IMG/VR virus record: IMGVR_UViG_3300020437_000003
Coordinates: 1-64,000 of that record
Source: a virus
DNA: 64,000 bases
Strand: one strand, 5' to 3'
Shown here: one piece after another, positions 1 through 64,000 of the stretch
Layout of the letters: the number at the start of each line of letters is the position of its first letter
How positions within the stretch are numbered: position 1 is the stretch's first letter
The notes under the pieces: generated by a model
Database searches by the model: none
Told to the model about the DNA's origin: nothing
The model's input: the letters and a program-made list of their open reading frames with translations, nothing else
Program-made: the position numbers and the translations under genes

Positions 1-762
1 ATTAAGAATAAAGAAAATTTTGCGTTCACTCGTTTTTCTGATGGTGAGCTTTTTATTTTACAGAATAAGACAGTTATTTTGGCTAACGACCACTATGTCA
101 CCGGTGATATAAAAGGCCCTAACATATACACTGAAGAAGAACAGAAAGAATTTATACCCGAAAAGCATGGCTTTTTCAAAGAAAAATTATTAGAATGCTA
201 CTTGCATAATCAAGATAATTTCTTCAAAGGTATTTGCACTGGTACTGACCCACACGTTGGAGATGAAAATTTTAATTGGATGATTAAAGAACACGGTGGC
301 GATCATAAAAATCTTACATTTTCAAATTTGTTGATAAATGCAAATTATAAAAGATTCATCGAGGAAATGGTTCCTTTGTTTGTTGAGAGAGATATCATAT
401 ACGTTGCTAATAAAAAAGCAAATATCTCAAAGTTGCCTTTTGAAGTTAAAAAACATTTTGCAGTTGGCTCAAACTGTATGATAAACGATTACAATTTGGC
501 CGAAGAGATAAAAGTGTATATTGACAATAATGAAGTAAGAGATTATATTATTTTATGTTCTGCCGCAAGCTTAAGTAATGTTATAACTTATGAGTGTTAC
601 AAGAATAATTCAAACAATACATTTATTGATATTGGAAGTTGCTTGAACCCGTTACTTGATCTAGAAGGTTGGAAACACACAAGAGGCTATCTAACCAGTT
701 ATTGGCTGAATGCAAATAGCCCGTTTAGTTCACAGGTTGATGTATGGCAAAATATGAGCTAG
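1..762 (+). CDS. GT-D-type glycosyltransferase-like protein, 5' end missing
   Basis: The reading frame is open from base 1, so the gene starts upstream of the window; 253 residues are visible. A TTG at 79 could be read as a start, but the protein-like sequence before it contains RFSDGE (bases 31-48), which resembles the R-[FY]-G-D-G-E motif near the start of DUF1792/GT-D fold glycosyltransferases. Further on, a hydrophobic strand (YIILCSAASLSNVITY) is followed by FIDIGSCL, recalling the late segment of that family where a Leu-rich strand precedes an Asp-Ile-Gly motif. Such enzymes add sugars during glycan assembly. It opens the glycan cassette and overlaps the next gene by 19 bases. Family assignment rests on two short motifs and is tentative; the partial state is certain. 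Confidence 0.55.
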   Translation: MKNKENFAFTRFSDGELFILQNKTVILANDHYVTGDIKGPNIYTEEEQKEFIPEKHGFFKEKLLECYLHNQDNFFKGICTGTDPHVGDENFNWMIKEHGGDHKNLTFSNLLINANYKRFIEEMVPLFVERDIIYVANKKANISKLPFEVKKHFAVGSNCMINDYNLAEEIKVYIDNNEVRDYIILCSAASLSNVITYECYKNNSNNTFIDIGSCLNPLLDLEGWKHTRGYLTSYWLNANSPFSSQVDVWQNMS

Positions 763-1142
763 TAAGAAATGGTCCAGAGTATTGGGAATTCATCAGAGAA
801 CTAAGAACAATGCAAGGTGTAAGTCAGGGATTTATATCTCAGCAAGATATTACACCTATCGAGCAAGCCACGTATATGTTAAAATATAACTCTAATTACT
901 GGATTTGCTTGGATAGCGACACACCTGCAGGTTTTGTCGGGGTAATTGATGACGACATTAGAGTTGCAACTCATCCTGATTACCAAGGTAAAGGTGTTGG
1001 CACTTTTATGATTAATGAAATAATGAAAATTATCCCTACTGCATTTGCCAAGGTAAAACTTGATAATGAAGCAAGTATAAAACTATTTGAGCGTTGTGGA
1101 TTTAGAAAAAAATATTATATTTTGGAGAAAGAAAATGAATAA
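744..1142 (+). CDS. GNAT-family N-acetyltransferase
   Basis: A 132-residue protein with the acetyl-CoA pyrophosphate-binding loop of GNAT enzymes, HPDYQGKGVG (residues 77-86), and a typical motif B ending, NEASIKLFERCGF (108-120). Both lie where expected for a complete single-domain GNAT. Family members move an acetyl group from acetyl-CoA to an amine. In a glycan cassette the substrate could be an amino sugar made by the aminotransferase two genes on, but that is inference. The ATG at 744 overlaps the preceding gene by 19 bases, and the downstream methyltransferase overlaps its 3' end by 8 bases, suggesting translational coupling. Confidence 0.85.
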   Translation: MAKYELVRNGPEYWEFIRELRTMQGVSQGFISQQDITPIEQATYMLKYNSNYWICLDSDTPAGFVGVIDDDIRVATHPDYQGKGVGTFMINEIMKIIPTAFAKVKLDNEASIKLFERCGFRKKYYILEKENE

Positions 1143-1956
1143 TTATGAAGTTGAACCTGGTAGTCAGGGCATAAATTTAGTCCCGCTAATTAATGATGCA
1201 TATCTAAGAGAAAGCTATCTCAGTAATAATTACTGTTTTTGGGATAACATTATAAACAATACATTATTTGAGTCTGGAACTTATTTGGGTGCAGGTGTGT
1301 TGGCTGCACTATCAAAAGGTGTTCAAAATATTTATTCAATTGAAATTGATAAAGAACTTTACTCTATTAATATTAAAAATATGTGTGATGTAATGAGACA
1401 AAATAATTATGCTGATTGCGTGATTAACCCTAACCAATGTTTGTTTCGGCTTAGAGATGATGACGGTAATCTGATTTTTAAACTTAATTACTTTCTTGGT
1501 GATTCTTGTGCTGTATTACCGCAGGTATTACCACAAATCAACACCAAATTAAGCTTCTGGCTAGATGGTCATGTATCTAGTGCTGAAGGAATCGCTAGCA
1601 CTGCGTCACCAATTGCAGGTAAAGAGCCATTATTTCACGAATTAGAAGTTATCAAGCAGCATCATATTAAAAATCACAACTTATTTTTAGATATTGATTC
1701 TCCTGATAATTGGAGTCGTAAAGACGAAATAAAAGATTTTTTAAAAAGTATCAATCCTGATTATACTGTAGATGAAGTGAAGCGTTTTTATTTTGACGAT
1801 CCAGACGAAGTTATAAAATATGAAAACTTTTTAAAGAGTGAATGGGGAGTTGAAGAAAGCGCTATACAAAAACTGAAAGATGATAGATTTTGGCAAGATC
1901 GCTTACCCGATGTTTGGGATAACAACGTTGTAATACGTGCTTACGTAGAGGAGTAA
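1135..1956 (+). CDS. Class I SAM-dependent methyltransferase-like protein
   Basis: I place the start at ATG 1135 because a good ribosome site (GGAGAAAG) lies just before it; the upstream GTG at 1087 would overlap the acetyltransferase by 56 bases with no such site. The 273-residue product has ESGTYLGAG (46-54), the glycine-rich SAM loop, then SIEID, the acidic residue after strand 2, and FWLDGHVS near residue 142, as in a bacterial methyltransferase group with a W-L-D-G-H-x-S motif. The C-terminal half (roughly 190-273) is unfamiliar. The likely role is methylation of a sugar or peptide precursor in the cassette; the substrate is unknown. Confidence 0.7.
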   Translation: MNNYEVEPGSQGINLVPLINDAYLRESYLSNNYCFWDNIINNTLFESGTYLGAGVLAALSKGVQNIYSIEIDKELYSINIKNMCDVMRQNNYADCVINPNQCLFRLRDDDGNLIFKLNYFLGDSCAVLPQVLPQINTKLSFWLDGHVSSAEGIASTASPIAGKEPLFHELEVIKQHHIKNHNLFLDIDSPDNWSRKDEIKDFLKSINPDYTVDEVKRFYFDDPDEVIKYENFLKSEWGVEESAIQKLKDDRFWQDRLPDVWDNNVVIRAYVEE

Positions 1957-1959
1957 AAT

Positions 1960-2574
1960 ATGCGCCACAATCCATATAAAATTGTAAAAATGTTTGAAGA
2001 AACTGTAGCAGACTATTGCGGATCTAAGTATGCTGTATCCACTGACAATTGCACTGACGCCCTCCTATTATGTTGTGAGTACTTGAGTGTCGAAGAAGTA
2101 ACAATACCTGCCAGAACCTATCTGTCGGTACCACAATCTATTATGCATGCCGGCGGCACTGTTAAATTTAAAGATTACCGCTGGCAAGGAATATATCAAC
2201 TTGAGCCATATCCAATTTACGATGCTGCTAAAAGATTTACAAGCGATATGTATATCCCTGATTCTTTTATGTGTTTATCATTTCATATTAAAAAACATCT
2301 TAAGATTGGGAAAGGTGGTATGATTCTCACAGATGATGCAGACGCAGCAGCGTGGTTTAGAAAGGGGCGCTATGAAGGCCGCGGCGAAGTAATGTATCAC
2401 GAGGACAATATTGAAATTAATGGTTGGAATGCATATATGACACCAGAGCAAGCAGCCCGCGGGTTGATGTTAATGCAAAATTACCCTGAACATATGGATG
2501 ACTTGCCAGAACAGCCGTTCTACAGAGATCTAAGAGAGTTTGATTTGTTTAAAGATATTGAGGTAGTTGAATGA
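1960..2574 (+). CDS. Compact DegT/DnrJ/EryC1-type sugar aminotransferase
   Basis: Only 204 residues, against about 370 for typical sugar-nucleotide aminotransferases of this PLP-dependent family. The core signals are present: STDNCTDAL (27-35) for phosphate binding, DAA (88-90) with the Asp that contacts the PLP ring, and SFHIKKHLKIGKGGMI (107-122), matching the S-F-H-x-x-K...G-E-G-G-M motif with K112 as the probable Schiff-base lysine. The C-terminal small domain is largely missing, and the family Glu in GEGG is Lys here. There is no frameshift or neighbouring remnant, and the stop overlaps the next start, so it looks like a settled short form. Activity is uncertain. Confidence 0.75.
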   Translation: MRHNPYKIVKMFEETVADYCGSKYAVSTDNCTDALLLCCEYLSVEEVTIPARTYLSVPQSIMHAGGTVKFKDYRWQGIYQLEPYPIYDAAKRFTSDMYIPDSFMCLSFHIKKHLKIGKGGMILTDDADAAAWFRKGRYEGRGEVMYHEDNIEINGWNAYMTPEQAARGLMLMQNYPEHMDDLPEQPFYRDLREFDLFKDIEVVE

Positions 2575-3449
2575 TTACCTTTTCTGAACTTGGATGTCTT
2601 GGTCGCTTAGGCAATCAACTTTTTCAATATGCCGCCATACGATCTTTAAGTTTGGATAAGGGGTTTGAACTTGGTATACCCAATCCTAAAACTATGCATT
2701 GGCACGGACAAGATTGTCTATTAGATAATTTTAATATTGAAGCGTCCTACATACCAGAAAATTACGAACCTCAATACACATACACGGAAACTAATAGTTT
2801 TAAATTAGACAAAAATTTTTTTCATCTAGGTGACGGCTTAGATATTAAGGGATATTTTCAATCAATCGCATATTTTGAAAAGCATATTGATCAAATTAAA
2901 AAAGAACTTTCTCCCAAACAACACTTCCTTGATTCTGCAAAGAAAGAAATTGACGCATACAGAGAAAAGTACAATTGTGAAATTGTTTCAATTCACGTTA
3001 GAAGAGGCGATAATACCGACTATACAATACCTGATCAAGTAGAATTAAATAATTTCTATTGTGCCCCGGGTGCACCTAGACTCAGTCCAAGTAGTAGGTA
3101 TGCATATTATATAAACACTGCAATGTCAAAATTTGAAAATGTTAAGTTTTTAATTTTTTCTGGTGGTGGCCGAAATGGCAATAATAATATTTCAGATATG
3201 GAGTGGTGTAAAAATAGTTTTGTAGGTGACCAATTTATTTTCTCTGAGAATAAAACTGTGATGGAAGACTTTAGCTTAATTATGAACTGTGATCACAATA
3301 TATTGTCTCACGTTAGCTCATTTGGCTGGTGGGCTGCATTCTTAAACGAAAATTCTAAAACTACAATTGCGCCGCTAAATTACCACCCAGACAAGCCTGA
3401 CTATACCCATAGGTACAAATTTTATCCAGATGACTGGATTTTAATTTAG
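2571..3449 (+). CDS. Alpha-1,2-fucosyltransferase-like glycosyltransferase (GT11)
   Basis: The 292-residue protein carries GT11 landmarks: GRLGNQLFQYAA (11-22), SIHVRRGDNTD (about 139-149), the donor-binding H-x-R-R-x-D motif, and a C-terminal ILSHVSSFGWWAAFLN segment matching the S-x-F-x-W-W-A motif. GT11 enzymes transfer fucose from GDP-fucose to galactose or related acceptors. The GDP-fucose-synthase-like gene at 5104 and the GDP-mannose-epimerase-like gene at 6920 could supply the donor, which supports a GDP-sugar branch in this cassette. It overlaps the aminotransferase by 4 bases (ATGA). Confidence 0.88.
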   Translation: MITFSELGCLGRLGNQLFQYAAIRSLSLDKGFELGIPNPKTMHWHGQDCLLDNFNIEASYIPENYEPQYTYTETNSFKLDKNFFHLGDGLDIKGYFQSIAYFEKHIDQIKKELSPKQHFLDSAKKEIDAYREKYNCEIVSIHVRRGDNTDYTIPDQVELNNFYCAPGAPRLSPSSRYAYYINTAMSKFENVKFLIFSGGGRNGNNNISDMEWCKNSFVGDQFIFSENKTVMEDFSLIMNCDHNILSHVSSFGWWAAFLNENSKTTIAPLNYHPDKPDYTHRYKFYPDDWILI

Positions 3450-3477
3450 TATTTGAATTAATAACAAAGGAGTTATA

Positions 3478-4179
3478 ATGTCATTGATATTTGATATTGG
3501 GTTCAATAACGGAGAGTTTACTGATGCCTGCAATCAAAAATTTCCAGACTACAATATTGTAGCAGCCGAAGCCAATATAAACCTTTGTTATAAATCTAGA
3601 AGAAAAAATTATAGAAATCTAAAATTAATAAATTATATTGTCTGCGAGAAAGATGGCGAAGTACGAACTCTTCATATGGATTTAAATCAAGATGGTGTGT
3701 CTACAGTATCAGAAGATTTTATGAACAATTCTAGGTTTGCAAAAGGTAGTAAGTATTTGATAGAAAATAACACCTCTTGGACAAGGACTGCTGAAGTTCA
3801 CACTGTGACACTAGATAAAATGATTGAAAAATACGGAACACCAGAAATTATAAAAGTTGATGTTGAGGGATACGAATACAATGTCTTGTCTGGATTAAGT
3901 CATAAAGTTGGTAAGATTTGCTTTGAGTGTCATGAAGAGGAACAAGAAAAATTAAACAACTGTATTGACCATTTACTTAAATTAGGTTATAATAAGTTTG
4001 GATTCATTGGATATCTTGATGAGGGTGATAAATATAAAAACTTAACATATTCTGAAGTTGGTGATCCATACTTAGTTGAACCAAATAGATATGTTTCTTG
4101 GAAAGTCCTTAAGTCAGAACTAGATATTTGTTTTGATCCACAGCGCAGAGTTAATTATGGAATGTTTTGGTGTAAATAA
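3478..4179 (+). CDS. FkbM-family methyltransferase
   Basis: A 233-residue SAM-dependent methyltransferase. It begins with IFDIGFNNGEFT, the glycine-rich SAM loop, then AAEAN, the acidic ribose-binding strand, and ends the core with IIKVDVEGYEYNVLSG (about 124-139), the D-V-E-G-x-E signature of the FkbM family. A conserved V-x-L-D-K-M segment precedes it. Family members O-methylate sugars and polyketides; sugar O-methylation fits this location. An AAAGGAGTTATA ribosome site precedes the ATG, after a 28-base gap that is among the largest in the cassette. Confidence 0.88.
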   Translation: MSLIFDIGFNNGEFTDACNQKFPDYNIVAAEANINLCYKSRRKNYRNLKLINYIVCEKDGEVRTLHMDLNQDGVSTVSEDFMNNSRFAKGSKYLIENNTSWTRTAEVHTVTLDKMIEKYGTPEIIKVDVEGYEYNVLSGLSHKVGKICFECHEEEQEKLNNCIDHLLKLGYNKFGFIGYLDEGDKYKNLTYSEVGDPYLVEPNRYVSWKVLKSELDICFDPQRRVNYGMFWCK

Positions 4180-5111
4180 TGAAAGTTGTTAGAGCAAAAG
4201 GTGGCGAGTATGCTGATTGTATAGTTAGTTATTTTAACTTTGATAGGTTTGAAAGTGCGTCAGACGATAAAGTATTTTTTTGGGGATGGAAATGTTTTGA
4301 AGATTTAAATTTACAAGAAGAATATAAACATTATAAACATAGAGTTTTTCTCGATACTGCTTCACCTTGTGCATTTTTAACTCCTGTTGATGTTATTGAA
4401 AAAGCAAGTTATTTTACTAAGTTCTACACTATCTGTCCAATTACAGCAGAGCTTTTAAATGATAATGGAGTCGATGCAGAGGCTGTTTGTTTCCCATATC
4501 CTGAGTGGAAATTTGATGATTTAGATAAGGCCATCAACCAAGAAATTAAAATGTATGATTCAATTTATTACGGTCAAGTACATAGCCAGCTTTACAAGCC
4601 TATGATTGAAACAATTGCTAAATTTAATCATCAGTTTCTAACTATTTCAAACCATGGCTTAGATCAAAGGTTGGCTTCTCTCGTTACGCATCGTAATGTC
4701 ACTACAGAAGAAAAGTGGGCTATGTTGGCTCTTACAAAAACTTGTGTCGGGATGAATTTGTTATTTCCTATAGCAAAACCAGACATTAATTATTACACAA
4801 ATAATTATAAAGTTTCTGATAGGGTAGGCAATATGCTAACTGGCGACAGGATGCCCCAAATGAAAACACGTATGGTTGAAGCCGCGGCTTGTAAAAGCCT
4901 AATGTTGATACGCAGAGATGAGTACAATATTATTGAAGAATGGTTTGAACCAAATAAACACTTTATCTATTGGGATAACGAGAAACAACTTGAAATTATA
5001 TTAGATGACATTAATAGGAACTACGACAAATATTGGAATATTGTTGAAGATGCTAATAAACATGTCGAACAATACAGTATTACTAATTTTTGGAGAAAAA
5101 TAAATGAATAA
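4179..5111 (+). CDS. Glycosyltransferase, CgeB/GT-B-like
   Basis: A 310-residue protein whose last third resembles the C-terminal half of GT-B glycosyltransferases, especially the CgeB-like group. KTRMVEAAACKSLMLI is followed by a DEYNIIEEWFEPNKHFIYW segment, where family members have R-x-F-E-A-x-A-C-G then E...F-x-P-x-x-E. The N-terminal half is not recognisable by eye. It would add a sugar in the glycan pathway, with donor and acceptor unknown. The start overlaps the preceding stop by one base and its end overlaps the next gene by 8 bases. Confidence 0.65.
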   Translation: MKVVRAKGGEYADCIVSYFNFDRFESASDDKVFFWGWKCFEDLNLQEEYKHYKHRVFLDTASPCAFLTPVDVIEKASYFTKFYTICPITAELLNDNGVDAEAVCFPYPEWKFDDLDKAINQEIKMYDSIYYGQVHSQLYKPMIETIAKFNHQFLTISNHGLDQRLASLVTHRNVTTEEKWAMLALTKTCVGMNLLFPIAKPDINYYTNNYKVSDRVGNMLTGDRMPQMKTRMVEAAACKSLMLIRRDEYNIIEEWFEPNKHFIYWDNEKQLEIILDDINRNYDKYWNIVEDANKHVEQYSITNFWRKINE

Positions 5112-6057
5112 AGAATATTGGAATGGTAAAAAAGTTTTTGTAACCGGTGGTCACGGTTTCGTTGGTCAAAATCTTATGAAGATTTTAGAAACAATGAGGC
5201 AACAGGTTGACTTTGACATTTTGTGTCCTACAAGCTCAGAAGTTGATTTGACAAATGAATCCGAGGTAGATTCCTACTTTGCGGATAACAAGCCAGACAT
5301 CGTATTACATTTAGCTGGTAAAGTTGGTGGTATCGCCGCTAACAAAGCGGCCCCGGGCGATTTCTTTTATAAAAACATTATGATGGGCACACTTGTTATG
5401 CACTATGCATATAAGCACGGCGCACAAAAGGTTGTAGCCCTTGCCGCTGGGTGTGGTTATCCTAAGCACTTGGCTGTGCCGTATACCGAAGCTGACTTTT
5501 GGAGAGACCTACCAGATGAAAACTCTATTGGATATTCGATGGCTAAGAAAAACTTGATTATTCAGTCTTGGACTTATAGAGAACAATACGGTTTTAACTC
5601 TGTTATCTTGCTGCCTGCTAACTTGTATGGCCCTCACGATAATTTTGATCTTGAAACATCACACGTTGTACCTGCACTGATTAGGAAATTTTTAGAGGCA
5701 AGAGAAAATGGCTCAAGCCAAGTGGAAGTTTGGGGCACTGGTACTGCTAGTCGTGAGTTTTTGTATTCTGTTGATACTGCACAAGCTATCATTGATATGG
5801 CAGAAAGAGTTAATGAATCAGGTCCGTTTAACTTAGGCACTGGTGTTGAAACCAGCATTAAAGAGTTGGTAGAAACAATATCTGAGCAAGTTGGATTTGA
5901 GGGTGAGATTGTGTGGGATACAACGAGACCCGACGGTCAACCTAGAAGATTTTATGACATGTCTAAATTTGAAGAAGCATTAGGTTATGTTCCATCTACT
6001 ACCCTTTCCGAAGGTATCAAGAGCACTATTGACTGGTACCTGCAGGAAAAAATGTAG
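5104..6057 (+). CDS. GDP-L-fucose synthase-like epimerase/reductase (extended SDR)
   Basis: A 317-residue extended SDR. It has TGGHGFVG (14-21), the NAD(P) loop; HLAGKVGGI, as in fucose synthases; the catalytic pair YSMAK (Y144, K148); and NLYGPHDNF plus TSHVVPAL, very close to bacterial Fcl/WcaG. Fucose synthase converts GDP-4-keto-6-deoxymannose to GDP-L-fucose by 3,5-epimerisation and NADPH reduction. The position corresponding to the catalytic Ser (G-S-S-C-I-Y-P in E. coli) reads AAGCGYP, so the Ser is replaced while the epimerising Cys and His remain. It may therefore act mainly as an epimerase, or use a related substrate. It neighbours the GT11 gene. Confidence 0.8.
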   Translation: MNKEYWNGKKVFVTGGHGFVGQNLMKILETMRQQVDFDILCPTSSEVDLTNESEVDSYFADNKPDIVLHLAGKVGGIAANKAAPGDFFYKNIMMGTLVMHYAYKHGAQKVVALAAGCGYPKHLAVPYTEADFWRDLPDENSIGYSMAKKNLIIQSWTYREQYGFNSVILLPANLYGPHDNFDLETSHVVPALIRKFLEARENGSSQVEVWGTGTASREFLYSVDTAQAIIDMAERVNESGPFNLGTGVETSIKELVETISEQVGFEGEIVWDTTRPDGQPRRFYDMSKFEEALGYVPSTTLSEGIKSTIDWYLQEKM

Positions 6058-6078
6058 ACAGTATATTGTAAATCTAGT

Positions 6079-6915
6079 ATGGTTAATCACAAGCACAAAA
6101 TTATTTATACCGCTATTCCTAAAACGGGAACTACCAGTCTTGTTAGAACTGAGCCATTAAATGTCATTTTTGATAATAGCTTTTTTCAGTTAGGCGACGG
6201 CTGCCAGAAAGAGAAACATCAAACACTTCTACAGGATATAGAAGAAATCAAAAATATTTATCGACTAACTGAAAGTGACAATGCTGATTTATCTCATATA
6301 CTAAAACATAAATACTATTCATTTACGGTTGTTAGAAATCCTCTGTATCGATTAGTATCTGAGTTCTTATATCGTTTTCAAAGAAGACACAATGTTAAAA
6401 TGGTCGAATCATATTCACTTGAAAGTATAAAAAATGTATTTTCTATTTATGTTAATTTTTTATATGACTTATATAAATCAAACCCTGAATGGTTTTATCC
6501 CTTGAATTCAAACTTCAAAGGAAAAGAAAACATTAGATCTCATCCTAATATATTAAAATATTCTATGCCATACACTTTACCAAGTGTAATTCCTCAAGAT
6601 AATAAAGAATATAAAATTAATGAACTGATGCATATACGTTATCACTTATGCTCACAGAGTACCTTTGTTGATTCAGGTATTATTAAACATAATTACAATC
6701 ACATCGGTAGAGTAGAAGACTTACAATCAACTTGGTATGAGTTATGCCGGCATATTCTTGGTGAACGAAGTTTAAAAAATAATTCACTACCAAAGTTAAA
6801 CAGTTCAGTAGTACAAAAAAATTATTTAGATTTTTATTCTAGTTCAGATAAACAAATTGTAAAAGAAATATATTATAAAGATTTTAAAAATTTTAATTAC
6901 AACCTTGACGAGTAA
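6079..6915 (+). CDS. Carbohydrate sulfotransferase-like protein
   Basis: The 278-residue product has IPKTGTTS (13-20), matching the 5'-phosphosulfate loop of sulfotransferases, and VVRNPLYRLVSEF (from residue 83), matching the 3'-phosphate-binding R-x-P...R-x-x-S motif. This pair in this spacing is diagnostic of PAPS-dependent sulfotransferases, and length fits the membrane-free carbohydrate type. It would transfer sulfate to a glycan hydroxyl. PAPS would have to come from the host; no PAPS-synthesis gene is present here. The gene body is noticeably AT-rich. The ATG at 6079 lacks a strong ribosome site. Confidence 0.82.
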   Translation: MVNHKHKIIYTAIPKTGTTSLVRTEPLNVIFDNSFFQLGDGCQKEKHQTLLQDIEEIKNIYRLTESDNADLSHILKHKYYSFTVVRNPLYRLVSEFLYRFQRRHNVKMVESYSLESIKNVFSIYVNFLYDLYKSNPEWFYPLNSNFKGKENIRSHPNILKYSMPYTLPSVIPQDNKEYKINELMHIRYHLCSQSTFVDSGIIKHNYNHIGRVEDLQSTWYELCRHILGERSLKNNSLPKLNSSVVQKNYLDFYSSSDKQIVKEIYYKDFKNFNYNLDE

Positions 6916-6919
6916 ATAA

Positions 6920-7921
6920 ATGAATTTCTGGAAGAGTAAATCAGTTCTAATCACCGGTGGCGCTGGCTTCATTGGATCACACTTAGCTCGCAATCTTGTG
7001 GATGAAGGCTCAACTGTAACCATTGTTGATAATCTTGAAAGAGGAACTTATGAAGCTATTGAAGACTTGGCAGGTAAGATCACATTTCTTGATTTAGATC
7101 TGTCATTTGAGAAAGAATGTGACACTGCATTTCTTGATGATTACGATGTTGTAATTCATATGGCTTCAAAGGTTGGAGGCATTGGATATTATACATCTAA
7201 ACCTTATGAAGTAATTCAAAAGATGAGCAAAGTCGATACTAATGTACTGGAGAGAGTTTTAGCGCAAGATATTCCGCCTTTGTATTTCTATGCTAGTAGC
7301 GCACATGTTTATCCGATTGAATTACAAGGCACTCCCGATTCAGTTGCTATATCAGAAGAACAAGCATATCCTGCTAATCCTGAATTATCATATGGCTGGG
7401 CTAAACTATTGGCAGAGAAACAAATACTTTATGCTGCTCAAGAAAATCCAGACTTTTGTGCAGCTATTGGTAGATATATCGGTATTTTTGGTCCGGGCCA
7501 AGACTATAATCTAGCCACAGGTTCCGTTATACCGGTCTTTACTCATAGAGCACTACGTTACCCTGAAATACCATTCTCTGTCTGGGGAACAGGCCAAGAG
7601 ACACGTTCTTACTGCTATATTGATGATGCTATAGAATGCACGAAGTTGATGATTGAAAAAATGCAAGAAAAGTCAATTGTTGGCCCGCTAAATGTAGGCA
7701 AGCAAGAAAGAGTAAAAATTGAAGATATTGCAAAAAATATCATTGACATTTCTGGTAAAAACATTCATATTGAATATGACACCACAAAGGAAACTAAAAT
7801 ATGGGGCCAATGGTGTGATTGTACAAAAGCATCTGATGAGTTAGATGGCTGGGAAGCTAAAGTTTCTTTTAAAGAAGGATTAGAAAAAGTTTATTTAGAT
7901 ATCAAAGGGAGGATCAAATGA
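6920..7921 (+). CDS. GDP-mannose 3,5-epimerase-like extended SDR
   Basis: A 333-residue extended SDR with TGGAGFIGS (12-20), MASKVGGIGY (like the M-G-G-M-G segment of GDP-mannose epimerases), a SAHVYP segment where GME has C-I-Y-P, EEQAYPANPELSYGWAK with Y158 and K162, and VWGTGQETRSYCYIDD (compare W-G-D-G-x-Q-T-R-S-F). These resemble GDP-mannose 3,5-epimerase, which makes GDP-L-galactose. Related deoxysugar epimerases cannot be excluded, especially as the Cys of the C-I-Y-P motif is replaced here. Its stop overlaps the next start (ATGA). Confidence 0.72.
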   Translation: MNFWKSKSVLITGGAGFIGSHLARNLVDEGSTVTIVDNLERGTYEAIEDLAGKITFLDLDLSFEKECDTAFLDDYDVVIHMASKVGGIGYYTSKPYEVIQKMSKVDTNVLERVLAQDIPPLYFYASSAHVYPIELQGTPDSVAISEEQAYPANPELSYGWAKLLAEKQILYAAQENPDFCAAIGRYIGIFGPGQDYNLATGSVIPVFTHRALRYPEIPFSVWGTGQETRSYCYIDDAIECTKLMIEKMQEKSIVGPLNVGKQERVKIEDIAKNIIDISGKNIHIEYDTTKETKIWGQWCDCTKASDELDGWEAKVSFKEGLEKVYLDIKGRIK

Positions 7922-8325
7922 GCGAAAGAAAATACTTACCGACTCTTTCTGAGTTGATTGACAGGTTGTCGATTGCACAACTTAAAGAGGTCTTCATTAC
8001 TGAACACAAAGCAGAATACGCACAGGAAATCGCTGATATTGTGCACGATATACAATTACTGCTAGATCAAGGTGAGCCAGTAAGTGGAGATACAATTAGA
8101 GCTATTGTTGTATTGTCTCAGATGAATCTACACATTTGGCACAACGAATCGAATTATCGAAAAGGCATAAAGGATGGCAACAACCTTGAACTAACACACG
8201 GTTTAAATGGTATTAGAAATACTGCCAAGAACAAGATTCAAGAGATTATGGGTGGTAGAAAAGATTATAAAATCGATTGTTTAGCAGCAGAGTTTAAAGA
8301 CTGGGAAATTAGCTGGGATGAGTAA
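7918..8325 (+). CDS. Conserved-looking hypothetical protein in glycan cassette
   Basis: I do not recognise a named family. The 135-residue protein looks fully helical, opens with LPTLSELIDRLSIAQLKEVF and has a His-rich middle (NLHIWHNES) followed by a basic stretch. It has no signal peptide or membrane segment. GGGAGGATCAA directly before the ATG is one of the best ribosome sites in the cassette. It overlaps the epimerase before it by 4 bases and the sugar kinase after it by 8 bases, so it is probably co-translated with heptose genes and could be an accessory subunit. That role is inference. Confidence 0.75.
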   Translation: MSERKYLPTLSELIDRLSIAQLKEVFITEHKAEYAQEIADIVHDIQLLLDQGEPVSGDTIRAIVVLSQMNLHIWHNESNYRKGIKDGNNLELTHGLNGIRNTAKNKIQEIMGGRKDYKIDCLAAEFKDWEISWDE

Positions 8326-9064
8326 GATCCTTGTCATTGGTGATTCTTGCAAAGACATACATGTTTATGGTAAATGTGAACGTCTTTGCCCTGAAGCGCC
8401 CGTTCCAGTTTTCAACCCTGTGTTTGAAAAACAAAATCTCGGTATGGCTGGTAACGTATATCAAAATGTGATAGCGCTAGGAACACCTGCAACACTAAAA
8501 ACAAATCAAGAAGTTATTGAAAAGAAAAGGTTTGTAGATGAACAAACAAATCATATGTTTTTAAGAGTTGATACTGGTGACAGTAATGTTAAGAGAATTA
8601 AGAATTTAACAAAGCAGATGTTAGATAATTTTAATCTTGTAATTATATCTGATTATAACAAAGGGTTTTTATCTGAGGAAGATATAGAGTTTATCTGTAA
8701 TAATCATAATTGCGTTTTTATTGACACCAAAAAGATACTTGGTGATTATTGTAAAAATTGTACGTACATAAAAATCAATAAACATGAATATAACAATTCA
8801 ATTAATTATATTAATAATAATGACTGGACTCACCAGAAGGTTATTCAAACCTTGGGTGAAGGTGGTTGTAAATTAGCAGATAAAATTTATCCGGTTGAAA
8901 AAGTTGAAATAAAAGACTTGTGTGGAGCAGGTGATACTTTTATGGCTTCACTGTGTGTTGGATATTTGAAAACTAAAGACATAGCTAAGTCTCTAAATTA
9001 TGCAAACGAATGTGCTACAAAAGTAGTACAAAAAAAGGGAGTTAATACAATAAATGAATTTTAA
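8318..9064 (+). CDS. HldE N-domain-like sugar kinase (PfkB/ribokinase family)
   Basis: The 248-residue protein matches the kinase half of HldE (D-glycero-beta-D-manno-heptose-7-phosphate kinase). It has VIGDSCKDIHVYGKCERL, then CPEAPVPVF, the R-x-x-P-E-A-P-V-P motif that distinguishes HldE from other PfkB kinases, and CGAGDTFMAS (the G-A-G-D catalytic loop, with Asp as base). It is shorter than the usual 310 or so residues; the middle is reduced but the catalytic elements are intact. It would phosphorylate heptose-7-phosphate at C1. The matching nucleotidyltransferase half is a separate gene at 10245. It overlaps the next gene by 11 bases. Confidence 0.85.
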   Translation: MSKILVIGDSCKDIHVYGKCERLCPEAPVPVFNPVFEKQNLGMAGNVYQNVIALGTPATLKTNQEVIEKKRFVDEQTNHMFLRVDTGDSNVKRIKNLTKQMLDNFNLVIISDYNKGFLSEEDIEFICNNHNCVFIDTKKILGDYCKNCTYIKINKHEYNNSINYINNNDWTHQKVIQTLGEGGCKLADKIYPVEKVEIKDLCGAGDTFMASLCVGYLKTKDIAKSLNYANECATKVVQKKGVNTINEF

Positions 9065-9344
9065 CGAATATTACAAATACTATTTGACACTTCATCAAAA
9101 TATATGGAATCGTCGATTACACGTTCTCGGTCAATTGTTGACTGTATATTACGTGTGGTTATGTTTGACAACAATTCCAATTTATGCTATATTATTAGCA
9201 CCTTTTATTATTTACCCTTTTGCGTGGACAGGTCATTTTGTTTTTGAAAAGAATAAACCAGCAGCCTTTACTAATCCACTGTATGCAAAAGCTTCTGATT
9301 GGGTGATGCTAAAAGATTGGTTTTTAGGAAAAATAGAAAGATGA
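9054..9344 (+). CDS. DUF962/Mpo1-like small membrane protein
   Basis: A 96-residue protein with the DUF962 pattern: YLTLHQNIWNRRLHVLGQ (about 10-27), two hydrophobic segments (about 27-45 and 46-62), WTGHFVFEKNKPAAF (about 59-73) and a C-terminal D-W-V-M. The H...N-R-x-x-H-x-x-G and G-H-x-x-F-E-x-N-x-P-A signatures contain the histidines thought to bind iron in yeast Mpo1, a dioxygenase of fatty-acid alpha-oxidation. Bacterial members are mostly uncharacterised. It lies between two nucleotide-sugar genes with a GGGAG ribosome site, so a lipid-linked role in surface glycan synthesis is possible but unproven. Confidence 0.8.
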   Translation: MNFNEYYKYYLTLHQNIWNRRLHVLGQLLTVYYVWLCLTTIPIYAILLAPFIIYPFAWTGHFVFEKNKPAAFTNPLYAKASDWVMLKDWFLGKIER

Positions 9345-10270
9345 ATATTTTAATTACTGGTGGTGCGGGCTATATCGGAAGCGAAATGGTCCGCTTTTTA
9401 CTTGATGACGGTCATAATGTAACTGTCTTAGATAATCTTGAGTATGGCGCACAACCACTTTTGCGATACGTTGGAGACGAAAACTTTGATTTTAATAAAG
9501 TTGATGTTCGCAGAACTGATTTAATCAAACCTTACATGTCTAAAGCGGATGTGATAGTTCCCCTTGCTTGTTTGGTTGGTTTTCCATTATGTGAGCAGCG
9601 CCCTACTGATGCAAAGCAAGTCAATTTTGAAGTCAACAAATGGATTGCTGATAATAAATCTGATGACCAAATGTTGATTTACCCTTGTACAAACTCCGGT
9701 TATGGTGTCAGTGATGATGGCGGAGTTTGTACGGAGGAATCACCACTTAACCCAATATCATTGTATGGTATTACAAAGGTAGATGCTGAACGAGTATATC
9801 AAGACACTGAAGGGTGCATTACCTTGAGGCTTGCAACTGTATTCGGTCCATCTAGTCGTGCACGAACTGATTTGCTTGTTAATAACTTTGTTCTTAAGGC
9901 AATAAAAGATCGAGTTCTGGTGTTGTATGAGTGTGAGTTTATGAGAAACTACATTCACATTTGGGATATCTGTAGAGTTTATATGTGGATGATCAATAAT
10001 TTTTCTGTCCTCAAGAATGAAACATATAATGTTGGAAACGATTCTATCAATATGAATAAGTTACAGTTAGCACAAAAGATTGCCCAACATACCCCTGTTG
10101 AAATTATAAAAGCTGAATTTACACAAGACCCTGATAAGCGTGACTACATTGTTAGTAGTCAGAAATTATTTGATACCGGCTTTGAATGTAGGTATGACTT
10201 AGATGATGGTATTCGTCAGCTTATGCAGATGTATAAACTTTTAGATGAGCCTTGGTATGCAAACTACTAA
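9341..10270 (+). CDS. NAD-dependent nucleotide-sugar epimerase/dehydratase (extended SDR)
   Basis: I start this at ATG 9341, after AGGAAAAATAGAAAG; an upstream in-frame start at 9299 would add a basic leader absent from SDR proteins. The 309-residue protein begins MNILITGGAGYIGSEM with the NAD loop at 6-14, has an Asp-ending second strand (VLDNLEYG), and the catalytic YGITK (Y142, K146) preceded by NSGYG. LATVFGPSSR and IHIWDICR fit UDP-glucose/GDP-sugar epimerases. The exact substrate cannot be read from motifs. It sits between the DUF962 gene and the nucleotidyltransferase. Confidence 0.82.
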   Translation: MNILITGGAGYIGSEMVRFLLDDGHNVTVLDNLEYGAQPLLRYVGDENFDFNKVDVRRTDLIKPYMSKADVIVPLACLVGFPLCEQRPTDAKQVNFEVNKWIADNKSDDQMLIYPCTNSGYGVSDDGGVCTEESPLNPISLYGITKVDAERVYQDTEGCITLRLATVFGPSSRARTDLLVNNFVLKAIKDRVLVLYECEFMRNYIHIWDICRVYMWMINNFSVLKNETYNVGNDSINMNKLQLAQKIAQHTPVEIIKAEFTQDPDKRDYIVSSQKLFDTGFECRYDLDDGIRQLMQMYKLLDEPWYANY

Positions 10271-10655
10271 AACGATATGGACTAATGGCTGTTTTGATAT
10301 ATTACACCGCGGCCATATAGAACTTTTTAAATATGCCAAATCATTAGGCAACTATTTAGTTGTTGGAATTGACGAGGATGAAAGAGTCAAACAATCCAAA
10401 GGTGATAGTAGACCTATCAACACAACAAGCGATAGAAAAGCTGTATTGGAATCTATCAAATATATTGACGAGGTTGTTACATTCTCAAAAGACTCAGAGC
10501 TTGAAAATTGTGTCTTAAACTCTGAAGCATCGATAATGGTGATAGGTTCAGACTATAAAGGTAAAAGAGTTATTGGTGCACAGCACGTTGACGAAGTTAA
10601 GTTTTTTAACAGACTTGCTAACTACTCAACAACAAAAATTGTGGAAAATTTATGA
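10245..10655 (+). CDS. HldE C-domain-like sugar-phosphate nucleotidyltransferase
   Basis: A 136-residue single-domain cytidylyltransferase-family protein. TNGCFDILHRGH (13-24) is the H-x-G-H nucleotide-binding motif in the form found in HldE/RfaE C-domains, and the product continues with DEDERVKQSKGDSRPIN, also HldE-like (D-x-S-V-x-R-L-K-G-x-x-R-P). It would activate heptose-1-phosphate with a nucleotide (ADP or related). The kinase half is a separate gene 1.2 kb upstream. ATG 10245 and ATG 10257 are both possible; neither has a strong ribosome site, and both overlap the upstream epimerase. Confidence 0.85.
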   Translation: MSLGMQTTKTIWTNGCFDILHRGHIELFKYAKSLGNYLVVGIDEDERVKQSKGDSRPINTTSDRKAVLESIKYIDEVVTFSKDSELENCVLNSEASIMVIGSDYKGKRVIGAQHVDEVKFFNRLANYSTTKIVENL

Positions 10656-10978
10656 ATTACGTATTTGACATTGACGGAACAATTTGTACTAAAACTGATG
10701 GTGATTATTCTCAAGCACAACCCATTCAAGACAGAATTGATATGGTTAACAAATTGTATGAACAAGGTAATAAAATTATTTTCCAAACTGCGAGAGGTAT
10801 GGGGCGATCTAATAATTCATATAGTTATGCACACGAGGCGTTTTATGAGTTAACATATCAACAACTTAAAGACTGGGGTGTCAATTTTCACTCGTTGTTT
10901 TTGGGTAAACCCGCCGGCGATATTTACATTGATGATAAAGGAATAAAAGATGAAGACTTCTTCAACACAAGAGATTAA
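10652..10978 (+). CDS. Small HAD-superfamily phosphatase
   Basis: The 108-residue protein starts MNYVFDIDGTIC, the HAD motif I (DxDGT) with D6 as nucleophile and D8 as acid/base. FQTARGMG is a motif II-like Thr segment, and GKPAGDIYIDDKG supplies the motif III Lys and motif IV Asp pair. This is the short capsule/LPS-associated HAD type. Within a heptose pathway it could play the GmhB-like role (removal of the C7 phosphate) but it is shorter than GmhB, so this is inference. The start overlaps the nucleotidyltransferase by 4 bases. Confidence 0.82.
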   Translation: MNYVFDIDGTICTKTDGDYSQAQPIQDRIDMVNKLYEQGNKIIFQTARGMGRSNNSYSYAHEAFYELTYQQLKDWGVNFHSLFLGKPAGDIYIDDKGIKDEDFFNTRD

Positions 10979-11315
10979 GTTTGTTCCCAAAGGTTGGGGC
11001 TTTGAAAAATGGATTGTAAACTGTGAGGAATATTGCGGTAAGTTATTGTATTTTGCAAAAGACAAGCGATGTTCTTGGCATTATCATGAATTAAAAGACG
11101 AAGTATTTTACATTCAGTCGGGTAAGATACTTGTTAAATATGCGGATCACGATGCTATATCAGAGGCAAATGAAACGATACTAGGGCCCGGTGATAACTT
11201 TCACGTTTATCGCGGCTTAAGGCATCAGATGATTGCTCTTGAAGACACAGAACTATTTGAGTTCTCAACTCAGCATTTTGATTCTGACAGTTATAGAATA
11301 CAGAAGGGTGACTAA
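10950..11315 (+). CDS. Cupin-domain protein
   Basis: A 121-residue single-cupin protein. Motif 1 is SWHYHELKDEVFYIQSGK (42-59), with H44, H46 and E51 as probable metal ligands. Motif 2 is GPGDNFHVYRGLRHQM, with the last His as a ligand. The C-terminal ending FDSDSYRIQ is like a group of cupins found near sialic-acid, heptose and capsule genes. It could be an isomerase or a sugar-binding regulator; the reaction is not clear. AAAGGAAT precedes the ATG, which overlaps the HAD gene by 29 bases. Confidence 0.82.
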   Translation: MKTSSTQEIKFVPKGWGFEKWIVNCEEYCGKLLYFAKDKRCSWHYHELKDEVFYIQSGKILVKYADHDAISEANETILGPGDNFHVYRGLRHQMIALEDTELFEFSTQHFDSDSYRIQKGD

Positions 11316-12277
11316 TGAAACTAGTTGTTATTACAGGCTGCTTGGGCCTCATTGGCCATTACGTGACTAGACAGTGCCTAAGTATGGGTTACAAGGTATA
11401 TGGCATAGATAAGCTGACATACGCAGCTAATTATCAATATATCAGAGAACTTCAGCAACACAAAAATTTTACATTTAAAAAAGCCGATATAGCTACACTC
11501 GATTATCTACCTGATTGTGATTATGTTATTAACACTGCTGCTGAATCACACGTTGGTAATAGTATTGTTAGTAGCTCTGAGTTTATACATTCCAACATTA
11601 CGGGTGTTCAAAATCTACTTGATCTGATCAGAGCAAAGCAAGGTAATGTATCAAAAAGACCTGTGTTGTTTCACTTTAGCACCGATGAGGTGTATGGAGA
11701 TATTGTTGAAGGTGAACATACAGAGTCCGATTTTCTAAAGCCAAGTAATCCATACTCTTCGTCAAAAGCTGCTGCTGATATGTTAATTTACGGCTACGCT
11801 AGAACTTATGGTATCGATTACATAATTTTGAGACCGACCAATAATTATGGAGTTGGTCAGTATCCTGAAAAGTTAATCCCTCTCTCTGTAAAATTGTTAA
11901 TGAGAGATCAAAAGATTAGACTCCATGATGCTGGAGAGCCGATACGAAATTGGTTACATTCTGCTGACACGGCAAGAGCAGTAACAACAATCATAGAATC
12001 AGGAAAAACTAATGAGATTTATAATGTAGCCGGCGGCTTTGAACAGAGGAACTACGATACTGTGCTAAAAATTATTAAGTCTTATTTTGGCAAACCTTTA
12101 GATTTAGAAATCGATATATCTGATTATATTGATCTATCACACGTAAGACAAGGGCAGGATGTGCGTTATGCACTTAATGATGATAAGCTCCGTGCTCTTG
12201 GTTGGAAACCAGAGAGAGTTTTTGATGAAGAAATAAATAGCATTGTTAGCTATTATAAAAATAATTTTAAGTGGTAA
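11315..12277 (+). CDS. dTDP-glucose 4,6-dehydratase-like enzyme (RfbB type)
   Basis: A 320-residue extended SDR. TGCLGLIGH (7-15) is the NAD loop, YGIDKLTYAANYQYI matches the D-x-L-T-Y-A-G-N segment specific to RfbB, NTAAESHVGNSI matches A-A-E-S-H-V-D-x-S-I, STDEVYGD (about 121-128) holds the Asp-Glu dehydration pair, and YSSSK gives Y147 and K151. RPTNNYGVGQYPEKLIP is the standard R-x-x-N-x-Y-G-x-x-Q segment. It converts dTDP-glucose to the 4-keto-6-deoxy intermediate used for rhamnose and amino-deoxysugars. No RfbA, RfbC or RfbD partner is visible here; the compact aminotransferase could use its product. It ends the glycan cassette. Confidence 0.9.
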   Translation: MKLVVITGCLGLIGHYVTRQCLSMGYKVYGIDKLTYAANYQYIRELQQHKNFTFKKADIATLDYLPDCDYVINTAAESHVGNSIVSSSEFIHSNITGVQNLLDLIRAKQGNVSKRPVLFHFSTDEVYGDIVEGEHTESDFLKPSNPYSSSKAAADMLIYGYARTYGIDYIILRPTNNYGVGQYPEKLIPLSVKLLMRDQKIRLHDAGEPIRNWLHSADTARAVTTIIESGKTNEIYNVAGGFEQRNYDTVLKIIKSYFGKPLDLEIDISDYIDLSHVRQGQDVRYALNDDKLRALGWKPERVFDEEINSIVSYYKNNFKW

Positions 12278-12297
12278 AATATACAAAAGGAGATAAA

Positions 12298-12504
12298 ATG
12301 CAACTTTCAAATCAAGCACTTGGTGCAATTATGTTGGCTCTTCAAGAGTCGCTACTTGAACAAACCGACATTGTTCCGGTTCTTAAGGGATTTACTCTTC
12401 AAGAGTCGAATGACGGTTTAGTTATTACTAATCCACCAACAGTCAGATTTACTGATGACACTGAAGTTACAGCCGAAGATTTAGAAAAAATGGCTGAGCG
12501 ATAA
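12298..12504 (+). CDS. Small hypothetical protein
   Basis: A 68-residue acidic protein started at ATG 12298, which follows an excellent AAGGAGATAAA ribosome site; an in-frame start at 12271 would overlap the dehydratase without such a site. The sequence is helical at the N-terminus (LGAIMLALQESLLEQ), then has a short beta-type middle and a C-terminal acidic helix (TAEDLEKMAER). No family is recognised. It overlaps the next gene by one base and opens the small-gene cluster before the late sigma factor. Confidence 0.7.
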   Translation: MQLSNQALGAIMLALQESLLEQTDIVPVLKGFTLQESNDGLVITNPPTVRFTDDTEVTAEDLEKMAER

Positions 12505-12767
12505 TGCCAATATACAGATATGAATGTAAATCTTGTAAAGAGATTAGTTCATATATGCATGGCTATGATGAGGTTCGTCTAGATTGTGAGAAATGTGAAT
12601 CTAAAAACACATTAGTAAAAATCCTAGGCAAGCCATTGATATCAAAGAATAAAAATAAAGAGGACTCTAGTGTTGGTGAGATAACCAATAAATTTATTGA
12701 GGAGAATAGAGAAATCTTAAACAAACAAAAGAAAGAATACTCAAATAAACAATATGACAAATCTTGA
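12504..12767 (+). CDS. FmdB-type zinc-ribbon protein
   Basis: An 87-residue protein opening MPIYRYECKSCKEISSYM, then CEKCESKN: a CxxC...CxxC zinc ribbon of the FmdB putative regulatory family (M-P-x-Y-x-Y-x-C). The C-terminal half is a charged, probably helical tail, rich in Lys, Glu and Asn. FmdB-like proteins are common in T4-like marine phages but have no firm function. It is placed directly ahead of the late sigma factor, which fits a transcription-related role only as a guess. It overlaps the next gene by 14 bases. Confidence 0.82.
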   Translation: MPIYRYECKSCKEISSYMHGYDEVRLDCEKCESKNTLVKILGKPLISKNKNKEDSSVGEITNKFIEENREILNKQKKEYSNKQYDKS

Positions 12768-13086
12768 AATTATATTAACAATCATTTTGACAATTTCTTT
12801 AGCGGGTAATGTAGCACTCTTTGTTTATGCTCGCGCTGCTATTGTTAGACTTTTAAGCGTTGCTGAAGAGTTATATGATTTGAAGGATATGTCTGAATCA
12901 TTAGCAGAACATCTACAATCTGTTTATGAATTAGAAATGTTTTACGGTGATGAAACGTTGGGTGGTTTGATGGAGCACGCTAGATCGTTTGCAGAACAAC
13001 AAGAAACATTTGAGTACATTTACGGATTAATAGAAGATGACAATAACGAAGGAAACACCCAAGAGGAAGAGACGGAAGCGTCGTAA
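12754..13086 (+). CDS. Membrane-anchored hypothetical protein next to late sigma factor
   Basis: A 110-residue protein with an N-terminal hydrophobic segment (about residues 5-28, IILTIILTISLAGNVALFVY), followed by helical and strongly acidic sequence ending in a Glu/Asp/Thr-rich tail. Not recognised by name. Its last 50 bases overlap the sigma factor start, so the two are probably translated together. Topology suggests a membrane-anchored cytoplasmic domain. Confidence 0.7.
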   Translation: MTNLEIILTIILTISLAGNVALFVYARAAIVRLLSVAEELYDLKDMSESLAEHLQSVYELEMFYGDETLGGLMEHARSFAEQQETFEYIYGLIEDDNNEGNTQEEETEAS

Positions 13087-13750
13087 AAATCACTATTTTA
13101 CACAAGAGCATGAAGATGCAATTGTAAGATATGCACAGACTACTTGCGTGAAAGAAAGAACAGAATTGTATGTAAGGTGGATCGAGCCGGCTTTCAATGA
13201 GATGGTTGATAAGATTGTATTTACCTATAAGTTTACAAACCTTCCAAACATAGACTTACTACGTGATGAATGTAAGATATGGTTAATGACAATTCTTGAT
13301 AAATACGATCAAAGTAAAGGCTCAAAAGCCTTCTCGTATTTTTCAGTTATTACTAAAAATTGGTTTATTCACAAAGTTAAAAAACAACAAAAACAGAATA
13401 GAACCGAAGTTAATATTGATAATATTGCTAAAAATTATGAAGAACAATATTTGTCAACTGATGAGTCTTATCTCACTGATAGAGAAAAAGATGAATTTTG
13501 GCTTAAATTTTATGAAGAACTAAAATCGTGGGATACAGCTACAATGAAAGAAAACGATTTGAAAGTTTATAAGGCCATTTGCATTCTTTTTGATTCAAAA
13601 GATGATATTGATATTTTTAACAAGAAAGCTATTTATCTATACTTACGTGAATTAACAGGCTTAAATACAAAACAGGTCGTTAACTCGCTTAAAAAGTTTA
13701 AAACAAAATATTATACTTTTAGCAATAACTGGAAAAACGGCAAGATATGA
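13037..13750 (+). CDS. T4 gp55-like late-transcription sigma factor
   Basis: A 237-residue protein with a very basic N-terminus (KRKRRKRRKNH), then a region 2-like core: ILDKYDQSKGSKAFSYFS and VITKNWFIHKVKKQQ (about 87-119). The D-x-x-K-G-S-K-A-F-S-Y-F segment is the core-polymerase and promoter-melting part of gp55-type phage sigma factors. In T4, gp55 directs host RNA polymerase to TATAAATA late promoters together with gp33 and the sliding clamp; neither of the latter is in this window. It starts within the preceding gene (50-base overlap). A phage of this type would use it for the tail and lysis genes downstream. Confidence 0.85.
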   Translation: MTITKETPKRKRRKRRKNHYFTQEHEDAIVRYAQTTCVKERTELYVRWIEPAFNEMVDKIVFTYKFTNLPNIDLLRDECKIWLMTILDKYDQSKGSKAFSYFSVITKNWFIHKVKKQQKQNRTEVNIDNIAKNYEEQYLSTDESYLTDREKDEFWLKFYEELKSWDTATMKENDLKVYKAICILFDSKDDIDIFNKKAIYLYLRELTGLNTKQVVNSLKKFKTKYYTFSNNWKNGKI

Positions 13751-13786
13751 TCATTGAAACAAAAACAGTAAGTAAGGGACTTATAA

Positions 13787-14794
13787 ATGTTTGACTCTCG
13801 TTTTTGGATGCCTGAGTCCGTTAATGCTCTCGCACCCGGGATCGATACTTTATTTATGTTTATCTTATGGGTCTCTGTAATTTCTATGGTATTGGTTTGT
13901 GGTACTATGATTTATTTAGCTATCCGCTACCGCGCATCAGCAGATGTTGCACGAGATAATCCTCCACGAGACCACCTTGGACTTGAAGTCACTTGGACAC
14001 TGATTCCTACTATTATCCTAATGTTAATTTTTTACTGGGGCGCCCATGATTATGTTCACATGTCGGTACCTAAAGCGGATGCAATGGAGATTAGAGTTAT
14101 GGGACAAAAGTGGTTTTGGACATTTGATTATCCAGAACAAGGGATTCGTTTACAAGCTACAGAAGAGATGAATGTAAAGAATACTAGAGAGGGCCGCCCA
14201 GTTGGGCTTGTTGTTCCGGTTAATACTCCCGTTCGTATAGTTGGCTCGTCAGCCGATGTGTTACATAGTATATATATCCCTTCTTTCCGTATGAAGAAAG
14301 ACGTTGTTCCAAACCGTTATACAGTAACTGGATTTCAAGCAACGCAGGAAGGTGTGTACGACCTATTCTGTACTGAATACTGTGGTACTAAACATTCAGG
14401 TATGATAACTAAGGTTACGGTGCTAAGTCAGTCAGAGTTTGTTTCATTTGTCGAAGAAATGCAAAATAAATCTGATGGTCCCGTTGACGGTGCTACGGTA
14501 TTTGCTAGTAGCGGCTGTGCGGGTTGTCATTCAGTTACTGAAGATGCACCTGCCGGCGGCATTGGCCCAGCGCTGTACGGGGTATTTGGACGTAAGGAAC
14601 GACTGACAACCGGTGATACCGTGCTGGTCGATGAGAACTATCTGCGTGAATCAATTGTAAATCCGATTGCAAAGGTGGTTGAAGGATACGGTCCGGTTAT
14701 GCCATCATACGCGGGACGACTGAGTGAAGAGGAACTAACTGCACTTGTTGTTTATTTGAAAGGACTGGGAACCAATAAGGAGGCACCAATATGA
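13787..14794 (+). CDS. coxB: Cytochrome c oxidase subunit II fused to a cytochrome c domain (caa3 type)
   Basis: A 335-residue fusion. Two membrane helices come first (about 21-46 and 68-87), with EVTWTLIPTIIL matching subunit II. Then GQKWFWTFDYP (106-116), the aromatic electron-entry region, and a complete CuA site: H160, C195, E197, C199, H203 and M206. A C-terminal cytochrome c follows, with CAGCH (244-248) for heme and M305 as probable axial ligand. In respiration this subunit passes electrons from cytochrome c through CuA to subunit I. All ligands are intact, so it looks functional. Part of it (14461-14760) is about 50% GC by hand count, well above its neighbours, hinting at host origin. 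No subunit I, III or assembly gene is present here. It lies between phage genes in the same direction and its 3' end holds the next gene's ribosome site. Confidence 0.95.
   Translation: MFDSRFWMPESVNALAPGIDTLFMFILWVSVISMVLVCGTMIYLAIRYRASADVARDNPPRDHLGLEVTWTLIPTIILMLIFYWGAHDYVHMSVPKADAMEIRVMGQKWFWTFDYPEQGIRLQATEEMNVKNTREGRPVGLVVPVNTPVRIVGSSADVLHSIYIPSFRMKKDVVPNRYTVTGFQATQEGVYDLFCTEYCGTKHSGMITKVTVLSQSEFVSFVEEMQNKSDGPVDGATVFASSGCAGCHSVTEDAPAGGIGPALYGVFGRKERLTTGDTVLVDENYLRESIVNPIAKVVEGYGPVMPSYAGRLSEEELTALVVYLKGLGTNKEAPI
14777..14783 (+). promoter_or_regulatory. Strong Shine-Dalgarno site inside the 3' end of the oxidase gene
   Basis: AAGGAGG lies 7 bases before ATG 14791 and inside the codons for the oxidase's last residues (T-N-K-E-A-P-I). 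It decides the start of the next gene and shows that the oxidase gene is physically interlocked with a phage gene. Confidence 0.8.
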
Positions 14795-15096
14795 GTAACA
14801 ACGATTTGGAAACACTGATGTCAGAGGCGCTTGGTAACATACGAAATGATCGTAAAGTTGCTCGTGAGTTTTTAAATGAAATTGCTAATTTAATATCTGG
14901 AGACCCGGAACAAAATAAATATCTTAGCCCCGTTGCGGCAAAGCATATTGAAACACTACAACGCTCCAATGAACAGTTGGTTAAAATCATATCTATTCAG
15001 TCAAAGAAAACTGACTCTAGCTATGAACTTACTGATGTCGATAGAGAAAATTTATTTGACATGATTCAAGAAGAGTCCCAAAGGGAGAATAACTGA
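14791..15096 (+). CDS. Small hypothetical protein upstream of the amidase
   Basis: A 101-residue, predominantly helical, charged protein (VAREFLNEIANLIS, then AAKHIETLQRSNEQLVKIISI), probably with a short coiled coil around residues 45-70. No motif is recognised. It starts in an ATGA overlap with the oxidase gene, has a very strong ribosome site, and overlaps the amidase by one base. It is likely a phage structural or assembly protein, by position only. Confidence 0.7.
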   Translation: MSNNDLETLMSEALGNIRNDRKVAREFLNEIANLISGDPEQNKYLSPVAAKHIETLQRSNEQLVKIISIQSKKTDSSYELTDVDRENLFDMIQEESQRENN

Positions 15097-16415
15097 TGAT
15101 CAAGGATCTTGATGGACTCAAGTCATTACCAGAATTAACTACTCCAGAAGACGGGTTTGATTTATTAAAAGAGGCCGCTGTAAATGCGTCTGTTGGTAAA
15201 AAAGATAAACTCGAAGGAAAGGATCAATTTAACTGTATAGTTTTGCATAAAGTCAGTGACACACCATTTAGCCGCTCCGAATTGTCAGCTATTTTTGGTG
15301 CAGTTATAGGTGAGGGAACTAGTGAATATTATGGCTATAGGGTTAGGATAACTGATGAAGATAGTCCTCACGCATTTTATCCCATTCCGTGTGACCTTAG
15401 TTCTGCTAATGATACATCAGTACCATTAGTTATTGCATCGATGCATACGCTTATAGCAACTACCGAAGAATTAGAAGAGCTTGATACCTGTATTGTTAAA
15501 TTTAATAAAGTTGGTGGCAAGTATGATTTATCATATGGCTTCTTTATTAAAAAAACAGGTAATAATCAAAACTTTTACCAGAATATATTACAAAAAAATC
15601 CATATCTAAGAGAAGAGTGTAGTGATGCTGGTGGGTTGTTTAATGCACAGTTGAGAACAATTGGTAGTTCGGGTTCTGGTGGTAGAAAAACTGGTACTTA
15701 TGACGGTGGTAGTTTTGAAGGCATTAATTATTATGCAGAACCAACAGACGACAATCCTTTTGGTCTTAATCACGGCGGAAATTTAAATCCAACAAATGTT
15801 AAAAATATTATGATTCATTACTCAGTTACTGCTAACATTAAAAATTGTGTTGATGTTTTAGGTAAAAGTGGAACAGATTCATATCATTATTTGATAGAGC
15901 CGAACGGATACTATGTAGAAGCAATTAGTACTGATTTGAAAGCACAACATGCAGGCGGAACCGCTGCTAATAACAATTCAAATACAATCGGTATATGTTT
16001 GATGAACCTGTCGAGATATGATGCAGATGCTGGTGTTCCTACCTTCGTAGGAAAAGAAATTGATGTTGCGGCAGAAGGTGGTCCACAAAAATTTACAATT
16101 CCCTCAAAAGATAAATGGTTTAGGTCAGGAGGTAAAATCTGGCAGCCTTTCCCACAACAGCAAATAAATGCCTTGTATGCAGTTATAGCAGAGGTGCTTA
16201 GTAAGTTTGATAATATTGAATTTATTTGCGGTCATGAAGATGACACAACTCACAGATTAGGAAAGGAAGATCCGGGCCCGGCCTTTGATCAATTTTGGCC
16301 AAACTTACTAAATATTACTAATAATAATGGAAAAAATTTACAACTAAGAGATATATCTGAGCCCGGTATTTACGAATCTCAATGGAAGAAAAGAAAAAAA
16401 GCCGGAACAAGCTAA
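15096..16415 (+). CDS. N-acetylmuramoyl-L-alanine amidase (Amidase_2/PGRP fold), possible baseplate hub enzyme
   Basis: A 439-residue protein. The C-terminal half (about 225-415) is an Amidase_2 domain: IMIHYSVTA with H241, SYHYLIEPNGYY, and GHEDDTTHRLGKEDPGPAFD with H380 and a D-P-G-P-A-F end, fitting the zinc site of T7-lysozyme-like amidases. These cut the lactyl-alanine bond in peptidoglycan. The N-terminal half (about 40-190) looks beta-rich with YGYRVRITDEDSPHAFYPIP, which could be an OB-like hub domain as in T4 gp5, but this is uncertain. The location at the head of the baseplate genes suggests a tail-associated enzyme that opens the wall at injection, rather than a lysis enzyme. Confidence 0.85.
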   Translation: MIKDLDGLKSLPELTTPEDGFDLLKEAAVNASVGKKDKLEGKDQFNCIVLHKVSDTPFSRSELSAIFGAVIGEGTSEYYGYRVRITDEDSPHAFYPIPCDLSSANDTSVPLVIASMHTLIATTEELEELDTCIVKFNKVGGKYDLSYGFFIKKTGNNQNFYQNILQKNPYLREECSDAGGLFNAQLRTIGSSGSGGRKTGTYDGGSFEGINYYAEPTDDNPFGLNHGGNLNPTNVKNIMIHYSVTANIKNCVDVLGKSGTDSYHYLIEPNGYYVEAISTDLKAQHAGGTAANNNSNTIGICLMNLSRYDADAGVPTFVGKEIDVAAEGGPQKFTIPSKDKWFRSGGKIWQPFPQQQINALYAVIAEVLSKFDNIEFICGHEDDTTHRLGKEDPGPAFDQFWPNLLNITNNNGKNLQLRDISEPGIYESQWKKRKKAGTS

Positions 16416-16432
16416 ATTAATCAGGGTTAAAT

Positions 16433-17602
16433 ATGAGCAAGAAAGAACAACGCCTCTATAAGAATAAACAAAGAAAAAACACAGCAGACAGAATACACGG
16501 TGGCGCCAAGGGTGGGAATCGTGATCAGGTGTATGGGCCCGGCCTTGACGAGAATGCTCAAAAAACTGTCTTACCCGTTGATAAAACTGCCGGCATTAGC
16601 AGTCAGGTCACTGGAGAAGATTATAATCGTGCTGGTTTTGATTCAGAACAAATTCCAGAAAACCCTTTGGCAGAAACAATTCAACAAAAACTTGATAATG
16701 GTGAAACGGTTAATAATTCACAGAATGGAATTTTTCATACCCCGTTAACAAATAGAACATTAAACTTCAAAAAAGCTCATAACGAGCTTGTTTTTGAAAA
16801 TGAAGGTTCTTACATTGTCTTAGGCACAGACAGGCCACAAGGAACAGAGTCTGGTTATGGAGCAAAAGGCTCTGACCGAGCTAATTCTATTGATCTTGTC
16901 GTAGGGCGAATGGCATCTGCTAAAGGCGGCGAAGGGCCAAAACAAGGCACATTTGTTGACAATTCATTCTTCGCAGACGCTGCACGCATCTACATTAGCC
17001 AATTAACAGATATAGATAAAAATTTTGGTCTTGCAGAAACAAATACTGAGCAGTCGGTAGGACGTTCAGGTATAGCAATCAAAGCAGATGCTGTGCGTGT
17101 CATCGGTCGCGAAGGTATCAAAATTGTCACCGGTAGAGCAGATGGTGTATCTGGTTATGGGCAAAAAGGTGAGACCAATTCGCTAGGTGGCAAGATTGGA
17201 CAACCTGCACCTACCATTGATCTTATAGCTGGTAATAATACTAGCGACAGAAAAGTTTGGGGTGGCTTATTCAAGCCGGTCGAGAGGATACCTAATCTTC
17301 AACCCGCAGTCAAAGGTTATCTCACCAGAGACGCATTAAGAGATTTAGGTGAAGTTATCGATGAAATGTGGAGCGCGCTTTATACTCTCACATTAACGCA
17401 AGTCGCCTTCAATGGTGTTCTAGGGGCAGATCCCTTTAGGCCGTGGGTACCAGCCGGCGCAGCGGCTGCAACAACTGCCCAGATAGCTTTTGTAATGAAT
17501 TCTCTTTATCACACAAGAGTAAACAAAAATATGTGGGAATTCAACTATTTATATCCGTTCGGGTATAAATATATTTGCAGTAGGAATGTTAATATAACAT
17601 AG
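16433..17602 (+). CDS. Virion structural protein, possible baseplate spike
   Basis: A 389-residue protein without a named match. The N-terminus is Lys/Arg/Gln-rich (KKEQRLYKNKQRKN). The middle has short, regular beta repeats such as GIAIKADAVRVIGREGIKIVTG (read in two parts: GIAIKADAVRVI and GREGIKIVTG), typical of needle or spike beta-structures that follow phage hub proteins. The C-terminal third is helical (RDLGEVIDEMWSALYTLTL) and ends in an aromatic stretch. It lies directly after the amidase and before the giant baseplate gene, so a spike or hub-cap role is a reasonable guess. Confidence 0.65.
   Translation: MSKKEQRLYKNKQRKNTADRIHGGAKGGNRDQVYGPGLDENAQKTVLPVDKTAGISSQVTGEDYNRAGFDSEQIPENPLAETIQQKLDNGETVNNSQNGIFHTPLTNRTLNFKKAHNELVFENEGSYIVLGTDRPQGTESGYGAKGSDRANSIDLVVGRMASAKGGEGPKQGTFVDNSFFADAARIYISQLTDIDKNFGLAETNTEQSVGRSGIAIKADAVRVIGREGIKIVTGRADGVSGYGQKGETNSLGGKIGQPAPTIDLIAGNNTSDRKVWGGLFKPVERIPNLQPAVKGYLTRDALRDLGEVIDEMWSALYTLTLTQVAFNGVLGADPFRPWVPAGAAAATTAQIAFVMNSLYHTRVNKNMWEFNYLYPFGYKYICSRNVNIT
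17564..17571 (+). promoter_or_regulatory. Possible T4-type late promoter (TATAAATA)
   Basis: An exact TATAAATA sits 38 bases before ATG 17610, inside the last codons of the preceding gene. It matches the T4 gp55-dependent late-promoter box and the phage encodes a gp55-like factor. The bases also encode Tyr-Lys-Tyr, so chance is possible. Confidence 0.35.
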
Positions 17603-17609
17603 GTGTAAA

Positions 17610-20600
17610 ATGGCAGAGAGAAAACGAGATTCAAATCCAACATTAGTACCAGCAGAAGAACAAAAACTTGCCAAAGAAGGGCAATCACCATTTCTTAAGT
17701 TTCAAGATCCTAATGGTGATAAATTACCTGATGTTTGCGATATCGAAGTTGTGCCATCTCAACAGGTATGTAAGGATTGTGTACCAAACCCTAAAGCAAT
17801 TTCAATTGATTGGACTAAGAAAAATCAAGATACACCTTTCCTAAATGAAAAAATATGCAAATATCAGATTACATTTAGGACCACTGAGACAAATACTGGT
17901 TTTGTTGAGGGCATGACTGATGAACAGGCTGATCAAGCACTTCAAGACATATTTAAAAAATATGCAAGAGATGCAGTTATTTTTCTATTAAGAGGATTTG
18001 AAAAGGACGATGCTGAAGGAATTGTACAAGAGGTACTAAATTCACTAGAGTACACTTCGTATGACTTAAGTTACAGACAAAACTCATATTTGAAATTATT
18101 GTATTCTGTAGACTTTCAACAGATTTTTTCTTTACCAGATGCTACTTCAACTGAAGACGAAGAAGATGAGGAAAAAGGTTCTGATATCACTGTCACTTAT
18201 GAAGCAAGTGAGATGCTCTCTACCAGCATAACTGTTAGAAAAGGGCTCAACTTATATGATAGATTTGCTAGGGTTGCACGTGCAATAGAAGGGAAAATAA
18301 TAAGATTTGAGGAATCAAATAAAATATTTGATTTAGATCCCTACGGTGACACTGCCTTTTTCACAAAAAAATCCTTAATAGGTGAACTGATCAGAGAAGT
18401 TGATAAATTCTTAAATGGTCGTGGGTATAACATAACAAACATTGGAAATACATTTAGTGGTTTAGGAAAAGAAACTGTTACTAAGCTTGACTTCATACTA
18501 ACACCAGAATACAAGTTGAAAAAATTAAAAGTGTATACAGTTGGTTGTGGCTCAGATCGTCCTGATAAGGTATATGGTAAAAATTATGTTAGGGCATTAT
18601 CTAACACTGATGCTTGGAGAGACCCAACTGCTGTTGCTTATTTTTCTAAAATGAAAAAAATTGAAAGTGATTTGGAAGCTCGGGTGCCAATGCCTTTTGA
18701 AGAGTTTATTGTTAAGCATACATACCCTAAAGTTTTTGTACAAGAAGGACCAAATGTTGGCGGCCGCTCCTCAGAAACTATAGCATCATGTATTACTGAT
18801 GCTTTATTAGAGGATGGAAAAGAACTTGGTCAAGATATATTTGATGAGGTCTTTAGTTTAGCTGATGCAATTGCATATAGATTTCATAAAAACTTGTGTC
18901 AAACAACGCCGGCTAAAGTAAATGAAGAATCTATTCTTAAAGGATTAAATCTTGGCGCCAATTCACCAAACAACCCGTCAGATGTCTATAGTTTAGCTAA
19001 AAGCCAAGCGTTTGACACTATTAATGCAGAAGACTCTGTGTTCACACAATTATGCTTTAGAATGATATCAGGTGGTCTAAGTGGAGTTGGGTGCGGACTA
19101 TCGCCTTTGCAACAATTAGATGAAATGTATGCAAAAGGTTTAGATCGAATAGGTCAGTGTGGTTTCTTAGATTTACTCTTAGAAGCATTACAATGCTTAT
19201 TTAAAGGCTTGACACTTGAGCAAGCACTAGCCTCAATAATAAGAGCCGCGCTAAAAGCAATGGGTGTCGAAGAAATCGGTGAGTTATTTGTTGGCTTACC
19301 TCCCGAGAAACAAAGAGAACTGGAAGCAGCGGTAGAGAGAAAATTAGAATCTGGAAATATATTTTCAAATGGCTCTCCCGGACAAACAACTTCAGATGCA
19401 CTAGCAGGGCAAAATAATGGCCCTAATAGAATTGCTTTACAAAATTTGAAACGCAAAAAACCTTGGAAAGACAAGAAGTATGTTGAGGCGTCAAACAAAA
19501 ATAAGCGTAGAGACAACTATGGTAATTTAAAAAGTTCTAATAATGCAACACCTGCATCATATAGCCAGCCCGAAAGAAGGACAATTGGTCAAAAATTAAA
19601 AGAACCGGTTGGTGAAGATTTTCAAGTTAACAATATTATAATTGATGCTTATATCGAAGCTCTTATGGAAGTGTATCAAGATAATTATTTAGAATTGTTG
19701 GACGCTCTAAATAGATTTCCGGGCGCTCAACTTATTGCTTCAGTGATTGCTCTTTTAGATTGTCCGACACCGCCATTGTTTAATCCCGGTTTTGAGGATT
19801 TTTTCAAGAGCATTCAATTACCATTCTGTCGAAATATTAATCCACTTGATTTTCCTAAATGGGAAAACCCGTTTTTATATATTCCGAAATTAAGTGACAT
19901 ATTATCAGCAATATTTGAGGCCCTTGTAAAATTAGTCATTTGCATAATCATGCGTGTCATAATTTTGATAATGGCAAAAATATGTGAAATTATTGGTGAT
20001 GCAATATGCAAATTGCTAGAAACTGTTGGTCAGATTGGTGCTGGTTTACTGACAGGCAATACTGACATATTAGGTATTATAAGAGATACAATATGTGGTG
20101 AGTCTGCAACTGATGAAGAAGTAAAAGCTACAGTGCTTGCACTTGCTGAAAACTTTGGCGTGGGAGCAGCAGCGTTTGCTAATCCAGAAAGAACTATTTC
20201 ATTCTTTGGTGATATTGTCAATAGCTCAACAAGAGACGAATCCCTTAGACTATTAATGGAAGGACCAAGCAGAGCACAAATTGAAATTGTTAACGGCCTT
20301 CTTGATAATGAATACACAGAGTTTAGAGATGCTTTGTCTAATGATACTAGTATTGAAACTATGTTTAAAAATATGGGTAATATTATTCCAGAAGCAGTTA
20401 AAGATGAAATTAAACTTGGGCTTTCAATAGGAGCCGACAGCCCTGATTCACCAATGAACCCAACATTGTGTGCTACACCAGAAGCATTAGAAGACTTTTA
20501 TGCCGTGCGTGAGTCCTTGTTAGAAGGCAGGATGACCCCTAAGCAAGCAAAAGAGCAAACTGATCTTGCACTGCAGAGAGTATTAGAAGACACAAATGAT

Positions 20601-23600
20601 TTAGGACAAATATTGAATGATGGTATTAGCTCGACTATAGAAAACGCTATGCCGCCTATATTTTCTGACCCGGGCTGCGAAAATGGATTGCTACCATTCG
20701 AGCCTGAAGAATCCATCAAGACTGCCACAGCGGCTTTAAGCGCCGATATGGATAGTCTAAAGATTGCCTATACTGATGATATGCTTGGTAACGGGGGGTT
20801 GTTTGCTAGCGATGATGACTGGGGATTTATGAACATGATCCTCTCTGATACTATGGGCAATCCTTATACCGCGCACCAAAGAAAAACTTTCAATAGTAGT
20901 AGGTTTGTTAACTTCTATGTTGATGATGATGATGATGCAGAATTAGGAGATTTTTCCAGAGTGTCACGTCAAAGAGGTGCGTATCCGTATTATATGGCCG
21001 AGTGGCTTAAGTATCAATTCAATCAGACAAACGGTGCAACTGACCTTGGTATAGTGACATTTAGTGCTACTAATGATGTTCAACAAGCTGAAAAATTTAC
21101 TAGATCATTTGGAGTCTTGGGTTTTGAAGGTTTGTTTGACACTGATGTTAACTTGACAGAGATGACAGATTTTGGCTATAATGTATCTTATAAAGTTGAT
21201 TATGAACAAGATGTTGTTGAAATCACAAAAGCGGCGAGAAAAAAGAACCCAGATGTAACTTTAAAATTTAGAGATAATTCAAAGGGATATAGACCAACCG
21301 ATGGTCATTGGGCTTATGGCTTTGATTTAAAAGCGTTCTATTCTGACATTGCTGAGTACGATACAGAATTAAAATCTGGATTTTTTAACATACCAAATGA
21401 TAATGTAAGAGTTCAAATTAGAGAATACATCAATGAAAAAGCAAAAACTAGCTCATCAGTTGAAGAAAAATTAGAACAAGCAGAAGAGGGAGGCGAGTCT
21501 GATATAGGCACAACAGATGATATTACAGGATACCTGAAGTATGAATTTTTTGCTGTTGATAATTCATTAGACAATATCGATATCAACGAGAGCACTTATC
21601 CTTTATTGTTTAGTTCTTTCAACGCCGGCCGATCTCCCGTCGCACCTCAAGTATTAGCTCTTGCTGATATTACTGGTCTTGGTGATGCTGCAGCTAGCAG
21701 TATTTCTAATGAAATTAATTCTGCTCTTTATAATACTATTAGGCAAACTATCGGCGATCCCGACGACTTGTATAGAGTTTGGCTGTACGGCGCTGAATTT
21801 GATGATTTGTCAGAGGCTGATATTGACTATGGTGTTACAATGACTGAAGAATATTGGGATCCTAGTCCTGCTGGTGTTTATCAGGGGACTGATGTGACGC
21901 TTGGTGGCTTTTGCCCATACGATGATTTGTACATACCCAATTTTGAGGAAGAAGAAAACGATGAAGGTGAAGTTAGATTAGTCCGTAATGGTTGGCGGCG
22001 CCCTAACAATGAAGACTTGTTACTTGGTATCAGTCGTAATCAACACGATATGGAAGTAGCCGGCACTCCAGAAAAAACTAGAGTCTTTTATTTAAATCCC
22101 ACTCAGTTTGGGCAAAGTTATAAATCTCCTTCATTGTACATAAAACCACTTGCAAACAAAGGTTGGCTTGGCGCTATCAATGTTATGTTCCCTGATTATT
22201 CACCTTGTAAGCCTAGAGATACAAACCTAATTGCATTTGATGATATACAAAATCAAATTGATTCAGCTTATAGAAGAATACCCGAAGATGATCGACTTAA
22301 AACAGATCCTGATTGTATTACTGAAGTTCCATTTAACAGAATTTTAAGCCGCCCATCTCGTGCAGGACTAGAAGGCTTAATAACTGGTTTAATTAGAATA
22401 TTTGTTAGTACTCATTTTATAAAGTCATTGCCCGTGTTTGCTACTTTTGAAACAAAATTTCCTGATAACTACAGCAATATTTACGCCTCATATATTATAG
22501 AAAATATTGAAGAGGCTTGTAAAGAATCAGGCGGCAATTTTTTGAATCCATTTAAGGACGATGAATTTTGGTATGCGTTCCTTGAACAAGCAGTGCAACT
22601 TTATAGTAGAAAATTAGATGATGACTTGGATGATACATTTACACCGGATGATGTTCCAGTATATGTTCAGGAAGCTATAGAAAAAATAAACAGATTACAA
22701 GAAAATTACAACTATCCCGATCGAGATGATTTTAAAGATGCCCCATCTGAAGAAAAAGCAAATTTTCAATCACTTAAGAGTTTTAGAGAAGAGAAGAATT
22801 TAGAAGCTATTCAACAAGTTGAAGATGAATCAAAATTAATTTTAACTGAGCTAGTAAAAGAGCAACTAAATTTTATTTCTAAACTTTTTAAAGAAAACTT
22901 AAAAAAATCAGGATTCGTCACTGCGGTTACTGATACTGACTTCTACTTCTTACAATCCTTGTGTGCCAATGGTGAAGGACTCAATATGCAAAAAGTTGTT
23001 TCTTTTGTTGAAGATGTTGATAACACAGAAGTGAATGAAGCCATTGCAATTGGTAGCGGTTATACAACTGGTAACTTATTTGCTTTACCTAACGGTGAGC
23101 CATACGTTGGTGATTATCACGTGCATATTGATGAAAATGGCAACACAGTCTTTATGGTTGGCGAGTATCATGTTGATGATATGCACGATGTATTGGCTCC
23201 CTTTGGAAATAATGTGATAGTCAAAGGAAAAGATCCCGATGGTAATGTTGCACCGATTGGAGATATCAGCAATATTGTTGATCCTGCGGCCGATAAATCA
23301 TTCTATTTGAAAAAATATGTTCTTATTGATGGCGACGAATATACTGTTGAAGATGCTGAAAATTTGATAAGAAGTAAAAAAGTTGGCAATGTTTCAAATC
23401 ACTATCCGGGTAGCTTACGACTTTTAACCAGTGCCATTGGAAAACCTTACGGTCTTGATGGGAACATCGGCGTACAAAGTGTATTAGAATTTGGAGTTCT
23501 AAGCGGTGGTAGTGAAGTGCCAATTACGGAAGTAAGACTCGACGCTCTAGACCTACCTGTAAACGAATATACTGGGCCCCGAGCCAATAGCAAGTTATTG

Positions 23601-24155
23601 CTTTGCTTAATTGATAATCTTAGAGACGATGAAAAGTTTAGAATGACTGTTGACTATATTTGCTCAATCAAAAAAGCTTTGTCTATGTATGCGATTTATA
23701 CTGATATAGCATTTATGCCATCAATTGGAGAATATACAGTTGCAAGAGCTACCGGCGAAACTAAAACTTACAATAGTCCAAATGCCAACGCCAAGCCCGG
23801 TGTCCGTGTAGATGTTAAAACAGGTGAAGTAGATTATACAGAAGGTTGGGCTCACGAAGCAAATAGAAATGGATTATTTGCAAGTCCGTTCTTTAGAAAA
23901 TGGGACGATTGGGATCAAATCTTATTAAGAAAATCAGTCAAAAGAACAAAGAAAATATTTAAACCATACTACACTAAGAGAAAGTTTGAAGTTGAAGATG
24001 CAGATGATGCCTCACCCGGTGATCAGTTTATATCGCTAACGGCTAAAAGATTCAAGCCCCTAACTGGAGGTAACCTATTACCATGGTTTAAGCGCAGAAA
24101 ACTTAAACCAAATCCATTTAATAACAAGGGTGAACTCTGCAAAAAACCTGATTGA
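17610..24155 (+). CDS. Very large virion structural protein (2181 residues), probable baseplate component
   Basis: Not a recognised family. It has a Cys cluster near the N-terminus (CDIEVVPSQQVCKDC, about residues 43-57), a long acidic region, a Pro/Gly/Asn-rich linker around 590-660, and a strongly hydrophobic segment at about 770-810 (LSAIFEALVKLVICIIMRVI, then ILIMAKICEIIGDAICKLL) that looks like a membrane-interacting helix pair. Later parts are acidic and mixed alpha/beta, with a Lys/Arg-rich C-terminus. Position between spike-type genes and gp25/gp6 argues for a baseplate or tail role. Because of the hydrophobic segment it might also be a tape-like or membrane-puncturing protein. The start follows a weak TAGGTGTAAA site. 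Confidence 0.7.
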   Translation: MAERKRDSNPTLVPAEEQKLAKEGQSPFLKFQDPNGDKLPDVCDIEVVPSQQVCKDCVPNPKAISIDWTKKNQDTPFLNEKICKYQITFRTTETNTGFVEGMTDEQADQALQDIFKKYARDAVIFLLRGFEKDDAEGIVQEVLNSLEYTSYDLSYRQNSYLKLLYSVDFQQIFSLPDATSTEDEEDEEKGSDITVTYEASEMLSTSITVRKGLNLYDRFARVARAIEGKIIRFEESNKIFDLDPYGDTAFFTKKSLIGELIREVDKFLNGRGYNITNIGNTFSGLGKETVTKLDFILTPEYKLKKLKVYTVGCGSDRPDKVYGKNYVRALSNTDAWRDPTAVAYFSKMKKIESDLEARVPMPFEEFIVKHTYPKVFVQEGPNVGGRSSETIASCITDALLEDGKELGQDIFDEVFSLADAIAYRFHKNLCQTTPAKVNEESILKGLNLGANSPNNPSDVYSLAKSQAFDTINAEDSVFTQLCFRMISGGLSGVGCGLSPLQQLDEMYAKGLDRIGQCGFLDLLLEALQCLFKGLTLEQALASIIRAALKAMGVEEIGELFVGLPPEKQRELEAAVERKLESGNIFSNGSPGQTTSDALAGQNNGPNRIALQNLKRKKPWKDKKYVEASNKNKRRDNYGNLKSSNNATPASYSQPERRTIGQKLKEPVGEDFQVNNIIIDAYIEALMEVYQDNYLELLDALNRFPGAQLIASVIALLDCPTPPLFNPGFEDFFKSIQLPFCRNINPLDFPKWENPFLYIPKLSDILSAIFEALVKLVICIIMRVIILIMAKICEIIGDAICKLLETVGQIGAGLLTGNTDILGIIRDTICGESATDEEVKATVLALAENFGVGAAAFANPERTISFFGDIVNSSTRDESLRLLMEGPSRAQIEIVNGLLDNEYTEFRDALSNDTSIETMFKNMGNIIPEAVKDEIKLGLSIGADSPDSPMNPTLCATPEALEDFYAVRESLLEGRMTPKQAKEQTDLALQRVLEDTNDLGQILNDGISSTIENAMPPIFSDPGCENGLLPFEPEESIKTATAALSADMDSLKIAYTDDMLGNGGLFASDDDWGFMNMILSDTMGNPYTAHQRKTFNSSRFVNFYVDDDDDAELGDFSRVSRQRGAYPYYMAEWLKYQFNQTNGATDLGIVTFSATNDVQQAEKFTRSFGVLGFEGLFDTDVNLTEMTDFGYNVSYKVDYEQDVVEITKAARKKNPDVTLKFRDNSKGYRPTDGHWAYGFDLKAFYSDIAEYDTELKSGFFNIPNDNVRVQIREYINEKAKTSSSVEEKLEQAEEGGESDIGTTDDITGYLKYEFFAVDNSLDNIDINESTYPLLFSSFNAGRSPVAPQVLALADITGLGDAAASSISNEINSALYNTIRQTIGDPDDLYRVWLYGAEFDDLSEADIDYGVTMTEEYWDPSPAGVYQGTDVTLGGFCPYDDLYIPNFEEEENDEGEVRLVRNGWRRPNNEDLLLGISRNQHDMEVAGTPEKTRVFYLNPTQFGQSYKSPSLYIKPLANKGWLGAINVMFPDYSPCKPRDTNLIAFDDIQNQIDSAYRRIPEDDRLKTDPDCITEVPFNRILSRPSRAGLEGLITGLIRIFVSTHFIKSLPVFATFETKFPDNYSNIYASYIIENIEEACKESGGNFLNPFKDDEFWYAFLEQAVQLYSRKLDDDLDDTFTPDDVPVYVQEAIEKINRLQENYNYPDRDDFKDAPSEEKANFQSLKSFREEKNLEAIQQVEDESKLILTELVKEQLNFISKLFKENLKKSGFVTAVTDTDFYFLQSLCANGEGLNMQKVVSFVEDVDNTEVNEAIAIGSGYTTGNLFALPNGEPYVGDYHVHIDENGNTVFMVGEYHVDDMHDVLAPFGNNVIVKGKDPDGNVAPIGDISNIVDPAADKSFYLKKYVLIDGDEYTVEDAENLIRSKKVGNVSNHYPGSLRLLTSAIGKPYGLDGNIGVQSVLEFGVLSGGSEVPITEVRLDALDLPVNEYTGPRANSKLLLCLIDNLRDDEKFRMTVDYICSIKKALSMYAIYTDIAFMPSIGEYTVARATGETKTYNSPNANAKPGVRVDVKTGEVDYTEGWAHEANRNGLFASPFFRKWDDWDQILLRKSVKRTKKIFKPYYTKRKFEVEDADDASPGDQFISLTAKRFKPLTGGNLLPWFKRRKLKPNPFNNKGELCKKPD

Positions 24156-24183
24156 TAATATTTATATAAGTGAGATTTAAGAA

Positions 24184-24552
24184 ATGTCATCGTTAGCAAT
24201 AAAATTACCGCTTGTAAAAGATAGTTCTGATGGTTTTAAAACCATTAAATCTTTTAGACAATTAATAAAGCAAAATTTTAAAATGCTGCTTTTAACTAAT
24301 AAAGGTGAGCGCGTGATGATCCCCGAATATGGCGTGGGGATGAAAAGATTTTTATTCAGTAATTTTGATGAAGCAACATTTGCTAGAATTGAAAATGAAA
24401 TTATAGAGCAGGCTTCGATCTATATACCAGTTGTCAATATTATAGAATTAGCATTTGTACCCTCCGAAACCAATCCAAATGCATTAATAATTAAAATAGT
24501 ATATTCTATACCTGATATCAATGTGAGAGATTTGCTTGAATTTACTATTTAG
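24184..24552 (+). CDS. Baseplate wedge protein gp25-like
   Basis: A 122-residue protein matching the gp25/lysozyme-like baseplate wedge family: FKTIKSFRQLIKQNFKMLLLTNKGERVMIPEYGVG (read as FKTIKSFRQLIKQNF, then LLLTNKGERVMIPEYGVG, about 18-54). The L-L-T-x-x-G-E-R-x-x-x-P-x-x-G-x-G motif is the family core. The second half supplies the F...I...E-I-I-E-Q helix and closing beta strands. In T4 and in contractile injection systems this protein helps join the wedges to the sheath start. It precedes gp6, the usual order. Confidence 0.93.
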   Translation: MSSLAIKLPLVKDSSDGFKTIKSFRQLIKQNFKMLLLTNKGERVMIPEYGVGMKRFLFSNFDEATFARIENEIIEQASIYIPVVNIIELAFVPSETNPNALIIKIVYSIPDINVRDLLEFTI

Positions 24553-24566
24553 ACTGAGGAATAATA

Positions 24567-26363
24567 ATGGCGAAAAAACAAAAAGACCTTCTACCGATTG
24601 ATTATACAAGTAGAGAATTTTCTAGTATTCAAAGCGATTTACTAGATATAGCTGAAAGATTTTATCCAGATACATTCCAAGACTTTAGTGAAGGCTCGTT
24701 TGGTTCTATGATGATAGACGCTGTTTCATACGTTGGTGATCAGTTGTCCTTCTATATGGATTATAATGTTAACGAGTCCTTCCTTGATACAGCGTTTCAA
24801 TTTAGTAATATCGTTCGCCATGGCCGTGCTCTTGGGTACAAATTTGAAGGCCGACCATCAACATATGGTACTGTTGCAATGTATTTAATTGTGCCAGCGT
24901 CTCCAAGTGGTATTGGTCCTGATGAAACTTACTTGCCTATACTTAAAAGAGGCACAACCTTTTCCTCTACTAACAATTTAAGTTTCATTCTCACAGAAAA
25001 CATTGATTTTGCTAGCACAAAGAATGTATTTGTTGTTGCTAGAAATGACTCGGTGACAGGCGCACCAACATTCTATGCAGTTAAAGCATATGGAAATGTA
25101 GTGTCTGGACAATTTGGACAAGAGAGAATTACTGTAGGTGCATTTGAAAAATTTAAGAGAGTAACCTTAAATGCAGATAATGTATCTGAGATTATCTCCG
25201 TCTATGACTCAGAAGGTAATCAATATTACGAAGTTGACTTTTTGGCACAAGATGTAATTTTTAAAGAAATATCAAACCCTAATTTTAAAAATGATAATGT
25301 TCCATCAATTATTAAGCCATATCTTGTATCAAGAAAGTTTATAACTCAAACTAATAGAAATCAAATAACATTACAATTTGGCAGCGGTAGACTAAATGAA
25401 AACAATGTGGTCGAGAACCCGCAAAATGTGGCTGTTAATACATACGGCAAGACATACGTAACAAACATGACTTTTGATCCTAGTAGATTATCTGAAAATG
25501 AAAGCTTTGGAATTGTACCTACAAACACTGAGTTGATCATTACTTACCGTTCTAATAATCCTATTAATTCTAATGTAGCAGCGGGACAAATCAATTCTGT
25601 CACTTTTTCTAATTTTGAATTTATTGATCAACAAACTTTGAACAGTCCTACATTGCAAACAATTAGAAGCTCTCTAGAAGTTAGCAATGAAGAGCCAATA
25701 TCAGGTGACGTTAGCATTCCAACATCTGATGAAATTAAACAAAGAATTTATGATACGTTTCCTACTCAAAACAGAGCAGTGACCCAAGCAGATTATGAAA
25801 ATTTAGCTTACCGTATGCCTGTGAAATTTGGCTCTGTTAAAAGAGTATCCGTCCAGAGAGATGCAGACTCACAAAAAAGAAACTTAAATTTCTATGTCAT
25901 TTCTGAGGGGACTGATGGTAAACTGTTGAAATCGAATTCGGTTATCAAAAATAATTTAAAAACTTGGCTAAATCAATATAGAATGATTAATGATACCGTT
26001 GATATTTTAGATCCGTTTATCTTAAATTATGGTATCGAATTTATAGTGCGCCCACAACAAGCATCAGACAAATTTAGTGTCTTAGACTCTTGTTTGGAAG
26101 CACTGAAAGAAAATTATGATCGAACACACTTCATTGGGGAATCTTTATACATCAGTGATATTTATAAGGTTCTTAAAGATGTGCCGGGAGTCTTAGATGT
26201 GTTAAATGTTAAAATATTTATCAAGAGCGGTGGTTCGTATTCAAATGCATCAATTGATATTGATAGTAACACATCAGGTGATGGCTCACAACTAATTGTA
26301 CCAAATAATGCCATATTAGAATTGAAATTTCCACAATTGGATATCGTAGGAAAGCTTAGATAA
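24567..26363 (+). CDS. Baseplate wedge protein gp6-like (baseplate J family)
   Basis: A 598-residue protein. The N-terminus YTSREFSSIQSDLLDIAERF followed by DFSEGSFGSMMIDAVSYVGD and NESFLDTAFQFSNIVRHGRALGY is the standard gp6/baseplate J start in T4-like phages. Later TQNRAVTQADYENLAYRM matches the conserved A-V-T-x-x-D-Y family segment. gp6 forms the inner ring that holds the wedges together. It lies 14 bases after gp25 and overlaps the next gene by one base, with an ACTGAGGAATAATA ribosome site. Confidence 0.93.
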   Translation: MAKKQKDLLPIDYTSREFSSIQSDLLDIAERFYPDTFQDFSEGSFGSMMIDAVSYVGDQLSFYMDYNVNESFLDTAFQFSNIVRHGRALGYKFEGRPSTYGTVAMYLIVPASPSGIGPDETYLPILKRGTTFSSTNNLSFILTENIDFASTKNVFVVARNDSVTGAPTFYAVKAYGNVVSGQFGQERITVGAFEKFKRVTLNADNVSEIISVYDSEGNQYYEVDFLAQDVIFKEISNPNFKNDNVPSIIKPYLVSRKFITQTNRNQITLQFGSGRLNENNVVENPQNVAVNTYGKTYVTNMTFDPSRLSENESFGIVPTNTELIITYRSNNPINSNVAAGQINSVTFSNFEFIDQQTLNSPTLQTIRSSLEVSNEEPISGDVSIPTSDEIKQRIYDTFPTQNRAVTQADYENLAYRMPVKFGSVKRVSVQRDADSQKRNLNFYVISEGTDGKLLKSNSVIKNNLKTWLNQYRMINDTVDILDPFILNYGIEFIVRPQQASDKFSVLDSCLEALKENYDRTHFIGESLYISDIYKVLKDVPGVLDVLNVKIFIKSGGSYSNASIDIDSNTSGDGSQLIVPNNAILELKFPQLDIVGKLR

Positions 26364-27994
26364 TGCCAATAAAAAAGTACACAGCAGATGCTGACAACAC
26401 TATAGTTAACGCCTTTCAGTCAGATTTACAGACTAGAGGCACCGGTGCGAATACAGGAGAAGCTGACGTTCTAGAAACATATTCTGTCTATGATAGGGTT
26501 GCGTCTGGATCTCAAGAGCTTTCTAGAATATTAATTCAATTCCCAGTTACAGGAATAGATTCTGATCGTTCGTCTGGCAACATTCCAGCCTCTGGTTCAG
26601 TTAATTTTTATTTAAGACTTTTTAATGCTGAGACATCTAAAACTGTTCCAAGAGATCTGGATATTGTTGTGCATGCTATCTCACAATCTTGGCAAGAGGG
26701 TGTTGGTTTAGATTTAGAAAACTATCTGGATGTTACAAATGGAAATGAAGGTTCCAATTGGATGTCGGCTTCTAATACGGCTGCTTGGACTGATATTAAT
26801 GGCACTCTATTAGCTGGTGGTTCTTATCACACTCAATCAGTTCCAAACGCTGATGTTTCTTCAGAAGTTCACATCTTCAAACAAAACCTTAAAACAGGAT
26901 TAGAAGATTTAGAAGTTAATATAACTCCTCTTGTAGAACAATGGCTAGATGGAACATACACAAATTATGGTGTTGGAATTGCTTTATCAGCCAGCCAAGA
27001 GGCTTATGTTTCTGGCGCATTAAACACTGTTGTCAGCAGGACCCCAAGACTTCCCGATCCAGCAGACTCTGGCCAAGCTGTTATCTATAATCCTAGTGGC
27101 TCAACAAAATCATATTATACAAAAAGATTTTTTGCAAGAGGTACACAATTCTTCTTTAAGAAGCCAGTAATTGAAGCTCGATGGAATGATATCAAAAGAG
27201 ATGATCGTGGAGATTTTTATTACAGTAGCTCTTTAGCTCCAGGTCCAGACAATTTAAATACACTGTATCTTTACAACTACGTTAGAGGCAGACTCACAGA
27301 CATTCCGTCTATTGGCACAACAGGTTCAATTATGGTCAGCTTGTATTCAGGCTCTGCTGATAACTCAGAACCATCAGGTTCACGACTTGTATTATTTGAC
27401 GGAACAACCAGTATTACTGGTGGACATGTATCTACAGGAATTTACAGTTGCTCAATCGCTATCACTTCCGCAGCTACGCCTATTCAGACACTTTATGACG
27501 TATGGCATAGTGGCTCGATGCAGAATGAACATGCCACATCACTCGAATATTTTACCGGTTCTATTAGCGCTAAGGTAATAGAATCTTCTCTTGCTGTTGA
27601 CACAAGAAAATATTTTATCAATATTACTAATTTACGAAACGAATATAGCAAGAATGAAACCGCCAGATTTAACCTTTACATTAGAAATAAAAATTGGTCC
27701 CCAACTATTTATACTAAGGCCAAGGAGAATCCACCACATTATCCAATAATGAGTGCTTCGTATAGAGTTTTCAGAATCCTTGATTCGCTTGAAGCCATAC
27801 CACACAACACAGGAAGTGATTTTGCTACAGGTTTATCCTACGATGTATCTGGTAATTACTTTAACGTCGATATGCGCTTACTAGATCCGGGTTATGAATA
27901 TGGGTTCAAGTTTGCTTTTTACAATAAAGAGTTAAATTCTTGGCTTGAACAGGATAAAATATTCAAATTCAGAGTGTTAGACGATGAGTACTAA
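26363..27994 (+). CDS. Virion structural protein with DNRLRE-like N-terminal domain
   Basis: A 543-residue protein. The first 215 residues (SRILIQFPVTGI, later VVHAISQSWQEGVG, then LVEQWLDGTYTNYGVGIAL) resemble the DNRLRE/carbohydrate-binding beta-sandwich pattern (S-R-x-L-x-x-F ... W-x-E ... V-x-x-W-x-x-G-x-x-N-x-G). The C-terminal half has repeated beta elements rich in Ser, Gly and Tyr, ending with RLLDPGYEYGFKFAFYNKEL. It occupies the slot after gp6, where T4 has gp7/gp8-class wedge proteins. A host- or tail-surface binding role is inferred. It overlaps the next gene by 11 bases. Confidence 0.68.
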   Translation: MPIKKYTADADNTIVNAFQSDLQTRGTGANTGEADVLETYSVYDRVASGSQELSRILIQFPVTGIDSDRSSGNIPASGSVNFYLRLFNAETSKTVPRDLDIVVHAISQSWQEGVGLDLENYLDVTNGNEGSNWMSASNTAAWTDINGTLLAGGSYHTQSVPNADVSSEVHIFKQNLKTGLEDLEVNITPLVEQWLDGTYTNYGVGIALSASQEAYVSGALNTVVSRTPRLPDPADSGQAVIYNPSGSTKSYYTKRFFARGTQFFFKKPVIEARWNDIKRDDRGDFYYSSSLAPGPDNLNTLYLYNYVRGRLTDIPSIGTTGSIMVSLYSGSADNSEPSGSRLVLFDGTTSITGGHVSTGIYSCSIAITSAATPIQTLYDVWHSGSMQNEHATSLEYFTGSISAKVIESSLAVDTRKYFINITNLRNEYSKNETARFNLYIRNKNWSPTIYTKAKENPPHYPIMSASYRVFRILDSLEAIPHNTGSDFATGLSYDVSGNYFNVDMRLLDPGYEYGFKFAFYNKELNSWLEQDKIFKFRVLDDEY

Positions 27995-30900
27995 GGATTT
28001 ATTCACTAGAAATTATTTAAAATCGCAAGACGAGAAAGATGCTTTTTCTGAAGTAGAATCCTCACGTAATTTAAGGGCTAACAAAGCTAAACAAGATGCT
28101 TTCTTACCACAAGTAGATTATTCCGATCCAGCTACATTTGCTAAGTTTGGCTCCGCAAGATTATATTACGATAGTGCAATATCTCGCATTATTAATTTCT
28201 ATCCTTACGATGGCTCTGAAGCCGAGTTAACAGAATTTTATAACAAGTCATTAGATATTGAAAAATACTTGTTTAACAATAGATATCCTCGAACGAATGG
28301 ATATGCTGTTTTTTCTGCCAATGAGTGGGGTACTGCTACCGCTCGTAATGGTGGATACGGTTCACCTAGCTCGAATGAATACATCACATTCAAGGCCGGC
28401 CCAAATTCACTTAGTCAAACTGCACAAATTAAAACATTAGTACCAGATGATAGAGATAGCAAATTTCAATACAGTAATGTTTATGATGAAAACATCTACA
28501 CCAACAACGGCTTTCGTCCTGATTATGGCTCAGGCACAAGAACATCAAACCTTAAATCAAACTTTGATGATGGTGTCACGATTGAGTTCTGGGCAAAAAC
28601 AGGTTCCCTTGCAACGTCTTTAACAGAAAAACAAGTAATTGCAGATATATGGAACAACGAACTTAGTTCAAGTGCGCACTATGGTCGAATTACTGTCGAG
28701 CTTGATGGCACCGCTGGGGCAGCCACACCGTGGCGTGTTACAGTTGAATCAGGATCCACTAGTATTTTTCAAGAAGCAGTTGGTGCTGATTTATCAATTG
28801 ATACTCTAAATGATTGGAAGCACTATGGATTTGTGTTACAAAATAGCGGTTCTGATTTTCACATTAAGCTTTACGTCAATGGTAATTTAAATAATACAAA
28901 AATTGTATCGTCTAAAACTGTTGGAGAACTTAATCCTGAAAAAATGATGGGTCGCTTGGCAGCACTTCAAACAGCACCAAGAGGTCTCGAAGATGTATCA
29001 AAGATTACAAATTACAGTGGCGCTGGTAAGCTTAGCGGCTCGCTTGATGAATTTAGATTTTGGAAGATAGCAAGAGACGCAAAAGAGATAGGACAAAATT
29101 GGTTTACACAAATTAGAGGTGGCGTTAATACAGATATATCCAACACTACTCTTGGAATGTACTATAAGTTTAACGAAGGTATTACAAATAACGCATCAAT
29201 TGATAGTGTTGTTTTAGACTATGGTGGCAGAATATGCAATGGTACTTGGACTGGATACTCCTCAGTTGCCAGAAATACTGGCTCTGCTATCGTTTCAGCG
29301 TCTGCAGCAGAATCGGAGTATTTAGATCCGATTATTTATGCTGATCATCCAAGTGTCGTAGCACTTAAGGCAGAGTTATTGGACATTGGAACTTATCATG
29401 ACGTGCAAAATAATGCAATGTTTCTTAAGAACACTCCATCTTGGGTAGTTGAAGAAAGCGAAGAATTAGGACTTACAGATATAGAGCAACTCTCCCACAT
29501 TATGGGTGCTTACTTTGATAAGTTATATTTGCAAATTCAAGCAATACCTACCTTTAGGCATGCCACTTATACCAGCGCATCAAATGATCCATTCCCATTT
29601 TCAGAACACTTGCCACAATCATTGGGGCTTTATACACCAGAAATCTTTGTTGACTCGACGGTGCTTGAAAAATTTGCAAATAGAAATGATACGATGCTGT
29701 TTCAGCAAGAATTATATAAAACAAAAAATATAATTTATCAAAACATTTACAACAACCTTGCTGCCATTTACAAGTCAAAGGGAACCGAAAGGTCAATTCG
29801 CAACCTGTTTAGATGCTTCAATATTGATGATAACTTAGTCTACCTAAACACATACGCTAACAATCAATTATTTGAGTTAAAGAGTAATCTTAAGCAGACA
29901 CAAAAGAAAAGAAAATTAATTAATCTAAACAGTAACTTATCAACTACTGCAGTTGTGTATCAAGCCCCTGATCCATCTAATGCAGAATCACAAGGTTATA
30001 TTTCTGGTTCAGGCCCAGTCGCACTTGAAGATCGATATGGATTTACAACAGAAGTTGGTGTAAAATTTCCCAACTTTTTTAATTCTATCGATAAAGTTCA
30101 TAGAAGAACAATTAATACAATTTCATTGTTTGGTATGCATTCTGCTAGCACCGATGATGGAGCGGATACAACTATATTTGCATCAGATAATGCAAACTTC
30201 CAAGTACAAGCAATTAGAGATTCGGCTGGATCAAGAAATGTATTTTTCAGACTGTCATCATCTGTTACGCCTTTCCCAGTACCATTATTGACAACCAGCT
30301 TATTCTATAATGTTTATGATGATGAGGACTGGAATTTATCTGTCTCAATAAAGCCTCCACAATACCCCTACGCCTTCACTACATCAGGCTCTGATGTCCA
30401 AGACTACAATGTTGTGTTCAGGGGCTACAACAACAAATTAGGTAGTATTAATAACTCTTTTGAGTTGACTTCCTCAATCAGTCAAGATGTAGCTAAAAAC
30501 TTCCTTCGCGCTTCAAAAAGAGTTTATATCGGTGCCACCAACACAAACATTACAGGTGCTAATACTGTAAGGAGTGATGTATTATTTACAGATACACGAT
30601 ATTGGACAAAATATCTTGATTCTTTTACTCTTAAGCAGCATGCAGTTGATCGAGAAAACTTTGGTATCTCAGGCTCCTATCGTAACATCGATGCTATCAA
30701 TGCACCAGAAGAAAATCAAAATAGTTATAATTTCAATACGTTAGCTTTAAACTGGTACTTCCAAAACGTTACAAGTTCAGATAGTTCTGGTGACTTCTAT
30801 GTGACCGACCTTAGTTCCGGTTCAGTGCTTATACGTGATAATTTTGGTTGGGCTGGACAAGTCGCAGGATATCCACACACTGGTCGTGGTAGTAATTTCG

Positions 30901-33900
30901 CTGCTGATGACACTAACGTTGTGTCGAACCGTATCGTTAATGAATTCAAGTTCATTGATCCAGAAATAGTTGTCTCTTCTGATATGGTGCAAGTATTGTC
31001 AGAAGACGATGAGTTATTAGGAACATTTGACCAAGTACCAAACTATGTTTTTGTTGTAGAAAAAAGCCTTTATCGTGCCGTATCTGAAGAAATATTAGAC
31101 TTCTTCGCAGGCTCGATAGACTTTAACAACCTTATAGGTGATCCTGTAAATCGCTATAGAATGCAGTACAAGGATTTGAATTACTTAAGAAGCATCTTTT
31201 TTCAGAGAGTTGAGAACTTATCAACAGTAGAAAAGTTTGTAGATTATTACAAGTGGTTTGATGACTCTATTTCTGAAATGATAGCTCAGCTTGTACCTGC
31301 TTCTGCTGAATTTATTAATGATGTTTACAATACTGTTGAGAGTCATGTATTAGAAAGAAATAAATATCAATCAAGATTCCCAACAATTGAATTTAAGCAG
31401 AAAGATCCAGAAGCTAGTATCCGCGGCGTTGTCGAGGCAAAGCTTCGTTATGAAGCAGAACTGTATGGCGGTGTTAGTGGATCAACTTTTCCTGCTGGTG
31501 TAAGTGGTTCTTTCATACCAGATGCAACTCGACCAACACACTTACATACTGATTTTTGGAAAAAGAGGGCACTGCCCGGTGCTGCAGGTATTGCAGACCC
31601 TGAAATTACTTCTAGTGCCGCAACACTTGACGCTAAGCGCAGACGCATACGAGCAGTTAAATGGAGTAGACCAGAGTTTAGTGGCTCTATGCCAACACTT
31701 ACAAAAACTGACGGCACAAGATATACACTCAATAGGTTATTAGAAACTCAGAAAGCCGGTACAGTTGATTTCACTGGCCCAGAAAACGTGACAATTAATA
31801 GAGTTATTAAGGGTGGTGTTAACTTTATAGATAACAAGAGTATTCAATATACTTATACATCTTTACACCCTGCTGGTCCAGTATCCTCTTCAGCCGGCTC
31901 TGTTCTTGTTCCACAGAACGTTCTTTTTGGTGAGATAGAAACATTTGATAATGTTGTATCCGATGAGGCATTCAAGCAACAACTAACAGAAAATATTAAT
32001 AAGAAGCGAAAGCGTTATATCAAGGTGGATCAAGGTAGAGATTATATTGATGGCTTAGGATATGAAGCCAACAAAAACTCTTTTGCATTCCCGTTTAATT
32101 TAATTAGTGCATCTATCTCAGGTGGTGTTGATGATTACATTAAATATCGAACCCACAAGAATGTAACAATTACCAATTTACATAATGACGCATATGGTAC
32201 CGATATGGAAATACCTATGCAGGGTCCATTCACAAATTATGCAGTTGGCGGACATCAATCACGACATGTTCCGCTTAACGTTAGTAGCTCTGCCAAAAGT
32301 GTGTTCTACACCGGATTAGATAATTATCTCTCTAGACCTGAAGCTTGGAAGCTTTTACTTGGTAAGAGAGATCCAGCAGATCCAAGCTGCGATGGTCAGT
32401 TAACGGATGGCGCTATTGGTATGACAGCGCCAGATTATCCTTGGCCTGAAGCAAATGCACCAGATGAGTTTCCTTATCCTGTCACAGCTTCTGAGAAGGC
32501 TGTGTACTACAGAGATTTTATTGCCAAGAGACCAGTAAACATTAGAAACATTCAATTAAGAACCGGCTCGACAATACTTGGTAACTATCAACACAACTAC
32601 GATGTTGTTCATACATTTGGAGCTTTTGAGAATCCAAGACAATTTATTGAAAATCCACCATTATTACCACCTAATACTTTTGATCTAAGAGCGACTAGCT
32701 CGACTCAAACTAGAACTTTCTTAGATGCTAGGAGACTTGAGGAAGGTCACTTTGAAGTTATGCCTGATTACGATGTTGGGTATTTATCAGGCACTACCAA
32801 CAAAACTGTAATAGTAAGCAGATTCAGTGCAATTGGTGGATTGTTGACTGAGGGTAGAGGATACCGTGATTTTAGGTCTAACGAGTTCTCAGTATACAAT
32901 AACCCTGACTATACCAACATTATGGTTACTAGACCACATCAGGTATCAACAGGTCAAATTTCTGAACCAACAGGTGCTGGGACACCCGGTATTAGAGTGT
33001 TTGACATCCACGGACAAGATTTTGGATTAACTGCACACTCGTCGAGACATACAGCTAGATTTGGTAGAGATTCAAATCTAGTTACGAATCCCGGCGCATC
33101 ATATGATGAATCACCGGGATACCATAAAACACACAGAAACAATAAAGACTGTGTTAGGATTCTAACCGATACTCCAACACCAGTCTATGAAGGTGATACC
33201 CTACACAATACACAAGGTGCATCTCTGACTGCCTCAAATCCAAACCCCACATTCTTTCTAACTGGTACACATAATGCTAGTTTAGGCAAGCCAGATACTA
33301 AAGCTCCATTGTTATTAAATTCCATTACAGGCGGCGCTGGAAACTCACTAAGCTGGACAGGACTTATAAAGTTTCATAATGACGTTAAAGGGGGCTCGGC
33401 AATTACTGAACAAGTCTGGGGTGTTGGCTGTACCAATTCTTCAACAACACTTGCAAAATTAGAAAAAGTTCACGCTGGTTCTGGTGATAGACCTCAAATT
33501 CATTTCAGTGTGGGTACCACTGGTGGTGGTGGTAACAGCACAATTAAATTCGAGTGGCACTTCCCATTTGCAAGCTTTGACTTATCAGGCACATTCAATC
33601 ACTATGCATTAGTTTGGAACTCTCTTGACAATGGTTCAGTCAACTCTAATTTTGACGCTGCAGCTACATTGTACTTTAATGGTGTTTCTCAATCAGCCGC
33701 AGACATTCAATCAATAAGGCCAAATTATCGAACTGCTGCAGGCACAAAATCAAGCTATAGAGGGTTCTCTGCTATTAAAGCCCAAGGCGCCGCTTACATG
33801 AATATTGGTGGTGGTATGGCTGATGGTCAAAATCCACTGTCTGCTTCTATTGATGAATTCACTTTTTGGACAACCGGTTTAACTTCTACTGAGGTTAGTT

Positions 33901-36900
33901 CTTTGTATAACAGCGGAGTACCTTGTGATGTTACTGCATCCGCAGTCTACACTGATAATAGTGCAGATCTTTGGGACTGGATTAGATTTGAAGATTCTCC
34001 AGATAGTAACTATATGGCTATTAACGCTGCAAATCCGGGTACAATGGATGCTGCAACCAATAGCCTAATTGGCTTTAATGAAAATGTATTTGTTCCATTA
34101 GGAAACAGCAGCGCTGGTATGGGAATGATTGCAGATACAAATGTACCCGCGGGCTGTTCACCAGTGCTTGTAAGGTATGACGATATCAAGACATTTGCCA
34201 CTCATTCAATGTTTGATAACTTCTTTGTACAACATCAGATTCCACAAATGAGTAAGCAATACGCTTGGATTACATCCTCACTTGTCAATGACAATGGTAT
34301 TTGTGGGTTCTATCATCCTAAGTTTACTATAAGATTATCAGGTGCATCAGGTATCACATATCCTAATGCTTTCGACTTTGTGACTGCAAGTCAAATAGGT
34401 AGTTCAAGAGCACCCTCTGATACAGGTCGAATACTTCGCAGTTCTGAAAACATTACACAAAATTACTTACCTCAAACTACCAGACTAAATCTAAATGTTA
34501 GAGAAGATATAGATGTATCGACTAATACTTTGATACCGCCAACAACTGTCCCATCAGTTATTGCTTCTTCAATCGCACCAGTTTCTAGTTCAAATAGATT
34601 TCTTAACTGGGTCAATCCTTACGTATCACCTTATGACAAAGGCGGTTTGCTTCAGAATGCTGATAAGGGTGTTATACTCAATAGTCTCATGTTCAAGCGC
34701 GGTAATCAGTTTGGCTATCCATCATGGAAGCAAGTTCGTCAACAAGATCATCAAATTCTTACACACCAAAGACTCAACAATAAGTTAAACATCTTTACAA
34801 CCGGCGGTGCTGGTGTACTAAGCGAATATGACTTACGCCCAGTCTCAATGGTTGGTAGACCATCATTTGTAAACTTTGACTTTATACGTACTTCACTGGT
34901 AACAAGAAACGGACAGACTGAAATAATCAGTACTGCTGACAACGCCACTCTTAAAACATCTTATAGTAATGAATATGTGCTGTTTAACGATAAGGGACTT
35001 AATGAGTTTACAGAAATCAATTTTGACAGGCAAGTAACACCCTATGAGCAGTTGATTGCCCTGAAGGATAGAAGTGGTATTGCACTTAACTGGGCACTCT
35101 ACAAAGAGAATGTGTACCCATCTATTCGCAATGAGTTTGCTTCAAGATCAGTTAATAGAATAGGATATGATAGCGGATTCTGGAAAGCAACTCAAGCACA
35201 ACGTGTGAGTGCAAGCACGGGCATTCCTAATTCAATGGGAGTTACAAAATACGGAGATTACAGTAATGGCACGTTATCGCCACCATTTACAGATCGATTT
35301 ATCACTCAAAGTATTTGGCCTCTTGACGCGCCATTAGATTTTGAAACCCGAACAGGTCCAACTTTTATTGCGTCTGATCAAGATGCGTCAGGATTTCACT
35401 ACTTCTCAGGTTCAACCCTTATAACCTCAAATTCTGCTGGTGAATTACAGAATACATACAGTACTTATCATTTTGTTAGGGATAACAGTGCTATACCAAA
35501 CAGTTTACAAGAAGCAGAGCAAATACCATTCTGTGTTAGAAACAGTGCTCTTTATGCAAGAAAACACATGATGGCGTCACCGTTCTCAATTAATAATCCA
35601 AGTCATATTGATACTTACGTCAGAGCTATTGGATATCCTGAAACTGCACAATTAAATCCCGGCGCGTCAGGCGTCAATCCTGTTATAAGTGGTTCAGGTG
35701 AAGCAAAATGGGAAGCTCCAAGACTTGCAGGATATTTAACAACATCTAATGGTATAACAAATTTTGTGTCCGCTACCTCTGAACCATTCTATGATACTTA
35801 TGAAGAGTTCAAGGAGGACATCAAATTAATTGCGAAGGGATACTCAATTGTACCAGAATTCAGAATTTCTGAACAAGTTGAGAATTATACCAAGTTTGGT
35901 ATTCTTGGTGGCGAGAACAACGATACATTCGAGATCCCCGGAACTACAATAAACAGTTCTCAACAAAATTTCTACATTGATTACTCAAATTCTGACTTCT
36001 TAGAGAATTTCTTAGATGTTAGACAAATGTCCAACTTGACTGCAAAAGAGTTTAAGTTATCGTGTCGAGCAGCTATTAAATTTCATCCATACAAGGGCTT
36101 TTACCCTGCTCAACGTTCGCTTGATCTTGTAGAACAATTTCGTAAGTCTTATGGAGATTCTATTGCAACATCTGTTACTGGGTCATCTTTGGCAACTTTT
36201 GCTGATGTAGATGATTCGGAACTGATACAATATAGTTATGCAAGACCAGTTACTCAGCCACTCTTCGCGCCCGGTATTTTGTACAATTCAATTAAGTCAG
36301 GTATAGCTGTTGATTATCCAGTAATTACCGATGGTACAAAAGTTGAATATGAAGCATTGACTGCCAGTAATAGTTCCCCCCTTACAGCCTCCAATTTCTT
36401 AATTAAAGCTAAAATACGTGATGCAGTTGGCACAGATCAATTTGGCGTTAATTATGTGTCCGGTACGTTCTGGGATAAGAGAATACCATTTGAAGCCATT
36501 ATTGATCCATCACAACATATGAGAGGTCTTGAAATACCTGAATTAGAGCCACACCCAAGTATGAGCTTTAATAGAATTCCACTCACCGCTTCGCTTGCAG
36601 GCCAGCCGGCAGATAAGCTCTATACGCTGATGGCATCAAATTACTTTGCTGAAGTAGGTAAATTCTTTTTAAGTAATAACGAATACACCAAATTAAGCTC
36701 GAACGGTAATTCTATATCAACTGTTAAGTTTAGGGAAGGTGAAATATACGGGGCTCGATTGCGATTAAAAGCATCTCATAGCGGCTCAAGATTATATTCA
36801 TTTGAGAGTGGTTCAGACGGCACCAATAACTTCTATGGCCCGCAAGGAGCAAAGTCAACAGGGCGTAGATATGCATTTGGAGTTGGAAATCCACCAGCGC

Positions 36901-39125
36901 TTGGTGCAGCCGGCCAATCTGCGATTTCATCATCAACTTTAGTTAATTCTGCATCTTTTGAAATTCCACAAGATCCCACGCAAAATCCAAATTTCAAACG
37001 TAATTTTGTTATGTATAGCAGAACAACTGCATTTGGCCCACCTGTGCTTGGCAGATCATACTTTGCGGACGCGTCCGATGGCTTTGAACATGCCTTTAAT
37101 GCGTTAGCTACAGGTTCAAGTTTAGCTGGAACAAAAGATTCACTTAATGGATTTAATTGGGCGTACACTCCTCCATACTATGATGGTGAAGCATGGGTTG
37201 ATTTTATCTTCTCACCAAGTGGTGGAGTCGATTATGATTTAACTAGAATTTTAGCAGAGACACAAACAATTACTAGACGTTTTGATCCCGGTGATAGTTT
37301 GCTAAGATCTGCAGATGGAACACCTAACGCAAATGGCTTCAGAACGCTTGTTAAAGACAGGATTGGGATAAACGGTCAATTCGGGCCACACCCTGCTGAT
37401 CCGATTATGGGAGATCTTTCATTTGTTATTTCCAAACCTAACGGACTACAACCATACTCTGGCGAACACATCGATAACAATGCAATGCAGATAGACGCTG
37501 CTATCAATCTATTTGGTATAGAAAACGTACCTAAGAAAAGATTTGACAAGTTTGGTCAATTGATAACCGATGAAAATGAAATTGCTGCACAAAGATGGGT
37601 TATTCAGCCTAAATTTGAAACGCCTATGATGAATTTTGCTGATATAGGTGATAGACCGATATCTAGTTCAAACGACAGCAACAGTACTTTAACATTGCCT
37701 ACTAATTTTGGAGCAGGTACTACACCAAGGGGCATGTGGCATCAATTTGGTACAATGCCTTCAAATAATAATACTGGTATTTTCTTAGAAATCGGTGATA
37801 TCCCTGAATCTTGGTTAGCAAATCACTATGAAGTAATCGGCAGTGCATCTGTTTACAATGGATTTGTTGGAACAAGAGGGCTGAATATATCTAAGGAAAT
37901 GCAATCATTTGCTAATTTAATGGGCTTTACTAACGAGAATTCCAGCGTAAGACTTGGTGAAGTAGCAAACAAACAAGTTATTAGAGAGGCAGTCGTTGCA
38001 GTACCGTACACAGTCAAGGGTATTGAACAAGGCGATCCACAACCATCTGCTGAAAATGCACAAACTAGAAAAGAATTTATAACCATTCCTAAGTACAGAT
38101 ATGAAGCTGCATTAGAAGAAAACATTGACTCCCTACCGGGTAATTCGTTAGATGCCGCAGGACAATCCATTAGAAGACAAGTTAATAAAATGAAGAATTA
38201 CGTGCTACCTCCACAATTTGATTTCTTAAACAATCAACTTATTGATCCGCTCGTAATGTATATCTTTGAATTCAAGTATGAATTTGATCGTGATGATTTA
38301 TCCTACATATGGCAAAACTTAGCACCTAGAAACAGCACTAGAATGTCCTTAGCAGAAGACGCGGTAGCTCATGAGTTGATCAATACTGAGTTGCTTACAG
38401 AAGACAACTTAGTTAAAAATCCAAACTTAAGATGGATGGTTTTCAAAGTTAAGCAACGCAGTCAAGCAATGTACGAAGACATCATTGTTAAGCAAGCTAA
38501 TCAGCCAATCAAGCCACCGCAACTTCAAGATGCTGTTCTTCAGGGTACGCAAGACTACAAGGTTAGGTTCAATTGGCCGTATGATTACGTCTCTATCATC
38601 GAATCTATTCAAGTTGATGCTGACGTGCTGTTTAAGGATAGAGCACCTTCTACGCCTAATTCTAGCCAGTATATAGCAAGTCCCGAATATGTTAATCCTG
38701 CATCAACGGTAGGTGTTATTAATGATTCTCTTGATAAGACTAAGAGGCGACAAACAAAAGTTGTAACTGAAGTCAAAAAATCTGAAATGGGCAATAGTGT
38801 ACAAACTAAAAATAACAAATCTAATCGAAGGGTTGTTGACGTAGAAATTAAACAAGGTGGTCGTATTGAATACACAAATAATTCTGCCGGCAATAATCAA
38901 ACCACTGGCCCTCGTAATCCTCGTGGTGGCACTCCAAGGACTGGTGGACAAACAACGACTACCACACGTTCATCTCCATCCGTTACAAGACGAAATGCAG
39001 GCACCGTCACAACTGGAACTGGTGCTGGAGAAGCAGGTGGCATTCGTGGCGATGATGGAGGCTCTGATAGCGGTCTTGGCGGAGGTCGCAGTGGAGGTGG
39101 TAGCGATGGAGGAGGAACGTACTAA
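27984..39125 (+). CDS. Giant tail/baseplate protein (3713 residues) with two LamG-like domains
   Basis: The largest gene in the window. Two concanavalin/LamG-like sandwiches are visible. The first is at about 190-375: DGVTIEFWAKTGS, then WKHYGFVLQ and LYVNGNL, then GSLDEFRFWKIARD. The second is at about 1785-1975: LSWTGLIKF, then FNHYALVWNS, then ASIDEFTFWTTGLT. The order of strands and the S-x-D-E-F-x-F/W ending are typical. Between and after them are long beta-rich stretches with no recognised family. The last 130 residues are low-complexity Gly/Ser/Thr/Asn, ending SDGGGTY. LamG domains bind glycans, so this may be a receptor-contacting baseplate or tail-fibre component; the rest is unknown. 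The reading frame is unbroken. Confidence 0.75.
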   Translation: MSTKDLFTRNYLKSQDEKDAFSEVESSRNLRANKAKQDAFLPQVDYSDPATFAKFGSARLYYDSAISRIINFYPYDGSEAELTEFYNKSLDIEKYLFNNRYPRTNGYAVFSANEWGTATARNGGYGSPSSNEYITFKAGPNSLSQTAQIKTLVPDDRDSKFQYSNVYDENIYTNNGFRPDYGSGTRTSNLKSNFDDGVTIEFWAKTGSLATSLTEKQVIADIWNNELSSSAHYGRITVELDGTAGAATPWRVTVESGSTSIFQEAVGADLSIDTLNDWKHYGFVLQNSGSDFHIKLYVNGNLNNTKIVSSKTVGELNPEKMMGRLAALQTAPRGLEDVSKITNYSGAGKLSGSLDEFRFWKIARDAKEIGQNWFTQIRGGVNTDISNTTLGMYYKFNEGITNNASIDSVVLDYGGRICNGTWTGYSSVARNTGSAIVSASAAESEYLDPIIYADHPSVVALKAELLDIGTYHDVQNNAMFLKNTPSWVVEESEELGLTDIEQLSHIMGAYFDKLYLQIQAIPTFRHATYTSASNDPFPFSEHLPQSLGLYTPEIFVDSTVLEKFANRNDTMLFQQELYKTKNIIYQNIYNNLAAIYKSKGTERSIRNLFRCFNIDDNLVYLNTYANNQLFELKSNLKQTQKKRKLINLNSNLSTTAVVYQAPDPSNAESQGYISGSGPVALEDRYGFTTEVGVKFPNFFNSIDKVHRRTINTISLFGMHSASTDDGADTTIFASDNANFQVQAIRDSAGSRNVFFRLSSSVTPFPVPLLTTSLFYNVYDDEDWNLSVSIKPPQYPYAFTTSGSDVQDYNVVFRGYNNKLGSINNSFELTSSISQDVAKNFLRASKRVYIGATNTNITGANTVRSDVLFTDTRYWTKYLDSFTLKQHAVDRENFGISGSYRNIDAINAPEENQNSYNFNTLALNWYFQNVTSSDSSGDFYVTDLSSGSVLIRDNFGWAGQVAGYPHTGRGSNFAADDTNVVSNRIVNEFKFIDPEIVVSSDMVQVLSEDDELLGTFDQVPNYVFVVEKSLYRAVSEEILDFFAGSIDFNNLIGDPVNRYRMQYKDLNYLRSIFFQRVENLSTVEKFVDYYKWFDDSISEMIAQLVPASAEFINDVYNTVESHVLERNKYQSRFPTIEFKQKDPEASIRGVVEAKLRYEAELYGGVSGSTFPAGVSGSFIPDATRPTHLHTDFWKKRALPGAAGIADPEITSSAATLDAKRRRIRAVKWSRPEFSGSMPTLTKTDGTRYTLNRLLETQKAGTVDFTGPENVTINRVIKGGVNFIDNKSIQYTYTSLHPAGPVSSSAGSVLVPQNVLFGEIETFDNVVSDEAFKQQLTENINKKRKRYIKVDQGRDYIDGLGYEANKNSFAFPFNLISASISGGVDDYIKYRTHKNVTITNLHNDAYGTDMEIPMQGPFTNYAVGGHQSRHVPLNVSSSAKSVFYTGLDNYLSRPEAWKLLLGKRDPADPSCDGQLTDGAIGMTAPDYPWPEANAPDEFPYPVTASEKAVYYRDFIAKRPVNIRNIQLRTGSTILGNYQHNYDVVHTFGAFENPRQFIENPPLLPPNTFDLRATSSTQTRTFLDARRLEEGHFEVMPDYDVGYLSGTTNKTVIVSRFSAIGGLLTEGRGYRDFRSNEFSVYNNPDYTNIMVTRPHQVSTGQISEPTGAGTPGIRVFDIHGQDFGLTAHSSRHTARFGRDSNLVTNPGASYDESPGYHKTHRNNKDCVRILTDTPTPVYEGDTLHNTQGASLTASNPNPTFFLTGTHNASLGKPDTKAPLLLNSITGGAGNSLSWTGLIKFHNDVKGGSAITEQVWGVGCTNSSTTLAKLEKVHAGSGDRPQIHFSVGTTGGGGNSTIKFEWHFPFASFDLSGTFNHYALVWNSLDNGSVNSNFDAAATLYFNGVSQSAADIQSIRPNYRTAAGTKSSYRGFSAIKAQGAAYMNIGGGMADGQNPLSASIDEFTFWTTGLTSTEVSSLYNSGVPCDVTASAVYTDNSADLWDWIRFEDSPDSNYMAINAANPGTMDAATNSLIGFNENVFVPLGNSSAGMGMIADTNVPAGCSPVLVRYDDIKTFATHSMFDNFFVQHQIPQMSKQYAWITSSLVNDNGICGFYHPKFTIRLSGASGITYPNAFDFVTASQIGSSRAPSDTGRILRSSENITQNYLPQTTRLNLNVREDIDVSTNTLIPPTTVPSVIASSIAPVSSSNRFLNWVNPYVSPYDKGGLLQNADKGVILNSLMFKRGNQFGYPSWKQVRQQDHQILTHQRLNNKLNIFTTGGAGVLSEYDLRPVSMVGRPSFVNFDFIRTSLVTRNGQTEIISTADNATLKTSYSNEYVLFNDKGLNEFTEINFDRQVTPYEQLIALKDRSGIALNWALYKENVYPSIRNEFASRSVNRIGYDSGFWKATQAQRVSASTGIPNSMGVTKYGDYSNGTLSPPFTDRFITQSIWPLDAPLDFETRTGPTFIASDQDASGFHYFSGSTLITSNSAGELQNTYSTYHFVRDNSAIPNSLQEAEQIPFCVRNSALYARKHMMASPFSINNPSHIDTYVRAIGYPETAQLNPGASGVNPVISGSGEAKWEAPRLAGYLTTSNGITNFVSATSEPFYDTYEEFKEDIKLIAKGYSIVPEFRISEQVENYTKFGILGGENNDTFEIPGTTINSSQQNFYIDYSNSDFLENFLDVRQMSNLTAKEFKLSCRAAIKFHPYKGFYPAQRSLDLVEQFRKSYGDSIATSVTGSSLATFADVDDSELIQYSYARPVTQPLFAPGILYNSIKSGIAVDYPVITDGTKVEYEALTASNSSPLTASNFLIKAKIRDAVGTDQFGVNYVSGTFWDKRIPFEAIIDPSQHMRGLEIPELEPHPSMSFNRIPLTASLAGQPADKLYTLMASNYFAEVGKFFLSNNEYTKLSSNGNSISTVKFREGEIYGARLRLKASHSGSRLYSFESGSDGTNNFYGPQGAKSTGRRYAFGVGNPPALGAAGQSAISSSTLVNSASFEIPQDPTQNPNFKRNFVMYSRTTAFGPPVLGRSYFADASDGFEHAFNALATGSSLAGTKDSLNGFNWAYTPPYYDGEAWVDFIFSPSGGVDYDLTRILAETQTITRRFDPGDSLLRSADGTPNANGFRTLVKDRIGINGQFGPHPADPIMGDLSFVISKPNGLQPYSGEHIDNNAMQIDAAINLFGIENVPKKRFDKFGQLITDENEIAAQRWVIQPKFETPMMNFADIGDRPISSSNDSNSTLTLPTNFGAGTTPRGMWHQFGTMPSNNNTGIFLEIGDIPESWLANHYEVIGSASVYNGFVGTRGLNISKEMQSFANLMGFTNENSSVRLGEVANKQVIREAVVAVPYTVKGIEQGDPQPSAENAQTRKEFITIPKYRYEAALEENIDSLPGNSLDAAGQSIRRQVNKMKNYVLPPQFDFLNNQLIDPLVMYIFEFKYEFDRDDLSYIWQNLAPRNSTRMSLAEDAVAHELINTELLTEDNLVKNPNLRWMVFKVKQRSQAMYEDIIVKQANQPIKPPQLQDAVLQGTQDYKVRFNWPYDYVSIIESIQVDADVLFKDRAPSTPNSSQYIASPEYVNPASTVGVINDSLDKTKRRQTKVVTEVKKSEMGNSVQTKNNKSNRRVVDVEIKQGGRIEYTNNSAGNNQTTGPRNPRGGTPRTGGQTTTTTRSSPSVTRRNAGTVTTGTGAGEAGGIRGDDGGSDSGLGGGRSGGGSDGGGTY
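39108..39116 (+). promoter_or_regulatory. Shine-Dalgarno site made from glycine codons
   Basis: GGAGGAGGA, coding for glycines of the giant protein's tail, lies 8 bases before ATG 39125 and is a near-perfect ribosome site for the next gene. Confidence 0.7.
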
Positions 39126-40138
39126 TGGCTACATTCTTAGATAAAAAAGAAAGAGTAATCGACTTAGAACTTACAAGTTACGGAAAATACAAATTATCTG
39201 TTGGCAAATTCAAGCCTGTATATTATGCGTTCTATGATGACAATATCATGTATGATGGTGCGTATGCAAGTTTAACAGAATCACAAAATAGTATACACAC
39301 AAGAATTAAAGATGAGACACCATATCTTGGCACTCAAGTCTTGTTTGAAAATATTGATAGCAAACTTCAAAAAATACCAAAGGTTGATGAAACTGGTTTA
39401 GGTATTATTACAATTGATACTGTGCCATTAGAGCCTGAAAAGCCAAGATTCGATAATTTTAGATATGACAATGCAATTGGAGACTCGCTAATTGATGGTA
39501 GAGATAATAGTGTTGTTCCATCTTGGAAAGTAGTCACTCTCAGTTCAAACATTAGTTCTTCTACACAAAAATTAAATGACACATCAATTGTAGAACTTAA
39601 TATTCCACAAGTTAACATTTCATTAGATTATAAAAAAGTTATTACAAATCGACAGTCAATTCCAACCAATCCAAATGCAAACTTTAGTATCTATGAAAGT
39701 TTAACATTCGCTGATGATAAAGTCATACAATTACAAATGGAAGACCCTATGATCTATATCGATGAAGTCAATACAGAAATTTTAAATGAAAATTTTGATA
39801 TCGAAGTTTTTATGGTTAGCGATAATGGTACAACTAAAAGTTTAACTAGAAAATATTTTGAAAACAAAAAAGAACAAATTGTTAATGGTTTGATGGTATC
39901 CGAAAGACCAGAGGTTAATTTAAGCAATGAACAAATAACAAAGAATGCTGTAGAATATTACTTTGATATTAGAAAAGATAAAAATGTTAACAGGTCTGTT
40001 GCTTGCAAAGCAATAGACTTGTATAACAAGCAAACATATTATCTAAGTCTTGATTTTAATTGTGATTTTGATGACTCAGAAAACTTGTACAACGATATTT
40101 ATGGTAGCGAGGTTGTTCCAGAAATATGTCTAGATTAA
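39125..40138 (+). CDS. Virion structural protein sharing an N-terminal module with the 48303 gene
   Basis: A 337-residue protein. The first 45 residues, ATFLDKKERVIDLELTSYGK and then LSVGKFKPVYYAFYDDNIMY, match the start of the protein at 48303 (F-L-D ... I-L/I-D-x-x-L-T-x-x-G-x-x-x-x-x-x-G-x-F-x-x-x-x-F/Y-A-x-x-D-D-x-I-x-Y), implying a common attachment domain. The remainder is acidic and Asn-rich, with no known motif. It starts one base before the giant protein's stop codon ends and overlaps the next gene by 13 bases. Confidence 0.68.
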   Translation: MATFLDKKERVIDLELTSYGKYKLSVGKFKPVYYAFYDDNIMYDGAYASLTESQNSIHTRIKDETPYLGTQVLFENIDSKLQKIPKVDETGLGIITIDTVPLEPEKPRFDNFRYDNAIGDSLIDGRDNSVVPSWKVVTLSSNISSSTQKLNDTSIVELNIPQVNISLDYKKVITNRQSIPTNPNANFSIYESLTFADDKVIQLQMEDPMIYIDEVNTEILNENFDIEVFMVSDNGTTKSLTRKYFENKKEQIVNGLMVSERPEVNLSNEQITKNAVEYYFDIRKDKNVNRSVACKAIDLYNKQTYYLSLDFNCDFDDSENLYNDIYGSEVVPEICLD

Positions 40139-43100
40139 TTTATAAGGGCGATACAATAAATAATTTTGGTAAATTTTTGCCTACGCCAGTAATTGAAACA
40201 ATAAAAGTAAGTAGTGTATCCTCTGATGACCCCATTGTAGAAACGATTAATTCATCTGGCTATGCCTTCAGTTCCACAGGCCCAATCACAGCTACGTTCA
40301 CGGTGACTCCTGATCAGTTAACTAACATTGATATTAAAACATCTGCTATTTTCAATTCAGATGATAATTTTGATTCTTTGGAGATGTTTGAAGAGCTTTT
40401 TGATGCTAACGACAATCACAGCTTATATATTAATTTTATAGTGTATAAAGACGCTAATTTAATTGAAGAATTAAAAAATGATAAACTAAATTTGAGTCGT
40501 ATTAGAGAGTATACAAATAATGGTATGCCTATAATGAATACTTCTTACAACGCTGAATTAGATTTAGGTACTTCTCAAATCTCTGGTTATATTACTTCTA
40601 TTATTAACCCACAAATTCAAGTTTACAGTGTGCCACTTAGTGACTATGTTACGACTGAAGACTTTACATCAGAATTTGACGACTCTGGTAACCAAGTAAT
40701 TAAATCCTCTTACGTTGATTTTTCGTTTCACGTTTATAATATGGATGCTGCTGTGGATATGGCAATTTTTGCTTGCATAACTTCGGAGTCTTTAAATACT
40801 CTTTCTGTTTCAAATTTGTCAAAAACAGCGTTTGCAATTAATTTTAGTGACATCAGTTATGAAAATGTAAAAACAAACGGCAGTTTAGCAAAGTTTGGAG
40901 ATCCAGTCTATGTTGATGGTGATAGCTTAGCATATCATAGCACACCATTGAGAGCACTAGACGGCAAATATTATAAGTCTGATGTAGTCACACATAAAAT
41001 TATTAGAGATACTTTACAAGAAACTCTTAACAAGTATCAAGCATCAGCTAGTACAGATAAAACATTAGATTCTCAAATTAATAATATGGAATATGTGCTC
41101 AATAGATATGCAGACTCAATAGAACTAATACCTAATTTATACAAAGCTAACAAACTATCACCTTCAAAAAGTTCTGCTACAAAGACAGGCAACATGACAA
41201 GTGAGTTAGGCATTCGTATAAATAAGTTTAATGCAACTTTATTAGGTCAGCCACAAGTTGTCAGGAGAATCTATAGAAACTACAAAATATTAGATAATAG
41301 AGTAGTGCCGCCAATTGTGTTTGACACATCATATGACGAAGAATTGGCGACTAATCCTGAAAACTTTATTTATAAAAACGTTTTGCATGCAAATGCAGCA
41401 AAATATGTGCCTGTATCAGAACTAAGCTCATTCCCCGGTCAAGCTGAAATACCAATAACATCAGATAGTCTTAATGACTCCCTTCAGGCTGAAGTGTCTA
41501 ATATACTAGAAGAAGTTTCTGATATAGTTACAGAATCAATTTCTGCTATAATACCAGATGAAGGCGCTAGTGGAATAAACTTTGATGTTGCCTCTCTTTA
41601 CTATAACCAAAATACAGGTGAATATAGCTCAGATGCAAGTTACTATGCTGTATTAATAAACGAAGAAGTTGGAAGATTAAAAGAGTTTTTAGAAAATTTT
41701 AATGACCGATGGATTCGTGGTAGAAAAGCTATCCTTGGAGATGCCGCCGAAGGCCAACAAGGTGAATTTTTAGATGTTGGCTATCATGGTAGCGTACTTA
41801 CAGACGTTGGACGCAACAGTGGCGGCGAACAAGACAATGCAGAAGATTACGCAGATGCCAGTGGCAAAGATTTAGTAAAATTATCAACAGCGCAATTTAA
41901 AGAAATGAAATGGTGGTTTATGCGTGATAAAATGTTTGATTTAGTTGCTTCCTCTGGAAAATCGCAAATTGGTTTAGCCGATGATACTATTAGTGGTGCG
42001 CCCGGCCATTTGAACAGTACAGATGCCATATTCGATAATGTGGGAGAAAGATTGTTAACTTTAAGACCTCCAGTTGATGTAAACTTTTCTGAAGATATCC
42101 CAGGATATGGTTATCAAGGTGAGATTACATATGATTCAAGTCAATCTAGAAATTGGAATGCAAGTATTATTTTAAGTGCAATAAATGAAAATATTAACTC
42201 ACTTAGAGTTCGAGATGATATTGATTCAGATACTTCCTTACTTGTTGCTATTAGTGAGGAATCAGAGGGCACCATTCCAGTTCTTGAAGAAGTAGTATCA
42301 CAAGTGACAGACGAAATCAAAACTCTTGTCACAACAATTATGCAAGGTTTTATCAACTCACCAACTTTATCACAAAGTATACTTAGAGAATCGACTAGAG
42401 AAGAAATTTCTCATAATATATATAATGATTTTTTGGCCGGCGTTAATCAGGTGCTTTCAAACAGACTTTCAAGTGTTTTTGATGCTTACATTAGATGCTG
42501 CTTTTATCCAGATCCAATGGGTGGGGTTGAACAGGAACCAGACTATTATCTCAATGTGCTTGGTTCCGGTCTTACATCTACACAGAGAATTCCATATAAT
42601 GTTTTTCCGGGCTTAGCAAAGAAAAGAACTAGTCAATCTTGGATTCATCATATTAAACTCGGCAGCGCTGTAAGCGATGCCATATACAACGAATTAAAGC
42701 GCCAAGATGTTGAAGATGCTCTCCGACAAAAAATTGAACAAATGCTTTTAAGAATTGCCATTTTTAAAGGTTCAGGCCTTGATGAAGGATTGTGCGATAC
42801 ATTAGCAAATGTTGATATCATAATTAAAAAATCTGGATACTTTTTCGTTGACTTAGAAAAATATATTAGAAAAGCATCTAAAATGTCAAGGTACATTAAC
42901 GTTGATACATTAATTGATCAATTCCCCGGAGGACGTGAGTTAACAAATAATTGTATAAATATTAGACGTATTGTATACGATAGTCAAACATATAGTACTG
43001 GAATAGCACTATTAACAGAGCCTTTCGGCGCCGCCGCATATGATCCAACGCGCCATAGCTTACATTCTTTGGTAACTATTCCAGTGGATCCGAGCCAAAA

Positions 43101-43941
43101 CCCCAGTAGACCACTAGTGTATAGTTCTGCACCTATAGCTGGCAGTACGGTTAAATTCAATGACATATTTGACGCACCACCAGAAACTGCTCTGGGTGCC
43201 GGTACCGTAGATGAACACAGTCACATAGTGTTTAGGAATTTTGCTTTCCCCGGGTTTATTGATGGTAATTTAATTGGAGATAAAACGTGGATAGAAGATT
43301 ACAGGTTGGCATTATATAGTTATCAATTTTTTATCGATGATGATCAGTTTAATAGAGAGACTGTTACTGTTGATGGTACATTTAGGCCAGAGTCCAACAA
43401 TTCATCAAGGGATATTTTTGATATCGAAGTAGGGTTTCATGATGATTCACTAGAATGCTTGACTGCCATAATTAATAATTACACCACGGTATATAATAGG
43501 TTTGTAGATCAGTACTATAATCCTGCTTTGGATTCTTGCGCCTATAATGATTTTACAAAAACATTTAATAAGTTTTTTGTGGATGGAATAATAGCATCAC
43601 ATCCTGACCAGAGTCCTTGGATAGATATGATTTCAACTTATATAATGTACATATCTTTATTTAGTAACTTTTTTGCCAACACAAGTTATGCGGAAAAACT
43701 ACAGTTTGGTCAAAATATTTTAGAACAAATTAGGCCCGAGACTGGCACCATATCAAATTTAATAAATTTTAATGAGCAACTTGTAAAAATCAAAGATAGA
43801 CTAGATATTATTACTAATGATATTGCAACAGATGATTATGCTGCAGCGGAATATCGTGTTAGAATTGATTTAGAAACACCTATTCTAGATCACATTGGAG
43901 ACTATTCAGATATCACTGCCAGATATAGTGTTTTTACCTAA
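40126..43941 (+). CDS. Large virion structural protein (1271 residues)
   Basis: No family is recognised. The N-terminal part (1-260) is beta-rich with Ser/Thr repeats (VTPDQLTNIDI, YVDFSFHVYNMDAAVDM). The central part (280-900) contains several long helices, including a coiled-coil-like stretch (EVSNILEEVSDIVTESISAI). A cysteine-containing segment DAYIRCCFYPDPMGG lies near 790. The C-terminal third is helical and Tyr/Asn-rich. It is tightly joined to neighbours (13-base overlap before, 11-base gap after). By position it is a tail or baseplate component. Confidence 0.65.
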   Translation: MSRLIYKGDTINNFGKFLPTPVIETIKVSSVSSDDPIVETINSSGYAFSSTGPITATFTVTPDQLTNIDIKTSAIFNSDDNFDSLEMFEELFDANDNHSLYINFIVYKDANLIEELKNDKLNLSRIREYTNNGMPIMNTSYNAELDLGTSQISGYITSIINPQIQVYSVPLSDYVTTEDFTSEFDDSGNQVIKSSYVDFSFHVYNMDAAVDMAIFACITSESLNTLSVSNLSKTAFAINFSDISYENVKTNGSLAKFGDPVYVDGDSLAYHSTPLRALDGKYYKSDVVTHKIIRDTLQETLNKYQASASTDKTLDSQINNMEYVLNRYADSIELIPNLYKANKLSPSKSSATKTGNMTSELGIRINKFNATLLGQPQVVRRIYRNYKILDNRVVPPIVFDTSYDEELATNPENFIYKNVLHANAAKYVPVSELSSFPGQAEIPITSDSLNDSLQAEVSNILEEVSDIVTESISAIIPDEGASGINFDVASLYYNQNTGEYSSDASYYAVLINEEVGRLKEFLENFNDRWIRGRKAILGDAAEGQQGEFLDVGYHGSVLTDVGRNSGGEQDNAEDYADASGKDLVKLSTAQFKEMKWWFMRDKMFDLVASSGKSQIGLADDTISGAPGHLNSTDAIFDNVGERLLTLRPPVDVNFSEDIPGYGYQGEITYDSSQSRNWNASIILSAINENINSLRVRDDIDSDTSLLVAISEESEGTIPVLEEVVSQVTDEIKTLVTTIMQGFINSPTLSQSILRESTREEISHNIYNDFLAGVNQVLSNRLSSVFDAYIRCCFYPDPMGGVEQEPDYYLNVLGSGLTSTQRIPYNVFPGLAKKRTSQSWIHHIKLGSAVSDAIYNELKRQDVEDALRQKIEQMLLRIAIFKGSGLDEGLCDTLANVDIIIKKSGYFFVDLEKYIRKASKMSRYINVDTLIDQFPGGRELTNNCINIRRIVYDSQTYSTGIALLTEPFGAAAYDPTRHSLHSLVTIPVDPSQNPSRPLVYSSAPIAGSTVKFNDIFDAPPETALGAGTVDEHSHIVFRNFAFPGFIDGNLIGDKTWIEDYRLALYSYQFFIDDDQFNRETVTVDGTFRPESNNSSRDIFDIEVGFHDDSLECLTAIINNYTTVYNRFVDQYYNPALDSCAYNDFTKTFNKFFVDGIIASHPDQSPWIDMISTYIMYISLFSNFFANTSYAEKLQFGQNILEQIRPETGTISNLINFNEQLVKIKDRLDIITNDIATDDYAAAEYRVRIDLETPILDHIGDYSDITARYSVFT

Positions 43942-43952
43942 AGGAATAAATT

Positions 43953-44525
43953 ATGTTTTCAATACCAACTGAAGTTTTACAAAACTCATCAACTAAAAAA
44001 AATGCTATCAAACAAAATAATAGTGCGGTTTTTGGCGACAAGATTGTCAACAAAACGACGGAACCAACACTTTTTAATCTGCAAAATGCAGCGCAAGCTA
44101 TGCAAGCTAGTAATGGCTCAATAAATCTTCGCACTCAACGGAGAAATAATGTTTCTATTTTAGATCAGGTTAAGCTTACAAATGATACTCTACTGGAAAT
44201 GAACATTGCACTTGACCCCACTAAAAAAGATTTTTCTCTCTTACAACAAAACCCAGAAATTTCAAGAGATATAAATCCCAACGTTATGGATATGCAATTA
44301 GTCGATAATATTGAAAATGTACCGACTAGTGTTAATAATTATTTTCCGCCTCACGACGGACCAATATTAGAATTGGATGACATTAATACTACTCGTGTCG
44401 GTGTTAATGAACTTCAGCGTGACGGCACGTTGATGGCACCAGTTGATTTATCCAAAGTTTTATGCGATTTACATATTTTAAATATGAGTGATAATTATTA
44501 TGGAAAAAATAAGTACTATAGATAA
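43953..44525 (+). CDS. Hypothetical virion-region protein (190 residues)
   Basis: Preceded by AAAGGAATAAATT. The protein is polar, Asn/Gln/Thr-rich and appears mostly disordered or extended, with a short helix (LFNLQNAAQAMQAS). It ends LCDLHILNMSDNYYGKNKYYR. No motif is recognised. Its place between structural genes and lack of overlap with them suggest a small tail or linker protein. Confidence 0.6.
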   Translation: MFSIPTEVLQNSSTKKNAIKQNNSAVFGDKIVNKTTEPTLFNLQNAAQAMQASNGSINLRTQRRNNVSILDQVKLTNDTLLEMNIALDPTKKDFSLLQQNPEISRDINPNVMDMQLVDNIENVPTSVNNYFPPHDGPILELDDINTTRVGVNELQRDGTLMAPVDLSKVLCDLHILNMSDNYYGKNKYYR

Positions 44526-44537
44526 CGGGAGAGTGTA

Positions 44538-45398
44538 ATGTCTACCAATACGTATACCGACACCGGATTTACGCCGCCGGCTGTAATGACCCCAGATGAT
44601 AGTCAAGATTTAACAGTTGATATGTTAAACTACGCTGTGTTTGATTCAGAAGTTAATCAAACAACGATCGTGGAAAAAACAGGTGTATTCGTATTAACGC
44701 AAGATAATATAACTGTTACTAATAGTGTTATCGATACTGAGAGTTTTGTTGGTAATAATCAACTGTTACAAGGCCCCGAAGCGTCAACATATAACTTTAC
44801 AAAGCACAAAGCCTATGGCGGTGCACAGCCTGCTGCAACAACAGAATTTATAAATAATGTTAGAGCAAGCAATGGGATTGGATTATCACAAATTGAAAAC
44901 ACAAATGTCATTCAGAATGTTAGTGATGCATCTTCAACTATTGCTTCTCAAGATGTTAAAATGTTTGCACATGTACAGGATGTTACAGAGCCAATATTAA
45001 ATGTAATTGATAGTCAAACATATTCTAATGAATTGGTAAATTTTGTTGTAGGTCCGATAACAGTATTCAGCTATGATGATAATGAAAAAGAGGCATTGAA
45101 AAAAAAGTTTGGTTTTGATTATGATGCCGTATTAGAAACACCTGATATACCATCATACACACAAAATAAGTTTAATACATTTATGGCGAGCTATTCTGAA
45201 GATATGAGGACCGGTGCACTTTCAAGAGTCGATGTGGTAAAAACAACTAAGCAACTTCAATTAGATTCTGTAGCCTTTGAAGAAATACCCACGGATGAGG
45301 TGCTTGAAACAACACAGACTGTGGCAGCAGCTACAACTACCGTTGCTCCAACAACGAACACCACTAGCGATAGTGGAACTAGTGGTGGAGGATATTAA
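44538..45398 (+). CDS. Hypothetical virion-region protein with Thr/Ser/Gly-rich tail
   Basis: A 286-residue protein after a GGGAGAGTGTA ribosome site. The bulk is Asn/Thr/Val-rich with regular beta-type spacing (FVLTQDNITVTNSVIDTESF). The C-terminus is low complexity: about 20 residues of Thr/Ala/Val (VAAATTTVAPTT) and then SGTSGGGY. The ending resembles that of the 3713-residue protein (GGGTY), and in both cases the glycine codons supply the ribosome site of the next gene. No family is recognised. Confidence 0.6.
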   Translation: MSTNTYTDTGFTPPAVMTPDDSQDLTVDMLNYAVFDSEVNQTTIVEKTGVFVLTQDNITVTNSVIDTESFVGNNQLLQGPEASTYNFTKHKAYGGAQPAATTEFINNVRASNGIGLSQIENTNVIQNVSDASSTIASQDVKMFAHVQDVTEPILNVIDSQTYSNELVNFVVGPITVFSYDDNEKEALKKKFGFDYDAVLETPDIPSYTQNKFNTFMASYSEDMRTGALSRVDVVKTTKQLQLDSVAFEEIPTDEVLETTQTVAAATTTVAPTTNTTSDSGTSGGGY

Positions 45399-45400
45399 TC

Positions 45401-48265
45401 ATGAGTATATCTGACGGAATGTACGATGAAGAAAACGTTCTACCATTTCCATACGATGAATATGGCGGCCGTAGAATATCAATTGTAGATTTAAATTTAG
45501 TTTCTGGCTCTAGTGATTATTTTAGAAATTCAGTTGGAGGATTTTTCTTTAATGAAATAGATGACTATGGTCAAGTTACTGTTCCTCCAACATTTCAAAA
45601 TATGAACTCTGCACCGAATAGAAATCCATTAATCTACTCCGTAGTTTCTTATGCGGGCTCATCAATCAATGATGCAATTTTTAATTATGAAACTGGAATT
45701 GGAACACCTGAGACCGACTCATCAGATATTAATGGATATCTAGCACACAAACAAGAAACAATTTTACCATTTACAAAATTTGTTTGTCATGTTGAGGCTA
45801 ATTCAACAGAAGAATTATTGCAAAGTCCCTCTACCGGTAATAAATTTTGGCAATGCTGTTTTACTGGAGATAAATTTGAAAACTCTACTGTTGAGAGATT
45901 ATACAGTAACTCTGTATTTGATCAACATTATACTTCAATCAACATACCATACGAAGCGATTCAGAAAAATACATTTTCTGATGGTGCTTCTATCAGAAGC
46001 GTTAGTGAGATCTCATATGATTATAATCAATATGATCGCAAATATCAAAATTTATTAGAAAACTATAATTCAGAAAGACAAATACCAAATTGGTACATAA
46101 CTAATCTGATCGCAAATTCTGACTATAACAATAACCCAAGTTTTGCTGACAAGAAAATATTAGACTATTACAAGAGTGGCACGAAAGCTGACCTTCAGGC
46201 TACAGCAGCAGAAGCCACCAATCCTCAAACTGATTCTATAAATGAATTAAATAAATTAATTGAAAACACACAAGCATCAGATAGTATATTGCAAAGTGAA
46301 ATAAATAGAAGACAGACTAATTTAATTTTTAACAGTGATAATGCAACTAGTTTTTTAAAGCACAACTCGCCACCCTTAATAAACTCAAACCTTTTACCTT
46401 TCTATAATAAAATTAATTTTACAGTTGAAAGATCAGGCAAGTATGGCAAAGAAATAAGTAAAAATAAATACTCTACAACTTTTTTAAGAACAATCAAAGA
46501 AGTGTTTCTTAATCAGGCAAATGAAATACTTCCCACTGAACAACTACAATTCATGATAAATGAGAGATTTTTATCTGCTTCTATAGACACGAAATATGAT
46601 GTTGGAAAATCAACAAGTCAAACAGTGGAATTTCGAGGAGTTGACTTTACAGAATTATTGTTGTACTCGCACAATAAAATAAAAGATGATCAAGATGATT
46701 TTACTGTTATTGGTCAGACAAACGTAGAGTCTAAAGCAGCAAGCGATACAGTCGGTGTTTATCGCGCTTTTAATACGCGAAATACTTTAAGAACTATAAA
46801 CGATACGATTTCAAATTTTGTTAATGATTCTAATGCATTTTATATGTCAGATATTAATTCACTTTTAAATCTACAAAATAAAACAGTTGATGGTGGAGTT
46901 GGGGAATTTAATCAGCCTCAACAAAAACCAAATGAAGCCGTCGCTTATAGAGTGGAAAAAATCGCTGGGGCTGTGTCTGGCGATTCAAATACACAAGGCA
47001 CGATTCAAAACTTTTGGATTTTTAATAGTGAAGACTTGGAAGAATTTAATTTGATTGATTCACAAGTAAAATACAATACTGATTACACTTACAAAATTTA
47101 TGCCTACTACCTCATTGAAGGTGTAAAATACAAATTCTCTAATCTTCAATTAACAAGAGTTGTAGGTACAGTCCGTGAACAATCAGGGTATTCTGGTGAT
47201 ACTGATATACCCAGTGGTGCTGGCTCAGATAGTATTTCACCTCTTGATAATCCTGTAACTGCTTATTGCGTTGAATATTATGATCCCGTTACTGGTGATC
47301 CTGTTGTCGATTTACTTGAAGGTGAGGTTGGCGATGTGGGTGTTGGAACAATAACCTCGTTTGCTGCAGAAGACACAGTTAGAATTAGAAGATCTTCTGC
47401 ATCAGATGAAATAATACCGCCCTATTTTGCTAATTTTATTGTAACAACTCAGCCATCATTAAAGTTAGTTGAGGTACCAATTCACACCAAGCAAATTACA
47501 ATTACTGATCACGTTCCAAATAATGTAAATGTTGACCCATCATACAGTTTAGACAACAGCAACACATTGATCTTTAATTTAAACTATCAGATTTTTACAC
47601 CAGAGTTATATCCAAAAATCACTACCGCAGCAGAGGAGACTTTTAAGGCAAAGTATCTAAACTCTAATGATTTAACTAACGTGATGAAACTAAGAAAAAA
47701 TACAGTGTCCCCTGCAAGATTTATTGACATTTATAGAATAGATAAGAAGCCCAAGTCTTATCTTGACTTTGAGTCTGGCTATCTTAAGACAATTGACAAT
47801 AAAATTGCAGACAAAAATTTTGCATACAAATCATCAATATTCTATGATAAAGTAAAATCTAACAAGCAATATTACTATCTGTTTAGAACTAGGAACGAGT
47901 TGAATATTTCAGGACAAAATAGCCAGATTATAAAAGCTGAATTAGTAAATGATGGTGGTTATAAGTATGCACTATTTGATGTAATGAATGACCGAGACAT
48001 GATTGTAGAAAATTACAAAAATATCTCCGAACCATTCAAGAGATTAATAGAAGTAATACCAAACGCAAAGCACTTAGTTTTTAATGACAACGGAGTTGAT
48101 TATTCTCAGTCAGCAGCTTCTCAGTATGACAACTTAAAGGTTGGCGATGCTGAAGAATTAATCTGGAACAATACCTTCAAACTCAGGCTTACGTCAAAGA
48201 AAACTGGCAAAAAAATAGATTTAAACATTACTTATAATGATCCAAATGCAAAATTGGATGAATAA
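45401..48265 (+). CDS. Large virion structural protein with FN3-like segments (954 residues)
   Basis: Starts at ATG 45401, just after GGAGG (45387-45391) at the end of the previous gene. Around residues 520-590 there is an FN3-like pattern: VAYRVEKIAG, QNFWIFNS, then VKYNTDYTYKIYAYYLIEG and YKFSN (an edge strand, the W/F core, the Y-x-Y strand and a closing S-N). A second possible one lies near 770-860 (SPARFIDIYRIDKKPKS, then KQYYYLFRTRNELNISGQNS). FN3-type domains in phage tails often act as surface decoration or spacers. The rest is unrecognised. It is probably a tail-fibre or baseplate appendage protein. Confidence 0.62.
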   Translation: MSISDGMYDEENVLPFPYDEYGGRRISIVDLNLVSGSSDYFRNSVGGFFFNEIDDYGQVTVPPTFQNMNSAPNRNPLIYSVVSYAGSSINDAIFNYETGIGTPETDSSDINGYLAHKQETILPFTKFVCHVEANSTEELLQSPSTGNKFWQCCFTGDKFENSTVERLYSNSVFDQHYTSINIPYEAIQKNTFSDGASIRSVSEISYDYNQYDRKYQNLLENYNSERQIPNWYITNLIANSDYNNNPSFADKKILDYYKSGTKADLQATAAEATNPQTDSINELNKLIENTQASDSILQSEINRRQTNLIFNSDNATSFLKHNSPPLINSNLLPFYNKINFTVERSGKYGKEISKNKYSTTFLRTIKEVFLNQANEILPTEQLQFMINERFLSASIDTKYDVGKSTSQTVEFRGVDFTELLLYSHNKIKDDQDDFTVIGQTNVESKAASDTVGVYRAFNTRNTLRTINDTISNFVNDSNAFYMSDINSLLNLQNKTVDGGVGEFNQPQQKPNEAVAYRVEKIAGAVSGDSNTQGTIQNFWIFNSEDLEEFNLIDSQVKYNTDYTYKIYAYYLIEGVKYKFSNLQLTRVVGTVREQSGYSGDTDIPSGAGSDSISPLDNPVTAYCVEYYDPVTGDPVVDLLEGEVGDVGVGTITSFAAEDTVRIRRSSASDEIIPPYFANFIVTTQPSLKLVEVPIHTKQITITDHVPNNVNVDPSYSLDNSNTLIFNLNYQIFTPELYPKITTAAEETFKAKYLNSNDLTNVMKLRKNTVSPARFIDIYRIDKKPKSYLDFESGYLKTIDNKIADKNFAYKSSIFYDKVKSNKQYYYLFRTRNELNISGQNSQIIKAELVNDGGYKYALFDVMNDRDMIVENYKNISEPFKRLIEVIPNAKHLVFNDNGVDYSQSAASQYDNLKVGDAEELIWNNTFKLRLTSKKTGKKIDLNITYNDPNAKLDE

Positions 48266-48302
48266 CTAAAAATCAATACTATTTATAGGAAGAGGTAACA
48301 AA

Positions 48303-49334
48303 ATGGCATTTTTAGATAACAGTGGAGATATTATTCTTGACGCTGTGCTTACAGATGTAGGGCGTAAAAGAATGGCACAGGGAGACTTTAGTATCTCCAA
48401 GTTTGCAATTGGTGATGATGAGATTGACTACGGTCTCTATAACAAAGATCATCCATCGGGTTCTGCTTATTATGATTTGGAAATTTTACAAACCCCTGTA
48501 TTAGAAGCTTTCACCCAAATCAATGCTAACATTAATTACGGCCTTTTATCCTACCCTAGACAAGATTTATTGTATTTACCAGCGATTGAGATGAATCAAA
48601 AGTCTGGTACTGCGATGGCGTCTGTAGTAAAGAAACATACAAATGGCGTCATCTATCTCGCCAATGATACTGGTACACCTTTGACATCAACTCAATTATC
48701 TACTGATTTGGGCGGCGATGAAGCTATAATGATTAGTGGTGATCGTGGCACAGGCAAATTTATCCTTTTTGAGACAGGTATCAACACACCTGCGAATAGC
48801 ACACCAACACCATCGTCTGCTAATCAATCAAACTACATTTTGTCAGTTGGCCTCAATGATCAAAACTTTACTGTTTCATACGATAGTCGATTTATCGCTT
48901 CTGTTCAGGGCCAAAGTGCCCAAGCAGAATTTGCCAATAACACCGCAAGTGCACAGGTCACGGCAAGATTGGTGATTGGCAACCTTGTTGACGCAACCCC
49001 ATCCACTGATACTACAACGGTAGCTAACTATGTTCAAGCCACTGTCAACGGTGGTTTGAACAGAGTGTATTTTCACGCCAATAATAGTGGTAATGATTCA
49101 TCAACAAACTTCTCAGCTATTAATGGACCTAGAGCTAGCTTTGGAACACTTGGAATAACAATAAATCCAGACCTTTCATTAGATGATTATACAGTATATG
49201 GTAAAGTTGCACAATCACAAGGTGCTAGTTCTCAGACATATGACTACATCGATACAGTAGTATATGTTCAAGGGAATGCAACACAGGCGACTTTGCAATT
49301 GCCAATAAGAATTATTAGAAATGCAGCATCATAA
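48303..49334 (+). CDS. Virion structural protein with tail-attachment-like N-terminal module
   Basis: A 343-residue protein preceded by GGAAGAGGTAACAAA. Residues 1-48 (AFLDNSGDIILDAVLTDVGR then MAQGDFSISKFAIGDDEIDY) form the same module as the start of the 39125 protein. This opening is common on marine T4-like virion proteins. The middle is Ser/Thr/Ala-rich with a Gln/Ala-rich portion around 190-220, and the end is beta-rich. It is probably a fibre or adaptor attached to the tail by the shared N-terminus, the rest being variable. Confidence 0.68.
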   Translation: MAFLDNSGDIILDAVLTDVGRKRMAQGDFSISKFAIGDDEIDYGLYNKDHPSGSAYYDLEILQTPVLEAFTQINANINYGLLSYPRQDLLYLPAIEMNQKSGTAMASVVKKHTNGVIYLANDTGTPLTSTQLSTDLGGDEAIMISGDRGTGKFILFETGINTPANSTPTPSSANQSNYILSVGLNDQNFTVSYDSRFIASVQGQSAQAEFANNTASAQVTARLVIGNLVDATPSTDTTTVANYVQATVNGGLNRVYFHANNSGNDSSTNFSAINGPRASFGTLGITINPDLSLDDYTVYGKVAQSQGASSQTYDYIDTVVYVQGNATQATLQLPIRIIRNAAS

Positions 49335-49347
49335 ACGGAGATTATAA

Positions 49348-50457
49348 ATGCCATCAACTTACGAAGTCTTAGACGTAAACACTGATTCAACAACAACTAA
49401 AACTATTTTACATGAAGTATTGCCATTAACAGGAACATTAGCTAGTGGCACATATGATAGTCCTGACGGCACCAGTTTTAACATCAAAAACTATACTCAC
49501 GGTATGTTTCAGTCTGTTTTTGACTATCCATTCTTGAGTTCCTCAGCTAACCACATCTATGACATTACATTCGCTTATGATGAGTCCTCGCCATTAAGCA
49601 GTTCGGCATCGGTTCAGAACAGTAAGAAAATCAATATCTACAATCAGTTTACTCAACTATTGTTTGGTTTCACTGGCTCAGCAAATAGAGTTAGAAGATT
49701 TGAAAGTGATTTAGAGTTAGACGGCACAGGTCAAATGAAAGAAGTTGTTATTATTCCTTTCTCAAGATTAATAACAAAAGATCAGATTAAGAAAGGAACA
49801 TTTAGTATAGAGCTTGGTACAGGCTCGTTCGCTTCTCCCTTTACTACACCCGGTGGTTCTCGTTTACTACTTCAAGACGCATCTGCATCTGCCAACGGAG
49901 GCACAACACCTACAATTGGTGGCGATTATGGAGTGTTATATGCAAACAATGGTGATGGAACATTTGGTAATGGGTATACATCTGGATCTGGTGTTGTGTT
50001 TTATCAAGCTGGTATTGCAGTTGTAACCGCATCAGTCTTCAGTAAAGCTGCCGGTAATCCACTAGATAAAACACCAATCACAGATTTTGGAACTGGCAGT
50101 ACTGGTGGTATGGAGACTATTGACGCCTTGATGACTGGCTCTGCTATTTCTGCTTCTTGTGATGCTTTTAGACATCGTATTTACAACATTAGCTTTAATA
50201 ACTCTACTGAGATTAACTCTACAATTTATTTCTGTAGGCTACCTGTCAACAAGTTTAACTATAGTTCTAACCCAACTTATACTCGGAACAGTAAGATTCA
50301 AGTTAAGAATGAAGCTAGTGACTTACCTGTATCTTATGTTACCACTGTTGGGCTTTACAATGCAAGAAACGAACTACTTGCGGTTGCTAAGCTTTCCGAG
50401 CCTCTTAAGAAAACACCGCAAAACGAATTGACTCTTAGAGTTCGACTGGACTACTAA
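49348..50457 (+). CDS. Virion structural protein, paralogue of next gene by its C-terminus
   Basis: A 369-residue protein with a Ser/Thr/Gly-rich beta-type body. The C-terminal segment YSSNPTY, then VTTVGLYNARNELLAVAKLS and LTLRVRLDY, matches the ending of the following protein (YSNNPTF ... ISRIGIYDEDKNLIGVATLA ... LAFKIKLDI). The body (residues 1-300) is otherwise different, so the C-terminus looks like a shared docking or closing domain. It is preceded by AACGGAGATTATAA. No family name is known to me. Confidence 0.66.
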   Translation: MPSTYEVLDVNTDSTTTKTILHEVLPLTGTLASGTYDSPDGTSFNIKNYTHGMFQSVFDYPFLSSSANHIYDITFAYDESSPLSSSASVQNSKKINIYNQFTQLLFGFTGSANRVRRFESDLELDGTGQMKEVVIIPFSRLITKDQIKKGTFSIELGTGSFASPFTTPGGSRLLLQDASASANGGTTPTIGGDYGVLYANNGDGTFGNGYTSGSGVVFYQAGIAVVTASVFSKAAGNPLDKTPITDFGTGSTGGMETIDALMTGSAISASCDAFRHRIYNISFNNSTEINSTIYFCRLPVNKFNYSSNPTYTRNSKIQVKNEASDLPVSYVTTVGLYNARNELLAVAKLSEPLKKTPQNELTLRVRLDY

Positions 50458-50458
50458 A

Positions 50459-51730
50459 ATGTCTTACCGTAAGTTCGGTAAAAATGATGTTCTACTGAAC
50501 ACAATGAAGACCCACCCAATAGTGGACTTCTTCATATACAACGGTAGAATATACTTCAATGACAAAAGACATGAGTCTGGCTCTTATTCCGATGCTATTT
50601 TGGGAATTACTGCCAGTTTTAGTGGTGGCGTGAGTTTATATGAATACAATATTGACAGGCTCACAGGCTCTAACAATCCTATAGTCCCTTTTATCACTAA
50701 GGATTCTGCTGGCGCCTCGTTTAAAACTGTAGCTCCTACAACATACTCGACAGAGTTTCAATACGGAGATCGCATCGAAGGGTTTTACCCCATGACTGCT
50801 TCGATATCTAGAGAATTTATGAGCCCAGCAGCAGGTGCTCGTGGCCCAGTTATTAATACTGAAACCGGTGTTGTTACTGCATCTGCTGGTATTCCATCAC
50901 ATCCTCATTTCTTTGCATTAAAAAATAGACTTAATCACTACGCTAGATATAGTGAGCATTATAGAGTTCAATCTGATTTTGAGTCAGGATGGAATAAAGC
51001 CGAACAAGCTATAAATGTTTTGTATATACCTTCTATATTTTATGGTAGCAGAATCAACCCGGGTTCCGTTTGCTTAAAATGGTATGTAAGCGGCACATTG
51101 GCTGCTGAGATTAGAGATACAAAAGAAAACGGTGAGCTTATAGAAGTTACAAGCTCTAATTCAACTGGTAATGGTCTTGTTGCTGGAGTTGTTCTATATA
51201 ACGAAGGTGTTATTATGCTGACTGGCTCTTGGGAAGTTGATCCTGCTGTCAGCCTACCACTGAATGATGGATTAACATCAGGCGGTCTTGTAAAGCCTAA
51301 ATGGCTATACTTTGGAGTAGGTGGCAATGACAGCAAGATTAATCCAGATAGAGCCGATGTAGCATTTGCATCTGCATCATTTGGTATTAACTTTGAGGCT
51401 GAAAACACTACACAAGTATATACGATGTTTGCAAAAGCTGCCAGAGGTGAAGCTAATTATTCTAACAACCCAACGTTTGTAACTAAAGGACAAAATTATC
51501 TTTTACAAACAAGCTCAACCATATTTGAAGAAAATCCTAAAAGAACAATAAAGAATATTGCATCTTCTAGTTTTGCTAGCCATAATGAACCGTTTAAAAG
51601 ACAAGTCTTTATTTCAAGGATAGGTATTTATGATGAGGATAAAAATCTTATAGGTGTTGCAACTTTGGCAAATCCTGTACTTAAAGAAGAAGAAAACGAT
51701 TTAGCATTTAAGATTAAGTTGGATATATAG
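50459..51730 (+). CDS. Virion structural protein, paralogue of preceding gene
   Basis: A 423-residue protein starting one base after the previous stop codon. The C-terminal 100 residues share the G-x-Y-x-x-x-x-x-L-x-x-V-A-x-L-x-x-P domain with the preceding protein, ending LAFKIKLDI. A central Asn/Ser/Gly-rich portion resembles fibre sequence. It closes the virion block; the next gene begins DNA metabolism. Confidence 0.66.
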   Translation: MSYRKFGKNDVLLNTMKTHPIVDFFIYNGRIYFNDKRHESGSYSDAILGITASFSGGVSLYEYNIDRLTGSNNPIVPFITKDSAGASFKTVAPTTYSTEFQYGDRIEGFYPMTASISREFMSPAAGARGPVINTETGVVTASAGIPSHPHFFALKNRLNHYARYSEHYRVQSDFESGWNKAEQAINVLYIPSIFYGSRINPGSVCLKWYVSGTLAAEIRDTKENGELIEVTSSNSTGNGLVAGVVLYNEGVIMLTGSWEVDPAVSLPLNDGLTSGGLVKPKWLYFGVGGNDSKINPDRADVAFASASFGINFEAENTTQVYTMFAKAARGEANYSNNPTFVTKGQNYLLQTSSTIFEENPKRTIKNIASSSFASHNEPFKRQVFISRIGIYDEDKNLIGVATLANPVLKEEENDLAFKIKLDI

Positions 51731-51742
51731 TAGAATACCATT

Positions 51743-52309
51743 ATGATTTTAGGTGTAGACGTATCAACCAGTATCACGGGATTTGCTGTAATAGCTGACG
51801 ATCAACTTGTATATTATGATTCTATTGATTTGAGAAAATACAAAAATGTTTTTGATAAAACAATTGCAATAAAAGAAAAAATACTTGACCTGTATGAAAT
51901 GTATCAGCTTAATAATGATGATAATTCTTCGGCAGGTTTTGGTGACGCCAAGTTTCCCATTGAGCACATTTATATTGAACAGCCTTTTACATTTTTTAAT
52001 TCTGGTGGCTCTTCTGGCAAAACAATGGCAGCACTTCAAAGATTTAATGGTATCGTGTCTTGGTTACTCTTTGAAGTTTTTGAAATACGTCCTGAGTATA
52101 TTGGAGCCACTTCCGCACGCAAACAGGTTGGGATCAAGGTACCACGCGGCCAAAAAGCCAAGCAAGTAGTATTAGAGCATTTGTTACAGACAGAGCCAGC
52201 ATTTCACATAGAGTATACCAAACATGGTAACCCGAGACCGGAGAGTTATGATCGCGCTGATGCTATTATAATTGCGAAAGCTGGATGGGATATAGAAAGT
52301 CAACGCTAG
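51743..52309 (+). CDS. RuvC-fold Holliday-junction resolvase-like nuclease
   Basis: A 188-residue protein with an RNase H-like fold. MILGVDVSTSITGFAV gives D6, the first metal ligand, in the strand-1 motif. IYIEQPFTFFNSGGSSG gives E79 on the fourth strand, as in RuvC and phage/poxvirus resolvases. SYDRADAIIIAKAG at the C-terminus gives D170 and D173. The acidic tetrad is complete. RuvC-type enzymes cut branched DNA; in a T4-like phage such an enzyme may process recombination intermediates before packaging, in place of gp49. Confidence 0.85.
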   Translation: MILGVDVSTSITGFAVIADDQLVYYDSIDLRKYKNVFDKTIAIKEKILDLYEMYQLNNDDNSSAGFGDAKFPIEHIYIEQPFTFFNSGGSSGKTMAALQRFNGIVSWLLFEVFEIRPEYIGATSARKQVGIKVPRGQKAKQVVLEHLLQTEPAFHIEYTKHGNPRPESYDRADAIIIAKAGWDIESQR

Positions 52310-52316
52310 TTATTTT

Positions 52317-52553
52317 GTGAGTAGAAACAAAATATTTAAGATTGGTGATATTGTAACTGAAAAAGAACTGATTGTTCCAAGTGATAGGAATAGATGGAAC
52401 GGAATAGTTATTTCAATTGAAAGAGCAGCTTGGATTTTTACTACCTTGGAAAATCCTGAAACTCAAGATCGCGTGACTGTACTGTGGTTAGATAATGGAA
52501 TCACTGAGCAATTGCCATCTTCAGTATTACTGCTATGGTATCGTGCAGAATAA
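52317..52553 (+). CDS. Small SH3-like hypothetical protein
   Basis: A 78-residue protein starting at GTG 52317. It begins KIFKIGDIVTEKE and continues GIVISIERAAW ... VTVLWLDNGITEQLPSSVL: short beta strands with G-D-I-V then G-[IV]-V, like an SH3-type barrel. The gene at 53526 has the same layout (KVGDLIKRS ... GIVVRIESE). Such proteins are common in marine T4-like phages with unknown function. The ribosome site is poor. Confidence 0.6.
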   Translation: MSRNKIFKIGDIVTEKELIVPSDRNRWNGIVISIERAAWIFTTLENPETQDRVTVLWLDNGITEQLPSSVLLLWYRAE

Positions 52554-52566
52554 TTATATGTTTAAG

Positions 52567-52595
52567 TTGACAAGCCACTTCAAGTAGGCTATAGT
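52567..52595 (+). promoter_or_regulatory. Near-consensus sigma-70 promoter before uvsE
   Basis: TTGACA (52567-52572), a 17-base spacer, then TATAGT (52590-52595): a perfect -35 with ideal spacing and a near-perfect -10. A transcript would start at about 52602, right at the GGAGG ribosome site (52602-52606) for ATG 52612, so the leader would be very short. This would let the host sigma-70 polymerase start early transcription of the repair/replication block. Confidence 0.75.
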
Positions 52596-52611
52596 TAGTG
52601 TGGAGGTTGTT

Positions 52612-53544
52612 ATGAATTACTTGGGCTATGCCTGTATCAATATGGGTTTTTCTTCGTTGCCAAAGTCGCAACGTATCACTACTAACCGCAGTATGATTAG
52701 GCGCACATTTGATGAGCGTGGAATTGAATACGCTGCAGAGCTTGCACTACAGAATTTACGTGACTTATATACTATTCTTGAATGGAATTTAGAACACGAT
52801 ATTTACTTTTATCGTCTTTCCTCCGACATTATTCCGTGGGCATCTGAATACGATCTCACAGAACTGCCTAATTTTGGCGCTATACACGCTGCTGCCCTTA
52901 AGGCAGGTAACTTTGCCCGTAAGCACGGAATGAGGCTTACAGCCCATCCGGGGCCGTTTAACAAGCTAGCATCACCCAAAGAGCGTGTGTTTGAATTGAC
53001 TAAGACTGATTTATCAGTCCACGGTGATTTATTTGATCTTATGGGTTTACCTCGTACACCATATGCCAAGCTTAATATTCACGTTGGTGCGGCCTATGGT
53101 GATAAACCTTTTGCCCTTGACAATTTCTGCCGTAATTTTGAGCGCCTGCCTGACAACGTGCGCTCACGCTTGACAGTTGAGAACGACGATAAGACTTCAT
53201 TGTACTCCACATTGGAACTGTATGAGGGAGTATACAAGCGTATTGGTATCCCAATTGTGTTTGATTATCATCATCACATGTTGCATCCCGGGGGCCAGAC
53301 AGAACAAGAGGCACTTGAGTTAGCATTGTCTACTTGGGGTGACATCAAGCCTGTTGTGCATTATGCCGAGTCTCGCTCACTTGAGCACAACAATCCCAAG
53401 ATTAAACCACAAGCACATTCAGATCTTGTGTACAACACACTGAACAATTATGGCCACGAGTTTGATATTATGATTGAAGCTAAGCACAAGGAGTTAGCAC
53501 TACTACGATACCGAGAGAATCTGAAGTGCCAAGCCGCAAAGTGA
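52612..53544 (+). CDS. uvsE: UV DNA-damage endonuclease UvsE/UvdE
   Basis: Start at ATG 52612, preceded by GGAGG; the GTG at 52600 overlaps that site. The 310-residue product matches the UvdE family over its length: MNYLGYACINMGF at the start, a TIM-barrel (RLSSDIIPWASEY), LTAHPGPFNKLASP, KLNIHVGAAYGDK, LTVENDDKT, IPIVFDYHHHMLHPGG and HYAESR. The His, Glu and Asp residues in these motifs form the metal centre. The enzyme nicks DNA 5' of UV photoproducts in light-independent repair. It sits behind its own strong promoter, next to replication genes. It overlaps the following small gene by 19 bases. Confidence 0.95.
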   Translation: MNYLGYACINMGFSSLPKSQRITTNRSMIRRTFDERGIEYAAELALQNLRDLYTILEWNLEHDIYFYRLSSDIIPWASEYDLTELPNFGAIHAAALKAGNFARKHGMRLTAHPGPFNKLASPKERVFELTKTDLSVHGDLFDLMGLPRTPYAKLNIHVGAAYGDKPFALDNFCRNFERLPDNVRSRLTVENDDKTSLYSTLELYEGVYKRIGIPIVFDYHHHMLHPGGQTEQEALELALSTWGDIKPVVHYAESRSLEHNNPKIKPQAHSDLVYNTLNNYGHEFDIMIEAKHKELALLRYRENLKCQAAK

Positions 53545-53753
53545 AAGTTGGAGATTTAATAAAAAGAAGTTGGTATACTGCTGTCCCACCAGCTAAACAA
53601 ATTAATTTCAAGTTTACCGAAATAGAAGATTGTGGTATAGTGGTCAGAATTGAGAGTGAAAGTAATACGGTGCACGCTTACTTTTTTAAACAAAGTTCAC
53701 TAGGTGTTATACCAATAAGAGATGGCTTCTATACTATTATAGGTGATGAATGA
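53526..53753 (+). CDS. Small SH3-like hypothetical protein
   Basis: A 75-residue protein starting with GTG 53526 inside the end of uvsE. KVKVGDLIKRSWYTA and GIVVRIESESNTVHAYFF recall the layout of the 52317 protein, suggesting two copies of one barrel-like fold flanking uvsE. No function is known. The stop overlaps the primase start (ATGA). Confidence 0.6.
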   Translation: MPSRKVKVGDLIKRSWYTAVPPAKQINFKFTEIEDCGIVVRIESESNTVHAYFFKQSSLGVIPIRDGFYTIIGDE

Positions 53754-54688
53754 AAAATGGACAGGCTAAAAAAATATTGCAAGGTGTCTTGGGAAATTGT
53801 CATGACAAAGGCTCTGAGATGTTATTCACTTGTCCGGTCTGCCACCATCACAAACGTAAGTTTTCTGTTAATGTTGATAAAAATGTCTACAAATGTTGGA
53901 TTTGTGATTATCGCGGCCGGAATATTAGGCGTGTTGTGCGTCGGTTTGGCAACTATAACCAACTTGCTGCGTGGGACCAAATATTCGGGCGTCAAGATTT
54001 GGAGAGATTTAATGACCTCTTTATGGATGACAAGCCTGAAAAAATTGTACAAAAGCTAGAACTACCAGATGAGTTCTTAAGTCTTGCAGCCGATAAGCTA
54101 CCAGCCACTGCAGTATATGCTTATAATTATCTAATGAAGCGCGGTATAACCAAAGCCGATATTCTCAAATGGAAAATCGGTTATTGTTTTAATGGCGAAT
54201 ATCGTAATAGAATTATCATACCATCGTTTGACGAAGATGGGGATGTGAGTTATTTTATTGCACGCTCATATACTGGTGATTCTTACAAGTATAAAAATCC
54301 AAGAGCCTCTAAAGATATAACCTTTAACGAACTATATATCGACTGGAATAAAGACCTAGTATTGGTCGAAGGAGTTTTTGATGCACTGGTCGCCGGAAAT
54401 GCTGTTCCTATTCTGGGTTCAACCCTACGGTCGGGGTCCGACTTATTACGAAAGATTGTACGGAACGACACCCCAATCTATATCGCCCTTGACCCAGATG
54501 CAGCAGACAAAGAAAGAAGGATTATTAAAATGCTTCTACAATACGATATTGAACTTCACAAAATAGATGTGTCTGGATACGAAGACGTTGGTTCAATGCC
54601 CAAATCTGTATTTGAACAAAGAAAAAAGAATGCATCTTTTATTGATGCTGACAACTATTTATTGCTAGATTTACTCTCGGCAGTTTAA
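53750..54688 (+). CDS. DNA primase, T4 gp61-like (zinc finger + Toprim)
   Basis: A 312-residue primase. The zinc-binding domain is CPVC (28-31) and CWIC (49-52), with a basic strand between, as in DnaG-type primases. The Toprim core follows: VLVEGVFDALVAG with E207 and IALDPDAADKE around residue 248 (D-x-D type), giving the metal site. Primase makes RNA primers for lagging-strand synthesis, working with a replicative helicase (gp41 in T4) that is not in this window. Overlaps its upstream neighbour by 4 bases. Confidence 0.88.
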   Translation: MKNGQAKKILQGVLGNCHDKGSEMLFTCPVCHHHKRKFSVNVDKNVYKCWICDYRGRNIRRVVRRFGNYNQLAAWDQIFGRQDLERFNDLFMDDKPEKIVQKLELPDEFLSLAADKLPATAVYAYNYLMKRGITKADILKWKIGYCFNGEYRNRIIIPSFDEDGDVSYFIARSYTGDSYKYKNPRASKDITFNELYIDWNKDLVLVEGVFDALVAGNAVPILGSTLRSGSDLLRKIVRNDTPIYIALDPDAADKERRIIKMLLQYDIELHKIDVSGYEDVGSMPKSVFEQRKKNASFIDADNYLLLDLLSAV

Positions 54689-54690
54689 TA

Positions 54691-55500
54691 ATGTTAATTA
54701 CTGAAACTAGACTAAAAGAAATTATTCGCGAAGAAGTAGAGCTTCGTATTGTTAAGCAAACAATTACCGAAGTTATTGCAGAAATGCAACTTGGCTTGAC
54801 AGAAGAACAAACAATCTTATTGGAAAAAACCGTTCTTGATGCAATTAAAAGTGCCGCTAAGAAAGCTGCCGTACCGATTACTGTTATGGCAGCACTTGCT
54901 TTTGGAGGTCAAATAGCATCAGACGTACAGCAGCTTGATGGTGTTGGGGTAACCCCGGCAGCAGCGGAACAGATTCAGAACGCTCTTGATGCTAGCCAAA
55001 ACATGTCCGCCGCGCGCGCTGACTTCATTCAGAAAGCCATCGATGCCAGCGGCCGCGAAGGTGACATACCCGCAGACTTGGCAAAGGGTGTTGGTGCTGA
55101 CAAGGCAAAAAATATTGCTATGGACCGACTTGAAGCCGAATTTGTTTCAAAAGGTGATGTTGAGAGCACAGGTAAAATGCAACAAACCGCAAGGGGCGGC
55201 GTATATATAACATATGTTCCATATGATAGCCTTCCTGATGGATACAAAGATACTTTTACTCGTGGGGCAGAAAAAGAAGATCTAAAGCAGTATTACCAAA
55301 CAATGGAAATTCAAGCCTTAGCAGATTTAGTTAGAGATTTCAATAAATGGGGTTCCGAAGGGCAAGGTAACTTTTACAATTCAAAATCTACTGGAACCAA
55401 GCTTCTACCTGCATCTTGGTCAATCGCATACAAAGCACTATTAGATAAAACTGCTGAACGTGGTGCCAAGGGTAAGAACACTTTTAAAGAAAATGCTTGA
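54691..55500 (+). CDS. Hypothetical protein with shared N-terminal tag and hydrophobic segment
   Basis: A 269-residue protein. The first 17 residues, LITETRLKEIIREEVE, belong to the tag family also seen at 58817, 60618, 61567 and 62136. It is followed by a helix, a hydrophobic stretch around 58-76 (KAAVPITVMAALAFGGQIA), and a mainly helical, Ala-rich and charged body. The last part is Lys-rich. A membrane insertion or internal-virion role is possible but unproven. The tag contains I-R-E, which fits a T4 prohead-protease site (I-x-E). Confidence 0.6.
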   Translation: MLITETRLKEIIREEVELRIVKQTITEVIAEMQLGLTEEQTILLEKTVLDAIKSAAKKAAVPITVMAALAFGGQIASDVQQLDGVGVTPAAAEQIQNALDASQNMSAARADFIQKAIDASGREGDIPADLAKGVGADKAKNIAMDRLEAEFVSKGDVESTGKMQQTARGGVYITYVPYDSLPDGYKDTFTRGAEKEDLKQYYQTMEIQALADLVRDFNKWGSEGQGNFYNSKSTGTKLLPASWSIAYKALLDKTAERGAKGKNTFKENA

Positions 55501-55525
55501 CAGCTTGCTAGTGCAGTGATATAGT
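55497..55525 (+). promoter_or_regulatory. Near-consensus sigma-70 promoter before the fused gp47-gp46 gene
   Basis: TTGACA (55497-55502), 17-base spacer, TATAGT (55520-55525). GGAGG follows at 55535-55539 and ATG at 55546, so the transcript leader would be very short. The design matches the promoter before uvsE almost exactly, including the -10 variant. Confidence 0.75.
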
Positions 55526-55545
55526 ATATATATTGGAGGGCACAT

Positions 55546-55641
55546 ATGTTTAGTTTTATCATTGATACACTTGTAAAAGCGATCTTCATTTATACCTCAT
55601 GGTATGGTTTCAGTGCTCTCTTTTGGATGATGTTAAACTAG
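55546..55641 (+). CDS. Tiny membrane protein (31 residues) leading the recombination operon
   Basis: ATG 55546 follows a strong GGAGGG site and a promoter. The product is hydrophobic throughout (FIIDTLVKAIFIYTSW, then FSALFWMMLN), enough for one membrane-spanning helix. It ends at TAG 55641, 8 bases before the GTG start of the nuclease-ATPase gene. It may be a real short protein, or a leader whose translation aids the next start. Function unknown. Confidence 0.55.
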   Translation: MFSFIIDTLVKAIFIYTSWYGFSALFWMMLN

Positions 55642-55649
55642 GAGAGTTT

Positions 55650-58600
55650 GTGAGCATTAAAATAGCACACGTCTCTGATATTCATGTGCGAAAACTTAAA
55701 TACCACAAAGAATATCGAGCCGTATTTGAACAGCTTTATGAAAAGCTAAGAGAAGAAAAGCCTGATATTATCGTTAACACCGGTGATACGTTTCATACAA
55801 AGTTAGATTTAAGCCCTGAAGCAATTAGGATGATGAGTGAGTTATTTGTTGGTTTGGCAGATATCGCACCATATCATATGATTCTTGGCAATCACGATAT
55901 GAACCTCAAGAATAGTGGTCGGCTAGATGCTATATCTCCGATTGTTGATTATCTAGAGCACCCAAATATTCACTTTCATAAATACGCATCAGTAGTTGAG
56001 GTTGCACCCGGTATTGACTTGCACGTACTATCAATAGTTGATCCAGAGAATTGGCAAAAAGAACTGCCGGATGATCGAGTTAATATTGCGTTGTACCATG
56101 GTTCCGTCGTAGGTTCAGTGACTGATAGTGGCTGGATGATGACGCACGGTGACATATCACTCGAAGAGCTTGAGAAGTATGATTATGCAATGCTGGGTGA
56201 TATTCACAAGACAGATCAAAAAGTTGACAATGATGGTCGAGCACGATACCCGGGCTCACTTGTGCAACAGAATCATGGCGAGTCAAATGATAAGGGTTAT
56301 CTTATTTGGGATATCCAAGATAAAAATACTTGGACAACAAGGCACGTCTCGCTTACTAACCCAAAGCCATTTATTACTATCGAGCTTACACGCAAGGGAC
56401 GAATGCCAAAGAATATTTCTATTCCGCTTGGTGCTCGTCTCCGTCTCGTTAGCAATAATAATTTACCGCTCGATGCTATGAAGAGAGCAGTTGACGTAGC
56501 AAAGCATCGTTTTAAGCCAGAAACAATATCATTTTTAAATCGTGCATCTGGTGAGCGGGGATCTGTTGAGGCACTAACTGATGGTCTGCAAACTGAAAAT
56601 CTGCGGGATATCAAAGTACAAGAAGAACTAATCGATGAATATTTGGTCGATTACGAAGTAGCAGAAACTACACTTGAGAAAGTTTACGAACTAAATAAGA
56701 AGTATAATAAAATTGTTGAGGACAATGAAGATGTATCGAGAAATATTAACTGGAAACTTGTTGACTTTGAGTTTGACAATCTGTTTAATTACGGGGATGG
56801 TAATAATGTTAGCTTTGAAGAGCTAAGTGGCATTATTGGAATCTTTGGTAAAAACTTTTCTGGTAAGAGTAGTATTATTGATGGTATCCTGTGGACACTA
56901 TTTAATACAACATCCAAGAATGAACGAAAGAACTTGAATGTTATTAACCAGAACAAAGAAGATTGTCGCGGAAAGGTAACAATACAGATTAATGATTTGG
57001 TCTATACAGTCGAACGAAAAGCTAAGAAGTACATCAAAAGGCTGAAAGGTGAAGAGACACTAGAGGCTAAGACGGAGTTGAACTTTGAAGTGTATGACCC
57101 AGTTATGGATGAAACTACATCTTTAAATGGTCTCACAAGAACACTCACCGATGCCAACATACGAAAACAGTTTGGTACACTTGATGACTTTGCAGTTTCA
57201 TCTTTATCATCACAGCACGGTGCTTTGGCATTTATTGATGAAGGTTCAACTCGTCGTAAAGAGATTATAGCTAAGTTTCTTGATCTTGAGTTGTTTGATC
57301 GCAAGTTTAAGTTAGCCAAGGAAGATTCAGTTGATCTTAAGGGCGCTCTCAAGAGACTCGAAAGTAAAAACTATGACGATGAACTTGATGCTGTGAACGC
57401 ATCACTCATCGAAGCTAGACAGCAGATGAGTGAACATAAGTCGGTCTGCACTGCCTTGAAAGAAGCAGTTGTAGAGTTGACTGATGTTAAAAATGAGATT
57501 GAGTCTAAGATTGATTCCATACCTGCTGAAATTATTGACATCTCGGCAGTTAACAAAGAAATTAGATTAAAAGAAAATGAAATAACCAAACACAATCTTG
57601 AGAATGACAAATTTGCTGATACTTTAAAAACAAAACAAGGTGTGTATAAGAAAATTGTAAGTTTTCTCGATGAGTTTGATTTGCAAAAATTTGAAACACA
57701 GCGACAACAAATTAATCAGTATAAAGAACAACTAAAAACTCAGGAGGACAATCTCGACAAATTAATTGAAGAACACAACTATATTTTAAAGAAAGAGAGT
57801 TTGTTGCACGATCATGAATATGATCCTGATTGTAAATATTGTTCTAGTAATGAGTTTGTCAAAGAAGCACAATCAGCCGTTAGCAGAAAAGCTGATGTTG
57901 AATCTCAACAAGCTGACACATTACAAACAATTAATATAATCACGGAAGAAATTAAAAGTCTAAATCCTGCTGATGTAGAAATACAATTTGAACGGTATAA
58001 TAAGATAGAGTCCAACAAACACACCGTATCATCAGAGATTGCTGATTTAAATCTTGAGATTGAAAGAAACAAAAACTCTGTCCTGTCTTTGGAAGATAAG
58101 CTAAAAGAATTACGTACCAAGCGTGACGAGTATGAAGAAAACAAGGAAGCAATTGAAAACCTTGAAGTGTTGGTAACTCAGCTAAACAAGTGTCATTATA
58201 AGATTGAACAAACACAAAAGAAGATTGATACCTGTGATGCTGCCACACTTGAGCTTGTCAAGTCTGTTGGTTCATACGAACAAAAGATTGAAACTATTAA
58301 AGAACAAAAGCAGGAATACCAAGATCTACAGACCGAGTTTGCTGCGTATGACCTGTTTATGCAATGTATGCACCCAAATGGTATCGCTTACGATGTTATT
58401 AAGAAGAAGATACCAGTAATCAACGAAGAGATTGCGAAGGTGCTTGCTAATATTGTTGACTTTGAAGTATTCTTTGAAGCTGCAGGTAATAAGTTTGATA
58501 TCAATATCAAGCATCCAAAGTATGAAGAGCGACCCATTGAAATGGCATCTGGCGCTGAAAAATCACTGTCAGCAATGGCTATCCGCTTAGCATTGTTGGG

Positions 58601-58817
58601 AGTTTCATCTCTGCCAAAGTCAGACTTATTTATCCTTGATGAGCCGGGTACAGCATTGGACGAAGACAATATGTCGGGTTTTATTCAGATTTTGGAACTA
58701 ATTAAGGTATATTTCAAGAATGTTTTGTTAATCTCGCACCTTGATTCGCTCAAAGATTGTGTTGATATGCAAATCGTGATTGATAAAAAAGCAGGATATG
58801 CAAAGGTTAACCAATAA
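55650..58817 (+). CDS. Fused Mre11-Rad50-type nuclease-ATPase (gp47-gp46 in one chain)
   Basis: I start at GTG 55650, after AGGAGAG; an earlier in-frame start at 55599 lies inside the tiny ORF and lacks homology. The 1055-residue chain begins with a Mre11/SbcD/gp47 phosphoesterase: DIH (10-12), GDTF (45-48), GNHD (80-83), and LGDIHKTDQ. After about residue 370 comes a Rad50/SbcC/gp46 half: Walker A GKNFSGKSS (near 400), two coiled-coil arms, the CKYC zinc hook (about 728), GAEKSLSAMAIRLAL (ABC signature, near 966) and FILDEPGT (Walker B, near 992). In T4, gp46 and gp47 are separate and resect DNA ends for recombination-dependent replication. Here one polypeptide carries both; the reading frame is unbroken. 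Confidence 0.92.
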   Translation: MSIKIAHVSDIHVRKLKYHKEYRAVFEQLYEKLREEKPDIIVNTGDTFHTKLDLSPEAIRMMSELFVGLADIAPYHMILGNHDMNLKNSGRLDAISPIVDYLEHPNIHFHKYASVVEVAPGIDLHVLSIVDPENWQKELPDDRVNIALYHGSVVGSVTDSGWMMTHGDISLEELEKYDYAMLGDIHKTDQKVDNDGRARYPGSLVQQNHGESNDKGYLIWDIQDKNTWTTRHVSLTNPKPFITIELTRKGRMPKNISIPLGARLRLVSNNNLPLDAMKRAVDVAKHRFKPETISFLNRASGERGSVEALTDGLQTENLRDIKVQEELIDEYLVDYEVAETTLEKVYELNKKYNKIVEDNEDVSRNINWKLVDFEFDNLFNYGDGNNVSFEELSGIIGIFGKNFSGKSSIIDGILWTLFNTTSKNERKNLNVINQNKEDCRGKVTIQINDLVYTVERKAKKYIKRLKGEETLEAKTELNFEVYDPVMDETTSLNGLTRTLTDANIRKQFGTLDDFAVSSLSSQHGALAFIDEGSTRRKEIIAKFLDLELFDRKFKLAKEDSVDLKGALKRLESKNYDDELDAVNASLIEARQQMSEHKSVCTALKEAVVELTDVKNEIESKIDSIPAEIIDISAVNKEIRLKENEITKHNLENDKFADTLKTKQGVYKKIVSFLDEFDLQKFETQRQQINQYKEQLKTQEDNLDKLIEEHNYILKKESLLHDHEYDPDCKYCSSNEFVKEAQSAVSRKADVESQQADTLQTINIITEEIKSLNPADVEIQFERYNKIESNKHTVSSEIADLNLEIERNKNSVLSLEDKLKELRTKRDEYEENKEAIENLEVLVTQLNKCHYKIEQTQKKIDTCDAATLELVKSVGSYEQKIETIKEQKQEYQDLQTEFAAYDLFMQCMHPNGIAYDVIKKKIPVINEEIAKVLANIVDFEVFFEAAGNKFDINIKHPKYEERPIEMASGAEKSLSAMAIRLALLGVSSLPKSDLFILDEPGTALDEDNMSGFIQILELIKVYFKNVLLISHLDSLKDCVDMQIVIDKKAGYAKVNQ

Positions 58818-59170
58818 TGAAAATGAAAAGGTCAGAACTTAAGCAAGTCATCAAAGAAGAGTTAGAATCAGTTCTAACTGAAAGATTATCTCAGAGAGAA
58901 TTTCGACAAGAAGTTTTTAACTTAGCAAAAGCATTTGATAATCCTGAATATGTAAAAATGGTTTTAAAGCCTCTAAAAAATTTATATTCTAAATTGGATA
59001 TAGGTAATGAGAAAATAAAAAGAAGATATGCTGAAGATGTCATTCGTGCTGCTTTCTCTACATACTCAGATACAGAAGCACAAGACTTGCTATCACAGCT
59101 TACGGCTGATCAACCATACACACGATATGGTGATAAGATGGCTGCAGTAATTAAGGATACATATAAATAA
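58817..59170 (+). CDS. Small hypothetical protein with shared N-terminal tag
   Basis: A 117-residue protein. KMKRSELKQVIKEELESV (2-19) is the shared tag, with I-K-E in the middle. The rest is helical with conserved-looking DNPEYVKMVLKPLKN and SDTEAQDLLSQLT. Starts at the final A of the fused nuclease-ATPase stop codon. Function unknown; it might be packaged in the virion. Confidence 0.65.
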   Translation: MKMKRSELKQVIKEELESVLTERLSQREFRQEVFNLAKAFDNPEYVKMVLKPLKNLYSKLDIGNEKIKRRYAEDVIRAAFSTYSDTEAQDLLSQLTADQPYTRYGDKMAAVIKDTYK

Positions 59171-60306
59171 TGTCTAACAACGATAACAACGAATTTGATT
59201 TTCTGCCTCCCGCGGAACCACCACCCTCCTTTAATCAGGAGAAAGACCACTATCACGAAGAAGTTGATGCTGAGGATTTCGGAATGGTCGAAGATTTTGG
59301 ATTACAGATGGAATACTCTGATGAAGATTTACTCCCAGAAAATACCGCTCCTTCTTCAATTAATGTGGGCTTTGTTGGCGTCGGCGGTGGAGGCAACAAA
59401 ATGGCTAACGCTTTTATTGAGCTTGGCTTTAACAAAACATTGCTTGTTAATACAACAGGCAAAGACATTCCTAAGAATGTTGAAGAGGATCACGTTGTCC
59501 TCATTCCCGATGCCGACGGTATTGGCAAAAATGTAGAATATGGAAAAGAGGTATTAACACAAAATGGAGCGATTGTTGAAGATGCTCTGCGCATCAAACT
59601 TGGTAAAGTTGATTGGTTATTCGTCCTTGCTGGCGGTGGCGGTGGGACCGGTAGTTCTGTCACTGCTCTTCATCCTGTGTTTGAGCGGTACCTTCGCTCT
59701 GTTCAAGCTTCTGGGCAAGTAGTGTATGTCACATCTTGGCCAACAGCACAAGAAAATCTCAACCCCACAATAGCTAGAAATGCTCTCACTCTTGCGAATG
59801 ATGTGTCAAGACATCCACACATCATTCTTGATAACGAACGAGCAACAAGATTACTTCGTGGTAGAATTGGTATGCTGGGTATGTATCCGGTCGCCAACAC
59901 ACAATTTGCAAAGTCATTAGCCCAAGTTTTGAAACTCTCCAATGAGGATTCACCGATCCAGTCTTTTGATAGTAAGGACTTAGAAACTTGTCTGGGCAAT
60001 GACGGTCGTGCCTTCATGGGCTCAACTATGATTAAAGATCCAAATACTGGAAAGCTTGGATCGGTGATCCTCCATAACTGCATGAATCGTTCTGCCTGTC
60101 CTCCACCCAAAGGTAAGGCTGCAGCAGGATCATTGGTGCTGGTTGTATCAGAAGAGATGGTAGCTGACCCAAGAGTTAGCAAAAATATTGAGTCGGCAAT
60201 CGCTTATGTCGGCGGTCGATGTGAGACACTTTTCTCTGGTGTTTATGTCAGAAAAAATGTGCCCGGTTTGATTGCGATACTAAGTATGAATGGATTGGCA
60301 ACATAG
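59170..60306 (+). CDS. FtsZ/tubulin-like GTPase
   Basis: A 378-residue protein with the tubulin/FtsZ core. Its first 62 residues are an acidic, Pro-rich tail. Then NVGFVGVGGGGNK (65-77), the T1 nucleotide loop, TLLVNTTGKDI, and AGGGGGTGSS (154-163), the tubulin signature G-G-G-T-G-S. LDNERATRLL (220-229) resembles the FtsZ P-N-[DE]-R-L-L helix. SFDSKDLE (265-272) aligns with the FtsZ T7 loop N-x-D-F-A-D-V, with Asp at 267 and 270 and Asn replaced by Ser. The T7 Asp residues complete GTP hydrolysis across the filament interface, so it may polymerise and turn over GTP. The C-terminal FtsZ tail that binds FtsA/ZipA is missing; the chain ends soon after the core. Role: see findings. Confidence 0.85.
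   Translation: MSNNDNNEFDFLPPAEPPPSFNQEKDHYHEEVDAEDFGMVEDFGLQMEYSDEDLLPENTAPSSINVGFVGVGGGGNKMANAFIELGFNKTLLVNTTGKDIPKNVEEDHVVLIPDADGIGKNVEYGKEVLTQNGAIVEDALRIKLGKVDWLFVLAGGGGGTGSSVTALHPVFERYLRSVQASGQVVYVTSWPTAQENLNPTIARNALTLANDVSRHPHIILDNERATRLLRGRIGMLGMYPVANTQFAKSLAQVLKLSNEDSPIQSFDSKDLETCLGNDGRAFMGSTMIKDPNTGKLGSVILHNCMNRSACPPPKGKAAAGSLVLVVSEEMVADPRVSKNIESAIAYVGGRCETLFSGVYVRKNVPGLIAILSMNGLAT
60283..60304 (+). repeat. 22-bp near-duplicate, copy 1 (3' end of the GTPase gene)
   Basis: Bases 60283-60304 (agtatgaatggattggcaac and two more bases) recur at 60598-60619 with one mismatch (G to A). Here they encode the last residues of the GTPase (S-M-N-G-L-A-T). Confidence 0.85.
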
Positions 60307-60315
60307 GAGATTATA

Positions 60316-60579
60316 ATGGCTAGACATAAAAACACAAAAAGATTTGATCCTCGTTATTTTATGGAAGAGAAGACAGAGGTTTTAAAAGAATCATTGGTTG
60401 ATGCAATCATTAAGATCATCAAAGACTCTCCCTTTGATGACATGGATAATACAGATCTTCACAATGCGGTTAAGCAACAATTTCCACAGTTAAGCGATGA
60501 TCAGATTGATGCTGCCATGAACAATAAGAAGTTGGATCCTTATTATGATGCGCTTGAAGGTGTCTACTCAAAAAATTGA
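60316..60579 (+). CDS. Small hypothetical protein
   Basis: An 87-residue protein after an AGGAGATTATA ribosome site. Its opening ARHKNTKRFDPRYFMEEKTE is basic, with an F-D-P-R-Y-F motif often seen at the start of marine phage proteins; the rest is helical with an acidic block (SPFDDMDNTDLHNAVKQQ). No family is recognised. It lies between the GTPase and a tagged protein. Confidence 0.62.
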   Translation: MARHKNTKRFDPRYFMEEKTEVLKESLVDAIIKIIKDSPFDDMDNTDLHNAVKQQFPQLSDDQIDAAMNNKKLDPYYDALEGVYSKN

Positions 60580-60597
60580 AGATTTGAAAACAATTAT

Positions 60598-60619
60598 AGT
60601 ATGAATGGATTAGCAACAT
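60598..60619 (+). repeat. 22-bp near-duplicate, copy 2, forming a leader mini-ORF
   Basis: Second copy of the 60283 sequence with one mismatch. It contains ATG 60601 to TGA 60621, encoding M-N-G-L-A-T, exactly the last six residues of the GTPase. The TGA overlaps the ATG of the next gene (ATGA). It looks like a copied 3' end retained as a coupling leader. Confidence 0.8.
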
Positions 60620-60857
60620 GAAGATTACAAAACAACAACTTAAGCAGATTATTAAAGAGGAATTGGAAGCCACACTTGATGAGCGCGCAGTACCACATTC
60701 AGCCCAGCTTGTCGTTAAAAAAATGATGAAAACAGGAAAAAGCGCCAAGGAAACACTAAAGAGTTTAACTACTGATCTTTCTGATGAAGAAGCTGAGCGC
60801 TGGCTTGAGCGTCACAAGGATGAAATGGATAGCGCTAAACGAGACTTGGCCAACTGA
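60618..60857 (+). CDS. Small hypothetical protein with shared N-terminal tag
   Basis: A 79-residue protein. Tag: KITKQQLKQIIKEELEA (2-18), with I-K-E. The remaining 60 residues are helical and basic/acidic (SAQLVVKKMMKTGKSAKETL then LSDEEAERWLERHKDEM). There is no Shine-Dalgarno site before the ATG; the overlapping six-codon mini-ORF of copy 2 may provide translational coupling. Confidence 0.62.
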   Translation: MKITKQQLKQIIKEELEATLDERAVPHSAQLVVKKMMKTGKSAKETLKSLTTDLSDEEAERWLERHKDEMDSAKRDLAN

Positions 60858-60863
60858 ATTAAG

Positions 60864-61511
60864 ATGAGTGAAATAGTTGTTCTAGAATCTTTGTTTGACA
60901 CAGATGGTTTTTGGACAAAACCCATAGCAAATCCTGATATATTATTAAATCGCAACTGCACTGCTCTGTTTGATCAGAATGGTTATCACTTGACAGAAGT
61001 TGAGCGAGCATATGCAAATATATCAGACTATGATATAAATCTACGAAGGCAAGATTGGGTAATTCATAAACCGTGGATGGAGTGGGATAAGAATACAGGC
61101 GCACATTTTAATCACTGCGAGTTATTTGAAAGAAAAGCATTTTCTGGTGATGCAGTTAAACAATTAGTAAAATATTCTGGCATTAACCCAATGCTTTGGA
61201 AAGTTATCAATATGCAACCAAAGTGGGGAATAGATGTTAGTATAGATTATGTTGATCGTTCTGGTCGTGTCTTCGAGGTTTTTCACTATGAGTGGGATGG
61301 GTTTGACTACGATACTGTGCAAGCTAAAAAACAAGAAATTGAATCTTTTGTTTTAAGTAAAAATTGGGATGAGGAGGCAGAAAAACTTTGGCAGTTTAGA
61401 GATGATTGGATTAATTTAGATTTTTTTGAGCAGTCAGAGTGGAAAACTAACTACTATGGTTTACAGCCAGAGAAGTTTAAAAATATAATATGGGCCACAT
61501 CTGAAAATTAG
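60864..61511 (+). CDS. Hypothetical protein (215 residues)
   Basis: No family is recognised. The protein is rich in Trp, Tyr and Asp (FDTDGFWTKPIANPDILLNR, WVIHKPWMEWDKNTGAHFNH), a composition usual for a folded enzyme-like or structural domain. No membrane segment or signal peptide is seen. It lies among small tagged genes. The ATG at 60864 follows the previous stop codon by 6 bases. Confidence 0.65.
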   Translation: MSEIVVLESLFDTDGFWTKPIANPDILLNRNCTALFDQNGYHLTEVERAYANISDYDINLRRQDWVIHKPWMEWDKNTGAHFNHCELFERKAFSGDAVKQLVKYSGINPMLWKVINMQPKWGIDVSIDYVDRSGRVFEVFHYEWDGFDYDTVQAKKQEIESFVLSKNWDEEAEKLWQFRDDWINLDFFEQSEWKTNYYGLQPEKFKNIIWATSEN

Positions 61512-61566
61512 TTTTTACTTTAAATTAAACTATTTAGTGTTAGTAACTCATATAGAGGAATATACT

Positions 61567-61827
61567 ATGAAAATCACAAAGCAAATACTCAAAGAAATTA
61601 TTGATGAAGAATTGAGAGATTATGTTCGCGGCCAAACACGTAGCCCGGATGTAGAAGTTCCCGGTGGCGGAGTTAGAAGCGTAAAGGGCGTCAAAAGAGG
61701 TATTATGGAAAATCTAGAAGATGCTATGCAAGCAGCGCAAAGAGGTGACTTTAATGCAGTTGCTACCAGAGTTGCCAACTTAGAAGCTTTTGTTGAAGCA
61801 TTAAAAAAAGTAGGAGAAATTAAATGA
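61567..61827 (+). CDS. Small hypothetical protein with shared N-terminal tag
   Basis: The start is set at ATG 61567 by AGAGGAATATACT; an upstream in-frame start at 61537 would lack the shared N-terminus. The 86-residue product starts with the tag KITKQILKEIIDEELRDY (I-D-E), has a Gly/Pro linker, and ends in a helix (ENLEDAMQAAQRGDFNAV). It overlaps the next gene by 4 bases. Confidence 0.62.
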   Translation: MKITKQILKEIIDEELRDYVRGQTRSPDVEVPGGGVRSVKGVKRGIMENLEDAMQAAQRGDFNAVATRVANLEAFVEALKKVGEIK

Positions 61828-62132
61828 ACTGGTTAACAAATTTATGGACTACCTTAGTTAGAAAAACCTCAACAGTTACAGACGAAATTACCGAAGAAGT
61901 TACCGAGGTTTTGGTTGAGGAAGATGATTCCTCTGTAGCAGAGATCTTTGAGGGCATCTGCAAGCAAGCAGGACTTGGTGGTAAGTTTCTTGAAGGCTTA
62001 AACGCAACTGAAAAGTTTGTTCAATGGTATGGCGGAGATGCGGATGAAGAATCTATCAGAGCATCGTTTGCTGAATTTAAATTAACAGATCCTGCGATCA
62101 ATGCAAAGATGACATCTATAGGTGGATTTTAA
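61824..62132 (+). CDS. Small acidic hypothetical protein
   Basis: A 102-residue protein starting in an ATGA overlap. The first 15 residues are amphipathic/basic (NWLTNLWTTLVRKTS), followed by a long acidic helix-like stretch (TEEVTEVLVEEDDSSVAEIF) and a C-terminal helix pair. No motif is recognised; it sits between two tagged proteins. Confidence 0.58.
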   Translation: MNWLTNLWTTLVRKTSTVTDEITEEVTEVLVEEDDSSVAEIFEGICKQAGLGGKFLEGLNATEKFVQWYGGDADEESIRASFAEFKLTDPAINAKMTSIGGF

Positions 62133-62135
62133 AAA

Positions 62136-62741
62136 ATGAAAATTACTATCTCCGAACTTAAACAAATTATACAAGAGGAAATTGATTCTCTTAACGAAGG
62201 TGGCTACGGTGAAGGTTCGATGGCTCGCAGCCAACTTGGCAGAACAGCAGAACTTGCACTGATGCTACAAGATATGATTGGAGACGACACAAACCTTGAA
62301 GAGTGGGTTGAATCCAAGATTACTAAGTCGCAAGATTATCTTAGTTCAGTATTAAATTATATGAGGGGTGAACAACTGTCTGAAGGTTATTACTCTAAAG
62401 GAAAGTGTGTTTATAAAAAAGAAGATAATTCAAAAGTTGGCTGCACAGATGGCCCAGTAAAAGATTATTTAGCTGCACTTTATGCAAATGTTGGTGATGC
62501 CAATGAAAGTAAACTTGAAGAAGGACTTGAACAATTAACACCTGAAAATGTTGAGTTGCTATTTAACGTTATGAAAAAGATGGCTGAACAACCAGCAATT
62601 ATATCTGCCCTTGCAATGGGTGGTTTAGCTGCAGCAGTTAATAAAATGGCAGAGACAATCAAAGGTCAATTGCCAGACCCAGCAGATATCACCACGACCA
62701 CCAGCCCCACACCCCCAAGCGAAACTACTGAAACAACTTAA
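62136..62741 (+). CDS. Hypothetical protein with shared N-terminal tag
   Basis: A 201-residue protein. Tag KITISELKQIIQEEIDSL (2-19, I-Q-E), then GGYGEGSMARSQLG, a helical segment and a hydrophobic stretch about 155-172 (PAIISALAMGGLAAAVNKM). The C-terminus is Pro/Thr-rich (DITTTTSPTPPSETTETT). It may be a processed or surface-exposed virion protein. Function unknown. Confidence 0.6.
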   Translation: MKITISELKQIIQEEIDSLNEGGYGEGSMARSQLGRTAELALMLQDMIGDDTNLEEWVESKITKSQDYLSSVLNYMRGEQLSEGYYSKGKCVYKKEDNSKVGCTDGPVKDYLAALYANVGDANESKLEEGLEQLTPENVELLFNVMKKMAEQPAIISALAMGGLAAAVNKMAETIKGQLPDPADITTTTSPTPPSETTETT

Positions 62742-62750
62742 AGGTTCAAT

Positions 62751-62948
62751 ATGGTAAAAGCACAAGCATTCTTAGACACTTGGTTAGCTAAGCTTACATC
62801 ACGTAAATTAATGGTTTGGCTGGCAGCAACTGGCTTAACACTAGCAGGACATGTTACTAGCGAAGACTGGGTGATTATTTCAGCAATCTATATCGGGGGC
62901 CAAACCATTATTGATGGCATCTCTAGATTGCGAGGTTACAATGATTAG
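62751..62948 (+). CDS. Putative holin
   Basis: A 65-residue protein with two hydrophobic segments (about 19-33 and 39-56) separated by a short polar turn (HVTSED) and a basic end. This fits a class II-type holin. SRKLMVWL and WVIISAIYIGGQTIIDG resemble the small holin-like proteins found beside spanin genes in marine phages. The 62941 gene, a membrane coiled-coil protein, overlaps its end by 8 bases. Position and topology are the evidence; no strict family motif is visible. Confidence 0.62.
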   Translation: MVKAQAFLDTWLAKLTSRKLMVWLAATGLTLAGHVTSEDWVIISAIYIGGQTIIDGISRLRGYND

Positions 62949-63324
62949 AAAACAAATTTTAGAGTTTGTTATATCACACTGGAAAGAAATACTAATAGTT
63001 GTATTAGCAATCGTAGTTGTCGCTAAGACGAGGTATGACTACAATCTAATGCAGAAAACATATAAGACACAAATAGAATCTGCACAATCACAAATCGAAG
63101 GTCTTAAAGAAATACACAAGCAAGAGATTAAAGAAAAACAATTGCTAATGGAAAGTCATCTTGAATCAATTGCCGAAATAGAAAAAGACTACGAAGATGC
63201 TCTTGATATGATAGATGAACTAAGACAAGATAAAGCTGGCAAATACAAGAATAAGTTTAATAGTGACAGAGAAGAACTAATTAGAGATATAGAATCTAAG
63301 TTTGGTATCGAGTATGTTCCTTAA
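62941..63324 (+). CDS. Putative i-spanin (Rz-like) membrane coiled-coil protein
   Basis: Started at ATG 62941, following GCGAGGT; an in-frame start at 62911 lies inside the holin gene. The 127-residue product has an N-terminal membrane helix (about 16-29, ILIVVLAIVVVA) and then a long charged coiled coil to about residue 110 (AQSQIEGLKEIHKQEIKEKQ). This topology matches inner-membrane spanins. It overlaps the next gene by 11 bases. In Gram-negative hosts spanins fuse the membranes in the last step of lysis. Confidence 0.65.
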   Translation: MIRKQILEFVISHWKEILIVVLAIVVVAKTRYDYNLMQKTYKTQIESAQSQIEGLKEIHKQEIKEKQLLMESHLESIAEIEKDYEDALDMIDELRQDKAGKYKNKFNSDREELIRDIESKFGIEYVP

Positions 63325-63736
63325 ATTATTATTTCTGCTAACAATGGCCGCAAATGCCACAGAGCCTGCGAAGTTTACCGTATTAGAATATAAAGCCCCA
63401 GCACCCTTTGCTGGTGTTTTGTTTGACGAAAATGCAATAGCAAAGGTATTGTCAAGTTATGATATAGCATTATATTCCTGCGAGATAAAAACAGAGTACG
63501 AACTGAAAGTACTGAGAGAAGAATACGAATTTAAATTAGAGAATTTAAAAATTGAACACAATGCTTTAACAAAAGAATACGACTTGTTTATAATGGAGAA
63601 AGACAAGGAAATAAAAGCACTTGTAAACTCTCTAGAGAAAACAGCACCAAAATATAAATGGTGGTGGTTTGCTGGAGGTGTTGCTGTGGGAACTGCGAGT
63701 GCATACGGTGCTTATAAGGTATTTAATGAACAATAA
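63314..63736 (+). CDS. Lysis-associated exported coiled-coil protein
   Basis: Started at ATG 63314. A signal-peptide-like N-terminus (MFLKLLFLLTMAANA, with an A-N-A cleavage pattern at 13-15) precedes FTVLEYKAPAPFAGVLFDEN, an A-P-F-x-G-V-L-F segment found in Rz-like phage proteins, and a Cys at 56. A coiled coil covers about 55-110, and a C-terminal membrane helix (WWWFAGGVAVGTASAYGAY) ends the chain. The double-ended topology is unusual for an o-spanin, which would normally be a lipoprotein. It is likely part of the lysis unit. Confidence 0.6.
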   Translation: MFLKLLFLLTMAANATEPAKFTVLEYKAPAPFAGVLFDENAIAKVLSSYDIALYSCEIKTEYELKVLREEYEFKLENLKIEHNALTKEYDLFIMEKDKEIKALVNSLEKTAPKYKWWWFAGGVAVGTASAYGAYKVFNEQ

Positions 63737-64000
63737 AAATCTTAATCAAATTGCTGCTATTGAGAAAGCTATAAAAGAAAAGTATGGCGACGATGCAATT
63801 GCAAATCCCAGAGCATTTTGGGATGAAGATAAGGAAAAAGAATATCTTCAACAAATGAAAGAATTTTATGCTAAGACATCCAAAAATTCTGAATGGGAAG
63901 ATAAAATTGATGTAAATGGTATAAAGGTAAGCAAAAAACTACTTAATAAAGAACCGCGTAAAAATTGTCCTGTCTGTGGAAAGTTTCCAAAGACTTCGAT
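63726..64000 (+). CDS. Zinc-ribbon phage protein, 3' end missing
   Basis: The reading frame starts at ATG 63726, inside the 3' end of the preceding gene, and stays open to the window edge (91 full codons). It begins with Asn/Lys residues, then IEKAIKEKYGDDAIANPRAFW, a charged helix, KVSKKLLNKEPRKN and CPVC (81-84), the first half of a probable zinc ribbon. The opening is familiar from conserved hypothetical proteins of marine T4-like phages. No function is known. Confidence 0.65.
   Translation, partial: MNNKNLNQIAAIEKAIKEKYGDDAIANPRAFWDEDKEKEYLQQMKEFYAKTSKNSEWEDKIDVNGIKVSKKLLNKEPRKNCPVCGKFPKTS

Follow-up and report, generated by a model that had tools for sequence, protein, structure and literature searches.

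A gene for subunit II of a caa3-type oxidase (coxB), fused to a cytochrome c domain, lies in the genome of a T4-like marine phage. It is probably a respiratory auxiliary metabolic gene, with a product that joins the caa3 oxidase of the host and sustains respiration during infection. The gene was found in the window analysed here, a stretch of 64,000 nt (64 kb) taken from a virus record of 145,971 bp (IMGVR_UViG_3300020437_000003), and the features at and around it are as follows.

13037..13750 (+), conserved phage gene (237 aa) at the left edge of the insertion (591 IMG/VR relatives confirmed)
13774..13779 (+), AAGGGA, judged from its sequence the likely ribosome-binding site for coxB, within the 36-nt spacer 13751-13786
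13787..14794 (+), coxB-cytochrome c fusion gene (335 aa), one open frame with profile and PDB matches
14084..14425 (+), CuA (cupredoxin) domain, residues 100-213 (COX2 match at 100-207, modelled strands to 213)
14486..14767 (+), cytochrome c domain, residues 234-327, with C244-A-G-C247-H248 and M305 (PF00034 match, invariant motif)
14777..14783 (+), AAGGAGG inside the 3' end of coxB, likely ribosome-binding site for the gene that follows (putative function)
14791..15096 (+), conserved phage gene (101 aa) at the right edge of the insertion, overlapping the coxB stop by 4 nt
15096..16415 (+), N-acetylmuramoyl-L-alanine amidase, endolysin-like (PF01510, 3.2e-16; PHROG endolysin/amidase families)

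An earlier examination of the letters and open reading frames (the sequence-only reading) had described an intact 335-residue oxidase subunit II-cytochrome c frame at 13787-14794, with two membrane helices, six CuA ligands, a CAGCH motif and a distal methionine, and this description was confirmed throughout. The predicted protein matches COX2 (PF00116, 6.7e-20), COX2_TM (PF02790, 5.5e-11) and Cytochrom_C (PF00034, 1.9e-8) above their cut-offs, and scores 166 bits against the CoxB equivalog TIGR02866 of NCBIfam (curated cut-off 147.7). The COX2_TM match spans residues 6-81, and the AlphaFold model (mean pLDDT 77.8) has long helices at 17-50 and 63-93. The CuA ligands (H160, C195, E197, C199, H203 and M206), the heme motif (C244, C247 and H248) and the distal M305 are all invariant in comparison with six cellular caa3-type CoxBs. 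Subunit II of the Thermus caa3 oxidase (2yev_B) is the top PDB match both by sequence and by fold. PHROGs holds no family for the protein, and a search of the viral structure library gave no CoxB-like match, the top hit being a giant-virus blue copper protein with a TM-score of 0.20 by query length. Promoter scans near coxB found no enrichment over shuffled sequences, and the TATAAAT motif before the gene overlaps the coxB start codon.

The carrier of coxB is a bona fide T4-like marine phage, its genome size being about 187 kb. All 145,971 bp of the record are also contained in a second, longer one, IMGVR_UViG_3300038530_003085 (187,393 bp), which differs from it there by 6 mismatches (99.996% identity), although the two records may share a source sample, and the joints of coxB are identical in both. 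The two ends of the longer record share a 465-bp repeat (97.6% identity), which fits a circularly permuted genome that is nearly complete. The phage setting claimed by the sequence-only reading was borne out by genes for terminase, a T4-type gp20 portal, the gp23 head protein and tail sheath in the record, and by those for a baseplate wedge protein (24567) and the amidase in the window, where an endonuclease, a primase and an SbcC-like protein are also encoded. At least 595 relatives of the gp20 portal are present in IMG/VR, and its nearest deposited phages, at about 40%, are Microcystis phage Mel-JY01 and the Flavobacterium phages vB_FspM_immuto. Ribonucleotide reductase is also encoded, and the T4-type structural genes coexist with a replicative polymerase of the DNA polymerase III alpha type (L006 7735-11166; record position 111735-115169).

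The insertion site was compared with 79 other loci in IMG/VR, the nearest ones for the upstream 237-aa gene. In all 79, coxB is absent and a homologue of the 101-aa gene directly follows the 237-aa gene, and it is exactly at this joint that coxB sits in the window, the insertion being exact to the gene. The upstream gene is 92–93% identical to that of the window in two of these loci (L070 and L071), and in L070 the empty joint has the sequence ..AACGGAAACATATGAGTAAT... On the left of the insertion, the window has ..AACGGCAAGATATGATCATTG.., followed by the 36-nt spacer with AAGGGA and then by coxB, the 3' end of which runs into the 101-aa gene as ..AAGGAGGCACCAATATGAGTAAC... At the cellular coxB/ctaD joint of the closest cellular homologue (UBA2957, see below), the sequence is ..AAGGAGGCTCCGATATGAGCACT.., and the AAGGAGG motif is present there as well. 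To judge from this comparison of joints, insertion of coxB preserved both the stop/start overlap and the purine-rich motif. The heptamer ATATGAG occurs both at the empty phage site and at the cellular joint, from which capture of coxB through microhomology may plausibly be inferred, but no more than that, a shared run of seven bases at a start codon being weak evidence. The sequence-only reading had named the upstream gene a late sigma factor, which is unproven: it is a conserved phage gene with no match in Pfam, PHROGs or the PDB sequences. Phage tail genes were also said to flank coxB, and while phage structural genes are indeed present in the record, what lies directly downstream is the 101-aa gene, not a tail gene, and then the amidase, the relatives of which in IMG/VR come from the same virus only.

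A cellular origin, proposed earlier, is supported by database comparison. Among 84,980 genomes, the best match was the metagenome-assembled genome Deltaproteobacteria bacterium UBA2957, listed at NCBI as unclassified Deltaproteobacteria, with 82% aa identity over the full length (the next match was 42%). Its coxB lies in a SCO-coxB-ctaD-coxC-coxD operon (neighbours named from their sequences), in a region of about 57% GC, and is the single CoxB of caa3 type in that genome. Within 63 genomes of the order of UBA2957, there is one further homologue (61%) besides a group with 40–46% identity. In the tree, the phage genes are nested among cellular CoxBs: the two phage sequences (a second phage copy is described below) group together (97/48, the SH-aLRT support of this pair being weak), then with UBA2957 (99/96) and then with the 61% homologue (100/100). 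From these comparisons, the phage coxB derives from a cellular gene of a little-known deltaproteobacterial lineage. No identical chromosomal gene was found, and the reading of coxB as a contaminating chromosomal copy was rejected. When 20 kb of phage DNA around coxB was compared with the UBA2957 genome, the match extended across coxB only (71%), and the 63 genomes of the donor order likewise matched this DNA at coxB only. We infer that the host of the phage belongs to the donor lineage, a link made through coxB alone since the order matched this phage DNA nowhere else.

A second copy of the gene occurs in IMGVR_UViG_3300020391_000360 (29,867 bp), where coxB is 89% identical over its first 112 residues and is then cut by the end of the contig. 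About 25 genes of this contig follow the gene order of the 187-kb genome, most of them with 55–92% amino-acid identity, and the second phage therefore belongs to the same phage group. Its coxB sits after a FabG-like gene in a sugar-gene cluster and not after the 237-aa gene, so the gene either moved or was acquired twice. Neither the single protein nor an alignment of caa3 CoxBs, each used to scan 2.9 million viral contigs, detected a coxB beyond these two phage lineages. For the subunit I family, 87 pattern hits in IMG/VR yielded no relatives, which argues against a general contamination of the collection by oxidase operons. Matches to entries labeled as phage in INPHARED were set aside, as they reach only 25–28% identity, two are annotated as cyoA, and they are probably bacterial contamination. 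The INPHARED records with subunit II-like stretches are OR851493.1, OR845150.1, OR844662.1, OR848694.1, OR846801.1, CAKLQH020000004.1 and CAKLQF020000002.1.

The GC content of a 300-base part of coxB was earlier put, by hand count, at about 50% and above that of its surroundings. For the whole gene it is higher (44%, against a mean of 36% for 40 window genes), but at the top of the range and not clearly outside it. The GC3 of the phage coxB is 0.35, compared with a mean of 0.28 for phage genes and 0.65 for the cellular coxB, and its codons fit phage usage better than that of cellular genes, with the second phage copy intermediate. Between the phage and UBA2957 genes, pS is 0.87 (synonymous sites are saturated) and pN is 0.11, and when differences were polarised by the 61% homologue, 8 derived residues were assigned to the phage protein and 17 to the cellular one. 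Differences between the two proteins affect 12/93 positions of the cytochrome c domain, 23/132 of the CuA domain, 8/24 of the second transmembrane helix (TM2) and 6/13 of the linker between CuA and cytochrome domains. The dN/dS between the two phage copies, calculated over 112 codons, is 0.043 and may reflect purifying selection in phages, although a phage-only branch is weakly supported. Apparently, coxB has been in phages long enough for its codons to change with the protein intact. The true donor may be nearer than UBA2957, in which case part of the codon change and conservation could have arisen in cells; given the weak SH-aLRT value for the phage pair, part of the conservation may reflect time spent in an unsampled cellular lineage.

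No match to the subunit I (COX1) and SCO copper chaperone families was found in the virus records examined, nor to the subunit III (COX3) family in the two virus records tested. The operon with subunits I and III is thus absent from the phage and present at the cellular homologue, and is a feature of the cellular loci and not of the protein family. With none of these partners found in the phage, a lone CoxB needs those of the host, and as UBA2957 has a single CoxB of caa3 type, its oxidase could take in a subunit made by the phage. The absence of these partners, together with the 82% identity to a cellular subunit II, would make a hybrid oxidase that sustains respiration the most economical function, with expression and assembly of the protein presumed from its gene. 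In such a scheme, a T4-like marine phage would have taken coxB alone from a deltaproteobacterial caa3-oxidase operon, and during infection the phage subunit II would enter the host membrane, receive heme c and copper through host factors, and pair with host subunits I and III. The electron route from cytochrome c through CuA and heme a to O2 would be kept, and proton pumping would go on even though the host subunit II was no longer being replaced. By analogy with the electron-transport genes of cyanophages, the benefit may be steady proton pumping and ATP in infection.

Other explanations of the gene were weighed against this one. The sequence-only reading had suggested that the phage may keep respiration running, swap the electron donor of the host or assemble a hybrid oxidase; the first and the last agree with the function favoured here, whereas a swap of donor finds no support. 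Subunit II is the electron entry point, and the linker and TM2 are among the more altered parts of the phage protein, so that a hybrid oxidase with another donor or altered control, as opposed to a simple replacement of the subunit, might be envisaged. The cytochrome c domain, however, is the functional part least changed, which favours an unchanged electron donor over rewiring, and several of the TM2 differences arose on the cellular side; we judge this reading improbable, and the related proposal that infection redirects respiratory electrons through a hybrid caa3 oxidase of altered donor or control is only a little less so. It is also unlikely that coxB is a passenger, gained by recombination, carried without much benefit and heading for loss. 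Its rarity (two lineages in the 2.9 million contigs, and missing from all close relatives) would fit such a history, but the frame is intact with all ligands retained, and the codons have been largely exchanged while the protein is barely altered, in keeping with the low dN/dS between the phage copies.

The lack of partner subunits in the phage could suit a decoy, a lone subunit II that competes with that of the host and blocks assembly of the oxidase, or that merely binds copper or heme, but a blocker needs no fully retained CuA site, heme motif and distal methionine, and we hold this to be very improbable. Finally, the composition of coxB, at the upper edge of the range of phage genes, might be taken to mean that a bacterial coxB fragment was fused to a phage contig during assembly. 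Against this stand the same joints in the second record, with 6 mismatches over 146 kb, an insertion that is exact to the gene when set beside 79 empty loci and retains a 4-nt overlap, a codon usage that leans to the phage, the lack of any known identical cellular gene together with a similarity to UBA2957 that stops at the gene ends, and a separate, diverged copy in the second phage. An assembly artefact, for which read mapping had earlier been proposed as a check, is hardly credible.

Cyanophages carry the electron-transport genes psbA, PTOX and plastocyanin, and cyanophage psbA replaces D1. For photosynthesis, there is ample documentation that phages control the energy supply of their hosts, whereas evidence from heterotrophs is thin and partly read-based. 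Like the cyanophage genes, coxB is a single, host-derived electron-transport component in a T4-like phage that would be used with host partners; unlike them, it belongs to respiration and not photosynthesis, has a deltaproteobacterial donor, and is known here from sequence alone. With the subunit II of cellular caa3 oxidases (Thermus 2yev chain B and UBA2957 CoxB), it shares the domain order, two helices, CuA ligands, and CXXCH with a distal methionine, but differs in standing alone, without SCO, ctaD and coxC, and in its partly phage-like codon usage. Terminal-oxidase and related genes have been assigned to viruses from metagenomes before, including ccoP, cydAB and norB in a published table (PMC12713726), norB together with nirK (PMC8115048), and, from reads, subunit I of a cbb3 oxidase in a marine viral fraction (PMC3474794). 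These represent other enzymes or subunits, none of them a CuA-containing subunit II, and no earlier phage coxB was found in the open-licence papers searched. Auxiliary metabolic genes are a known kind of phage gene, and the new element would be one predicted to encode a CuA-containing subunit II for a heme-copper oxidase of respiration. The gene is intact and adapted in composition, and its insertion site and donor lineage are both clear, which makes it a testable case of virus-supported aerobic respiration. It may also point to the hosts of these marine T4-like phages, which form a widespread group.

Several other genes of the window deserve mention. At 59170-60306 (+), a 378-aa protein carries a tubulin/FtsZ GTPase domain (PF00091, scoring 33.5 bits where 33 is the cut-off), with matches to FtsZ structures in the PDB (to 8.9e-11) and to 3zid; among deposited phages only Bacillus phage G has a match, and such a tubulin-like gene is unusual for a T4-like phage. 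Between 2571 and 12277 (+) lies a surface-sugar cluster with genes for glycosyltransferases, an FkbM methyltransferase, a sulfotransferase (PF03567), and heptose kinase-/nucleotidyltransferase-like and dTDP-glucose dehydratase-like proteins, and the corresponding cluster of the second phage (IMGVR_UViG_3300020391_000360) is largely different. A cupin protein is encoded at 10950-11315 (+), and its PHROG match is annotated as cysteine dioxygenase (5.6e-61).

Follow-up and report, generated by a model that had tools for sequence, protein, structure and literature searches.

The window analysed here, a stretch of 64,000 nucleotides taken from an IMG/VR virus record of 145,971 bases, harbors at positions 59170–60306 of the plus strand an open reading frame (ORF) that starts with ATG, has no internal stop and codes for 378 amino acids. 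Its product is an intact GTPase of the tubulin/FtsZ superfamily carrying the T1–T7 motifs; the only Pfam match is Tubulin (PF00091), whose 33.5 bits lie just above the cut-off of 33. A chance ORF can be dismissed, since at least 166 homologous stretches occur in viral contigs, the dN/dS ratio is about 0.03 and the predicted fold is confidently of the tubulin type. An acidic and mostly disordered N-terminal tail (residues 1–62; 59170–59355) precedes the core, in which we located, all on the plus strand, the T1 loop GVGGGGN (residues 70–76; 59377–59397), the T4 loop with the tubulin signature AGGGGGTGSS (residues 154–163; 59629–59658), the T5 region P191...E195...N204, of the CetZ/TubZ type (59740–59781), the T6 residues D221-N222-E223, a guanine contact of the CetZ/TubZ/tubulin type (59830–59838), the core helix H7 with its invariant N243 (residues 235–256; 59872–59937), and the T7 loop SFDSKDLE (residues 265–272; 59962–59985). 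The C-terminal domain (60004–60303, plus strand) closes with a strand (residues 367–376) and lacks an H11 helix, a linker and a tail.

Across the three subfamilies described below (identity about 28–60%), T1, T3, and T4 keep their key glycines without exception, and D267 and D270 of T7, which align with D209 and D212 of Escherichia coli FtsZ, are invariant in the 94 aligned sequences of the phage family. A sequence-only reading of this DNA had already pointed to the T1, AGGGGGTGSS and SFDSKDLE motifs, to the retention of both T7 aspartates, to an extra acidic N-terminus of 62 residues and to the loss of the FtsZ C-terminal tail. All these observations hold: the N-terminal tail contains 18 acidic residues and a single basic one, and in the structure model the chain stops two residues past the last strand, without the FtsZ linker or C-terminal peptide. 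A T4 late promoter sequence (TATAAATA) at 59162, just 5' of the start codon, was also considered and found no support, as it occurs in 6 copies on the plus strand versus 13 on the minus strand genome-wide.

An earlier structure model, for which 25 near-identical sequences were aligned, reached a pLDDT of no more than 48.6 and was replaced by an AlphaFold2 model based on 94 aligned sequences (pLDDT 88.3, pTM 0.82), in which most of the core exceeds a pLDDT of 90 and the first 50 residues are low. A Foldseek search with this model retrieved FtsZ, CetZ, and TubZ (E 7.5e-20), and the VIA comparison gave Z scores in the range of 26–32 for TubZ, CetZ, and FtsZ structures, the top ones being TubZ 4ei7 (Z 32.0; 2.4 Å over 310 residues) and CetZ2 (Z 31.9), with the best FtsZ at 28.9. 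The tubulin core anticipated from the sequence is, then, present in a confident model. PhuZ chains were absent among the 50 VIA matches listed, which is not evidence against PhuZ. The best viral structural matches, in BFVD, were A0A6J5RW92 (E 2.7e-21) and A0A8S5UFG9 (E 1.6e-18); both derive from uncultured phages, bear automatic names and share a structure with the window protein yet only 15–18% identity, and no study of them was found.

The same sequence-only reading had judged the protein closer to FtsZ than to the known phage and plasmid tubulins. With the single window sequence as a query, FtsZ did rank first. The profile of the whole family, searched against PDB sequences, scored 96 bits with CetZ (3zid), 82 with TubZ and 68 with FtsZ; hhalign gave 6e-23 for plasmid TubZ (309 columns) and 2.8e-13 for E. 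coli FtsZ (242 columns); and the window protein obtained 46.4 bits with the FtsZ equivalog TIGR00065 versus the 295.2 needed. Moreover, N204 in T5, D221-N222 in T6 and N243 in H7 represent the CetZ/TubZ pattern, whereas FtsZ differs at positions 204 and 221 and has mostly Asp at 243. The D-x-x-D of T7 is no pointer to FtsZ, because it is also present in five of six TubZ sequences, in gp138 of phage G and in both PhuZ sequences tested. In the phylogenetic tree, the phage families fall together with TubZ, PhuZ, and CetZ, and FtsZ lies across a 100/100 branch; the topology test rejected a split uniting the phage proteins with FtsZ only marginally (p-AU 0.043) and did not reject a grouping of the phage proteins with CetZ (p-AU 0.29), the best tree having TubZ/PhuZ nearer. 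Other placements also withstood the test: subfamily III with CetZ, a tree in which just subfamilies I and II join the FtsZ side, and all phage proteins with TubZ/PhuZ. Membership in the tubulin superfamily is upheld by the domain and structure matches, and a special kinship with FtsZ is not supported. We favour a position on the TubZ/CetZ side, which the model, the profiles and the guanine-contact residues fit better than FtsZ, the tree leaning weakly in the same direction.

TubZ, known from type III plasmid partition, phage G (gp138) and phage c-st, shares with the window protein the fold (4ei7), a K/R after T3, the P..E..N of T5, the DN of T6, the N of H7 and the D-x-x-D of T7. This likeness, with TubZ as the nearest solved fold and a strong hhalign match to the plasmid proteins, is what one would expect if the gene belonged to a TubZRC-like partition system by which the phage genome persists as an episome of low copy number (pseudolysogeny). 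Such a role appears improbable to us: TubZ has a TubR neighbour, centromere repeats and a C-terminal helix and tail, all absent here, and the phage protein has a long acidic N-tail instead. No upstream gene that might code for a TubR-like partner is conserved in subfamily I, and subfamilies II and III have different ones; a 117-aa upstream ORF was rejected as a candidate, as it occurs in only one other locus. No iterated repeat family resembling centromere iterons was found in the window between 58000 and 61600, the model ends in a strand in place of helix H11 and the tail of TubZ, and the gene content of the phage is T4-type.

The archaeal CetZ proteins provide the best PDB profile match and a nearly identical structural score, and they share the T5/T6/H7 residues; they differ from the phage protein in lacking the acidic N-tail, in the T1 loops of two of the three phage subfamilies and, in three of four CetZ sequences, in having Glu at the position of the phage D270. 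FtsZ has in common with the phage protein the fold, the T1, T4, and T7 motifs and a C-terminus without the H11 helix; its linker and C-terminal peptide are absent here, the T5/T6/H7 residues differ and identity over the core is about 20%. PhuZ, from the phiKZ-type jumbo phages, is likewise a phage-encoded tubulin with the T7 D-x-x-D, but P191, E195, and N222, kept in the window family, are not found in PhuZ sequences. At E ≤ 0.01 the window protein matched only phrog_17961, and not the PhuZ family phrog_4733, which was matched weakly by two other loci (L197 and L208). The defining features examined for FtsZ (equivalog and C-terminal peptide), for TubZ (partner, iterons, and C-terminal helix) and for PhuZ (family match) are all lacking in this protein.

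The relatives retrieved from IMG/VR can be divided into three subfamilies: subfamily I, the window type, with at least 166 related stretches whose compared members are at least 86% identical; subfamily II, with 85 stretches on contigs of up to 293 kb and 47–62% identity to subfamily I; and subfamily III, with 89 stretches and about 30% identity to the other two. One subfamily I tubulin (L058:8001-9140) is sharply divergent over its C-terminal ~85 residues and normal elsewhere, and is likely a recombinant. Among the 50,697 GenBank phages searched, the sole match was the TubZ-like gp138 of phage G (24% identity), which itself matches plasmid TubZ proteins and, used as a query, retrieved only one further relative from viral contigs. 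No match to the window protein was found in plasmids, and no relatives in the cellular genomes searched for the subfamily I motifs. The lineage is already deposited, as shown by the BFVD entries with their automatic names (FtsZ, cell division protein), yet we found no description of it in the open-access literature.

The terminase of the window phage shares 47% identity with that of Flavobacterium phage immuto and 44% with that of Microcystis phage Mel-JY01; its major capsid protein has the same relatives and matches gp23. These data indicate a distant member of the T4 superfamily. Neither the cultured relatives immuto, Mel-JY01, and RM378 nor two huge phages yielded a tubulin with Pfam at cut-off or with the family profile, so related virions can assemble without one. 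When loci were sampled by their terminase (at least 84% identical to that of the window phage) rather than by the tubulin, the tubulin gene was present in every one of the 20 loci whose upstream flank reached 6 kb or more, and in 27 of the 29 with 5 kb or more. Each of 12 large records tested carries a single tubulin copy and a gp23 gene, and none of them gave a match to chimallin in a single-sequence search of records that are possibly partial; the same searches on phiKZ and 201phi2-1 found chimallin and no gp23, so that these PhuZ phages appear to present the reverse of the window-type phages. The tubulin thus appears to be a standing, core gene of a large group of uncultured marine T4-superfamily phages. 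Reading the phage genome by eye, we also noted genes that look like GroES (108202–108471), PurA (116534–117520), IMPDH/GMP reductase (122029–123087), and GroEL (127216–128802), the last found by search as well; an attempt to infer the host from GroEL was uninformative, with best matches of about 43%, few loci and a pattern-limited search.

Upstream of the tubulin gene in most subfamily I loci lies an SbcD-SbcC fusion gene (55599–58817 in the window, plus strand). Downstream, on the same strand, are a holin-like ORF of 65 aa (62751–62948), a conserved neighbour of the tubulin in subfamilies I and III, and an Rz/spanin-like ORF (62911–63324), which lies within about 2 kb of the tubulin in each of the 32 subfamily I loci compared. 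Both were named from the look of their sequences; the cluster of the holin-like ORF has no family match. Subfamilies I and III have a common gene order around SbcCD and the holin-like ORF (tubulin, c1, c2, terminase, portal), and the subfamily III terminases are 55–62% identical to that of the window phage. In subfamily III, moreover, the tubulin gene lies at most 13 nt from a membrane-protein gene (c8) and adjoins c10. Several small ORFs of the window (at 54691, 58817, 60618, 61537, and 62136) begin with a motif like M-K-I-T-x3-L-K-x-I-I-x-E-E-L, and similar starts recur among neighbours in subfamilies I and III; they are possibly a capsid-targeting or protease signal.

This arrangement raises the question of a lysis-linked role, in which the tubulin would localise or time the adjacent holin/spanin-like proteins at the envelope. 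The constancy of the Rz-like ORF and the closeness to c8 and c10 speak for it, but such neighbours are missing from subfamily II, and family searches with the lysis-like ORFs found no match to a lysis family; we consider this role rather unlikely. Among 64 subfamily II loci, a gp23 capsid gene lies near the tubulin in 16 and a head-tail adaptor gene in 19, the common settings being gp23, tubulin, and head-tail adaptor, or a PrkA-like kinase (11 loci), tubulin, and PhoH (21 loci). Since other subfamily II loci adjoin the PrkA-like kinase or PhoH instead, the virion- and lysis-like neighbourhood may mirror nothing but the clustering of late genes. The PrkA-like serine kinase and a PIN-PhoH gene flank the tubulin in L332, L336, L339, L357, and L363, among other subfamily II phages.

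The gene company bears also on the proposal, made from the sequence alone, that the protein could poison host division by co-assembling with FtsZ; a capping of the host filaments would likewise halt the division of infected cells. Small proteins of other phages are known to block FtsZ, and the T7 aspartates and the T4 face are both kept. No positive evidence for poisoning emerged, however, and identity to FtsZ of about 20% over the core, together with the virion/lysis gene neighbourhood, makes co-assembly less likely. Moreover, the guanine residues are of the CetZ/TubZ type, an apparently complete and self-sufficient GTPase cycle is conserved over deep divergence, and the neighbours are structural and lysis-like rather than early takeover genes. 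Of all the roles weighed here, we regard this one as the least probable.

The acidic character of the N-tail is common to all three subfamilies, and subfamilies I and II share within it the motif D-F-x-F/M-V-E, followed by an acidic stretch and LLPEN. Such a tail is nearly absent from the CetZ, TubZ, and PhuZ proteins of the comparison set; the FtsZ proteins have one that is either short or mixed in charge. In subfamily I, the tail has a dN/dS of 0.03 and the core one of 0.036; these values are rough, because dS approaches saturation and the saturated pairs were lost from the estimate. Both parts are under strong purifying selection, and the tail is conserved to the same degree as the core. 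The subfamily III tubulins (L243–L322) begin with MVDIPTLDIEDYDP, which faintly resembles the DIP found in the C-terminal peptide of FtsZ, although it is acidic; this may be chance.

According to these data, we picture a phage tubulin of the TubZ/CetZ side that a group of marine T4-superfamily phages appears to keep as a core gene. Late in infection it would form GTP-dependent protofilaments, and these may bring capsids, replicated DNA or the packaging machinery into position. The acidic N-tail would dock a cargo, or else a partner in the membrane, and so take on the part that a C-terminal tail plays in FtsZ and TubZ. A late filament that puts DNA, capsids or the packaging site in place and uses its N-tail for docking is to our mind the most likely function, and we give it about an even chance; filaments of the protein's own that position the genome or capsids had also been proposed from the sequence alone. 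As polymerisation, late timing and cargo are all things that we infer, the protein might alternatively be a GTPase that forms no filaments and instead works as a switch, helps assembly as a chaperone or forms part of the virion, in line with the capsid and adaptor genes that adjoin it in part of subfamily II. In FtsZ and tubulins, the T7 Asp pair completes the GTPase site of the next subunit, and the invariance of D267 and D270 is what is expected of a polymerising protein; a GTPase without filaments seems to us about as doubtful as the lysis-linked role.

The phage tubulins described so far are of two kinds, TubZ and PhuZ (PMC7950403, PMC7824862). The lineage reported here is distinct from both; several hundred viral contigs, at the least, carry it, and it is linked to virion genes of the T4 type. 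With somewhat less than even confidence, we suggest that it might represent a third class of phage tubulin: a core protein of marine T4-superfamily phages in which no nucleus is known, whose recruitment tail would sit at the N-terminus and whose late filaments would organise capsids or packaging. If so, cytoskeletal organisation would be common in T4-type ocean phages, beyond the nucleus-forming jumbo phages or plasmid-like prophages. Should the filaments form, the way in which infection by T4-type ocean phages is organised in space would become testable, with the N-tail as a direct handle on the cargo.

Lastly, 22 nt at the 3' end of the tubulin gene (60283–60304) recur with 95% identity at 60598–60619, just before the ORF at 60618. 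The two copies flank an ORF of 87 aa (60316–60579), as if a small insertion had duplicated the end of the gene.
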